Source: an uncultured cyanobacterium
GTDB taxonomy: Bacteria > Cyanobacteriota > Cyanobacteriia > PCC-6307 > Cyanobiaceae
Direction: 5' to 3'
NCBI GenBank assembly: GCA_903935205.1
Contig: CAIZQU010000070.1
Span: forward strand, 1-42,739
DNA: 42,739 nt
Below the pieces are notes generated by a model that did not search any database, had not been told where the DNA came from, and saw only the letters and a list, made by a program, of their open reading frames with translations. Positions within the stretch are counted from its first letter, which is position 1, and each line of letters begins with the position of its first letter. The position numbers were made by a program, and so were the translations under genes. Positions 1 to 42,739 of this stretch are shown in pieces.

Positions 1-128
1 GCCGGGCATGGGAATCCAAGAGGGATTGGTTTGGTGTGAGAACCCCAAGCTCTCACGGCTCCCTGCCCGCCCAATGACCTGAGACTCGTTCTGACGCAAC
101 GCCTCTCGGGATTGTGTCCGTCAGTCAG

Positions 129-223
129 CCACCCCGGTGAGCGACCTGGAGCCGCTGCGGGGCCTCAACAACCTTCAGACCCTGAACTGCAGCTCCACCC
201 CGGTGAGTGACCTGGAGCCGCTG
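129..223 (+). repeat. Leucine-rich-repeat DNA, 66-bp period
   Basis: Two 29-nt stretches, 129-157 and 195-223, match at 28 of 29 positions and are 66 bp (22 codons) apart. Each encodes a TPVSDLEPL segment of a bacterial leucine-rich repeat. The next repeat expected upstream, at about 63-128, is not recognisable, so the array breaks off abruptly near base 125. Confidence 0.8.
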
Positions 224-2563
224 ATTGATCTGGAAGCCCTGCAAAGTCTTAGCTGCCGTGATCTCAAAATCGGAGATTTTCCCCGCGAACTACTTTTCCG
301 CGAGAGCCTACAACATCTCTATCTAGGCGGCGCCAGCATCCCAGGCATTCCTGAAGAGGTCTTGACATCGGACGCATATCCGTATTCCTACAACTGCCTC
401 TCCGCCCTTCGCGCCCACATCCTCGATCTGGAAGCAGAAGCCATCCCGATCAACAGCGTCAAGATCCTTGTGCTCGGGAATGGCGGGGTGGGTAAAACCC
501 AGCTCTGTCGCCACCTCGCCGGCGAACCCTACGATCCGGCGGTGCCCTCCACCCATGGCATCAGCGTGCAGGCGATTGCGCCGCAATCAGAGGGCGATTT
601 CACCTATTACCTCTGGGATTTCGGCGGTCAGGATATCTACCACAGCACCCATACCCTGTTCATGCGCACCGCCGCGGTGTTTGTGGTGCTCTGGACGCCG
701 GAACAGGAGGCCCTGCCGGCCAGCGATGACGACGATCCCCTGCAACGACGCCACCCGCTCAGCTACTGGCTCGATTACGTGCGCACCCTCGGCCGCCCCG
801 ATTCGCCCGTGCTGCTGGTGCAGAGCCAGTGCGACTCCGCCGCCCAGGCCAAACCCATGCCCCCCGTGGAGCCGGGCCTGCTGCAAAGCTTCGGCTGTCT
901 GCGCCCCTGCAGCTTCAGCGCCCGCACCCGGCGCGGCGCCGCCAGCCTTCAGGAGGCCCTCGCCGATGCCAGCACCTACCTCCGCGATCGCGATGGCAGC
1001 AGCAGCATCGGCAGGGGCCGCCATCTGGTGTGGCAGCAGTTGGAGGCCTGGCGCCAGGCCGATCAACATCGGCCAGCCCCGCAGCGCCTGCACCGCAGCC
1101 TCAGCCAACAGCAGTTCGCCAGCCTCTGTGAGCAGATCGGGGCTGTCAGTTCCCCGCAAGCATTGCTGCAATTTCTGCACAACAAGGGCGTGGTCTTTCA
1201 CAGCCCGGATCTCTTTCACGACCGCATCATCCTCGATCAATCCTGGGCGCTCGATGCGGTCTATGCCGTCTTCGAGCGCGGCTCCACCTATCCGTTGATC
1301 CGTGCCGATGATGGCCGTCTCTGGCCGTCCTGGCTCGCCAGCACGGTCTGGCGCGACTATGAACCCGAGGCCAGGGAGTTGTTCCTGAGCCTGATGCGCA
1401 CCTGCGCCATCCTCTTCCCCTACAACCAGGCCGATGCCGACCTGGGCCAGGAGGCCTCCTACCTCGCACCCGAACTGCTGCCGCCCCGGTCCTCGCCAGC
1501 GGTGGAGCGGCAGCTGCTGGGCCGCTGGCAGGGCAGCGATCCCTCCCTCTGCCTCACCTACAGCTATGGCTTTCTCCACGACGGCCTGGCGCGGGCCCTG
1601 CTCTGCGATCTGGGCGACAAGGCCGGCGATGGCGGCGTCTACTGGCGCTATGGCGCCTGGGTCTACGACGCCCGCAGCGGCAGCATCGCGGTGCTGGACC
1701 AGCAGAGAACAGGCGAGCGCGGCGGGCGGATCACGATCCGCTTCCAGGGGGACACCTGCGGCGACCTGGCCGACTGGTTCCAGCAACGCCTGGCCGAGCG
1801 CAACCGCCAGTTCGGCTATGCCGATCTCCAACCCAGCAGCGCCGGTTCCCTGGCCAGCTCGGTGCAGCCCAGAAACCAACGCCTGCGGCTGGAAGCCAGA
1901 CCTGGCGATCCGGCGGCCGCTGCACCTCCGCCCCAACTGGTGCCCGCGCCCCTGGAGGCCTTCCACAAAACCGGCCGGGAGGTCTTCATCTCCTATGCCT
2001 GGGGAGACAGCAGCCCCGCCGGCCAGGAGCGCCAACGGATTGTCGATCGGCTCGTGGCAGCGCTGCGCAGCCACAGCGAGGCGATCACGGTGCGCATCGA
2101 TCGCGATGAGATGCGGCCCGGTGACCTGATCAGCGCCTTCATGGATCGCCTGGCCGGCGCTGATCGGGTGATTGTGGTGATCAGCGCCAAATATCTGCAA
2201 TCGGAATATTGCATGTATGAGCTGTTCATGATCTATCAGCAGTGTCGTCGCCAGGCGGCGGACTTCCAGCGGCGCATCATCCCGATCATCCTGCCCGATG
2301 CGGGCCTCTCCGGGAAATCCATGGCACGGCTGCAGCCGGCCATTTATTGGCGTCAACAAAATAAGGACTTCGATGCCCTGGTCAAGGACAATCTTGGGGC
2401 CGTAGGCAAGAGGATGTATTCAAAATATCGCCTGATCAAAGATCTTGCCAGCAATAGCTCCGACATGATCGAATACCTTTATGATCAACTCCAGCCCCGC
2501 GACTACGACCATCCGATGACGGAAGGTTTTGCGGAGTTGTGCCGGCAGATCCTCGATCGCTGA
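137..2563 (+). CDS. LRR-ROCO GTPase with C-terminal TIR domain
   Basis: The protein (808 aa from a GTG start) opens with about three leucine-rich repeats (residues 1-75). A Ras-like ROC GTPase follows, with P-loop GNGGVGKT at 114-121 and switch II DFGGQD at 161-166. A COR-like region of about 300 residues comes next, and then a TIR domain from about 614 (REVFISYAWGD). The TIR keeps a glutamate at residue 695 (CMYEL), where NAD-cleaving TIR domains carry their catalytic Glu. ROCO proteins are GTP-regulated dimeric switches; bacterial TIR domains usually degrade or convert NAD+ or make signalling nucleotides. A sensing LRR, GTPase switch and TIR effector together suggest an NLR-like defence or cell-death protein (inference). 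The frame is open upstream only to base 95, after a TGA at 92-94, so the LRR part may be truncated. Its end overlaps the next gene's longest frame by 25 nt. Confidence 0.88.
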   Translation: MSDLEPLRGLNNLQTLNCSSTPVSDLEPLIDLEALQSLSCRDLKIGDFPRELLFRESLQHLYLGGASIPGIPEEVLTSDAYPYSYNCLSALRAHILDLEAEAIPINSVKILVLGNGGVGKTQLCRHLAGEPYDPAVPSTHGISVQAIAPQSEGDFTYYLWDFGGQDIYHSTHTLFMRTAAVFVVLWTPEQEALPASDDDDPLQRRHPLSYWLDYVRTLGRPDSPVLLVQSQCDSAAQAKPMPPVEPGLLQSFGCLRPCSFSARTRRGAASLQEALADASTYLRDRDGSSSIGRGRHLVWQQLEAWRQADQHRPAPQRLHRSLSQQQFASLCEQIGAVSSPQALLQFLHNKGVVFHSPDLFHDRIILDQSWALDAVYAVFERGSTYPLIRADDGRLWPSWLASTVWRDYEPEARELFLSLMRTCAILFPYNQADADLGQEASYLAPELLPPRSSPAVERQLLGRWQGSDPSLCLTYSYGFLHDGLARALLCDLGDKAGDGGVYWRYGAWVYDARSGSIAVLDQQRTGERGGRITIRFQGDTCGDLADWFQQRLAERNRQFGYADLQPSSAGSLASSVQPRNQRLRLEARPGDPAAAAPPPQLVPAPLEAFHKTGREVFISYAWGDSSPAGQERQRIVDRLVAALRSHSEAITVRIDRDEMRPGDLISAFMDRLAGADRVIVVISAKYLQSEYCMYELFMIYQQCRRQAADFQRRIIPIILPDAGLSGKSMARLQPAIYWRQQNKDFDALVKDNLGAVGKRMYSKYRLIKDLASNSSDMIEYLYDQLQPRDYDHPMTEGFAELCRQILDR

Positions 2564-5500
2564 GCGGCTCTTTCCCTCGGCCAGCTCCACGCTTAGGCTC
2601 CCTTTTTGCACCCGCCCCCCGCTACCCTGACTGCAAATCGGCCCCGCCGCCGTTGACCCACCTCTTCCTTTCCCACAGCAGCGCCGACGACGGCTTCGTG
2701 CGCGAGTTGCGACAGGCATTGGCCGATCTGGGACAGGAGGTGTGGATCGATTCGCGCCAGCTCAAGGGGGGTGATCCGCTCTGGAGTGCGATCCAGATGG
2801 CGATCGAATCGGCCGCGGGGTTGGCGGTCCTGGTCAGTCCCAAGGCGTTCGAATCGGATTGGGTGGTCAGGGAGCTGAAGCACGGGCTCAAGGTGCAAGC
2901 CGAGCGGGGACGGTCTGCTTTTCCCGTGGTCCTGCTGACGCTCGATGGCACGAAACCCGGTTCTCTGGCGGGCTATTTCGCTGAAAAACCCACCTACATC
3001 CCGCTGAGCAGCGCCCCCGGCGGCACCACGGCCGCCCTCCACGACATCCTGGTGGCCATTGGCCTCCGTCTCCCCACCGACCGGCCGCCGGTGCCCCAGC
3101 CGCGGCCGGAGCCGGTGGCGGAGCTGGTGCTTGAACTCAGCGACCTCGGCTTCCAGGAGCAGGACGGCGTGCGCCGCGCCGCCGCCCGCGCCCGCCTGGT
3201 CTACGAGGCCGCCATCGCCGGCCAGCCGGAGGTGGTGAGTGAGCAGATGTGGCGGCTGATCGCCCCGCTCGGGCCGGTCGAGGCGGAGGAGCTGGGCTGG
3301 TACCTGGAGCGCTGGCCGGTGTGGCCCAACCCGCTGCTGGCCGATCGGGCCAAGCGGGTGGAGGCGAACCTGATCGCCTGGGGCCAGGCCCTCCACGGCG
3401 CCGCCCTGCCGCTGCAGCCCACGGCGAACGTGCTCCAGGCCTGGGCGGGGGTGGAGGCGGGGGCCAGCCGACGCTTCTCCGTATCCGTGGATGATTCGCC
3501 GCTGCACGGCTCCAGCGAGGCGGAGCACCAGGCCGCCCGCGAGGCCGCCACCGCCCTGCTCGCCCTGCCCTGGGAACTGCTCCACAACGGCGCTGGCTTT
3601 CTGTTTCAAGGCGCCCGGCCCACCCGCGTGCGCCGCCGGCTGCCGAACAAGCGGACCCTCGCGGTGCCGGTGGTGGCGCCACCGATCCGGGTGCTGCTGA
3701 TCACCGCCCGCCCGGAAGACGACGCCTGCGGTTACCTCGACCATCGCGCCAGCGCCCTGCCCCTGGTGGCCGCCACCGAGGAGCTGGGCGAGGTGCTGCG
3801 CCTCACCTTGCTGCACCCCGCCACCTACCCCGCCCTGGAGGCGGAGCTGGCCCGAGCCCAGCAGGCCGGAGAGCCCTATCACGTGGTGCATTTCGACGGC
3901 CACGGCGTCTACGACCGCCGCGTCGGATTGGGCGGCCTCTGCTTTGAAGATCCCAGCGATAGCCACAAGCTCACCGGGCGCCGCCACCAGACGGTGTACA
4001 CCAACCAGCTGGGGCCGCTGCTGAAGGATTACCGCATCCCGCTGGTGCTGCTGGAGGCCTGCCAGAGCGCCCAGGCAGAAGCGGGCGCCGAATCGGTGGC
4101 CAGCGAATTGCTGCAGCGGGGTGTGGCCTCGGTGGTGGCGATGAGCCACAGCGTGCTGGTGGAAACGGCGCGGCGGTTTGTGGCCGCCTTCTACGCCGAG
4201 CTGGCCAAGGGCCAGCGGGTGGGCCAGGCGATGCTCGCCGGCCAGCGGGCCTTGCACAGCGACCCCAGGCGCGGCCAGCGCTACGGCATCGGCGAGCTGA
4301 CCCTGGCCGACTGGTTTGTGCCGGTGCTGTATCAGGAAAAGGACGACCCCCAGCTGTTCACGGCCACCCCCGCGCCCCAGACCAAGGAAGACCTGCGCTC
4401 CCGCTCGCGGGCAAGGCTGGGGGCGGTGCCGCCGGAGCCTGCGAATACGGGCTTTGTGGGCCGCAGCCGCGATTTGTTGGCGCTGGAGCGGCTGCTGCGC
4501 CAGGAGCGCTGGGCGGTGGTGCGCGGCCAGGGGGGCGAGGGCAAGACGGCGTTGGCGGCGGAATTGGCCCGCTGGCTGGTGCGCTCCCAGCAGCTGCGGC
4601 GCGCGGCGTTCGTGAGTGTGGAGCTCTGCAGCCACAAGGATGCGGTGCTCGATGCCCTCGGCCGCCAGCTGGTGGGCGCCGACTACTCCGCCGCCAAATA
4701 CGACAACCCCGAGCAGGCGCTGCTGCCGATCGAGCGGGCCTTGCGGGAGCAGTCCACCCTGCTGGTGATCGACAACATGGAGAGCGTGCTGCTGCCCCCC
4801 TATCTCGACACGCCGGAACTGCTGAGCGAGGAGGCGGCGCTGGAGCTGCAGGAGATTTTGGCGTTGGCGGAACGGCTGCTACGGGCGGGCGAAACGCGGC
4901 TTGTGTTCACCAGCCGCGAGGCCCTGCCGGCACCGTTTGAGGCGAACTCTCAGCGCTGGGAGCTGCACCAGCTGGGCAAGGGCGATGCGGTGGCGTTGAT
5001 CGAGCGCTCCCTTGCCGCGGTCGAGATCAGCGGCGCCCCGGGCGCTGGGGCGGGGGCAGCAGCCCTGGAGGCCCGGCGGGAGGACATCGAAGCGCTGGTG
5101 GATGCCGTGCAGGGCCACGCCCGCACCCTGGCGCTGCTGGCCCCGGAGCTGCGCCGCCGCGGCGTGGCGGCCACCCAGGCGGCCCTGGTGGAGCTGATGC
5201 AGCAGATGCAGCAGCAGGTGGCCCCGCTGCCGGCGGACGATCCACGCCGCCGCGAGCAATCACTGTTCGCCAGCGTGGAGCTCTCCCTGCGGCGCCTTTC
5301 GGCGACCAACCGGGAGCGGGCGCGGGTGTTGGGGGTGTTCCACGGCGGCGTGAACCTCGCTTTGCTGCAGGCGATGACGGGCTGGGAGGCGGCGGAGGTG
5401 GAGGGGCTGGCGATGGAGCTGGTGGGCACCGGCCTGGCCACGCCGAATCCTTACAACCACCTCTCGCTCAATCCAGCCCTCTGCCCGTATCTCAAGGCCA

Positions 5501-7077
5501 GCCTCAGCGAGGCGGAGCTGCAGGGGCTCACGGCAGGCTGGCTGGAGGCGATGGCCTCCTATCTCGACTATCTCAATCAGCAGCAAAGCCAGAACGCGGA
5601 AGTGGCGGCGACGCTGACGCTGCTGGAGTTGCCCAATCTCTTTGCCCTGCTCGATCGCTCCCGGGCCGTCGCCGATCCCGCAACCACAATTCAGCGGACC
5701 ACCTCCCTCTACAGCCTGCTGAGAAATTCGGGCAAACCGCGGCTGCTGGAGCGGGTGGCTCGGGTGCGCGAGGCCGCCGCCGCCGCCCTGGGCGAGGGCC
5801 CCTCGCATGCACGCTTTCAGGCCAGCCGCACCCGCATCGAGCAGCAGCTGGAGGCTTGGCAGCTGCGGGAGGCGTTGGCAGGTGCGCAAGCGTTGCTGCA
5901 GCAGGCCCAGGCGGCGGGGGAAGCGGCCTATGCCGAGGCGGACTACGACCTGGCGATGGCCTTCTGGCTGCTGGGTCGGGTGTTGAAAAGAGGGGGCGGA
6001 GCGCAGCAGGCCCTGCCGCTGCTGCAGGAGGCCGGCCGGCGCTTTGAGGGCATCTCCAACAAGCGCCCGGGTGTAGGCGCGGAAAAAATGGCATCCGCCT
6101 GCCTCACGGAACAAGGCGATTGTCTGCTCATCCTGGGCCGTTACGACGCTGCGGCCGCTGCCTACGAGGAAGCGATCCGCAGAGATGAACAACGGGGGGC
6201 TCTACGCGACGTTGCCGTGGGCAAAGGCCAACTCGGCACCGTCCGCCTCCAGCAGCATCGCTATGCCGAGGCCCTAAAGGCCTACCAGCAAGCCCGCGGC
6301 ACCTTCTCGCGCCTCAATGAACCGGGCAGCGTCGCCATCGCCTGGCATCAGATCGGCAGGGTGCATCAGGAAGAGGGCCAGCCGGAGGCGGCGGAGGAGG
6401 CCTACAACCAATGCCTGGCGATCAAGGTGCGGCTCAACGATCAGGCCGGGCAGGCAGGCACCCTGGGGCAACTGGGCAATCTCTACGATGAGGTTCTGCA
6501 GCGGCCGGACGAGGCGGTGCCCTTCTTGCGGCGGGCGGCGGAGATCTATCGGGAGATCGGGGATCAAGCAAGCGAAGGAAGGACCCAGAACAATCTGGCG
6601 GATACCCTCAACAAATTCGAGCGCCTTGAGGAGGCCAGGCTGGCTATTCGCCGCGCCATCGACTGCAAAGCGCCGTTTGGCCATGCGGCTGAGCCCTGGA
6701 GAAGCTGGGCCATCCTCGCCAAAATCGAAACCGCGGCTGGTAATTCCTCCGCCGCCGCCGATGCGCGGCACCAGGCTCTTACCGCCTTTCTCGCCTACCG
6801 CCGCGATGGCGGCGAAAATCAAAGCGGATCAGGCCGCCTGGCGCTGGCCGTCCGCCAGGCCCTCGCCAACGGTGATCCAGCCGAAGTCGCCTCCGCCCTG
6901 CAGCAGCTCACCGCCGATCCGGATTTTGCAAACCAGCTCCCCTTCCTCACAGCCCTCCAGGCGATCACCGCCGGCAGCCGCGACCGCTCCCTCGCCGAGG
7001 ATCCCGGCCTCAGTTATGACCAAGCCGCCGAAGTGCTGCTGCTGATTGAGGTGCTGGAAGCAGAAGCCGGCGGCTGA
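2539..7077 (+). CDS. TIR-CHAT-NB-ARC-TPR protein (STAND ATPase)
   Basis: This 1512-aa frame holds four modules (numbering from GTG 2539). A TIR domain spans about 38-150 (THLFLSHSSADD) with Glu112 in WVVREL. A CHAT caspase-like protease domain spans about 300-600, with His455 in HFDGHG and Cys508 in EACQSA as the likely dyad. An NB-ARC/STAND ATPase starts near 640, with Walker A GQGGEGKT at 663-670 and Asp745 in LLVIDN. About six TPR repeats lie at roughly 1080-1400. Such proteins are known in cyanobacterial conflict systems: the TPRs sense or bind, ATP-driven oligomerisation activates, and the effectors cleave protein or NAD+. The target is unknown. A TTG at 2653, just before the TIR core, is an alternative start; a weak TACCCT -10-like box near 2623 would suit it. 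Tight coupling to the upstream TIR-ROCO gene suggests they act together. Confidence 0.88.
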   Translation: MPADPRSLSGSFPRPAPRLGSLFAPAPRYPDCKSAPPPLTHLFLSHSSADDGFVRELRQALADLGQEVWIDSRQLKGGDPLWSAIQMAIESAAGLAVLVSPKAFESDWVVRELKHGLKVQAERGRSAFPVVLLTLDGTKPGSLAGYFAEKPTYIPLSSAPGGTTAALHDILVAIGLRLPTDRPPVPQPRPEPVAELVLELSDLGFQEQDGVRRAAARARLVYEAAIAGQPEVVSEQMWRLIAPLGPVEAEELGWYLERWPVWPNPLLADRAKRVEANLIAWGQALHGAALPLQPTANVLQAWAGVEAGASRRFSVSVDDSPLHGSSEAEHQAAREAATALLALPWELLHNGAGFLFQGARPTRVRRRLPNKRTLAVPVVAPPIRVLLITARPEDDACGYLDHRASALPLVAATEELGEVLRLTLLHPATYPALEAELARAQQAGEPYHVVHFDGHGVYDRRVGLGGLCFEDPSDSHKLTGRRHQTVYTNQLGPLLKDYRIPLVLLEACQSAQAEAGAESVASELLQRGVASVVAMSHSVLVETARRFVAAFYAELAKGQRVGQAMLAGQRALHSDPRRGQRYGIGELTLADWFVPVLYQEKDDPQLFTATPAPQTKEDLRSRSRARLGAVPPEPANTGFVGRSRDLLALERLLRQERWAVVRGQGGEGKTALAAELARWLVRSQQLRRAAFVSVELCSHKDAVLDALGRQLVGADYSAAKYDNPEQALLPIERALREQSTLLVIDNMESVLLPPYLDTPELLSEEAALELQEILALAERLLRAGETRLVFTSREALPAPFEANSQRWELHQLGKGDAVALIERSLAAVEISGAPGAGAGAAALEARREDIEALVDAVQGHARTLALLAPELRRRGVAATQAALVELMQQMQQQVAPLPADDPRRREQSLFASVELSLRRLSATNRERARVLGVFHGGVNLALLQAMTGWEAAEVEGLAMELVGTGLATPNPYNHLSLNPALCPYLKASLSEAELQGLTAGWLEAMASYLDYLNQQQSQNAEVAATLTLLELPNLFALLDRSRAVADPATTIQRTTSLYSLLRNSGKPRLLERVARVREAAAAALGEGPSHARFQASRTRIEQQLEAWQLREALAGAQALLQQAQAAGEAAYAEADYDLAMAFWLLGRVLKRGGGAQQALPLLQEAGRRFEGISNKRPGVGAEKMASACLTEQGDCLLILGRYDAAAAAYEEAIRRDEQRGALRDVAVGKGQLGTVRLQQHRYAEALKAYQQARGTFSRLNEPGSVAIAWHQIGRVHQEEGQPEAAEEAYNQCLAIKVRLNDQAGQAGTLGQLGNLYDEVLQRPDEAVPFLRRAAEIYREIGDQASEGRTQNNLADTLNKFERLEEARLAIRRAIDCKAPFGHAAEPWRSWAILAKIETAAGNSSAAADARHQALTAFLAYRRDGGENQSGSGRLALAVRQALANGDPAEVASALQQLTADPDFANQLPFLTALQAITAGSRDRSLAEDPGLSYDQAAEVLLLIEVLEAEAGG

Positions 7078-7218
7078 ACGCCCTGCCTGCCCTGCCCTGG
7101 GTGATCCCATCCTGCGAAGGCCGCTCCGCCTCTGTGGCCAATCGGCCCTGGCGATGGGCCTGCCCCATCCTCAGCGCCTCTGCCGGAAAGCAGCGTCTGA
7201 TCGCCTGCTCCAAAGCCT

Positions 7219-7269
7219 GGGTCCAAGATTGGGGCCAAGAATGGGGGCCAAGAAAGGGCCAAAGAATGG
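7219..7269. repeat. Degenerate 12-13 bp tandem repeat, about 4 units
   Basis: Four successive units resembling GGGGCCAAGAAT occur at 7219-7230, 7231-7242, 7243-7255 and 7256-7269. They differ by one to three bases and by length. Confidence 0.7.
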
Positions 7270-7293
7270 TTGAGGCCCGAAGATCCAGGCCCG

Positions 7294-7348
7294 TCTGGCG
7301 AGCCGCTGAGGCCGGTGTTGCGCGCCCGCTTGGCGAGCCGTTGAGGCC
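7294..7348. repeat. Imperfect 20-bp direct repeat
   Basis: Positions 7294-7313 and 7329-7348 share TGGCGAGCCG followed by yTGAGGCC, differing at only two or three bases. A shorter TTGAGGCC also lies at about 7270-7277. Confidence 0.65.
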
Positions 7349-7548
7349 CATCGTCCGCTGCAGCTCTCGCCCCCTTGCCAGCAACTTGGCCCCCGGCATG
7401 GCCTGCAGCCCATCCCCGCCTCCTCCCGCCAGCCCATCCAGCTGATCGCGGCAGCATTCGTGAGCGCCCTCCCTTTGTTCCAGCGCCCTCCCCCAGGTCC
7501 AGCTCCCTCCCCCTGCTCCACCGGCCTCCCTCAGCCCCCACCAGCCGC

Positions 7549-8448
7549 TCAGCCCGCCTCCAGCCAGCGCACCGGATCTCCCACCGTCAGCGGCCCGCCC
7601 GCCAGCACGCTCAGGCGGATGCCGGCGGTGACCCGGTTGTGGCGGGCGGTGGCTCGCAGGATCTCCAGGGTTTGCGGCAGGTCGCCCTGGGCCAGGGTGG
7701 TGATCACGCAGCGGGGACAGCCGCCCTCGACCCGTAGCCGCAGCCGATCGCCGATCGCCAGCACCCCACCGGTCCAGCGCTCCTCCACAAAGCCGCTGCC
7801 GCCGCTGGCTTCGATCAGCAGGTTGGGCCGGAACCGCTCCACGGCGAAATCAAGGCCAGGCGCCAACCGCCGCAACTCCGCCAGGGTGGCGGTGCTGATC
7901 GCATGAACGGGGCAGGCATCAAAGAAGGTGCCCGCCGGTAACACCAGCTCATTGGTCACGTTCTGGAAGGCGCGGCCCTCCACCTCCGGCCAAAACTGGT
8001 CGAGGCTGGCCCCGCTCGGCGGCTGATCGAGCAGCGTCACCGCCCGGCCGAGCCGCTGCGACAGGCGCTCCGCCAGGGCCGGGTCATCGCTGCGCAGGCT
8101 GGTCACCGGCGCGTCGGAACCATCAAAGGGCCCCGTCAGCTCCAGCGGAGGCAGGGGTTCGCCGGCCCGGGGTTCGGCCAGATAGCGGGCCCGGAAGGCG
8201 AGCAGATCGCCCCACAGCCGCGGGTTCTTGGCGCTGGCCACCCGCCCCAGCGCCCCATCCCAGAGGGCATAGCCCCGGTCGCCCACCACCCCGCGCGCCT
8301 CCACCTCCAGCCGCTCCAGCCGCTCCCCCAGCATCGACTTGAGCGGATAGCGCCACAGGGCCGCCACCTGGCCCACCACGGTGCCGGCGGCAGGCGCTTC
8401 GGCCAGGGAAACGGATGCCATGGCACCGGGGACGCAGGAAGAATCCAC
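7549..8448 (-). CDS. MOSC domain-containing protein
   Basis: The 299-aa protein has an N-terminal MOSC beta-barrel (VAALWRYPLKSM and GDRGYALWD, about residues 25-65). A C-terminal MOSC domain includes FRPNLLIE and the cysteine motif GCPRCVITT. MOSC domains occur in molybdenum-cofactor sulfurases and in Moco oxidoreductases such as YcbX/mARC, where the conserved cysteine handles sulfur or binds molybdenum. A soluble Moco-dependent reductase or sulfur-carrier role is therefore likely, but the substrate cannot be read from the sequence. A second in-frame ATG at 8421 (MASVSLAEAP) may be the true start. No partner Moco genes lie nearby. A dispersed repeat begins 49 bp upstream of the start. Confidence 0.85.
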   Translation of the reverse strand: MDSSCVPGAMASVSLAEAPAAGTVVGQVAALWRYPLKSMLGERLERLEVEARGVVGDRGYALWDGALGRVASAKNPRLWGDLLAFRARYLAEPRAGEPLPPLELTGPFDGSDAPVTSLRSDDPALAERLSQRLGRAVTLLDQPPSGASLDQFWPEVEGRAFQNVTNELVLPAGTFFDACPVHAISTATLAELRRLAPGLDFAVERFRPNLLIEASGGSGFVEERWTGGVLAIGDRLRLRVEGGCPRCVITTLAQGDLPQTLEILRATARHNRVTAGIRLSVLAGGPLTVGDPVRWLEAG

Positions 8449-8496
8449 TGTGCCCGCCTGGGGCGCCAGCGCCGGTGGCGGCAGCTACCGCCAGCA

Positions 8497-8786
8497 GCCT
8501 GTGGCGCGTTGCCGTCGTGGCTTCAGATCCATGGGGCGATCCCGCCATGGAACGGAACGGGGTCTCCCATGGATCCCATCCGCATCGCCTGGCGGCAGCG
8601 TGCCAACGGGCAGACGGATTGCACGGCAGCTGATCGTGCGCTGAAGACATCGTGCAATCAAGACATCCTGCACTGAAGACACGGAGCTGTTCTTGCTGCC
8701 CTTTGTCTCAGGATGAAGCCGCCATAGGCGCCCGATCGGCTCTGCCCTTGGTCAGGGTCTGGCCTGTCGCTCTACGCGCAAGGGGC
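8497..8786 (+). repeat. Dispersed MITE-like element, copy A
   Basis: The left end GCCTGTGGCGCGTT and the right end TACGCGCAAGGGGC form an imperfect terminal inverted repeat (10 of 14). Inside, arms at 8527-8544 and 8558-8574 form a hairpin built on ATCCATGGG/CCCATGGAT. A 19-mer at 8698-8716 (GCCCTTTGTCTCAGGATGA) is identical to one in copy B. There is no credible coding frame, so any mobility would depend on an enzyme supplied elsewhere. Confidence 0.75.
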
Positions 8787-9358
8787 TCCCGGGCGGGGCA
8801 GCAGATCATCGGCCCCTGAGGCAGCTCCCTCCCCACCCCCTCGCCGCCTGGCCCCATCCCCAGATCAGCAGCCCCGCGCACCTCGCCCCCCACCAGCGGC
8901 ACCACCCCCCGATGGCCCTGAGGGCCGCAGCCGCCCGAGGCCGGTTCAACGCCCAAGCCAGCGGTGTGCCGATCAGCCACACCAGCTCGGCATCGACCCG
9001 CCTGATCGCCCGATCCCGCGGAACAGGGACCATCCCGGCAGCGGCGGCGATCGCGAGGCTCAGGCGATCAGGCGATCAGAACAAAATTTGATCGGCCCAT
9101 TGCTCCCATCTTTGAGCGCCCATCCCGCCGAGCTGTTGTGGTCCCCATGGACCCCTCTTGCGGTCCTCTTGCGGTCCTCTTGCGGTCCTCTTGCACCCCT
9201 GTGGCGGCCCTCTTTTTTCTCAGGCTGATGCTTGTGCTTATTCCTCTCTTTTTTTCCTGTTGATGTCCTGTTGTTTTCCTGTTGTAACAAAAAAGGCGGG
9301 GCCAGATCGCTATTCCTAGCTTCCTGGTGCTTGCGTCCATTGCCGCAGCCGCGATCCC
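8787..9358. other. Gene-free stretch upstream of the M28 peptidase
   Basis: No recognisable gene is present. The first 280 bp are very GC-rich. Short minus-strand frames here (for example 8806-9033, with a Trp/Leu-rich peptide) match nothing I recognise. The second half holds an 11-bp tandem repeat (9154-9194), T-rich runs and three CCTGTTG motifs at about 9256-9286. The AT-richer 9210-9300 segment is the likeliest place for the peptidase promoter. Confidence 0.5.
9154..9194. repeat. 11-bp tandem repeat, 3.7 units
   Basis: CCTCTTGCGGT is repeated exactly at 9154-9164, 9165-9175 and 9176-9186, followed by a partial CCTCTTGC at 9187-9194. Confidence 0.9.
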
Positions 9359-10303
9359 ATGCCGGCGGATCCCGCAGCCGCAATCCGCCCCCCTCCCCAT
9401 CGCTTGATGTTCCGTTCCCGATCGACGACCCAACCCGCCCCTTCCTCCACAGGCGCCGGGCTGGCGACTGCGCCGCAGGACCTGCAGGCGAGGCTGCTGC
9501 ACCATCTCAATCAGCTGGTCCATCCGCGACACGCCAGCTGGGATGCCATCGGGCTGCTGGGGGTGCGCACGGCGATCCGGGAGGTGCTCGGCCGCTATGG
9601 GGCGGTGGAAGACCAGGCCTTTGAGGACCGGGGCGTGGCGGGGCACAACCTGATCCTGCGCCTCCCGGGCCTCCATCCGGAGCGGGAGCCACTGCTGCTC
9701 GGGGCCCACTACGACGCGGCGATCCATTGCCCCGGCGCCGACGACAACGCCACCGGCGTGGCCACCCTCCTGGAGCTCGGCCGCGCCCTGGCCGAACGGC
9801 CATCGCCGCGACCGGTATGGCTCGTGGCCTTCGATCAGGAGGAAAGCGGCCTGCACGGCAGCCGGGCCCTGGCCCGCAGGCTCCAGGCGGAAGGCCAGCG
9901 GCTGCATCTGATGCTCAGCCTGGAGATGCTGGGCTACACCAGCACCCAGCAGCGTTATCCCCTGGCGGCGATGCGCCATCTCTATGGCGAGCGGGGCGAT
10001 TTCATCGCCGTGGTCGGCAACGCCAGGGCCGCCCTGCCGATGCTGACCCTCTGGCGCAGCCTCGCTCGCTCCGTCCCCACCAAACTGCTGCCGGTGCTCG
10101 CTGGTGGCCAGCAGCTGCCCGTGACCCGGCGCAGCGACCACAGCCCGTTCTGGGATGCCGGCTACAACGCCGTGATGGTCACCGACACCTCCTTCCTGCG
10201 CAACCCCAACTACCACCAGCCCAGCGACACGATCGCCAGCCTCGATCTGCCCTTCCATGCCGCCGTGACCCGCGGCCTGGAGGCCGCCATCCATGCCCTC
10301 TGA
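9359..10303 (+). CDS. M28 family zinc peptidase
   Basis: The 314-aa protein has the M28 metal-ligand and catalytic pattern: His117 and Asp119 in GAHYDA, the GADDNATG motif at 127-133, the Glu161-Glu162 pair in FDQEESG, Glu189 in LSLEML and His261 in RSDHSPF. M28 enzymes are di-zinc aminopeptidases; the related glutaminyl cyclases share the fold. The double Glu favours a peptidase. There is no convincing signal peptide, so it may be cytoplasmic. An in-frame ATG at 9407 is an alternative start that would remove a Pro-rich leader. The gene stands alone between two copies of the dispersed repeat in the same orientation. Confidence 0.85.
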   Translation: MPADPAAAIRPPPHRLMFRSRSTTQPAPSSTGAGLATAPQDLQARLLHHLNQLVHPRHASWDAIGLLGVRTAIREVLGRYGAVEDQAFEDRGVAGHNLILRLPGLHPEREPLLLGAHYDAAIHCPGADDNATGVATLLELGRALAERPSPRPVWLVAFDQEESGLHGSRALARRLQAEGQRLHLMLSLEMLGYTSTQQRYPLAAMRHLYGERGDFIAVVGNARAALPMLTLWRSLARSVPTKLLPVLAGGQQLPVTRRSDHSPFWDAGYNAVMVTDTSFLRNPNYHQPSDTIASLDLPFHAAVTRGLEAAIHAL

Positions 10304-10366
10304 GGGCCCTGTCGGCCTCGGAGACCGCGGCCCCCGGGGCCGATGCCCTGGCTCCTGGATCTAAGA

Positions 10367-10624
10367 GCCTGTTGCGCGTAGCCGTATTGGCCCCAAATCC
10401 ATGGGCTGATCCCGCCCATGAGCGAATGAGGGCCCCACATGGATCTCGTTCGCATAGAGCCTGCGGCGCTGTTTCAAAGGGCAGAGCCATTGCGCCGTAA
10501 CAGATCTCGCGCTGAGGGTGCTGAGGTGTTCTCGACGCCCTTTGTCTCAGGATGAGGCTGCGACAGCTGCCTGATGGGGCTGTCATTGTTCAGGGCCTGG
10601 CCTGTCGACTTACACGCAACAGGC
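10367..10624 (+). repeat. Dispersed MITE-like element, copy B
   Basis: The element is bounded by 14-bp terminal inverted repeats, GCCTGTTGCGCGTA (10367-10380) and TACACGCAACAGGC (10611-10624), matching at 13 of 14. It contains the hairpin arms ATCCATGGGCTGATCCC (10397-10413) and GGGCCCCACATGGAT (10430-10444), and the 19-mer shared with copy A at 10537-10555. Its right end lies two bases from the murF stop codon. CTAAG and CTAGG flank the two ends, which could be a decayed target duplication, but they are not exact. Confidence 0.8.
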
Positions 10625-10626
10625 GC

Positions 10627-12054
10627 CTAGGGCACCGCCAGGATCCGCTCCAGGTCAACCAGCAGACGCTCCAGGGCCACCCCCCGGCTGGCCTTGAGCA
10701 ACAGGGCGTCACCAGGCCGCAGCCAGGGCACCAGCACGGCCGTCGCCGCCTCTGGATCCGCCACCCGCTCCAGACGAGCCAGGCCCGCCGCCGCCGCCAC
10801 CATCGCCTCCCCCTCGGCGCCGGCGTCAACGATCAGCAGGCCATCGAGACCGAGTGTGGCGGCGCGACGGGCCACCCTGGCGTGAAGGTCCAGGCTCTGA
10901 TCGCCGAGTTCCAGCATCGTGCCCAGCACCGCCCAGCGCCTGCCACCCGGTGGCAGGTTCTGGCGGGCCAACAGCTCCAGGGCCGCGAGCACCGCCTCGG
11001 GGGACGCGTTATAGGTTTCGTCCAGCACCTGCACACCGCCAAGCTCCAGGCGGCGGCTGCGGCCCCCCGGCACCTCCACCCTCAGGCAATCCAGGTCCTC
11101 GTCGGCCACACCCAACTCCTTGGCCACCGCCAGGGCCAACAGCAGGTTGCGGGCGTTGTGACGGCCCGGCAGGGGCAGGGGCAGGGGGGGGCGATCGGGC
11201 AGCTCCAACCAGTCGCCGCCCTCCGCACCGGCGTCGCCCTGGTGGAGGCGAGCCGTCAGCTGCGGCGCCGGCGTATCCGGCGCCAGATCATCGTCGGCCA
11301 GGGCCACCCGGCAGACCCGGCCACCCCAGACCGGCGCCAGCGCCGCCTCCAGCAGCGGATCCCCGGCGGGAATCACCACCAGCCCATCGGGCCGCAGCGC
11401 CGCCGTGATCTCACACTTGGCCGTGGCGATCGCCTCGCGGCTGCCCAGCCGACCGATATGGGCTGTGCCGATGTTGGTGATCACCGCCACATCGGGCTCG
11501 GCGCAACGGCTCAGCCGGTCGATCTCACCCAGGCCGCGCATGCCCATCTCCACCACCAGGGCGGCGCTGCCGGCATCGGCCCGAAGCAATGTCAATGGTG
11601 CACCGATGTCGTTGTTGTCGTTGCCGCTGCTGGCCACCACCGGACCGAGGGGCGCCAGCGCGGCGCGGATCAGCTCACGGGTGGTCGTCTTGCCCGCCGA
11701 ACCGGTCACCGCCACCACCGGCAGCGCCAGCCTGCGGCGCCAGAGCCGACCCAGCTCCTGATAGGCCGCCAATGTGTCATCCACCAGCCAGATCGGACGA
11801 CCCAGGGCCGCCAGGGCCGCCCGCCGCTCCTCGCTGACCCGGTCCCGGGCGGCGATGGCCGCCGCCGCTCCAGCGGCGAGGGCGGCGTCCAGGAAGCGAT
11901 GGCCATCGAAACGCTCCCCCACCAGTGGCACGAACAGGGCACCCTCCAGATCGGCGCGACTGTCGGTGCTGACGCGCTGCAGCATCGCCGGCACCGCCCC
12001 ATCCCCGAGCGGAGGCCCCCAAAGTGCGCTGAGCTGATCGCAGGGCAGGGTCAT
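10627..12054 (-). CDS. murF: UDP-MurNAc-tripeptide--D-Ala-D-Ala ligase MurF
   Basis: MurF adds D-alanyl-D-alanine to the UDP-MurNAc-tripeptide, the last cytoplasmic step of the peptidoglycan precursor. The 475-aa length fits the family. Visible signatures are the ATP-binding TGSAGKTTT loop at 117-125, GNDNNDIGAPLTLL, the central EMGMRG and NIGTAHIGRLGS segments, and the C-terminal DETYNASPEAVLAAL. It is last in the minus-strand run; its ATG overlaps the stop of the upstream membrane-protein gene by 4 nt, suggesting translational coupling. A dispersed repeat ends two bases beyond its stop codon. Confidence 0.95.
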   Translation of the reverse strand: MTLPCDQLSALWGPPLGDGAVPAMLQRVSTDSRADLEGALFVPLVGERFDGHRFLDAALAAGAAAAIAARDRVSEERRAALAALGRPIWLVDDTLAAYQELGRLWRRRLALPVVAVTGSAGKTTTRELIRAALAPLGPVVASSGNDNNDIGAPLTLLRADAGSAALVVEMGMRGLGEIDRLSRCAEPDVAVITNIGTAHIGRLGSREAIATAKCEITAALRPDGLVVIPAGDPLLEAALAPVWGGRVCRVALADDDLAPDTPAPQLTARLHQGDAGAEGGDWLELPDRPPLPLPLPGRHNARNLLLALAVAKELGVADEDLDCLRVEVPGGRSRRLELGGVQVLDETYNASPEAVLAALELLARQNLPPGGRRWAVLGTMLELGDQSLDLHARVARRAATLGLDGLLIVDAGAEGEAMVAAAAGLARLERVADPEAATAVLVPWLRPGDALLLKASRGVALERLLVDLERILAVP

Positions 12055-13103
12055 CGCGGCGCGTCGCTGCTGTCGAGCAGGATCATGCCGGAACCGACCC
12101 GCGCTGGCCGCCCCAGGGGGCGATCGCGGCCATCGACCAGCTCCAGCCGCTCATAGCCCAGGTCCTGACTTCTGGCCAGCCAGCCATCCGCCAACCGCTG
12201 GCGCTCCACCAGCGGCAGGGCCGCAAACGGGGCAGCGAGGCGCAGGCGCAGCAATCCCTCCGCCGCTGAGGTCTCCACGGCCATGGCCCAGGCTGGCGGC
12301 ATCTCCCCCAGCAGGGCCCGGAGCAGCAGGGCCGCCTGGGCATCGCCATCGACGGGGCCTGCGCTGGCAGCGGCGGGGGTGGGGGCGGCGGCTGGATCAG
12401 CGGACCCGGAGCCAGGGGCCGGGGCTCGCGGGCTGGTCGGCGGGGGAGCAGGCGAATCGCTCGCCGTTTTGGTCGTCTTTTTGCTCGTCTTGTTGGTCGT
12501 CTTGTTGCTCGGCCTGCTCGGCAGATCGGCTGCCAGATCGGCCGGTAGCTCGGCAGATGAATCGGCAGGCAAGTCGCCAGATGGATCGGCAGGCAAATCG
12601 CCAGATGAATCGGCGGATGGATCGGCAAGCGAATCGCCTGGCGAATCGGCCGGCGGCTGGCTGGGCCCCGCCGGTTCGCCTTCGGCTGCTGGATCGAGCG
12701 CGGGGGCGGAGACGGGCGGCGGGCTTGGGGCAGGCGGGGGCGCTGGGGGCGATTCAGCCCGGGGCCGCGCTTCGGGGGCAGGGGCCGCGGCGGGGGCAGC
12801 GGGCGACAGGACCGGAGTGGCGACGGGGGTGGTGGCACCCCGCCTGCGGGCGAGCATCACCCCCGCCGGCAGCGACAGCACAGCCACCAGCAACGCCAGC
12901 AGCAGCGGCCAGAACAGGGACGCCTGCCCCCGGGGCCACCACCGCGGCAACAGCACATCACCCTGGCCGTTGCGCCGCCAGAGCTCCCTCAGCCGCAGCC
13001 CCAGCGAAGCCAACACGGCGATCGCTGCGGCGCCGAGCCGCCGCCAGGGATCCTCATAGGGTGCGGGCAGGCCGGAGCCAGGCTCCGGCCGCGATCGCCT
13101 CAT
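12051..13103 (-). CDS. Membrane-anchored low-complexity hypothetical protein
   Basis: I do not recognise a family. The 350-aa protein has a basic N-terminus and one transmembrane helix at about 62-85 ([18 protein letters not shown]). A long Pro/Ala/Ser/Asp-rich linker follows, with repeated SGDLPADP units and a Lys/Thr-rich stretch. The compact C-terminal domain of about 90 residues includes [24 protein letters not shown]. This looks like a one-pass anchor, a flexible spacer and a small globular domain, most likely facing the periplasm. It overlaps glgA and murF by 4 nt on either side, so it is probably co-transcribed and translationally coupled with both. A role in the envelope is only an inference from murF and the domain layout. 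Confidence 0.7.
12561..12608. repeat. 24-bp tandem repeat within coding sequence
   Basis: Units 12561-12584 and 12585-12608 match at 22 of 24 positions and begin ATCGGCAGGCAA. They encode, on the minus strand, eight-residue SGDLPAD-type units. More degenerate copies continue on both sides in the spacer of the membrane protein. Confidence 0.8.
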
Positions 13104-14650
13104 CCTTCACCCAGGCGGCGGAACAGGGAGAGGGGATTGCGGGAGCGGGTCGGAGGGCTGGGGGCCGGATAGTCCGGCTGTTGTTCGGGGGTCTCGCCCT
13201 TGTTGCGCAGGCTCGGATCCGCCCCCTGACCCTGGGAGAAGCGCTCCACCTCCTCAGCATCCGGGGTGGGTTCCTTCACACCGCAGACCTCGCGATACAT
13301 CTGGTCGTATTCGCGGGCCGAACGCTGCCAGCTGAAGTCCTGACCCATCGCCCGAAGCTGCAGGGCGCGCCAGCTGTCGGCATGGCGATAGGCCTCCCAG
13401 GAGCGCACGATCGCGGTGTAGAAATCCACCGGCTCGTAGCGGTCGAAGCAGAAGCCGGTACCCGTCTGGGCGCGGGGGTCATGGGGGGGCACCGTGTCGA
13501 CCAGGCCACCCACCTTGCGCACCACCGGGATGGCGCCGTAGCGCATGGCCAGCAGCTGGCTGATGCCACAGGGCTCGAAACGGCTGGGCATCAGGAAGGC
13601 GTCGCTGCCGCCGTAGATCAGCCGCGACAGGGCGTCGTCATAGGTCAGGAACACGGCGAACCGCCCCGGATGGCGCGCCGCCATCTGCCACAACCCGGAT
13701 TCATAGCCCCGATCCCCTGTGCCCAGCACCACAAACTGGCTATCGGTGTAGGCCAGCACCCGATCCGCCACCTGCAACAGCAGATCCACCCCCTTCTGGT
13801 CCACCAGCCGGCTGACCATTCCCATCAGATAGGTGTCGGGGTTGACCGCCAGCCCCATCCGCTCCTGCAACAACTTCTTGTTCGCCGCCCGACCGCCGAG
13901 GTCGGCCATGCTGAACGGTGCCACCAGTGCGCTGTCGTGGCTGGGATCCCAGTCCTCGGTATCGATGCCATTGAGGATGCCGCGCAGCTTGCCGCTGATG
14001 AAATTGAGCAGGCCCTCCAGCTTTTCCCCATATTCCGAGGTGCGAATCTCCTGGGCATAGGTCGGCGACACGGCGTTGACGCGGTCGGCATACAACAACG
14101 CAGCCGCCATGGTGTGGTCACCCTGCATGTACCAAGGGCACCAGGTCATGCGATCAAGCTTCCAGCGCCATGGACCCTGATACTTGAGGTTATGGATCGT
14201 GAAGACGGTGCTGATCTCAGGGTCCTGGTGCATCCAGACCGGAATCATCCCCGTGTGCCAATCATGGCAGTGCAGCACCTGGGGTTTCCAGCCACCATTC
14301 CAGGCAAACTCGGCCGTGGCACTGGCGAAGAAGGTGAAGCGCCAGTCCTCGTCCTCACCCCCGTAGATCCGCTCCGGATCGAAGACCGGATGGCCGACCA
14401 GATAGATCGGCAGGCCGTTGCTGGGATGGCGGGTTTCAAAGATCGCGAAATCCGTTCCCATCGTGTGCCCCCTCCAGATCGGCTCCGGGCTGATCTGCAG
14501 GCGGCTCCACAGCTTGCCGTAGCCCGGCATGATGATGCGCACGTCATGTCCCAGGGCCGCCAGCGCCGGCGGCAGGGAGCCGACCACATCCCCCATGCCA
14601 CCCACCTTGACCATCGGTGCGCACTCGGCGGCAGCAAACAGGATGCGCAT
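13100..14650 (-). CDS. glgA: Glycogen synthase GlgA
   Basis: This GT5 enzyme extends alpha-1,4-glucan from ADP-glucose, building the glycogen store. The 516-aa protein begins [20 protein letters not shown], with the ADP-glucose-binding KVGG at 15-18. It shows HCHDWHTGM in the first half and the nucleotide-sugar motif [18 protein letters not shown] in the second. The last 40 residues (after about 475) are a Pro/Ser-rich tail that is not part of the core fold. It follows the L,D-transpeptidase gene by 57 bp. A TACAGT -10-like box at 14674-14679 in that gap suggests it may have its own promoter. Confidence 0.95.
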
Positions 14651-14673
14651 CTTCTCGGGATGAAGTGGGCGCC

Positions 14674-14679
14674 ACTGTA
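14674..14679 (-). promoter_or_regulatory. Possible -10 box for glgA
   Basis: On the minus strand this reads TACAGT, 23 bp before the glgA ATG. No good -35 box is visible, so this is tentative. Confidence 0.3.
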
Positions 14680-14707
14680 CGGGGCTTGTCGCAGCTGATC
14701 TGGAACC

Positions 14708-15907
14708 TCAGGGAAGCACCGTGACCGGCATACCGACGCTGACCAGGTCGTAGAGCACCTTCACGTGTTCGTCGTAGAGGCGCACGCAGCCGTGGGAAAG
14801 GGCCCGGCCGATGGTCCAGCGGTGGGGTGTGCCATGGAAGCCCGCCACCACACACCCCCGGAAATCGAGCATCTGCTCCCCATCCCAACCCTTGCGGCCC
14901 GCGCAATCGCGGTGGAAGCCGATCCAGCGGCTGCCCAGGGGATTGGCGGCGCCAGGGGGTAGGCGCGCGCCCGTCTGCGGGTGTTCCCAAATGGGATGGG
15001 CCGTCTTCTCCAACACCTGGAAGCGGCCGGCCGGGGTCTCCCAGCCGGGCATGCCCACCGCCACGGGAAAGCGATGCAGGGGCCGGCCGTTCTCGAGCAC
15101 GGTCAGCAGCCGGCGGCTCCGCTCCAGCACCAGCTCCCTCTGACCCGTTCCCGTTCCCGTTCCCGTCCCCGTAGCCGCTGCCGGAGGAGCCAGCGCCGGA
15201 GCCCATGGGGCTGGGCCGGGGGCTACCACCGCTGCCGGAGCCGGCGGCGGTGGTGTCGGCAGCGGCGGCGCAACGGCCGGGGCGCTCCCCTCCCCAGCGC
15301 TCCCCAGGCCCGCCCCTGCGCTGCCGGGGAGAGGGGCGGGCAGCGGCCCCAGGGCCTGCCCTGGTCCCACCAGCCCGGAGCCGCCGCCACCCGGAGCCGG
15401 GAGCGAGCCCCCTGGACCGGCACTGTCGCCCGCCCCCATCCCCGGACCGATCACCAGCGGGCCATCCCGTTCCAGCAGGGCGGCACCGGATGGGGGCGGG
15501 CCGCTGGCCGCGGGGCCAGCCCCGCCGGCACCGCTGCGATCGGATCGGCCAGGAGCGGCGCCTGCGGCTGCCGCAGGCGCCTGCGACGCGGCCGGTGCGC
15601 CCGGGGGCGCAGCCGGAGCAGCCGCCATGGTGCCGGGGATGGGGGGGGCGGCCCCGCCGTCGCCCAGCCCGGGCGTACCCCAGGCCCTGGCCAGGGGATG
15701 CGCCGGCTCGCCGGGACCGGCCATCGCCGCCTGGGACGGGCTGGCCGCCAGCCAGCCGAGCGGCAGGCCCAGCAGAAGCGGCAGCGACACTGCCACCAGC
15801 CTGGGCCGGCCGCTGCCGCAAGCCCCGATCGGCAGGCCGGTGCCCAGGGGCGATGGGGCAGGGGCGATCGCCAACCGCCGCGGCGGGATGGTGGATGCGG
15901 TGCTCAC
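14708..15907 (-). CDS. L,D-transpeptidase (YkuD domain), exported
   Basis: The 399-aa protein has an N-terminal membrane or signal segment at about 36-60 (VAVSLPLLLGLPLGWLAA, ending ASPSQA). A long Ala/Pro/Gly-rich linker runs to about 245, followed by a C-terminal YkuD catalytic domain. The domain shows GFHGTP and the nucleophile motif SHGCVRLYD. YkuD enzymes form 3-3 cross-links in peptidoglycan or attach proteins to it in the periplasm. The linker probably lets the domain reach the wall. It lies between menB (88-bp gap) and glgA on the same strand. The domain assignment is firm; the exact substrate is not. Confidence 0.9.
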   Translation of the reverse strand: MSTASTIPPRRLAIAPAPSPLGTGLPIGACGSGRPRLVAVSLPLLLGLPLGWLAASPSQAAMAGPGEPAHPLARAWGTPGLGDGGAAPPIPGTMAAAPAAPPGAPAASQAPAAAAGAAPGRSDRSGAGGAGPAASGPPPSGAALLERDGPLVIGPGMGAGDSAGPGGSLPAPGGGGSGLVGPGQALGPLPAPLPGSAGAGLGSAGEGSAPAVAPPLPTPPPPAPAAVVAPGPAPWAPALAPPAAATGTGTGTGTGQRELVLERSRRLLTVLENGRPLHRFPVAVGMPGWETPAGRFQVLEKTAHPIWEHPQTGARLPPGAANPLGSRWIGFHRDCAGRKGWDGEQMLDFRGCVVAGFHGTPHRWTIGRALSHGCVRLYDEHVKVLYDLVSVGMPVTVLP

Positions 15908-15995
15908 GCGGGGCTGGGCAGCTGGCTGGCTGCGGCAGGGGTCTGCGGGGTGCTGCGAGCTCTCACGCTATCGGCACCCCCGCGGTGGCGGCGGC

Positions 15996-16859
15996 TCAGG
16001 GCAGCCAGGGGCTTGCGGAGAAGTCGGGCTCGCGGCGCTCGAGGAAGGCATTGCGCCCCTCCTGCCCCTCGGCGGTCCGGTAGAAGAGATGGGTCGCCTG
16101 CCCCGCCAGCTCCTGCAAGCCCGCCAGGCCATCGGTCTCGGCGTTGAAGGCCGCCTTCAGGCAGCGGATCGCCGTGGGGCTGTGGCCCAGCACCTCCCTG
16201 GCCCAGGCCACCCCCTCCTCCTCCAGTCGCTCCAGCGGCACCACCGCATTCACCAACCCCATGGCCAGGGCCTGATCGGCGTTGTATCGGCGGCAGAGAA
16301 ACCAGATCTCCCGCGCCTTGCGCTGCCCCACCACCCGGGCCAGGTAACCGGCCCCGAACCCGCCATCGAAGCTGCCCACCCGCGGCCCCGTCTGACCGAA
16401 CACGGCGTTCTCCGCCGCCAGGCTGAGATCGCAGAGCAGATGCAGCACCTGGCCACCGCCGATCGCATAGCCCGCCACCAGGGCGATCACCACCTTGGGC
16501 AGGCTGCGGATCAGCCGTTGCAGATCCAGCACGTTCAGCCGCGGCAGCCCGGACTCATCGAGATAGCCCCCATCCCCCCGCACGCTCTGGTCGCCACCGG
16601 CGCAGAAGGCCCAGGCCCCATCGGCGGCCGGACCATCGCCGGTGAACAGCACCACCCCGATCGTTGGATCCTCCCGGACCCGGGTGAAGGCATCGCACAG
16701 CTCCTGAACCGTGGCGGGCCGGAAGGCATTGCGCTTCTCCGGCCGGTTGATGCTGATCCGGGCGATCCCCTCTTCGCTGCGCAGAAAACGGATATCGCGG
16801 TAGTCGCCCCAGGAGCTCCAGCGCACCGGAGACGGAACAGCGGCGGGCTCGCTCATCAC
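15996..16859 (-). CDS. menB: 1,4-dihydroxy-2-naphthoyl-CoA synthase MenB
   Basis: MenB closes the ring of o-succinylbenzoyl-CoA to give DHNA-CoA, on the way to phylloquinone, the photosystem I quinone. This crotonase-fold protein of 287 aa shows [11 protein letters not shown] near the start, the CoA/oxyanion segment [28 protein letters not shown], and the family-typical [17 protein letters not shown]. The C-terminal [10 protein letters not shown] fits MenB. Its ATG overlaps the menD stop by 4 nt, so menD and menB are coupled in one operon. Confidence 0.96.
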
Positions 16860-18712
16860 GGTGCAGGGAGCTGGGAGGCCATTGTGCGCAACCGCCGGCG
16901 CAGGGCGGCATCGGCCTGGCGATCGGTGGCCACCAGCAGCAGGCTGAGCGGCTGCTCCAGGGCCCAGCGAAGGGCGTCCGCCAGCTGAGCCGGGGCTGTC
17001 AGCCGTCGACCCGGCACCCCGTGCACGGCGGCGAGGGCCAGGGGATCCACCGCCTGGGGCATGGCGAACAGCCGCTCGAAGGCCACGCCACCCTCAGCGG
17101 TCGAACGGATCGGCAACTGCTCGAAGATGCCGCCGCCGCCGTTGTCGATCACCACCACCGTCAGCCGGCCGCGCAGCTGCCGATGCCAGAGCCAGCCGTT
17201 GCTGTCATGCAGCAGGGCCAGGTCGCCGCTGAGCAGCAGGCAGGCCCCCAGGGCCTCCGCCAGTCCGCAGGCCTCCGAGAGGGTGCCATCGATCCCGGAG
17301 GCGCCGCGGAACCCGAACAGGGGCCGTGCGGGGCCGGCCGGATCGGCAAAGCTCTCCCAGTCGCGCACCGGCGAGCTGTTGGCCAGCATCAGCGGCAGCC
17401 CAGGGGGCAGCAGCCGGCTGAGCTGACGGGCCAGGGCTGGTTCGCTCCAGGGGGAGGCAGCGGCCCCGTCGTCGGCCAGGACCTGATCCAGCAGGGCCTG
17501 CACCCCGGCCTCGGCCCGCTGCCAGGTCTGGCGCAGCCGCAGGCTGGCGGCCGTCGGCCGGCCCTCCTCCAGGGCGCCCTGGGCGGCCAGCCATGTGGCC
17601 AGTCCCTGCGGCACCTGGGCGCTCGCCGCGCCCAGGGGATCGAGGGGACGCGGATCGCCCTCGCTCACCACCACCTGCTGGCCGCCCAGGCCCGCCAGCC
17701 AGCGCTCCAGCCGCCGGCTGGCGGGCAGGGATCCGAGCCGCAGAACCTGGGGGGCGGCCAGATCCGCCGCCGCTGCCTCCAGCAGCAGGTCATAGCCGGC
17801 GACGGCCTCCAGATCCGACCAGCCCCGCAGGCCGGAGAGACCATCGGCCAGCAGCGGCCAGCCGCTGCGCCGCTGCCAGCGAACCAGGGCCTCCCGGTAG
17901 GCCGGCCAGCTGTGGCGGGACCCCCGCCAGGGCCCCGCCACCACCAGGCCGGGACGGTCGGGGTCGAGGCTGGCGGCGGCCGGAATCGAGGCGGGGGCCG
18001 GACCGCCATCCATCGGCGGCACAGGATGCGCCGGTTCCGGGGATGCCAGCCGTTTCAGAAGCGGAGCCACGGCGTCCAACCCGGCCCGATCGGGATGGAG
18101 CGGCTCCTCGAAGGGGAGGTTGAGATGCACAGCGCCGGCGGCTGCCGCCCCCCGGCGACCGAGGCAGTGCTCGATGGCCTGAAGCGCCAGCCGCTCCAGG
18201 TCCGGAGGGGCCAGGCTGGCCAGGCCGGTGGCTGGACCCTCGCCGTACCACCGGCAGCAGGGCCGCAGAAAATCCTCCTGGTTGACGCTCTGGTTGGCGC
18301 CGCAGCCCTTGAGCCGGCCGGGCCGGTCGGCGGTGAGCAGCAACAATGGAATGGTGCCGTGATCGGCCTCCACACAGGCCGGCAGCAGCTGGGCCACCGC
18401 CGAACCGGAGGTGGTGATCACCGCGGCGGGCATCCCCTCGGCCCGACCCAGGCCGAGGGCGAAGAAGGCGGCGGAACGCTCGTCGATGGCGGTGTGCAGC
18501 CGCAGGCCCAGGGGCTCCAGCAGGGAGGCCGCCACGGCCAGGGGGGCGGAACGGCTGCCGGGGCAGAGCACCAGATGGCGCAGGCCGCATCGCCCCAGGG
18601 CGGCGAGCAGGATCAGGGCAGCGGCGAGATTGTCGGCCGCCGTGATCCCGCCGGAATCGGCAGCGGCTGCGGGGGGCTGGTGCGGGGGGTTGGACTCCGG
18701 GCTGACAGCCAC
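16856..18712 (-). CDS. menD: SEPHCHC synthase MenD
   Basis: MenD is a thiamine-diphosphate enzyme that joins isochorismate and 2-oxoglutarate (losing CO2), the first committed step to menaquinone or phylloquinone. The 618-aa protein shows [32 protein letters not shown] (the Glu that activates ThDP), [13 protein letters not shown], and [18 protein letters not shown]. The C-terminal ThDP/Mg region includes [14 protein letters not shown] and [15 protein letters not shown]. It heads the minus-strand run and diverges from lepB across a gap of about 50 bp, which must hold both promoters. Confidence 0.96.
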
Positions 18713-18765
18713 CGGGCGAAACGCAGGGCGAGGATGGTGCAGTGATCATCCTCAGCCGCGCGCCG

Positions 18766-19398
18766 ATGTCAGCCGAACCCGCCGAGCAGGTCGAGGGACC
18801 ACCCCCACCAGCGCCCGGGGGGGAGGCAACAACGGCCAGCTGGGGCGGCCTGGGTCGCCAGCTCCTTTCGCTGCTGCTCTGGGTGGGTCTGGCGCTGGTG
18901 CTGCGCACCTGGGTGGTCGAACCCCGCTGGATCCCATCCGGATCGATGCTTCCCAGCCTGCAACTGCAGGACCGGATCCTGGTGGAAAAGCTCAGGCCCC
19001 GATTGGGGCTGCCCCTGCGGCCCGGCACGGTGGTGGTGTTCCATCCCCCCGCCAATCTGGTGGCCGCCGGCTACGACCCGAGGGCGGCCCTGATCAAACG
19101 GGTGGTGGCGGGACCGGGCGAGACGGTGGCGGTGCAGGATGGCCACCTGTTGCGGGATGGGGTGACGGTCTCCCCGGACTGGACCCCGGCCACGATGGAC
19201 TACAGTCAGGAAATCAACACAGTCCCCCCGGGGCAGCTCTGGGTGCTGGGCGACAACCGCAACGCCAGTCTCGATTCTCATGTCTGGGGCCCCCTGCCGC
19301 AGGATGAGGTGATCGGCACGGCGATCTGGCGCTATTGGCCGCTGAACCGCTTCGGTCCGATTCGGTTCTCACCCATCACTGATTCGAGATCCACTTGA
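18766..19398 (+). CDS. lepB: Signal peptidase I LepB
   Basis: LepB removes signal peptides from exported proteins. From ATG 18766 the protein is 210 aa, with one N-terminal transmembrane helix (LLSLLLWVGLALVLRTW). The serine nucleophile is Ser60 in PSGSMLPSL and the general-base lysine is Lys111 in ALIKRVVAG. The C-terminal box GDNRNASLDSHVWG is present. All are hallmarks of family S26. A GTG at 18742 would add eight residues. The 3' end overlaps the longest frame of the DUF760 gene, but not its likely start at 19470. Confidence 0.93.
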   Translation: MSAEPAEQVEGPPPPAPGGEATTASWGGLGRQLLSLLLWVGLALVLRTWVVEPRWIPSGSMLPSLQLQDRILVEKLRPRLGLPLRPGTVVVFHPPANLVAAGYDPRAALIKRVVAGPGETVAVQDGHLLRDGVTVSPDWTPATMDYSQEINTVPPGQLWVLGDNRNASLDSHVWGPLPQDEVIGTAIWRYWPLNRFGPIRFSPITDSRST

Positions 19399-19469
19399 TC
19401 GGCTGCGTTAAGGTCGGTGCCAGTCAGTGGCTCACGGCCCTGCTCCCTGGACTGATCCGAGGACCTTCC

Positions 19470-19829
19470 ATGTTCAATCCGGAGTTCCTGACCAGCGACA
19501 ACGAGGCGATCAGCGGAAACTCTCTGATCCAGTATTTGCAAGAGCAGTCACCGGATGTGCTGCAACGGGTGGCTCGCTCCGCCAGCGGTGACATTCAGGA
19601 CATCATTCGCCACAACGTCCAGGGTCTTCTGGGCATGCTTCCCGGCGAACAGTTCGAGGTGAAGATTCAGACCAGCCGTGACAGCCTGGCTGGCCTGCTC
19701 GCTTCTGCGATGATGACGGGTTACTTCTTGAGGCAGATGGAGCAGCGTATGGAACTGGAAGGTGCTCTGCTGGGCGCAGCCAACCGAGATCTGAGCCACC
19801 ACGATGATCCAGGCGAACTCAGGCTCTGA
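19470..19829 (+). CDS. DUF760 family protein
   Basis: I chose ATG 19470 (MFNPEFLTSDN) because the 25 residues before it look unlike the family and run into lepB. The 119-aa protein has the DUF760 pattern: LIQYLQEQSPDVLQRVARSA, the DIIRHNVQGLLGMLP segment, and a helix LAGLLASAMMTGYFLRQMEQRMEL. The family is restricted to cyanobacteria and plastids. Some plastid relatives take part in degrading other proteins, but the bacterial role is unknown. It is soluble and mostly helical. Confidence 0.85.
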   Translation: MFNPEFLTSDNEAISGNSLIQYLQEQSPDVLQRVARSASGDIQDIIRHNVQGLLGMLPGEQFEVKIQTSRDSLAGLLASAMMTGYFLRQMEQRMELEGALLGAANRDLSHHDDPGELRL

Positions 19830-19832
19830 ATA

Positions 19833-20780
19833 ATGGAGTTGCTTCGCAAGGTCTGCCGATGCTGTGGTCAACCAACCTTTGAACGGCAGAAATCAACCGC
19901 CTTGGTGGATCCATTTTTTGCCAGGCACGGGCTTCAGATCATCCACGAACAACACGTCGACGTTCCACTGGTTGACTGGGGCCTGAGGAGAAAGATCGAT
20001 CGGCTTCCGCAAAGCCTGGCTCGCCGCTTGCATCGCCGGCTGGATCGCCTGAGGTCCAAACATCTCCTCACCTCTTCCGCGATCAGAATTACCTACGGCT
20101 GGTGCACAAGCTGTCATTTCCTAGCACCCTGGCATGAAATCGGCGATGACCAGTTAAGCGATTACTACGCTTATTATCTGACCGAGGAATACAAGCGAGC
20201 CAGAACAGCATTCCAACCTGGCTTCGCTCAATTAGGCCAAGTCATGGGTTCCAAGGCTGAAGCGCTCAGCAGACGACAACAGCATCAAGCCTATGTCATG
20301 CCCTACCTGTTGGAATTGCGCCAGGCCAGCCGCGATGGCCTGGTTCAGCTACTCGATTATGGCGGCGGTGAGGGCTTGATCATCCCCGATCTGAGCTGGG
20401 TGCAGGGCAGCGTTCACGATGTTGAGCCCGGGCAAGCAACCAACCAGGAGCAGCCCGAGGGATTTGATTTCGTCCAGTGCTTGCATGTTCTGGAACATGT
20501 GGGCAATCCCCTGCGCACATACGAGCGGATTGTGAGCCAATGCCGCAGAGGTGGACTGATTTACATCGAGGTACCGATCGAGTTTCCAGGCGTTGAAGAG
20601 GTAAAAGCAGGCAGGCTGCCGATCTGCCACGAACACATCAACAAATTCTGCCTGAATTCAGTCGAGGCCTTGCAAAATACTGCTGATGTGGAAGTACTTC
20701 TTACCCAATTCGGCGAAGTTGACTTTCTTCATCTCGATGGCTTGACTCCAGTGATCCGAGGATTGGCCAGAAAGCTCTAG
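19833..20780 (+). CDS. SAM-dependent methyltransferase with Cys-rich N-terminus
   Basis: The 315-aa protein has Cys8, Cys10 and Cys11 (CRCCG) and a WCTSC pair at Cys91 and Cys94, a possible zinc ribbon. A class I methyltransferase domain follows, with the SAM-binding loop LLDYGGGEG at 173-181 and post-motif FDFVQCLHVLEHVGNP. Methyltransferases of this layout often act on sugars or small molecules in surface-glycan or natural-product clusters. The substrate is unknown. It starts three bases after the DUF760 stop but differs in character, and it opens the AT-richer block that runs to 24117. Confidence 0.8.
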   Translation: MELLRKVCRCCGQPTFERQKSTALVDPFFARHGLQIIHEQHVDVPLVDWGLRRKIDRLPQSLARRLHRRLDRLRSKHLLTSSAIRITYGWCTSCHFLAPWHEIGDDQLSDYYAYYLTEEYKRARTAFQPGFAQLGQVMGSKAEALSRRQQHQAYVMPYLLELRQASRDGLVQLLDYGGGEGLIIPDLSWVQGSVHDVEPGQATNQEQPEGFDFVQCLHVLEHVGNPLRTYERIVSQCRRGGLIYIEVPIEFPGVEEVKAGRLPICHEHINKFCLNSVEALQNTADVEVLLTQFGEVDFLHLDGLTPVIRGLARKL

Positions 20781-20829
20781 CAATCTCGGGTTGTCAAGGC
20801 ATCCCGCCAGCAGACGTCCCAGACAAGAC

Positions 20830-21900
20830 TCAGATCAAGCTATTGAGATCAAACGGCAAAGAACTGTTGACGGCATCCTGAACGGAACGAGGTTCGTACT
20901 GAGCGTATGTTGCCAACACATTGATGCCCTGATCGATACATTTCTTGCAGAGATCGCTGGAGAAGCGAGCTTTCTGCATATCGCGGAAAGGGGTATCCAG
21001 GAAATTAGCGATCTGAGGTGCGGATGGCGACTCCACACAGCAGACACCAAAGTTGCCATCAACATCCAAAACGACCTGGCCATCACGCAGGGCACATTTG
21101 GATGTGCGGTAGTCTCCAATTGCGTTTCTGACCACCTTGGGTGAATACTCAATGTAGTCCAAACCCGCAGGCACTCCCTCAAGCCCTTCAAACATACGAT
21201 CAATGGGCATGTAATAAGCGTGATAGACGCTGAAGGCGATGCCTAGACGGTCACACAAATGCTTGAAACTTGCCACTTCATGCTTGTTGTCACGATGAAC
21301 AAGATAACGAACCTGGATATTCTTATAAAAGGGTGCGTCACCGAGGATGGAAGAAATATCAACCAAGTTCTTCAATACAGGTTCTATACGACCGCCTTTG
21401 TGGTTGATGGCATACGTCTTTTGAGTGAAGCCTGAAACCGTGATGGTAAAATTACAGAGATCCAGCGGTTTCAACAAAGACCAATCGTAATAATGATTCA
21501 GGTTGGATGAAATGCCACATGGAATGCCATGACGGTTGGCGATGGCGATAAGCTCATGCAGACGGGAGTGAAGAGTCGGCTCAGTCCAGTTGTACAGACC
21601 AAAGCGGCAATTACCCTGCGTTTCTTCCTTAGCCTTGAGGCATATACGCTCAAAAACATCGGGATCCATTTCCCGCAACTGTTGACCAATACTGTTGGAG
21701 AACTCGGGCATGCCAACCGGACAGGCAGCACAACGCAGATTGCAGCCGCTGACCACGTCTATCCAGAACTCGAAAGCCGGCTTGCTACTGACAGGGGGCG
21801 AATCGATATCTGGATAAATGAGCTTAACAACTTTCCTTTTGAGAGTCTGAGGAACCAATTTCGACACTGGATTGCCCACAAGCTTGCCGCGTATGTCCAA
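20830..21900 (-). CDS. Radical SAM protein with C-terminal Cys cluster (SPASM-like)
   Basis: The 356-aa protein has the radical SAM motif CNLRCAAC (Cys53, Cys57, Cys60), which binds a 4Fe-4S cluster and cleaves SAM to a radical. GLYNWTEPTLH and the GISSNLN strand fit the partial TIM barrel. The C-terminal part has further cysteines (CALRDGQ, FGVCC, LCKKC), which suggests a SPASM-type auxiliary cluster. Such enzymes modify peptides or carbohydrates. No small precursor peptide was found next to it, so a carbohydrate or lipid substrate is at least as likely. It is convergent with the methyltransferase and divergent from the next gene over an AT-rich gap of 252 bp. Confidence 0.85.
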   Translation of the reverse strand: MDIRGKLVGNPVSKLVPQTLKRKVVKLIYPDIDSPPVSSKPAFEFWIDVVSGCNLRCAACPVGMPEFSNSIGQQLREMDPDVFERICLKAKEETQGNCRFGLYNWTEPTLHSRLHELIAIANRHGIPCGISSNLNHYYDWSLLKPLDLCNFTITVSGFTQKTYAINHKGGRIEPVLKNLVDISSILGDAPFYKNIQVRYLVHRDNKHEVASFKHLCDRLGIAFSVYHAYYMPIDRMFEGLEGVPAGLDYIEYSPKVVRNAIGDYRTSKCALRDGQVVLDVDGNFGVCCVESPSAPQIANFLDTPFRDMQKARFSSDLCKKCIDQGINVLATYAQYEPRSVQDAVNSSLPFDLNSLI

Positions 21901-22152
21901 GATCCACTCTACGACATTTTTTCCTCGGAGGCGGCTGCCAGCTCGTCGGCAGAGGCTGACGCAGCTGCTCGGCGAGAGATGCTGATGGGCAGCATGCTAA
22001 CATTAAATTTTATACGGAAGCGTTCTTGAGAAAAATGGGTACATATGCAGGCGGTGTAATGATCGAGGACGTGAGTCTCGAAGCAGAGTGCAGCAGATTG
22101 CAAATTGACAACATAGGCGTTTACAATTTCCACTAAGATTCATTTTCACGCC

Positions 22153-23094
22153 ATGAAGATTTCCAGGATTGGCCATAGTGAGAACAAAGAGAAGTGCTGC
22201 GTCATAAGTCTTGGTGTTGGTAAAAATTCATTCGTCAACAGTTTGAAGCGCCTCGAAGAAAGTCTTCATCGAGTGAGGTTTGAAGGCGACTTTATTTACT
22301 GGAACGAAAGCCTTCCCGAAGGCTGTCCAGAACACTTTGATGCACCGTTTGCTTTTAAGACCTACTGCTTCTACAAGGCCAAAGAACTTGGATACAAGCA
22401 AATATTGTGGATGGACAGCACAACCATAGCCATCCGCTCACTTGTTCCCGTCTTTGATGATATTCGAAAGCACGGTTACGTCTTCTTTAATAATAACTAT
22501 GGTCAAACATTAGGCCAGTGGATCAGCGATGAGGCTTTGCTTCAAAACGGATTGACTCGCGAGGAGGCCATGTCCATACCTGAGTTGCCCTGTTCTGTGA
22601 TGGGACTCAGCATGGAATCAGACCTCGCCAGAAATTTCCTTGATCAATGGCATCTGATCATGGCTGATGGCGTCACGGCCAAAGGCACGAGAGCAAGTAT
22701 TCAAGACTGGAATGAATATCAGGATATCTTTTGGAATAGGAACAACCGGATTTCCATGGATGATCGCGTAAAAGGACATCGATGTGACCAACCAGCCGCG
22801 GGAATAGTTGCCAACAGGCTCGGAATGATTCCTTATTCTGACCATCTCAAGGACATCCATCATCAAGCCAAACCGGTCAAGAGGAACACGATTATCTTGC
22901 ATCACAGAGAGTTCCAGGATGACATAACACCTTTGTCCCAGATTTACTACCGTGTCTTCATTGATACCCCATTTCTAGAAAAACCAAGATCAGTCGTGCG
23001 AAAGGCATGGCGTCAAACCAGAATCAAGAAACTATTAAAGTCGATTCGGAGTGCATACAGAACAATCACCAAGACAAAGCCAAGTCAACACTAA
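22153..23094 (+). CDS. Hypothetical protein, GT-A glycosyltransferase-like
   Basis: I recognise no named family with certainty. The 313-aa protein has an alternating strand/helix start (CCVISLGVGKNSFVNSLKRL). An APFAFKTYCFYKAKELG segment is followed by ILWMDSTTIAI, which sits where GT-A transferases carry their DxD metal site, although the motif here is DST. Later come a conserved-looking WNEYQDIFW and a DDRVKGHRCDQPAAG segment. The tail is basic. This pattern and the GT8 neighbour suggest a sugar-nucleotide-dependent glycosyltransferase. GC content is low: 27 of 60 bases in 22261-22320 are G or C. Confidence 0.6.
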   Translation: MKISRIGHSENKEKCCVISLGVGKNSFVNSLKRLEESLHRVRFEGDFIYWNESLPEGCPEHFDAPFAFKTYCFYKAKELGYKQILWMDSTTIAIRSLVPVFDDIRKHGYVFFNNNYGQTLGQWISDEALLQNGLTREEAMSIPELPCSVMGLSMESDLARNFLDQWHLIMADGVTAKGTRASIQDWNEYQDIFWNRNNRISMDDRVKGHRCDQPAAGIVANRLGMIPYSDHLKDIHHQAKPVKRNTIILHHREFQDDITPLSQIYYRVFIDTPFLEKPRSVVRKAWRQTRIKKLLKSIRSAYRTITKTKPSQH

Positions 23095-23205
23095 GCAAAG
23101 CGAGGCTTGATTGCGCTTGTTTCACGGCAATAAAATAAGGTCATGGCATCCGCCTCGGTTCATGATGTTGACATGCTAGTATCTCACAAACCATAACAAG
23201 GAACC

Positions 23206-24117
23206 GTGCAAGTTGTCTGCGCCACAGATGGTAACTACCTACGCCACTGTGTTGCAATGCTCAATTCTCTATTGCTTCATAACAAGGATTCTGATTTGCA
23301 TGTCTATCTTATCTATGACAATGTAGATTCTGAGCAACTCGGCCTAGCGGCAAGCCATCTTCATCAAGTTCTGCCAGGATTTAGTCTTCTGCAAGCCTCG
23401 TCCAAACCTCTGGAAGGCTTGCCATTTGATGGGCATGCGACCATCGCCACTTACTTTCGATTGCTTTTACCAGAAATATTGCCGGCAGCCGTAGACAAAG
23501 TTTTGTTTATTGATTCCGATGCAATTGTAAGTTCTGATTTATCGCCACTTTGGCACTTACCATTGCAAGGTCGTGCGTTGGCTGCGATCGCGGAACATCG
23601 GGTGTCATGCAGCGATCACGGCTATGCCTTTGGTCATTATTTTAATGCTGGTGTTATGCTGGTAAACTTGGAGAAATGGCGGCAGTCAGATTTGCTGCGG
23701 AAAGGCAAAGTATTCGCCAAAAACAATCCGGATCGATTGCGTCACTGGGACCAGGACGTTCTCAACCATGTTTTTGAGGATGATTGGCTTATGATTCCCG
23801 ATCGATGGAACGCTTGCCCACACCTGTTTGGGCTGACGGGGGAGTATGACTACGACAAATATCTCTTTACCGAAGCCGAACAAGAAGCAATCCATAACCC
23901 AGCCATCATTCATTACGCTGGTCCTGGGAAAATCAAGCCCTGGAATGCCCTCTGTATTCATCCTCTCAAAGATCGATATTTAGAAGCAAAGGCATTAACA
24001 CCTTGGCCAGAATTGCCGCTTGACAACATGCCACCTCCCGCATGGATTGTTCGGTATCAAGAGTGGCTATTCAAAACAAAATGCTTGCTCCGTGAGCGTC
24101 TGAAGCTCGATTCATAA
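23206..24117 (+). CDS. Glycosyltransferase family 8 protein
   Basis: This is a 303-aa retaining GT-A transferase. It shows CATDGNYLRHCVAMLNSLL at the start, the metal-binding DSD at 103-105 in VLFIDSDAIV, the acceptor-site strand HYFNAGVMLVNLEKW, WDQDVLNHV, and the C-terminal HYAGPGKIKPW. All are diagnostic of GT8, which adds galactose or glucose to lipopolysaccharide cores and other glycans. The start is GTG at 23206. The 60 bases at 23281-23340 contain only 21 G or C, far below the window norm, which supports recent transfer. Confidence 0.92.
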   Translation: MQVVCATDGNYLRHCVAMLNSLLLHNKDSDLHVYLIYDNVDSEQLGLAASHLHQVLPGFSLLQASSKPLEGLPFDGHATIATYFRLLLPEILPAAVDKVLFIDSDAIVSSDLSPLWHLPLQGRALAAIAEHRVSCSDHGYAFGHYFNAGVMLVNLEKWRQSDLLRKGKVFAKNNPDRLRHWDQDVLNHVFEDDWLMIPDRWNACPHLFGLTGEYDYDKYLFTEAEQEAIHNPAIIHYAGPGKIKPWNALCIHPLKDRYLEAKALTPWPELPLDNMPPPAWIVRYQEWLFKTKCLLRERLKLDS

Positions 24118-24143
24118 TTGCTTACGTTTCTCCTATGAGCATG

Positions 24144-25322
24144 TTAATGCGGCACCAAACCAAACTTGATCAAGGTTCGATCGATGAATGCCAGAGTCTG
24201 CCATGACTGATCGGAGGGAGCCCAGTCTCGACTCTGAAGCGAATCAGCAAGATGGTCAAGACTGTGGCATGAGAGTGGTGTTTTTGCTGAATAGTGAGCC
24301 GCAATCAAGCAACTGATGGTGTCATTTTTTGCCAAGGATCGTAGCCAATCCAGATAGATCTGCTTGGAGCGCACAAACACCAGACGTTCCAACACGGGTG
24401 CCAGAGAGCACGGCACGGTGTCGGTGCAAGATTGAATCCACTGGTCTGCCTGCTCTTCCCAACCATCCTGCCAACGAAAAGGATAAATGCCGAAATGGTT
24501 GCGCGGGCTTGGGTCATGCGAGGACCTAGCATCGGCGACAAGCTCCGCCAGGCTGGGGATAGTCAATAATTCAGGGCGGAAGAAATTGGCAAACAAGACA
24601 ATACGTTTCCAACCCTTGGTCCTGTTGTCTGGTGTATCAAGCAAAGCCTCAGATCCCCTGTCTCTGGCATGAAACAGTAAAGGCGTGGGATCACATTGAA
24701 AAATGTCGGGTGGTGTGGCGGATAGTGCCACCAGCGCATCGGTGACAAGCAACGCCCCAGTGGCTTGGTCTATGCAGGCGATTTCGTGAAAAGTGCCAAG
24801 TCCGAGATCAATCGGGCCGAGTGGAAGCCAGTTCAGTTGCTGCGGGTGGGGAAGCCCATCACGGAACAGCACCTTCGTACGATCTTGAGGAAAACCGAGC
24901 CAGGTCGGGGGGAGTTGCAGTGGAAAGCTCCATTGCATGTCGCTCACCCAGACCGATGCTTCTGGAAAGGCTCGGGCAAGGGCGGCCACAGGAAGCTTGT
25001 GCTCGAGGCCGGAGGACGTGGCCAACACAATCGTGAGGACCGGCCCATGCTGCTCCTCCAAGGTGCGCAGCTCTGTAAGCAGTTCCGCTGTAGGAGGAAG
25101 GGGTGCATACAGCAGCAGTCCAGCCTCGACTTTCAGCACTGTCATCCGGATTGGCACCGCGACATACCAGATGCCATGCAGCTGCTCGAAGCACCAGACT
25201 CGGCCGGGCACCAACTCACGCATCAGGGTGGGACGGTGCCCGTAGGGATAGAGAGGCAGCAGCGGCCACCAGGGCCAGCGCTGCTGGCGTGCCAACAGGG
25301 GTGGGGTGAGTGATCCACGCAT
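24144..25322 (-). CDS. DUF4336 domain-containing protein
   Basis: The 392-aa protein begins with a tryptophan/proline-rich stretch and then matches the DUF4336 pattern: VPGRVWCFEQLHGIWYVAVPIRMTV, LATSSGLEHKLPVAALARAFP, and LGTFHEIACIDQATGALLVTDALVALS. DUF4336 proteins resemble the metallo-beta-lactamase fold, and the SGLEHK segment sits where that fold places its metal-binding His. Function is unknown. Its start codon lies one base before the ZIP transporter's stop, so the two genes are probably one transcription unit. Confidence 0.8.
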   Translation of the reverse strand: MRGSLTPPLLARQQRWPWWPLLPLYPYGHRPTLMRELVPGRVWCFEQLHGIWYVAVPIRMTVLKVEAGLLLYAPLPPTAELLTELRTLEEQHGPVLTIVLATSSGLEHKLPVAALARAFPEASVWVSDMQWSFPLQLPPTWLGFPQDRTKVLFRDGLPHPQQLNWLPLGPIDLGLGTFHEIACIDQATGALLVTDALVALSATPPDIFQCDPTPLLFHARDRGSEALLDTPDNRTKGWKRIVLFANFFRPELLTIPSLAELVADARSSHDPSPRNHFGIYPFRWQDGWEEQADQWIQSCTDTVPCSLAPVLERLVFVRSKQIYLDWLRSLAKNDTISCLIAAHYSAKTPLSCHSLDHLADSLQSRDWAPSDQSWQTLAFIDRTLIKFGLVPH

Positions 25323-25323
25323 C

Positions 25324-26193
25324 TCAGGCCAGAAGCAGAAGACTGGTGCTCATCACCACCATGCCAGCAATCACGCCAGCGATCATCTGGTGATGGGTGC
25401 CATAGCGCTGGGCCGCAGGCAGCAGTTCATCGAGGCAGATGTAAACCATCACACCACCAACGCTGGCAAAGATCAGGCCCATCACCAGTGGGGACAGGAG
25501 CGAGCGAAGCAGGCTATAGCCCAGCAGGGCCCCCAGCGGTTCAGCAAGGCCCGAAGCGAAGGAGAGCCAGAACGCCTGGGCCCGGTTGCCGGTGGCGTAG
25601 TGCACCGGCGCTGAGATCGCCAGGCCTTCGGGGATGTTGTGGATCGCAATCGCCAGGGCAATGCCCAGGCCCAGCCGGGGGTTGCTGAGGGCGGCCATGA
25701 ACGTGGCCAGTCCTTCGGGGAAATTATGAATCGCGATCGCCAGGGCCGAGAACAGCCCGAGCCGCATCAGCTGGCGGGCCTCCTCCGCTGTGGCGGGGCG
25801 CAGGCCGGCATCACTGGCGGGGGGCATCACCATGCCATGGCTGGGGAGGAGCTGGTCCAGGGCCGCCATCAGACCGATCCCGGCGAAAAAGGCCACCGTG
25901 GTCCAGAGGTAGCCGGCCCGATACCCCAGGGCCAGCGACAGGGCCGCACGGGCCTTGGGAAAGATCTCGACGAAGGAGACCTGAATCATCACGCCGGCCG
26001 AGAAGCTCAAGGAGAGGGCGAGCAGGCGGGGATTGAAGCTGCGGTTGAGCAGACCCAGCAGACTGCCGATGCCGGTGGACAGCCCGGTGAGCAGGGTCAG
26101 CATCAGGGCGAAGGGAACGTGCTGATCCAGGCCCGGCAAGGGGTCCTCCAGGTAAGGGGGGTCGCCCTTCGATGATCGCAGCCGGGGCGACAC
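25324..26193 (-). CDS. ZIP family metal transporter (ZupT-like)
   Basis: ZIP proteins import Zn2+, Fe2+ or Mn2+ across the inner membrane. This 289-aa protein has about eight hydrophobic helices. Helices IV and V carry the metal-site motifs AIAIHNFPEGLATF and AIAIHNIPEGLAI. An acidic GVMIQVSFVEIFPKA helix precedes them. These are the signatures of the ZupT branch. The start (GTG 26193) is uncertain, because about 25 unconserved residues precede the first helix (LTLLTGLSTGIGSLLGLL). The psbA terminator lies just upstream, so transcription probably begins separately. Confidence 0.9.
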   Translation of the reverse strand: MSPRLRSSKGDPPYLEDPLPGLDQHVPFALMLTLLTGLSTGIGSLLGLLNRSFNPRLLALSLSFSAGVMIQVSFVEIFPKARAALSLALGYRAGYLWTTVAFFAGIGLMAALDQLLPSHGMVMPPASDAGLRPATAEEARQLMRLGLFSALAIAIHNFPEGLATFMAALSNPRLGLGIALAIAIHNIPEGLAISAPVHYATGNRAQAFWLSFASGLAEPLGALLGYSLLRSLLSPLVMGLIFASVGGVMVYICLDELLPAAQRYGTHHQMIAGVIAGMVVMSTSLLLLA

Positions 26194-26202
26194 TCCAGCA
26201 GA

Positions 26203-26226
26203 AAGCCCCCGCCGCAGCGGGGGCTT
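26203..26226 (-). terminator. psbA terminator hairpin
   Basis: A perfect 10-bp stem, AAGCCCCCGC (26203-26212) and GCGGGGGCTT (26217-26226), has a 4-nt loop. It lies about 50 bp downstream of the psbA stop on the minus strand, and the transcript continues into a short T-rich stretch. It has the form of an intrinsic terminator. Confidence 0.85.
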
Positions 26227-26276
26227 GGCAGAGCAGACGACCCTGGGGCCCCAGGGCCGGAAGGTGAGCAGAGGGC

Positions 26277-27353
26277 TCAGCCGATCGTGGGGGCGGACAG
26301 GGCCACAGGGGTGGACTGGTCGGCGGCGAGATCGAGGGGGAAGTTGTGAGCATTGCGCTCGTGCATCACTTCCATGCCCAGATTGGCGCGGTTGATCACA
26401 TCAGCCCAGGTGGGGATCACCTTGCCCTGGGCGTCGAGGATCGACTGATTGAAGTTGAAACCATTGAGATTGAACGCCATGGTGCTGACGCCCAGGCTGG
26501 TGAACCAGATGCCAACCACCGGCCAGGCAGCCAGGAAGAAGTGGAGGCTGCGGCTGTTGTTGAAGGAGGCATACTGGAAGATCAGGCGACCGAAGTAACC
26601 GTGGGCGGCCACGATGTTGTAGGTCTCTTCTTCCTGGCCAAACTTGTAACCGTAGTTCTGGCTCTCGGTCTCGGTGGTTTCACGAACCAGCGAGGAGGTC
26701 ACCAGCGAACCGTGCATGGCGGAGAACAGGCTGCCACCGAACACACCGGCCACACCCAGCATGTGGAAGGGGTGCATCAGGATGTTGTGCTCAGCCTGGA
26801 ACACCAGCATGAAATTGAAGGTGCCGCTGATGCCGAGCGGCATGCCATCGGAGAAGGAGCCCTGACCGAAGGGGTAGATCAGGAACACGGCGAAGGCAGC
26901 CGAGAGTGGGGCGCTGTAGGCGACGCAGATCCAGGGGCGCATGCCGAGCCGGTAGGAGAGCTCCCACTGGCGGCCCATGTAGGCGGAGATGCCGATCAGG
27001 AAGTGGAAGACCACCAGCTGGTAGGGACCGCCGTTGTAGAGCCACTCGTCGAGGCTGGCGGCCTCCCAGATCGGGTAGAAATGGAGACCGATGGCGTTGC
27101 TGGAGGGAATGACAGCGCCGGAGATGATGTTGTTGCCGTAGATCAGCGAACCGGCCACGGGCTCGCGGATGCCATCGATATCGACCGGGGGTGCGGCGAT
27201 GAAGGCAACGATGAAGCAGATGGTGGCGGCCAGGAGGCAGGGAATCATCAACACACCGAACCAACCGACATAGATGCGGTTGTTGGTGGAGGTGACCCAC
27301 TGACAAAACGTTCCCCAACTCTGGGAACGGCCGCTGCGAATCGCAGTGGTCAT
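26277..27353 (-). CDS. psbA: Photosystem II reaction centre protein D1
   Basis: D1 binds P680, pheophytin, QB and most ligands of the Mn4CaO5 cluster. The 358-aa protein is essentially full length and begins [20 protein letters not shown]. It shows five transmembrane helices, [25 protein letters not shown] around the P680 histidine, and [16 protein letters not shown] with the Mn ligands and the CtpA cleavage site. Counting with the usual one-residue offset, position 130 is Gln (residue 129 here, GRQWELS), the form called D1:1 that picocyanobacteria use in low light. The promoter is at 27414-27441 and the terminator at 26203-26226, so it is monocistronic. Confidence 0.99.
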
Positions 27354-27413
27354 GAGAGAAGTGCGGGTATGGGACCAGAAAGAAACACCAACCGATCAAG
27401 GCGGTGCCCGAAT

Positions 27414-27441
27414 ACCCTAAGCATGCAAATACTTACCGCAA
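27414..27441 (-). promoter_or_regulatory. psbA promoter
   Basis: On the minus strand, TTGCGG (27436-27441), a 16-bp spacer and TAGGGT (27414-27419) form a plausible sigma70 promoter. The implied leader is about 55 nt, usual for psbA. An AT-rich stretch lies just upstream (27450-27485). Confidence 0.55.
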
Positions 27442-27574
27442 GGAAGCGCAAACAATCTTCCGCTCAATTCACAGAAGTTAATCAAGTGGCGAGCGATGGC
27501 GCCGCGGGGCCCATGCCGGAAATCCGGTGGCGATGCACCAGCGCAAGCACCAACCCAGCCAGCCCCGGAGACGC

Positions 27575-29020
27575 TCAGCAGGGGGCCGCCTGCTGCTCCC
27601 ACCAGCGGCGACCCTGGCGCAGGAACTCTCCCCAGTCGAGGCGTTCCTCCTCCGCGGCCCGGGCCACCAGCAGCGGCGCCTCCCGACGGATCCTGGCCAG
27701 GTCGGGTTCCGCCACCCCGGCTGCCAGGGCCAGGGTGTCGGCCATCGCCCGGCCCACCACCCTGGTGAGGTAGGCGGCGCTGAGGGCCTGCAGCGAGCCC
27801 CCCACCAACCAGGTGGCGCCATGGAGCTTCACGGCCGTGGCCAGGGCCTGGCTGCTCCATTCGACCACCCCCTGGGCCAGGGCAGCCTTGGCCAGTTCAG
27901 AGGCCGCTGCGCGCAGCTGCTCCAGGGTCCAGGGGCAATCCCAGAGCTGGGCCATCTCGCGCAGCATCAACCCATTGGCGATCGCCACCACCAGCAGATC
28001 GAGGCTTGGCAGCGGCGCCAGCACCACCCCGGCGGCCACCACCCACTGGGTGCGCCGCAGCAGGGTCTGGGCCTCTCGGCGTCGCAACCGTTCCAGATCG
28101 GCCTGCCAGCGGCCATGGAGCTGCTCCAGCCGCCGCAGACCGGTGCGGCCCCGCAGGCCGGTCCCCTCGCGCTGGATCCAGCCGGCCAGGGGCCCCAGGG
28201 CCGTGGTCAGGCTGGCCAGATCCCCATCCCAGGGCAACAGGCGCTCCGGGTCCGCCTCGGGCCAGAGCCGCAGCAGCTCAGCAGCCGGATCAGGGCCCTG
28301 TTCCAGGCCGGCCTGGGGGGTGGGCGTCCGCAGCAGCAGCCACACCGGCTGACCGGTGGGGATGGCCTCCAGCCAGCGCAATTCCGAAGCCCGCAGCGGC
28401 GGGGTCAACTGGAACAGCAGCACGTCGGCGGCGACCAGACCTTCGGGCCAGACCCAGTCTTCACAGGCGCCGGCGAGGGGAAGGCCGAGGTGGAGCTGCA
28501 GGGGATGGCTGCTGCGCAACCCCTGGGCCAGGGTCTCCCCCAGGACGGTGGGGGGGGCCTGGTCGGCGGCGACGGCGACCTGGATGGCCGGCGCGGCCCG
28601 TTCCACCGCCAGGTTCTGCAGCTCATCTCGCCGTCGCCGGCTGGCGCCGGGGTCAGCCTCCAGCCGCTCGAACTGGGGAAGCAGTCCCTCGCAGCGGCTG
28701 ATCCAGCCCTCGAGATCGATGGGCCGCCGGAACGCCGGGGCGGCCGGCCCCCGGCCGGAGAGGAGCCACCAGCCGCCGGCCAGGGCCCCGAGACCGACCA
28801 CCAGCCCGGACCCGGGCGCCAACAGATGGCTCACCCCATCGAGGGCGACCAGACCACCGGCCGCCAGCAAGGCCGGACGGGTCCAGGCCGCCAGGCCCCC
28901 GACCCGAGCGACCCGACCGGCCAGGGAGACGGCGGCACCGGCCAGGGGCTGGCCCTGGAAACGTACGGGGGACCGGGCGGAACCCGACGAAGCATCCGGC
29001 GAGGCGACAGTGGGGGGCAT
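27575..29020 (-). CDS. DUF697 (YcjF-like) membrane protein
   Basis: The 481-aa protein has two hydrophobic segments near the N-terminus (about 47-88) and a C-terminal DUF697 region from about 340 (VVAAGVVLAPLPSLDLLVVAIANGLMLREMAQLWDCPW), including GSLQALSAAYLTRVVGRAMADTLA. DUF697 proteins often follow or contain an Era/dynamin-like GTPase. The middle here (130-320) has the layout of such a domain, but no GxxxxGK[ST] P-loop is visible, so nucleotide binding is doubtful. Its role in the membrane is unknown. It diverges from the 29159 gene over 138 bp. Confidence 0.8.
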   Translation of the reverse strand: MPPTVASPDASSGSARSPVRFQGQPLAGAAVSLAGRVARVGGLAAWTRPALLAAGGLVALDGVSHLLAPGSGLVVGLGALAGGWWLLSGRGPAAPAFRRPIDLEGWISRCEGLLPQFERLEADPGASRRRRDELQNLAVERAAPAIQVAVAADQAPPTVLGETLAQGLRSSHPLQLHLGLPLAGACEDWVWPEGLVAADVLLFQLTPPLRASELRWLEAIPTGQPVWLLLRTPTPQAGLEQGPDPAAELLRLWPEADPERLLPWDGDLASLTTALGPLAGWIQREGTGLRGRTGLRRLEQLHGRWQADLERLRRREAQTLLRRTQWVVAAGVVLAPLPSLDLLVVAIANGLMLREMAQLWDCPWTLEQLRAAASELAKAALAQGVVEWSSQALATAVKLHGATWLVGGSLQALSAAYLTRVVGRAMADTLALAAGVAEPDLARIRREAPLLVARAAEEERLDWGEFLRQGRRWWEQQAAPC

Positions 29021-29158
29021 TGGCAGCGGGTGGAGCGGACCGCGGTCCAGAGGTAGGCGATTCCTAGCTCAGCGCCCGTGTTCCGGATAGCAGGCTGTCG
29101 GAGGGACCACCGCCTTCCGGGCAACTGCCCATAGGGTTGCAACGTTGTCGAGCGCGCC

Positions 29159-29719
29159 ATGAGCCTCCGCGAGCCCCCGGAACCGTGCGCAGCCGTCGGT
29201 GCCACGGCCGCTGCCGTGCCGTCCTCCATCGCCCCCCTGATCACCGAGCGCCACGGCCTGCTGCTGCGGCAGGGCCTCGAGACGATCCGTTCTGCCGACC
29301 GCTGGGATGGAGCGCTGCCGGTGTTTCTGCTGGAGCGCTGCTGGCTGCGGCTCAGCGCCGTGCCGGTCCAGGAGCTGGCGGCCCGCATGCCCCCCGACTG
29401 CAGCCGGGAGGCCCCCGAGCTGGTGCAGTACCGGGAGCTGCTGGACCAGGGTTACTCCGCCCAGCAGGCCGAGCAGCTCTGCTGGCTCGATTTCGGCATG
29501 GAGGCCTGCCGCCAGGCCCAGCTTCGCTTCTGGCAACAGCAGGAGCGGGGCAATCGGGGCTGGACCCTCACCACCTACCTCGACCTGCTCCAGCACTATC
29601 GCCGTCGTGTCGAGGCTGGAAGCAGCAGGCCCCTGCCGCTGCTGGTGCTGGCCCGCCAGGGAGAGCCAGCCGCCAGCGCCCACCATCAACTGATCTGGTT
29701 GGGGCCACAGCAGGCCTGA
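29159..29719 (+). CDS. Conserved-looking hypothetical protein
   Basis: No family is recognised. The 186-aa soluble protein is rich in Leu, Gln and Arg and mostly helical. It has LITERHGLLLRQGLETIR, a QGYSAQQAEQLCWLDFGMEACRQAQ segment, and WTLTTYLDLLQHYRR. There are no transmembrane helices or metal motifs. It starts the plus-strand run leading to trpS. Continuous codon structure and a good start ATG support it as real. Confidence 0.65.
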   Translation: MSLREPPEPCAAVGATAAAVPSSIAPLITERHGLLLRQGLETIRSADRWDGALPVFLLERCWLRLSAVPVQELAARMPPDCSREAPELVQYRELLDQGYSAQQAEQLCWLDFGMEACRQAQLRFWQQQERGNRGWTLTTYLDLLQHYRRRVEAGSSRPLPLLVLARQGEPAASAHHQLIWLGPQQA

Positions 29720-29765
29720 GGGGAGGGCCGATGCGCCACACTTGCCCCTGAATCCAGGCTGCGGC

Positions 29766-30359
29766 ATGGCCGACGACACCCTCCAACCCACCTCCGATCC
29801 ATCCGAAGCTGGTCGCGGGACGTCGCGCGGGAATGCGCGGGGTCCCCGTGAGGGCCGCGAGCCCGGCGGCTTCAGGATCAGGCTGAGCGACAACGAGATG
29901 CAGGCGGCGCGAGCCCTGCAGGAAGCCTTCGGTCTGCGCTCGACCGTGGCGGTGCTTGGGTTTTCCCTGCGCACCCTCGCCCAGCAGCTCGAGGCCGGCC
30001 AGCTGGATGCCTTGATCGCCCAGCAGCGCTCGCAGGCCCCCAGCCGCGGTCCCGCGCCCGGCGGCCGCCGTGACGGTGAGCGCCGCCAGGGCCGAGAGGA
30101 GGGTCGTGGTGGAGAACAGGCCCGCCCGGCACGGGCCAACCCCTTCGCCCGGCCGAGCCGTCCGGCTCCGCCGGCCCCCGAGCCCGAGCCCACCGCCGAC
30201 GCCGGCGGCACGGACAGCGCTGAGGCCGACGCCACCGCCCCGGAAGCGACGCCTGAGACGGCCCTCAGCGACGATTCCGCCCTGAGCGAGACCAGCGCCG
30301 CGACGGCGGAACCCACCGAGGCCGATCCGGCTGAGGCCCCCGCCAGCAGCGAGGCCTGA
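29766..30359 (+). CDS. Hypothetical protein with acidic low-complexity tail
   Basis: ATG 29766 (MADDTLQPTSD) was chosen over a TTG at 29742. The 197-aa protein has one compact region, RIRLSDNEMQAARALQEAFGLRSTVAVLGFS, that looks like a ribbon-helix-helix or other small helical DNA-binding fold (inference). A basic Gly/Arg-rich stretch follows, then a tail of Ala, Glu, Thr and Pro. The mixed basic and acidic tail suggests disorder. Its stop lies seven bases before the trpS start, so the two are probably co-transcribed. Confidence 0.6.
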   Translation: MADDTLQPTSDPSEAGRGTSRGNARGPREGREPGGFRIRLSDNEMQAARALQEAFGLRSTVAVLGFSLRTLAQQLEAGQLDALIAQQRSQAPSRGPAPGGRRDGERRQGREEGRGGEQARPARANPFARPSRPAPPAPEPEPTADAGGTDSAEADATAPEATPETALSDDSALSETSAATAEPTEADPAEAPASSEA

Positions 30360-30366
30360 GTCAGCG

Positions 30367-31404
30367 GTGACGGAGAACGCGCGGCCACGGGTCCTCTCGG
30401 GCGTCCAGCCGACCGGGGCCCTGCATCTGGGCAACTGGCTCGGGGCGATCCGCAACTGGGTCGCCCTGCAGGACAGCCACGACACCTTCTTCTGTGTGGT
30501 GGATCTGCATGCCATCACCGTGCCCCACGATCCGGCCAGGTTGGCGGATGACACCCTCAGCACGGCGGCCCTCTACCTGGCCTGCGGCATCGATCCCGAT
30601 CGCGCCACGGTCTTCGTGCAGAGCCATGTCAGCGCCCACAGCGAGCTCTGCTGGCTGCTCAACTGCGTCACGCCGCTCAATTGGCTGGAGCGGATGGTGC
30701 AGTACAAGGAGAAGGCGGTGAAACAGGGTGCCGATGTCTCCACCGGGCTGCTCGATTACCCGGTGTTGATGGCTGCGGACATCCTTCTCTATGACGCGGA
30801 TCGGGTGCCGGTTGGCGAGGATCAGAAACAACATCTTGAGCTGGCCCGCGACATCGCCCAGCAACGCATCAACGCCCGCTTTGGGGCCAAGGGCGCCGAT
30901 GGTGAGCGCGAAGCGATCCTGCGGGTGCCCGAACCCCTGATTCTCCCTGAAGGGGCGAGGGTGATGAGCCTCACCGACGGCCGCAGCAAGATGAGCAAGA
31001 GCGATCCCAATGAGGGCTCGCGGATCACTCTGCTCGATCCACCCGACCTGATCCGCAAGAAGATCAAGCGGGCTAAAACCGACCCGGTGATCGGCCTGGA
31101 ATTCGGCAATCCCGATCGCCCCGAGGCCGACAATCTCCTGGGTCTCTATGCCCTGCTCAGCGGTCGCAGCCGCGAGGCGGCCGCTGCGGAATGCGCCTCC
31201 ATGGGTTGGGGTGCCTTCAAACCCCTGCTGGCGGAGGCGGCGGTGGAGGCCCTGGGGCCGTTGCAGGAGCGCTACGCCGAGCTGAGGCGGGATCCCGCCA
31301 CCCTCCAGGCCGTTCTCGATCGAGGGGCCGAGGAGGCCGAAACCGTTGCCCAGGCCACGTTGAAGCGGGTGCGGCAGGCCCTGGGCTTTCTGCCGCGGAG
31401 CTGA
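30367..31404 (+). CDS. trpS: Tryptophanyl-tRNA synthetase
   Basis: TrpRS is a class I synthetase that charges tRNA-Trp. The 345-aa protein starts at GTG 30367, with SGVQPTGALHLGNWLGAI carrying the HIGH-type motif. It continues with FFCVVDLHAIT and YPVLMAADILLYDADRVPVGEDQKQHLELARDIA, and has KMSKSDPN for the KMSKS loop. Length and motifs fit bacterial TrpRS. Confidence 0.97.
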   Translation: MTENARPRVLSGVQPTGALHLGNWLGAIRNWVALQDSHDTFFCVVDLHAITVPHDPARLADDTLSTAALYLACGIDPDRATVFVQSHVSAHSELCWLLNCVTPLNWLERMVQYKEKAVKQGADVSTGLLDYPVLMAADILLYDADRVPVGEDQKQHLELARDIAQQRINARFGAKGADGEREAILRVPEPLILPEGARVMSLTDGRSKMSKSDPNEGSRITLLDPPDLIRKKIKRAKTDPVIGLEFGNPDRPEADNLLGLYALLSGRSREAAAAECASMGWGAFKPLLAEAAVEALGPLQERYAELRRDPATLQAVLDRGAEEAETVAQATLKRVRQALGFLPRS

Positions 31405-31733
31405 GGCCTGAGACAGCGGCAGGGCAGCCGTCCGTGCCGCACCCACCGCGGCCCGACTGAACGGTGAAGCGGCAAGCGATCAGTCCTGCTGATCGATTCA
31501 GGCAGGTGTGCAAACGCTGACCGGCGTAGACGCAGGCGACGGGCTTGGCTCCCTGGCTCCTTGTCACGGCTGGCTTTGCTGTGATCGGCCGGCGTGGCTG
31601 TGCTGCGGAATGCACACAATCCTGGCGTTGTCCAGGGCGGTGGCCCAGGGGGTGGGCAGGGGCGGCCGCCGGGCAGCAGGGTCGTGGCCAGCTGTTGCGA
31701 ATCTTTTTGCAGCCTTTTCCGATCCGATTCAGG
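31405..31733. other. Gene-free stretch before the GH104 gene
   Basis: The frame of the downstream gene is open from 31545, but the peptide there looks unlike a signal sequence or the family. I see no RNA gene or repeat. The AT-richer GAATCTTTTTGCAGCC around 31698-31713 could be part of a promoter. Confidence 0.4.
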
Positions 31734-32450
31734 GTGAATGGCCTCGGCCCGGCCCACGGGGCTGCAGGCGCCGCTGGTGGCGTGCTCTGCGGCCTGGCCC
31801 TGGCGCTCTCCCTGCCGCTGCTTAACAACGGCCGGGGCCCCGCGCCCCTGGCCATCACGACCGGGAAGGCGCCCGTCACCACCGTTCAGACCGCCGACAG
31901 GGCGTCGGCCAACGGCCAGTCCAGGCTGACCCTGACGCCGCGCGACGGCGTTGGCCCGTACCGGATCACCCCTGAACGCCGCGCCCTGCTCAACACGATC
32001 CGCTTTGCCGAAGGCACCTGGACCGGCGGTCGCCACGACGGCTATCGCATGCTCTACGGCGGCCGGCTGATCGCTGATCTGACCCGCCATCCCGAAATCC
32101 TGGTCCGGTCCCGATACAACAGCGCCGCCGCCGGGGCCTATCAGTTCCTGCCGCGCACCTGGGAGGAGGCGGCTCGGATGTTGCGGCTGCCCGACTTCGG
32201 CCCCGCCAGCCAGGACCAGGCGGCCCTGTATCTGGTCGAGAGGCGGGGGGTGCTGCAGCGTTTCGATCGCCAGGGCCTCTGCCACGAGGTTCTGGCCAGG
32301 CTGGCCCCGGAATGGGCCTCCCTTCCCACCAACTCCGGCCAGAGCTACTACGGCCAGCCGGTGCAGGATGCCCGGGTGCTGCTGCGCTTCTACAGCGCCC
32401 AGCTGGCCCGCGAGCGCGCCGCCGCCCCAGGCCCCGGCCAGTCGGCCTGA
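31734..32450 (+). CDS. Lambda-endolysin-like GH104 muramidase, exported
   Basis: From GTG 31734 the protein is 238 aa. A hydrophobic segment (GVLCGLALALSLPLL) looks like a signal peptide or anchor. The catalytic domain (from about 80) resembles the lambda R transglycosylase family: LLNTIRFAEGTW with the expected catalytic Glu, YRMLYGGRLIADLTRHPEI, SAAAGAYQFLPRTWEEAARML, FGPASQDQAALYLVERRG. It should cleave peptidoglycan glycan strands. No holin, spanin or other phage gene lies near, so this is a chromosomal wall-remodelling enzyme rather than part of a prophage. The start is uncertain. Confidence 0.82.
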   Translation: MNGLGPAHGAAGAAGGVLCGLALALSLPLLNNGRGPAPLAITTGKAPVTTVQTADRASANGQSRLTLTPRDGVGPYRITPERRALLNTIRFAEGTWTGGRHDGYRMLYGGRLIADLTRHPEILVRSRYNSAAAGAYQFLPRTWEEAARMLRLPDFGPASQDQAALYLVERRGVLQRFDRQGLCHEVLARLAPEWASLPTNSGQSYYGQPVQDARVLLRFYSAQLARERAAAPGPGQSA

Positions 32451-32530
32451 TCCCTGGCTGGCTGCTGCCAGCGGATCGATCGCCGACCCTTGGATCCCGC
32501 CGCGCCTCGAGGGCTGTAGCCCCCCAGGCC

Positions 32531-33106
32531 TCAGGGCTCGCGGTAGACCAGTCGGCCCCGTTCATCGTTGCCAACCTCGAGCAGGTCGCTGTGGAGCAAC
32601 CGCTCGATTTCGCTGCGCACCCCTCCGCTGTCGACACCCTGGGGCAGCTGCAGGGCCAGAACCGCATCGTTCAGGGTGAAGCCGGCCGGGCCGCTGCGCC
32701 GGGCCAGGTCCAGCAGCTGGAATTCGAGGCTGGGAAGATTGCGGGCCTCGGCGGCCGCCACCGCCTGCTGCAGCAACCAGGGCTGGTTGGCCTCCTCCAC
32801 CATCCTCGGGATCCAGAGCAGGTCGAGCAGCTGGCCGATGCCCAGCAGCCCGAAGCTGAGCAGCCAGAGGGTGCCGCTGGCGGGCTTGCGGCAATAAAAG
32901 CGATGGATGCCATGCAACCCCGGAAACCCGAAGGGAACTCCGAAGAAGCCCAGGGCCCAGAGCAGGTAGGCCACGGCCAGGCTGCGACGCTCCGGCTGCG
33001 GCGCCACCGTCAGGACAGGGGATGGCGACGGACGGCGTGACACGGCGGCACCGGGGATTGGCGGAATTCTCTCGGGTTGGCCTGCGTAAAGTCTGATCTC
33101 CCCCAT
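32531..33106 (-). CDS. TM2 domain protein
   Basis: The open frame extends far upstream through thrS, but the real gene most likely begins at ATG 33106 (MGEIRLYAGQ), giving 191 aa. The TM2 domain has two helices, LAVAYLLWALGFFGVPFGFPG and GTLWLLSFGLLGIGQLLDLLWIP, with the characteristic G-IHRFYCRKPASG turn between them. The C-terminal 90 residues are soluble and mostly helical. The function of TM2 proteins in bacteria is not settled. It diverges from thrS, and the two starts are 10 bp apart, so the promoters must overlap the coding ends. Confidence 0.82.
   Translation of the reverse strand: MGEIRLYAGQPERIPPIPGAAVSRRPSPSPVLTVAPQPERRSLAVAYLLWALGFFGVPFGFPGLHGIHRFYCRKPASGTLWLLSFGLLGIGQLLDLLWIPRMVEEANQPWLLQQAVAAAEARNLPSLEFQLLDLARRSGPAGFTLNDAVLALQLPQGVDSGGVRSEIERLLHSDLLEVGNDERGRLVYREP
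33087..33092 (+). promoter_or_regulatory. Possible -10 box for thrS
   Basis: TAAAGT lies 24 bp before GTG 33116 and supports that start rather than the earlier TTG at 33077. No clear -35 is seen. The box lies inside the start of the divergent TM2 gene. Confidence 0.35.
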
Positions 33107-33115
33107 CGGATTCCC

Positions 33116-34984
33116 GTGCCTGCCCCCGTGCCCGCCGCCCCTGAAGCCGCCGCTGCCGCGGCACTCACCGGAGGCGAGGCCAGCACAGCCCCGATCACCC
33201 TGCCGAAGACCAGCGAAAGCCCCGCCCTGCTGCGCATCCGCCATTCGATGAGCCATGTGATGGCCATGGCGGTGCAGAAGCTGTTCCCCCGCGCCCAGGT
33301 CACGATCGGCCCGTGGACCGAAAACGGGTTCTACTACGACTTCGACCATCCCGAACCCTTCAGCGAGGACGACCTCAAGGCGATCAAGAAGGAGATGATC
33401 CGGATCATCAACCAGAAGTTGCCGCTTGAGCGGGTCGAGGTGAGCCGCGCCGAAGCCGAGGCCCGGATCACCGCCCAGAACGAGCCCTACAAGCTCGAAA
33501 TCCTGGCCGGCATCCAGGAACCGATCACCCTTTACACCCTCGGCGATGGCTGGTGGGATCTCTGCGCCGGCCCCCATGTGGCCAACACCAGCGAGCTCAA
33601 CGCCAGGGCCTTCGAGCTGGAGAGTGTGGCCGGCGCCTACTGGCGCGGTGATGAGAACAACGCCCAGCTGCAGCGGATCTATGGCACCGCCTGGGAAACG
33701 CCCGAGCAGCTGGCGGAACACCAGCGCCGCAAGCAGGAGGCCCTGCGCCGCGACCATCGCCGCCTGGGCACCGATCTCGATCTGTTTTCCATCGAGGACG
33801 AGGCCGGCGCCGGGCTGGTCTTCTGGCATCCCCGCGGTGCCCGCATCCGCCTGTTGATCGAAGATTTCTGGCGCCAGGCCCACTTCGAGGCAGGCTACGA
33901 GCTTCTCTACACCCCCCACGTGGCCGACATCGGCCTGTGGAAGACCTCCGGCCACCTCGATTTCTACAGCGAGTCGATGTTCGGCCCGATGCAGGTCGAT
34001 GAGCGGCAGTACCAGCTCAAGCCGATGAACTGTCCGTTCCATGTCCTCACCTACGCCAGCAGCCTGCGCAGCTATCGCGAGCTGCCGATCCGCTGGGCCG
34101 AGCTCGGCACGGTCTACCGCTACGAACGGCCCGGCGTGATGCATGGGTTGATGCGGGTGCGTGGCTTCACCCAGGACGACGCCCATGTGTTCTGCCTGCC
34201 GCAGCAGATCAGCGATGAGATTCTGGCGATCCTCAACCTGACCGAGCGCATTCTCTCTCACTTCGACTTCCGCAACTACGCCATCAATCTCTCCACCCGC
34301 CCGGCCAAGTCAATCGGCGATTACGACGTCTGGGACCTGGCCACCAAAGGGCTGATCGAAGCCCTGGAGCGCAAGGGATGGGGCTACACTATCGATGAGG
34401 GCGGCGGCGCCTTCTACGGGCCCAAGATCGATCTCAAGATCGAAGATGCGATCGGCCGCACCTGGCAGTGCTCCACGATTCAACTCGATTTCAATCTGCC
34501 TGAACGCTTCGGCCTTGAGTATGTGGCTGCCGATGGCAGCCGCCAGCGACCGATCATGATCCATCGCGCCATCTTTGGGTCCCTGGAGCGCTTCTTCGGG
34601 ATCATGACCGAGAACTATGCCGGCGATTTCCCCTTCTGGCTGGCACCCGAGCAGATCCGTCTGCTGCCGGTGAGCGACGAGGTCAGGCCCTGGGCGGAAA
34701 ACCTGCATCAGCAGCTGCGACAGGCCGGCATCCGCTCCAGCATCGATGGTTCCGGCGAACGCCTGGCCAAGTTGATCCGCCGCGGTGAAACCATGAAGAT
34801 CCCCGTGCTCGCCGTGATCGGTGGCCGCGAGGCGGAGGCCGGTGGCGCCAATCTGCGCAGCCGCAGCCAGGGGGATCTGGGGATGGTGGCGGCAACCAGC
34901 CTGGTGGAAGCGGCGGCCACCGCCAACCGGCTGCGCCAGGCCACCCTGGCCCTCGAACCGGCGGTGGCCACAAACGGCGGCTGA
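33116..34984 (+). CDS. thrS: Threonyl-tRNA synthetase
   Basis: ThrRS is a class II synthetase. From GTG 33116 it is 622 aa. The editing domain keeps HSMSH (His43, His47) and CAGPH (Cys150, His154), which clear mis-charged serine. The catalytic core shows LKPMNCPFHVLTY, the motif 2 segment YRYERPGVMHGLMRVRGFTQDDAH, and GAFYGPKIDLKIEDAIGRTWQCSTIQLDF. The C-terminal anticodon-binding domain ends ANLRSRSQGDLG. The usual N-terminal TGS domain is missing: only a short Ala/Pro-rich leader precedes the editing domain. That absence is seen directly. It diverges from the TM2 gene. Confidence 0.96.
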   Translation: MPAPVPAAPEAAAAAALTGGEASTAPITLPKTSESPALLRIRHSMSHVMAMAVQKLFPRAQVTIGPWTENGFYYDFDHPEPFSEDDLKAIKKEMIRIINQKLPLERVEVSRAEAEARITAQNEPYKLEILAGIQEPITLYTLGDGWWDLCAGPHVANTSELNARAFELESVAGAYWRGDENNAQLQRIYGTAWETPEQLAEHQRRKQEALRRDHRRLGTDLDLFSIEDEAGAGLVFWHPRGARIRLLIEDFWRQAHFEAGYELLYTPHVADIGLWKTSGHLDFYSESMFGPMQVDERQYQLKPMNCPFHVLTYASSLRSYRELPIRWAELGTVYRYERPGVMHGLMRVRGFTQDDAHVFCLPQQISDEILAILNLTERILSHFDFRNYAINLSTRPAKSIGDYDVWDLATKGLIEALERKGWGYTIDEGGGAFYGPKIDLKIEDAIGRTWQCSTIQLDFNLPERFGLEYVAADGSRQRPIMIHRAIFGSLERFFGIMTENYAGDFPFWLAPEQIRLLPVSDEVRPWAENLHQQLRQAGIRSSIDGSGERLAKLIRRGETMKIPVLAVIGGREAEAGGANLRSRSQGDLGMVAATSLVEAAATANRLRQATLALEPAVATNGG

Positions 34985-35119
34985 GGCTTCGCCGAGAGGG
35001 CCTCACCGGCGGGGAGTCCGGGGAACCGGTCGCCGGCCGCCCCGGGATGGCGCCGCTGGCCGGCCACGGACGGCAACGCTATTGAGGGTGCGCTCCCCTT
35101 CCCAACCAGTGCCGGCTCC

Positions 35120-36160
35120 ATGCAGACCACGGATCCCAACGCCACCCTGCTGGCCGGCGACATCGGCGGCACCAAGACCCTGCTCAGCCTCTATCGCATC
35201 GGGGGCGTTCGCCCGGAACTGCTGGTGCAGGAGCGCTTCCCCTCGGCCGGCTGGAACGATCTGGCGCCGATGCTGGACCACTTTCTCGACACCGTGGTGG
35301 CGGGGCGGCATCCCGATCCGGAGGCCACCTGCCTGGCGGTGGCGGGACCGGTGCAGGGGGGCAGGGCGCGGCTGACCAATCTGCCCTGGCAGCTCGATGA
35401 ACGCTCCCTGGCCCAGGGGGGCAGGCTGGGCCGGGTCGAGCTGGTCAACGATTTCGCCGTGCTGATCTACGGCCTGCCCTACCTCGCTGCGGATCAGCTG
35501 GCGGCGATCAGCCCGGGAGAAGCCCTGGCGGGGGAGCCGCTCCTGGTGCTGGGGGCGGGGACCGGCCTCGGGGTGGCCCTGGGGGTGCCCGGCGCCGATG
35601 GCCTCCAGGCGCTGGCCAGTGAGGGGGCCCATGGCGAATTCGCCGCCCGCAGTCCCGAGGAATGGCAGCTGCGCGAATGGTTGCGCCAGGACCTGGGGCT
35701 GGAGCGGCTCTCGATCGAACGGGTGGTCAGCGGCACCGGTCTGGGCCATGTGGGCCGCTGGCTGCTGGCTCGCCGCGATCCCGGCGGCGTCCATCCTCTG
35801 GCGCCGCTGGCTGAACGCTGGCGGCGGGGCGGTGATTCTGAGGCCGATCTGCCGGCGGCCCTGGCGGCGGCCGCCGCCAGCGATGCCCTGGCCCGCGATG
35901 CCCTGGATCTGTGGTTGGGGGCCTACGGATCGGTGGTGGGGGACCTGGCCCTGGCCACCCTGAGCCGCGGCGGCATCTGGCTGGCGGGGGGCACCGCCGC
36001 CAAGCTGCTCGACGAGCTGCGCTCAGCCCGGTTCCGCGAGGCGTTTCGATGCAAAGGCCGGCTCGAGCCGGCCATCGCCTCCATGCCGATCCAGGCGATC
36101 ATCGACCCGGCGGTGGGCAGCTTCAGCGCCGCCTGCCGGGCGCGGATGCTGCTGGCCTGA
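35120..36160 (+). CDS. glk: Glucokinase
   Basis: The enzyme phosphorylates glucose with ATP at the entry to glycolysis. The 346-aa protein begins with the phosphate-1 loop LLAGDIGGTKTLLSLYR. It continues with the sugar-binding LVNDFAVLIYGLPYL and the GAGTGLGVALG loop. SEGAHGEFAARSPEEW and VVSGTGLGHVGRW further support the Glk family. A TATTGA -10-like sequence at 35080-35085 precedes the ATG. A 227-bp gap separates it from thrB. Confidence 0.92.
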   Translation: MQTTDPNATLLAGDIGGTKTLLSLYRIGGVRPELLVQERFPSAGWNDLAPMLDHFLDTVVAGRHPDPEATCLAVAGPVQGGRARLTNLPWQLDERSLAQGGRLGRVELVNDFAVLIYGLPYLAADQLAAISPGEALAGEPLLVLGAGTGLGVALGVPGADGLQALASEGAHGEFAARSPEEWQLREWLRQDLGLERLSIERVVSGTGLGHVGRWLLARRDPGGVHPLAPLAERWRRGGDSEADLPAALAAAAASDALARDALDLWLGAYGSVVGDLALATLSRGGIWLAGGTAAKLLDELRSARFREAFRCKGRLEPAIASMPIQAIIDPAVGSFSAACRARMLLA

Positions 36161-36387
36161 GGGGCGCCCAGGAAGGGCAGCAGCAGAGGTTGCCCGCCAG
36201 CGCCGGGGAGAACTCCGGCCCCAGGCCGTTGCGCCGAGGGCCTGGGCCCACCGGGGAGTGTTGGCCCCGCTGAAGGGCTGGGGCCATCGGTGGGGCGCGG
36301 AGGGGGTGCCGCTGCGGCGCGGGCGGGAGGGGGCGGAGAGGGGGCGGCTGCCCTGCCTGCGACACTGACTGCAGAGGGAGTGATGCG

Positions 36388-37350
36388 ATGGTGAGGCCCC
36401 GGATCGGGCGCGGCGTGATGGTCGATGTGCCGGCGACCACCGCCAACATCGGCCCGGGGTTTGACTGCCTGGGTGCCGCCCTGAGCCTTAACAACCGCTT
36501 TGAACTGCGGGTGATCGAGGGTGGCCCCGAGCGCTTTGATCTGATCATTGAGGGCAGCGAGGGCAGCCATCTGCGCGGCGGGCCCGACAACCTTGTCTAC
36601 CGCTCGGCCCAGAGGGTCTGGCGGGAGGCTGGGGTGGAGCCGGTGGCCCTTGAGGCGCGGGTGCAGTTGGCCGTTCCCCCCGCCCGCGGCCTCGGCAGCA
36701 GCGCCACCGCGATCGTGGCCGGTCTGATCGGCGCCAATGCCCTGGTGGGCGAACCGCTCAGCCGCGAGAAGCTGCTGGAGCTGGCGATCGATATCGAAGG
36801 CCATCCCGACAACGTCGTGCCCTCCCTGGTCGGGGGCCTGTGCCTCACCGCCCGGGCCGCCTCGCACCGCTGGAGGGTGGTGCGCTGTGAATGGGATCCG
36901 GCGGTCAAGGCGGTGGTGGCGATTCCAACGATCCGGCTGAGCACGAGCGAAGCCCGCCGCGCGATGCCACGCAGCATCCCGATTCCCGATGCGGTGCTCA
37001 ACCTCGGTGCCCTCACCCTGTTGCTGCAGGGCCTGCGCACCGGCAACGGCGACCTGATCGCCGATGGCCTGCACGACCGGATCCACGAGCCCTACCGCTG
37101 GGGCCTGATCCAGGGGGGGCGGGCCGTGCGTGAGGCGGCCCTGGAGGCCGGAGCCTGGGGCTGCGTGATCAGCGGTGCCGGGCCCACCCTGCTGGCGCTC
37201 ACGTCAGCGTCGGTCGCGGAAACGGTGAGCGCGGCCATGGTGGAGGCCTGGCGACAGGAGGACGTGAGCAGCCATGGCGCCGTGCTCGACCTGCAGATGG
37301 GCGGGAGCCTCTGGGAGGCGCTGCCGACAGCAACCCCCGTGGCGCACTAG
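36388..37350 (+). CDS. thrB: Homoserine kinase
   Basis: ThrB phosphorylates homoserine on the way to threonine. The 320-aa GHMP kinase shows VPATTANIGPGFDCLGAALSLNNRF at the start, the ATP loop PPARGLGSSATAIVAGLIGAN, and EGHPDNVVPSLVGGLCL. The C-terminal GAWGCVISGAGPTLLAL is also present. AGGGAG about 10 bp before ATG 36388 is one of the few clear ribosome binding sites in the window and settles the start. Confidence 0.95.
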   Translation: MVRPRIGRGVMVDVPATTANIGPGFDCLGAALSLNNRFELRVIEGGPERFDLIIEGSEGSHLRGGPDNLVYRSAQRVWREAGVEPVALEARVQLAVPPARGLGSSATAIVAGLIGANALVGEPLSREKLLELAIDIEGHPDNVVPSLVGGLCLTARAASHRWRVVRCEWDPAVKAVVAIPTIRLSTSEARRAMPRSIPIPDAVLNLGALTLLLQGLRTGNGDLIADGLHDRIHEPYRWGLIQGGRAVREAALEAGAWGCVISGAGPTLLALTSASVAETVSAAMVEAWRQEDVSSHGAVLDLQMGGSLWEALPTATPVAH

Positions 37351-37353
37351 GTA

Positions 37354-37381
37354 CTTACACTTATTCCACGACTGTTAGATT
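37354..37381 (+). promoter_or_regulatory. Possible ndhD promoter
   Basis: CTTACA (37354-37359), a 16-bp spacer and TAGATT (37376-37381) lie in a locally AT-rich stretch, about 100 bp before the ndhD ATG. Confidence 0.4.
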
Positions 37382-37483
37382 TCGTTTCGTTTTCCAGGTG
37401 CGCGCCCTGAGCCTGGTCCCCTTTTCTCCCTTCTGCCCTTCCGCGGCCCGCCCGCTCCGTCCGCCCTGCCCGCCACGCCCGCC

Positions 37484-39064
37484 ATGGTTGCCGCACTTCC
37501 CGCTCTGGTTGCCTCCCTGCCGGCCGCTGACGGGACCTTCCCCTGGCTCAGCCTGATCGTGCTGCTGCCCTCGGTGGCCGCGCTGCTGATGCCCCTGCTG
37601 CCCGGCGACGGCGACGATCCCCGCCTGCCCCGCACGGTCGCCCTGACGGCCCTGGGCATCGATTTCGCCCTAATGCTCTGGGTGTTCAGCCACCACTTCG
37701 ATGGCAGTTCCAGCGCCCTTCAGCTCGTCGAACGCTTCTCCTGGGTGCCGGCCCTCGGACTCGAGTGGTCCCTGGCCAGCGATGGCCTCTCAGCCCCTCT
37801 GGTGGTGCTCAGCGGTCTGGTCACCCTGCTCGCCGCCGCCGCCAGCTGGAATGTGGCCCGCAAGACCCGTCTCTACTTCGCCCTGCTGCTGCTGCAGGCC
37901 TCGGCCCAGGCCCTGGTCTTCCTCTCCCAGGACTTCCTGCTCTTCTTCCTCGCCTGGGAACTGGAACTGGTGCCCGTCTACCTGCTGATCGCCATCTGGG
38001 GTGGCCCGCAGCGCCAGTACGCCGCGACCAAATTCATCCTTTACACCGCCACCGCCTCCCTGCTGATCCTGATCAGCGGTCTGGCCCTGGCCCTCTCCGG
38101 CGACCATTTCAGCCTCAACCTCACCGAACTGGCGAGCCGCTCCCCAGGGGGAAGTTTCGGCCTGCTCTGCTACCTCGGCTTCCTGATCGGTTTCGGCGTC
38201 AAGTTGCCGATGTTTCCCCTCCACACCTGGCTCCCTGATGCCCACGGCGAAGCCAATGCACCGGTCTCGATGCTGCTGGCCGGCGTGTTGCTCAAGATGG
38301 GCGGCTATGCCCTGCTGCGCTTCAACGTTCAGATGCTGCCCGGGGCGCACCAGCAGCTCGCCCCGGCCCTGGTCGTGCTCGGCATCGTCAACATCGTCTA
38401 CGGGGCCCTCAACGCCTTCGCCCAGGACAACGTCAAACGGCGGATCGCCTGCAGCTCCGTCAGCCACATGGGCTTCGTGCTGCTCGGCATCGGCGCCGTC
38501 GATGCCCTGGGCCTCAGCGGCGCCATGCTGCAGATGATCAGCCACGGTCTGATCGCCGCGGCGATGTTCTTCGTCACCGGCGTCTTCTACGAGCGCACCA
38601 AGACCCTTTCGATTCCCAACATGGGCGGTCTGGCCAAGGTCCTTCCCGTGACCTTCGCCTTCTTCCTGGCCAGCTCCCTGGCCTCCCTGGCCCTGCCTGG
38701 CATGAGCGGTTTCGTCAGCGAGATCACGGTGTTTCTTGGCATCACCGCCAACGACGCCTTCACCATCGGCTTCCGCGTGATCACCGTGGTGCTGGCGGCC
38801 ATCGGGGTGGTGCTGACGCCGGTCTATCTGCTCTCCCTCTGCCGCCGGGTGTTCTTCGGTCCCAGGATCCCGGCCCTGGCGGTGTTGGGTGACATGAAGC
38901 CGCGGGAAGCCCTGATCGGCCTCAGCCTGCTGCTGCCCACCCTGGTGATCGGCTTCTGGCCACGGATCGCCATCGACCTCTATGAGGCCAGCACCACCGC
39001 CCTGGCCAACAACCTGCCCGCCCAGGCGGCCCTGGCCCTCGGTCGGATCCCCGCCCTGGGTTGA
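37484..39064 (+). CDS. ndhD: NAD(P)H-quinone oxidoreductase subunit 4 (NdhD)
   Basis: NdhD is a proton-pumping, antiporter-like subunit of the cyanobacterial NDH-1 complex in the thylakoid membrane (respiration and cyclic electron flow). The 526-aa protein has about 14 hydrophobic helices. It has the conserved Glu in [16 protein letters not shown], the Lys-containing [22 protein letters not shown], and [23 protein letters not shown]. The C-terminal helix [10 protein letters not shown] is typical of the NuoM type. Which ndhD paralogue it is cannot be fixed without alignment. Confidence 0.95.
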
Positions 39065-39162
39065 TCCTCCGGAACGCCTGCCCCGCGCTGGAATGAAGCC
39101 ATCCCTGCCCGGACCTCCCGCCCCCGGGTGGTCCCCGCCCTTCCCATCGGATCTCCCGTCCC

Positions 39163-41298
39163 ATGCCTGACGCCGCTGTCGCCCCGTCCCCGCAGGCCGC
39201 TCAGCCAGCCCTGCTGGCCGGTTCCGGGCTGCCCGACTTCGCCGCGATCAGTCCGGAGCAGGTGCGTCAGCACATCCCAGAGCTGCTGGAGTCGCTCGAA
39301 GCCGAGCTGATCGCCCTGGAGGCCCAGCTGCAGCACACCCTCGACAGCGAGGAGCCCCTGGCCTGGGACACGGTGATGGATCCGCTCCAACGGCTGGAGG
39401 AGCGACTGCGCTGGAGCTGGGGGGTGGTCAGCCATCTCAACGGCGTCTGCAACAGCCCCGAGCTGCGGGAAGCCCACGCCAGCCAGCAGGCGGCGGTGGT
39501 GGCCTTCGGCAACCGCAGCGGCCAGAGCCGGGTGCTGTATCAGGTCCTGCGCCGGCTGCAGAAGCAGGGAGGTCTCGATGGCACCCAGCAGCGGATCCTC
39601 ACCGCCGAACTGCGGGCCATGGAACTGCGCGGCGTCGGGCTGGAGGGGGAAAAGCAGGAGGCTTTCAACGCCGCCAGCCAGGAACTGGCGGAGCTCTCCA
39701 CCCGCTTCGGCAACCAGGTGCTCGATGCCACCAACGCCTGGACCCTGCTGCTGCGCGATCCGGCCGATGTGGCGGGTCTGCCCGAGAGCATGCGGCAACT
39801 GCTGGCCGAGGCGGCGCGTCAGGCCGGCGAGGAGGAGGCCAGTGCCGAGGCCGGGCCGTGGCTGCTCGGTCTCGACTTCCCCCGTTACGGCCCGTTCCTC
39901 CAGTACTCCGAACGCCGCGATCTGCGCGAGCGCCTCTACCGCGCCTTCGTCAGCCGGGCTTCGGGGGCCGGTGAAGGGGGCGACAACGGCCCGCTGATCG
40001 AGCGGATTCTCACCCTCCGCCAGGAGCAGGCCGCCCGCCTGGGCTACAGCCACTGGGCGGCCCTGAGCCTGGCCTCGAAGATGGCCGAATCGGAGCAGCA
40101 GGTGGAGACGCTGCTTGAGGAGCTGCGGGCGGCGGCCCATCCAGCCGCCCAGAGGGAGCTGCAGGAGCTGCGGGACTGCGCCGCCGCCGCCGGAGCGCCT
40201 GAGGCGGCGGAGCTGCAGCCCTGGGACGTGAGCTTCTGGGCCGAACGTCTGCGCCGCCAGCGCTTCGGGCTCGACAGCGAGGCCCTGCGCCCCTGGTTCC
40301 CCCTGCCCCGCGTTCTCGACGGCCTCTTCGCCCTCTGCGACCGCCTGTTCGGGGTGCGGATCGAGGCCGCCGATGGGGAGGCACCGATCTGGCACCGCGA
40401 TGTGCGCTTCTTCCGGGTGTGCGATGGCAGCGATGGCCGCCCCCTGGCGGCGTTCTACCTCGACCCCTACAGCCGCCCTGGCAGCAAGCGCGGCGGGGCC
40501 TGGATGGATGAATGCCTGGTGCGTCACCGGGCCGCCGATGGCAACCCCGTGCTGCCGGTGGCCTATCTGATCTGCAACCAGAGTCCGCCGGTGGGAGAAA
40601 GCCCCAGCCTGATGACCTTTCAGGAGGTGGAAACGCTCTTCCACGAATTCGGCCACGGCCTTCACCACATGCTCACCACCGTTGAGCGGCCCCAGGCGGC
40701 TGGGATCAACAACGTTGAATGGGATGCGGTGGAGCTGCCCAGCCAGTTCATGGAGAACTGGTGCTACGACCGCGCCACGCTGCTGGGAATGGCCAGGCAC
40801 TGGCAGAGCGGTGAACCCTTACCGGAGCACGAATTCGCCAAGCTCCTGGCGGCCCGCACCTTCATGGCCGGCGCCGCCACCCTGCGCCAGGTGCACTTCG
40901 CCCTCACCGACCTGCGGCTCCACAGCCAGTGGCGGCCCGAGCTGGGGATCACGCCGGAGCAGCTGCGCCGCCAGATCGCCCGCACCACCACCGTGCTCGA
41001 TCCGCTGCCGGAGGACGCCATGCTCTGCAGCTTCAGCCACATCTTCGCCGGGGGCTACTCGGCGGGGTACTACTCCTACAAGTGGGCAGAAGTGCTCAGC
41101 GCCGATGCCTTCGGCGCCTTTGAAGAGGTGGGCCTGGAGAACGAGGAGGCGATCCGCGCCACGGGTCGCCGCTTCCGCGACACCGTGCTCAGCGAGGGAG
41201 GCAGCCGCCATCCCACCGAGGTGTTCACCAGCTTCCGCGGCCGCGCCCCGTCCTCCGAGGCCCTGATCCGCCACAGTGGCTTGGTGGCGGCCAGCTGA
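39163..41298 (+). CDS. M3 family oligopeptidase (oligopeptidase A-like)
   Basis: This is a cytoplasmic zinc metallopeptidase that cleaves short peptides, including released signal peptides. The 711-aa length fits the family. The active site is HEFGH at 494-498 within VETLFHEFGHGLHHML. The downstream Glu ligand region is NNVEWDAVELPSQFMENW, and FAGGYSAGYYSYKWAEVLSADAF lines the pocket. The N-terminal 400 residues are helical, as expected. It follows ndhD by 98 bp on the same strand. The name prlC would suit, but the paralogue was not checked. Confidence 0.93.
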   Translation: MPDAAVAPSPQAAQPALLAGSGLPDFAAISPEQVRQHIPELLESLEAELIALEAQLQHTLDSEEPLAWDTVMDPLQRLEERLRWSWGVVSHLNGVCNSPELREAHASQQAAVVAFGNRSGQSRVLYQVLRRLQKQGGLDGTQQRILTAELRAMELRGVGLEGEKQEAFNAASQELAELSTRFGNQVLDATNAWTLLLRDPADVAGLPESMRQLLAEAARQAGEEEASAEAGPWLLGLDFPRYGPFLQYSERRDLRERLYRAFVSRASGAGEGGDNGPLIERILTLRQEQAARLGYSHWAALSLASKMAESEQQVETLLEELRAAAHPAAQRELQELRDCAAAAGAPEAAELQPWDVSFWAERLRRQRFGLDSEALRPWFPLPRVLDGLFALCDRLFGVRIEAADGEAPIWHRDVRFFRVCDGSDGRPLAAFYLDPYSRPGSKRGGAWMDECLVRHRAADGNPVLPVAYLICNQSPPVGESPSLMTFQEVETLFHEFGHGLHHMLTTVERPQAAGINNVEWDAVELPSQFMENWCYDRATLLGMARHWQSGEPLPEHEFAKLLAARTFMAGAATLRQVHFALTDLRLHSQWRPELGITPEQLRRQIARTTTVLDPLPEDAMLCSFSHIFAGGYSAGYYSYKWAEVLSADAFGAFEEVGLENEEAIRATGRRFRDTVLSEGGSRHPTEVFTSFRGRAPSSEALIRHSGLVAAS

Positions 41299-41340
41299 GC
41301 CCGGCCCAGCACCACTGCCGACCTCGATGGGGTCTTGCTG

Positions 41341-41381
41341 ATCCAGACCCGGTGATCCAGACCCGCAATCCAGACCCGGTG
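41341..41381. repeat. 14-bp tandem repeat, three units
   Basis: ATCCAGACCCGGTG at 41341-41354 and 41368-41381 are identical. Between them lies a 13-bp variant, ATCCAGACCCGCA. Confidence 0.85.
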
Positions 41382-41385
41382 ATGC

Positions 41386-41440
41386 GGTTCTGATCATGGG
41401 CCCTGGATGCTGGGGTCCTGATGATGGGGCCCATGGATGC
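41386..41440. repeat. Imperfect 25-27 bp direct repeat
   Basis: 41386-41410 and 41414-41440 share the pattern GGTyCTGATsATGGG followed by CCCTGGATGC or CCCATGGATGC. The second unit contains the first start codons of the next gene. Confidence 0.65.
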
Positions 41441-41930
41441 ACGGCTGACCATGCACAGCGAGGGCGAGGGGCTGGAGGGGCTGGAATACGGCAACGCCTG
41501 GGCGTTGCGCAGCCCCCTCCAACCCTCCAGCAACTGGTTCGTGGGCGATCATCCCGCCATTCCGCCCCACTCCCTGCGGTTTCTCAGCCATGGCGGCCCA
41601 GGCGGGCAGGGGGGAGACCTGGTCTGCGGTCTGGCGGTCAAGTGGTTCGAGCACCAGCCCGGCGATGACCCCAGCTGGGGTCAGGCCAAACCGCTCAGCA
41701 GCGGCCGCACCCTCTCACTGCTGGTCGGCCCTGGCGCCTTCGAGCTGCGCTTCCGGCAGGGTGAGCGGGGCTGCAGGCTGGTGCTCGACCAACCGGGTGA
41801 TTTCGCGCTCTGGGGGGAGGGTCTGGAGCACAGCTGGCGGGCCCTGCAACCCTCGGCCGTGCTCACCGTGCGCTGGTCCCCCGCCATCGAGAGCGCCGAC
41901 GGCGCGGTTGTCCGCCCCGGGGAACCCTGA
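41421..41930 (+). CDS. Hypothetical protein, beta-rich
   Basis: No family is recognised. The 169-aa protein is rich in Trp, Gly and Leu with probable beta strands (NAWALRSP, SLRFLSHGG, LVCGLAVKWFEHQPG, TLSLLVGPGAFELRFRQG, LTVRWSP), which suggests a small beta-barrel or cupin-like fold (inference). A repeat covers the first ATGs (41421, 41424, 41436), so ATG 41451 (MHSEGEG) may be the real start. The next gene begins two bases after its stop, so the two are probably one operon. Confidence 0.65.
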   Translation: MMGPMDARLTMHSEGEGLEGLEYGNAWALRSPLQPSSNWFVGDHPAIPPHSLRFLSHGGPGGQGGDLVCGLAVKWFEHQPGDDPSWGQAKPLSSGRTLSLLVGPGAFELRFRQGERGCRLVLDQPGDFALWGEGLEHSWRALQPSAVLTVRWSPAIESADGAVVRPGEP

Positions 41931-41931
41931 G

Positions 41932-42498
41932 ATGCCTGCACCCATTCCCGCCATGAGCGAGGACTCCCAGCCCCTGATCGAAGCCGCCACCTTTCTCGAT
42001 CGAACCATCCGCCTGTTCCTCAGCCAGGAGGGAGCCCTCCAGGTGGAGACCTGGATCGTGGCCGTGACGCGCATGGCCGGCACCCTGATCCTGGTCGACC
42101 GTCTGCCCGAGGGAACGACCGGCCCGGCCGGCAGCACCGTGCTGGTCGAGGCGGTGAACCAGGAGGGACCCCGGCTGGTGCGGCTGATGCTGCTGACCCT
42201 GGCCCACCTTGGCATCCCCCTGGAGGAGGGGGAGATCGAAGCCCCCGCGGAGGGCAGCACCGTGGTTCCACTCAGCCTGGAAGCCACCCGCGACAAGCTC
42301 GAGTCGCTGGTGTTCGCCTGCGGGCGCAGCCATGGGCTCAGCCTCGGCTCCACCGCCGATGCCCTGATGATCGCCGCCGCCCTGGCGATCCACAGCAGCG
42401 CCGAAGTGCTGCCCCCCCGACAGGGAGCTGGATGGGCCGTCGCCGGCCTGGTGGAGGGAGCCCGCACGCTGCCCGGCCCGCGCCCCGATCGGATCTAA
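41932..42498 (+). CDS. Hypothetical protein
   Basis: No family is recognised. The 188-aa acidic protein alternates helix and strand: LIEAATFLDRTIRLFLSQ, LQVETWIVAVTRMAGTLILVDRLP, LVRLMLLTLAHLGIPLEEGE, LESLVFACGRSHGLSLGS, ADALMIAAALAIHSSAE. There are no membrane helices or catalytic motifs. ATG 41953 is an alternative start. The frame is open further upstream, but that part overlaps the previous gene and is not real coding. A dispersed repeat begins 17 bp after the stop. Confidence 0.65.
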   Translation: MPAPIPAMSEDSQPLIEAATFLDRTIRLFLSQEGALQVETWIVAVTRMAGTLILVDRLPEGTTGPAGSTVLVEAVNQEGPRLVRLMLLTLAHLGIPLEEGEIEAPAEGSTVVPLSLEATRDKLESLVFACGRSHGLSLGSTADALMIAAALAIHSSAEVLPPRQGAGWAVAGLVEGARTLPGPRPDRI

Positions 42499-42515
42499 GG
42501 CCGCAGCTCCTGCAA

Positions 42516-42606
42516 GCCTGTCGCCTGTTGCCGTATTGGCCGCCAATCCATGGGGAGATCACACGACGGAGCAAAGCCGGGTCTCCCATGGATCCCATCG
42601 CTGGCG
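42516..42606 (+). repeat. Dispersed MITE-like element, copy C (left part)
   Basis: The first 24 bases match the start of copy B at 20 positions, including an exact GCCGTATTGG at 42530-42539. The hairpin arms ATCCATGGGGAGATC (42546-42560) and GGGTCTCCCATGGAT (42579-42593) are well preserved. Similarity to copies A and B fades after about 42606, and no right end was found before the window stops. Confidence 0.7.
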
Positions 42607-42636
42607 TCCCCGCGAGTGGTGTAATTCCCCCGGCAC

Positions 42637-42663
42637 CCCCACCCCTGCGTAGCCGGGGTGGGG
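42637..42663. other. Perfect 9-bp GC hairpin
   Basis: CCCCACCCC (42637-42645) and GGGGTGGGG (42655-42663) pair perfectly around a 9-nt loop. No T run follows on either strand, so terminator function is doubtful. Confidence 0.5.
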
Positions 42664-42739
42664 CGCGCACCTCAGGCGATCGGCTCCACGGCTGACGTTG
42701 CAAGGGGTGGGCAGGCCCGTTTCCCTGGTTCGAGTACCA

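Follow-up and report, generated by a model that had tools for sequence, protein, structure and literature searches.

MITEs related to insertion sequences of the IS1182 family have already been published for Methanosarcina acetivorans, as described in parts of PMC3852290, and a portion of PMC5678879 gives palindromes as the targets of some IS1182 members. CTAG as a target word is also on record: in the relevant passages of PMC3189936, MITEPsy1 of Pseudomonas syringae uses CTAG or YTAA, and the title of a 1993 paper cited in PMC6471742 states that IS870 requires a CTAG target and exploits its stop codon. For cyanobacteria, Nezha and other MITEs are named in the review PMC10969869, the main text of which mentions neither IS1182 nor CTAG nor a stop codon, and none of the matches listed for literature titles concerned MITEs of Cyanobium-like hosts. 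Is there a comparable element in such a genome, and what would move it? The window considered here, that is, the whole stretch of 42,739 nucleotides analysed, is one contig (C70) of a 3.82-Mb assembly in 169 contigs from an uncultured cyanobacterium of the Cyanobiaceae, below called the host genome. Two repeats in this window, A and B, very probably represent old copies of a MITE of IS1182 type, non-autonomous and moved in trans at CTAG-like targets. The family with its young copies is real, and an IS1182-type transposase is very probably its mover.

The first-pass annotation, made from the sequence alone, had reported A and B as two full copies of a dispersed element with terminal inverted repeats and an internal hairpin. 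Both were confirmed, and the window holds a third, incomplete one. The features are as follows, where the bounds of A and B come from an alignment of 32 copies.

8495..8788, plus strand: copy A, old and diverged, 294 bp with about 30 bp extra
8495..8511, plus strand: left terminal inverted repeat of copy A, 3 mismatches to GAGCCTGTTGCGCGTAG
8525..8576, plus strand: ATCCATGGG hairpin region of copy A
8698..8716, plus strand: 19-mer core GCCCTTTGTCTCAGGATGA of copy A
8772..8788, minus strand: right terminal inverted repeat of copy A, 2 mismatches to GAGCCTGTTGCGCGTAG
10361-10364: left flank of copy B, reading CTAA
10365..10626, plus strand: copy B, 262 bp
10365..10381, plus strand: left terminal inverted repeat of copy B, exact GAGCCTGTTGCGCGTAG
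10395..10446, plus strand: ATCCATGGG hairpin region of copy B
10537..10555, plus strand: 19-mer core GCCCTTTGTCTCAGGATGA of copy B
10610..10626, minus strand: right terminal inverted repeat of copy B, 3 mismatches to GAGCCTGTTGCGCGTAG
10627..10630, no strand: right flank CTAG of copy B, whose complement holds the amber stop of a Mur ligase gene (10627-12054, minus)
42514..42739, plus strand: third copy, 226 bp, interrupted by the contig end

The likeness of A and B is well above chance, with 193 of 260 aligned bases identical, and both fall in the window repeat families D2, D3 and D17. Copy A is flanked by CCAG on the left and CCGG on the right. The exact 19-mer said to occur in both copies was found at 8698 and 10537. 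The length of 258-290 bp given earlier has to be corrected to the 262 bp of B and 294 bp of A. An inverted repeat of about 14 bp, matching at 13 of 14 positions in B, had been described as well; this is right for B after a shift of two bases and too generous for A, since the arms in the family are 17 bp long, and the two of B agree at 14 of 17 positions but those of A at no more than 12. Two tandem repeats of other kinds were also seen in the window. An 11-bp unit (cctcttgcggt) is repeated three to four times in tandem at 9151-9200, upstream of an M28 peptidase gene, and 12-bp tandem units at 12520-12639 lie within a 350-aa frame (12051-13103, minus) without a Pfam match.

How large is the family? 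When A and B were compared with the host genome by BLAST and the rows merged, at least 50 places on 34 contigs were obtained, a lower bound as only 40 of the 93 first-look candidates in one search and 40 of the 82 in the other went on to scoring (47 rows for query A and 44 for query B at E up to 0.01) and the window copy at 42514 lies outside the count. The 19-mer GCCCTTTGTCTCAGGATGA occurs 15 times in the host genome and its reversed control 0 times. Allowing up to 3 mismatches, GAGCCTGTTGCGCGTAG was found 55 times forward and 49 times reverse (104), where its reversed control gave 2 and 2. Forty-four candidate copies were cut out, and the 32 with clear coordinates were used for the ends; the table of ends was made without the tandem pair on C138 and the copies at contig edges, and the right ends of C109 and C165 in it are slightly clipped. 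The 17-bp inverted repeat GAGCCTGTTGCGCGTAG stands at both ends of the aligned copies, diverged in the old ones, with copy C57a lacking a clear left end. The lengths of the 32 aligned copies range from 242 to 319 bp, and 16 of them are exactly 263 bp. Subfamilies can be told apart: a young one resembling copy C86, to which 10 further places are 93-97% identical, an ATCCATGGG one, and old copies including A and B. The length variants come partly from internal tandem units. Copies C78e, C78b, C78f, C88 and C109 carry units of about 14 bp (TCCTGATGCCCTGT-like) in varying number at alignment columns 160-270, and C109 has a GAGATGAAGGT-like unit inside the element. Copy C150c sits within a 12-bp tandem repeat. 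At C138:3396-3892 (L113 397-893) two copies stand in tandem, the first without its last bases and abutting the left end of the next. The host genome also has a different small element, with like ends (GAGCCTGTTGCGCATAGATTTTCCGTGAGGG..) and another interior, of which two copies were seen, at L075 1990-2235 (C24) and L084 1-227 (C150), one of them cut by a contig end.

The lack of a coding frame, claimed at the outset, holds for the family: whichever frame is taken, it stays open across 95% of the element in at most 6 of the 32 copies. As grounds against a MITE, the first-pass annotation had named an absence of further copies in the genome or copies lacking consistent ends; further copies with consistent ends were found in the host genome. 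The MITE form is thus borne out by many dispersed copies that are short, have consistent ends and no common frame, and end like IS1182-type insertion sequences. No copy turned up in 30 further genomes of the genus (up to 24 candidates scored per genome, E up to 0.001) and none in 299 further genomes of the taxonomic family (up to 2 candidates scored per genome, E up to 1e-6), and there was no match at E 1e-5 indicating carriage on a phage or plasmid. The copies also call for some caution in assembly, as contigs C70 (the window), C102 and C129 at the least start or finish inside one.

Then what moves these copies? The first-pass annotation had proposed to look for a transposase with matching ends, and one of IS1182 type was found in relatives, the left end matching best, while the host genome holds it in pieces. 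The pattern AGGAGCCTGTTGCGCRTAG was found in 95 stretches of named genomes. The transposase of the host genome was matched in 14 of the 95 (13 cyanobacterial and 1 acidobacterial), and in many of the others the contig stops within a few hundred bases of the pattern. Complete insertion sequences bounded by CTAG on either side were seen in L172, a cyanobacterial genome bin from Lake Pavin (1837 bp), and in L153, Synechococcus sp. CS-1328 (1793 bp), the latter with 4 mismatches among the 13 positions of its right end. Their transposases match NF033551 IS1182 at 332 bits (L172) and 347 bits (L153), above the cut-off of 270. In the host genome the IS1182 transposase was observed only as pieces. The part on contig C156 scores 295.5 bits with NF033551, covers 470 of 532 residues at 82.6% identity to that of L153, its frame stopping before the remaining 62, and adjoins CTAG-GAGCCTGTCGCGCATAG, which is 2 mismatches from the MITE end; contig C79 has a C-terminal part, 80.5% identical to that of L153 over 133 residues. 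The identity of this transposase points to a picocyanobacterial host. The left end GAGCCTGTTGCGC(R)TAG together with CTAG is common to the MITE and the picocyanobacterial IS1182 elements. Both ends of the MITE are like the left end of the insertion sequences, the right ends of which differ (GAGTTTG.., GAGCGTG..).

An origin of the MITE by internal deletion of an IS1182 element was considered and rejected. When C86, A and B were compared with the 95 stretches by BLAST, the interior was unmatched among the best rows, which held the 17-21 bp ends with small extensions and a weak 70-bp match to L170 (E 0.003). Judged by these comparisons, the MITE does not take its interior from the insertion sequence and the two appear to have the ends alone in common.

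The mover might instead be another transposase, of IS5 type or some other, with the IS1182-like end arising by chance or borrowing. IS5-type transposases are also present in the host genome, and insertion sequences with a CTAG target are known elsewhere (IS870, by the title cited in PMC6471742). But among the transposase loci scanned, a set that left out the IS5-type locus C140, the 17-bp end with fewer than 4 mismatches was found at only C156, the IS1182 locus, and C131, where an end with two mismatches lies about 1.7 kb from a transposase fragment and continues into the right-end sequence of the MITE. We therefore regard a mover of another type as very unlikely. According to the IS1182 reading, a DDE transposase of this family would bind the GAGCCTGTTGCGC(R)TAG ends in trans and move the element, which would insert at a 4-bp CTAG-like target and duplicate it.

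The flanks of the copies give a mixed picture of this last step. Read inwards, the left-end flanks in the host genome are CTAG in 15 of 48 and CCAG in 10 of 48, and the right-end flanks CTAG in 8 of 43 and CCAG in 13 of 43, the rest being various. Target duplications were to be looked for according to the first-pass annotation. Identical 4-bp flanks occur at 5 of the 32 host copies against 3.8 expected when flanks are swapped among copies, so that duplication is not claimed there; the flanks of these copies are CTAG or decayed forms of the word. For small same-ended elements in other genomes, on the other hand, the 4-bp flanks are identical in 15 of 19 (22 rows in which 3 elements appear twice, found by a pattern that fixed AG before the left end and left the right flank free), including the non-palindromic pairs CCAG/CCAG (L132) and CAAG/CAAG (L191).

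Could the element insert without any duplication, its ends starting with AGGAGCC..? This fits a flank pair such as CTAG/CTGG, and it fails for CTCG/CTCG (C86) and CTCAG/CTCAG (C27) as well as for the CCAG and CAAG pairs in other genomes. A decay of CTAG to CCAG at the ends by Vsr-type repair was considered too and given up, as no Vsr match was found in the host genome. CCAG read inwards flanks 23 of 91 element ends.

Several small elements with similar surroundings were observed in other genomes. Same-ended elements of about 160-176 bp with CTAG-like flanks occur in Gemmatimonadetes, Myxococcales, Acidobacteria and one genome bin (L127, L149, L166 and other contigs of Gemmatimonadetes ARS67; L120, L123, L175, L185); in many of the contigs fetched from ARS67 the end sits near the contig end. 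Another small picocyanobacterial element, 192-290 bp long with ends like GAGCCTGTTGCGCATAGAYC and CTAG on both sides, was seen in Lake Pavin bins and Cyanobium sp. Cruz CV13-4-11 (L182, L140, L156, L139, L197, and L172 at 5455-5714).

A target word of this kind has a consequence for the neighbouring genes. In 179,373 bases of the host genome, a non-random sample fetched mostly around elements, CTAG shows an 8-fold depletion or thereabouts, with 67 occurrences against 545 expected from base composition, and 24 of the 67 lie at element ends. Since CTAG is scarce in so GC-rich a genome and frequently includes an amber stop, some copies would come to lie exactly on gene ends. Since its duplication would keep the stop, the protein would be unchanged and the element would become the 3' flank of the gene.

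Are copies found at gene ends? The question was put to 27 full copies (the aligned set without C78e, C109, C165, C78c and C57a), with genes judged by open frames rather than annotation. In 8 of the 27 the flanking word is the exact stop (offset 0) of an open frame of at least 150 codons, and in 9 if the longer flank of C26a is used. Copy B is one of them. The gene it abuts has Pfam Mur_ligase domains, and we take it to be murF. The other products, assigned by eye, are presumably RF1 (prfA), CdsA, RecR, a GTPase, a glucosamine-6-phosphate isomerase-like protein (nagB-like), a ComM-like protein and a small unnamed protein. For 7 of the genes, 48 homologous ends were collected from relatives in the genus without a detected copy (28 loci and 20 stretches, a subset of the matches, length differences being counted without gaps); the stop falls at the same codon in 35 of 48 and within 3 codons in 45 of 48. 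The position is exact in 12 of 12 for recR, 6 of 6 for prfA, 15 of 16 for cdsA and 1 of 1 for the GTPase, and in 1 of 4 for murF, 0 of 4 for the ComM-like gene and 0 of 5 for the nagB-like gene. This agreement indicates that the insertion sites are native gene ends, clearest for recR, prfA and cdsA. The relatives mostly stop with TGA, TAG being used in 5 of 48, and none of the far-side flanks of the stop-abutting copies reads as TGA.

Such exact closures of long frames, at ends that are native in relatives chiefly for recR, prfA and cdsA, could also mean that the copies target stop codons specifically and not the word CTAG. Yet CTAG words away from element ends behave alike: 10 of 43 close frames of at least 150 codons (13 of 43 for at least 100 codons), which does not differ from 8 of 27 (p 0.58) or 9 of 27 (p 0.41). 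Because other CTAG words fall on stops at a like rate, the link with stop codons follows from the target word, and a specific choice of stop codons has little probability.

There is a further question, whether the element spread or was kept as a structured RNA or a regulatory hairpin, for example a 3' UTR terminator or a small RNA. The first-pass annotation leaned this way, holding that base changes in the arms of the hairpin leave their pairing conserved and that this suggests selection on structure or on an RNA. Folds do beat shuffles, with z of -4.4 for C86, a young copy, and of -2.8 and -3.5 for B and A; terminal inverted repeats by themselves fold strongly, however, and folds better than shuffles are expected from terminal repeats of this length. 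In the structure set of 31 copies (without C57a), 86-89% of cells are paired in the hairpin named by the annotation. Double changes are few in it, at 3 pairs and 4 of 371 cells, and sliding the partner by one column yields about as many (3 pairs, 3 cells), so the arms are not seen to be kept as pairs despite changes. A second register of the hairpin exceeds letter shuffles, none of 500 reaching its covariation score or its number of paired cells and 0 to 7 of 500 reaching its values on five measures; the relatedness of the copies alone can produce such an excess without structure. Its double changes (4 pairs, 5 of 462 cells) are also outnumbered in the slid control (7 pairs, 9 cells). The covariation term of RNAalifold is only -0.22 kcal/mol, with a double change in 4 of 41 pairs, and no Rfam family is above threshold in the window. 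Terminator-like patterns number 2 between 8400 and 10700, one of them inside B, against 0.9 in shuffles. Left ends are found on stops of long frames in 10 of 48 cases and right ends in 3 of 43 (Fisher p 0.075), a point for the RNA reading. Taken with the slid controls, the small covariation term and the lack of an Rfam family in the window, these data do not uphold the claimed selection on structure or RNA, and a structured-RNA family is highly improbable as the explanation. That the element was tamed as a genetic end-piece, a 3' flank ending or stabilising the messages of prfA, recR, cdsA and murF, is suggested by the copies on native stops with the left end mostly towards the gene (the same 10 of 48 against 3 of 43), and we give it scarcely any credence.

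The preferred reading thus remains that of a MITE moved in trans by an IS1182-type transposase. It gives the Cyanobium-like picocyanobacteria, on whose MITEs none of the titles listed bore, a well-populated family with young copies, tied to a named transposase family. It also puts figures on the way in which a target word holding a stop lets an element occupy the last codon of a core gene with the protein unchanged. How does this family compare with those described before? The MITEs of M. acetivorans, as far as the portions of PMC3852290 describe them, are likewise short (160 and 169 bp) and have an IS1182 partner, ISMac2; they are archaeal, shorter and fewer, with 14 and 7 copies, inverted repeats of 26 and 25 bp and direct repeats of 4 and 0 bp, and the likeness is drawn apart from the sequences of the ends. 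MITEPsy1 shares the target word and differs in its length of 100 bp, its inverted repeats and its probable origin from ISPsy2 (passages of PMC3189936). Nezha and the others named for cyanobacteria are likewise MITEs in cyanobacteria, and are likened here by name, not by sequence. IS870 is an IS5-type insertion sequence of Agrobacterium. It is autonomous, and the codon provided by the target closes its own large ORF, unlike the stops of neighbouring genes at the MITE. The picocyanobacterial IS1182 elements (L172 and L153, by NF033551) have the left end GAGCCTGTTGCGC(R)TAG and the CTAG flanks as in the MITE, whereas they are 1.8 kb long, bear a transposase, and have an unrelated interior and a different right end. 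The MITE is therefore new as a family and ordinary as a kind.
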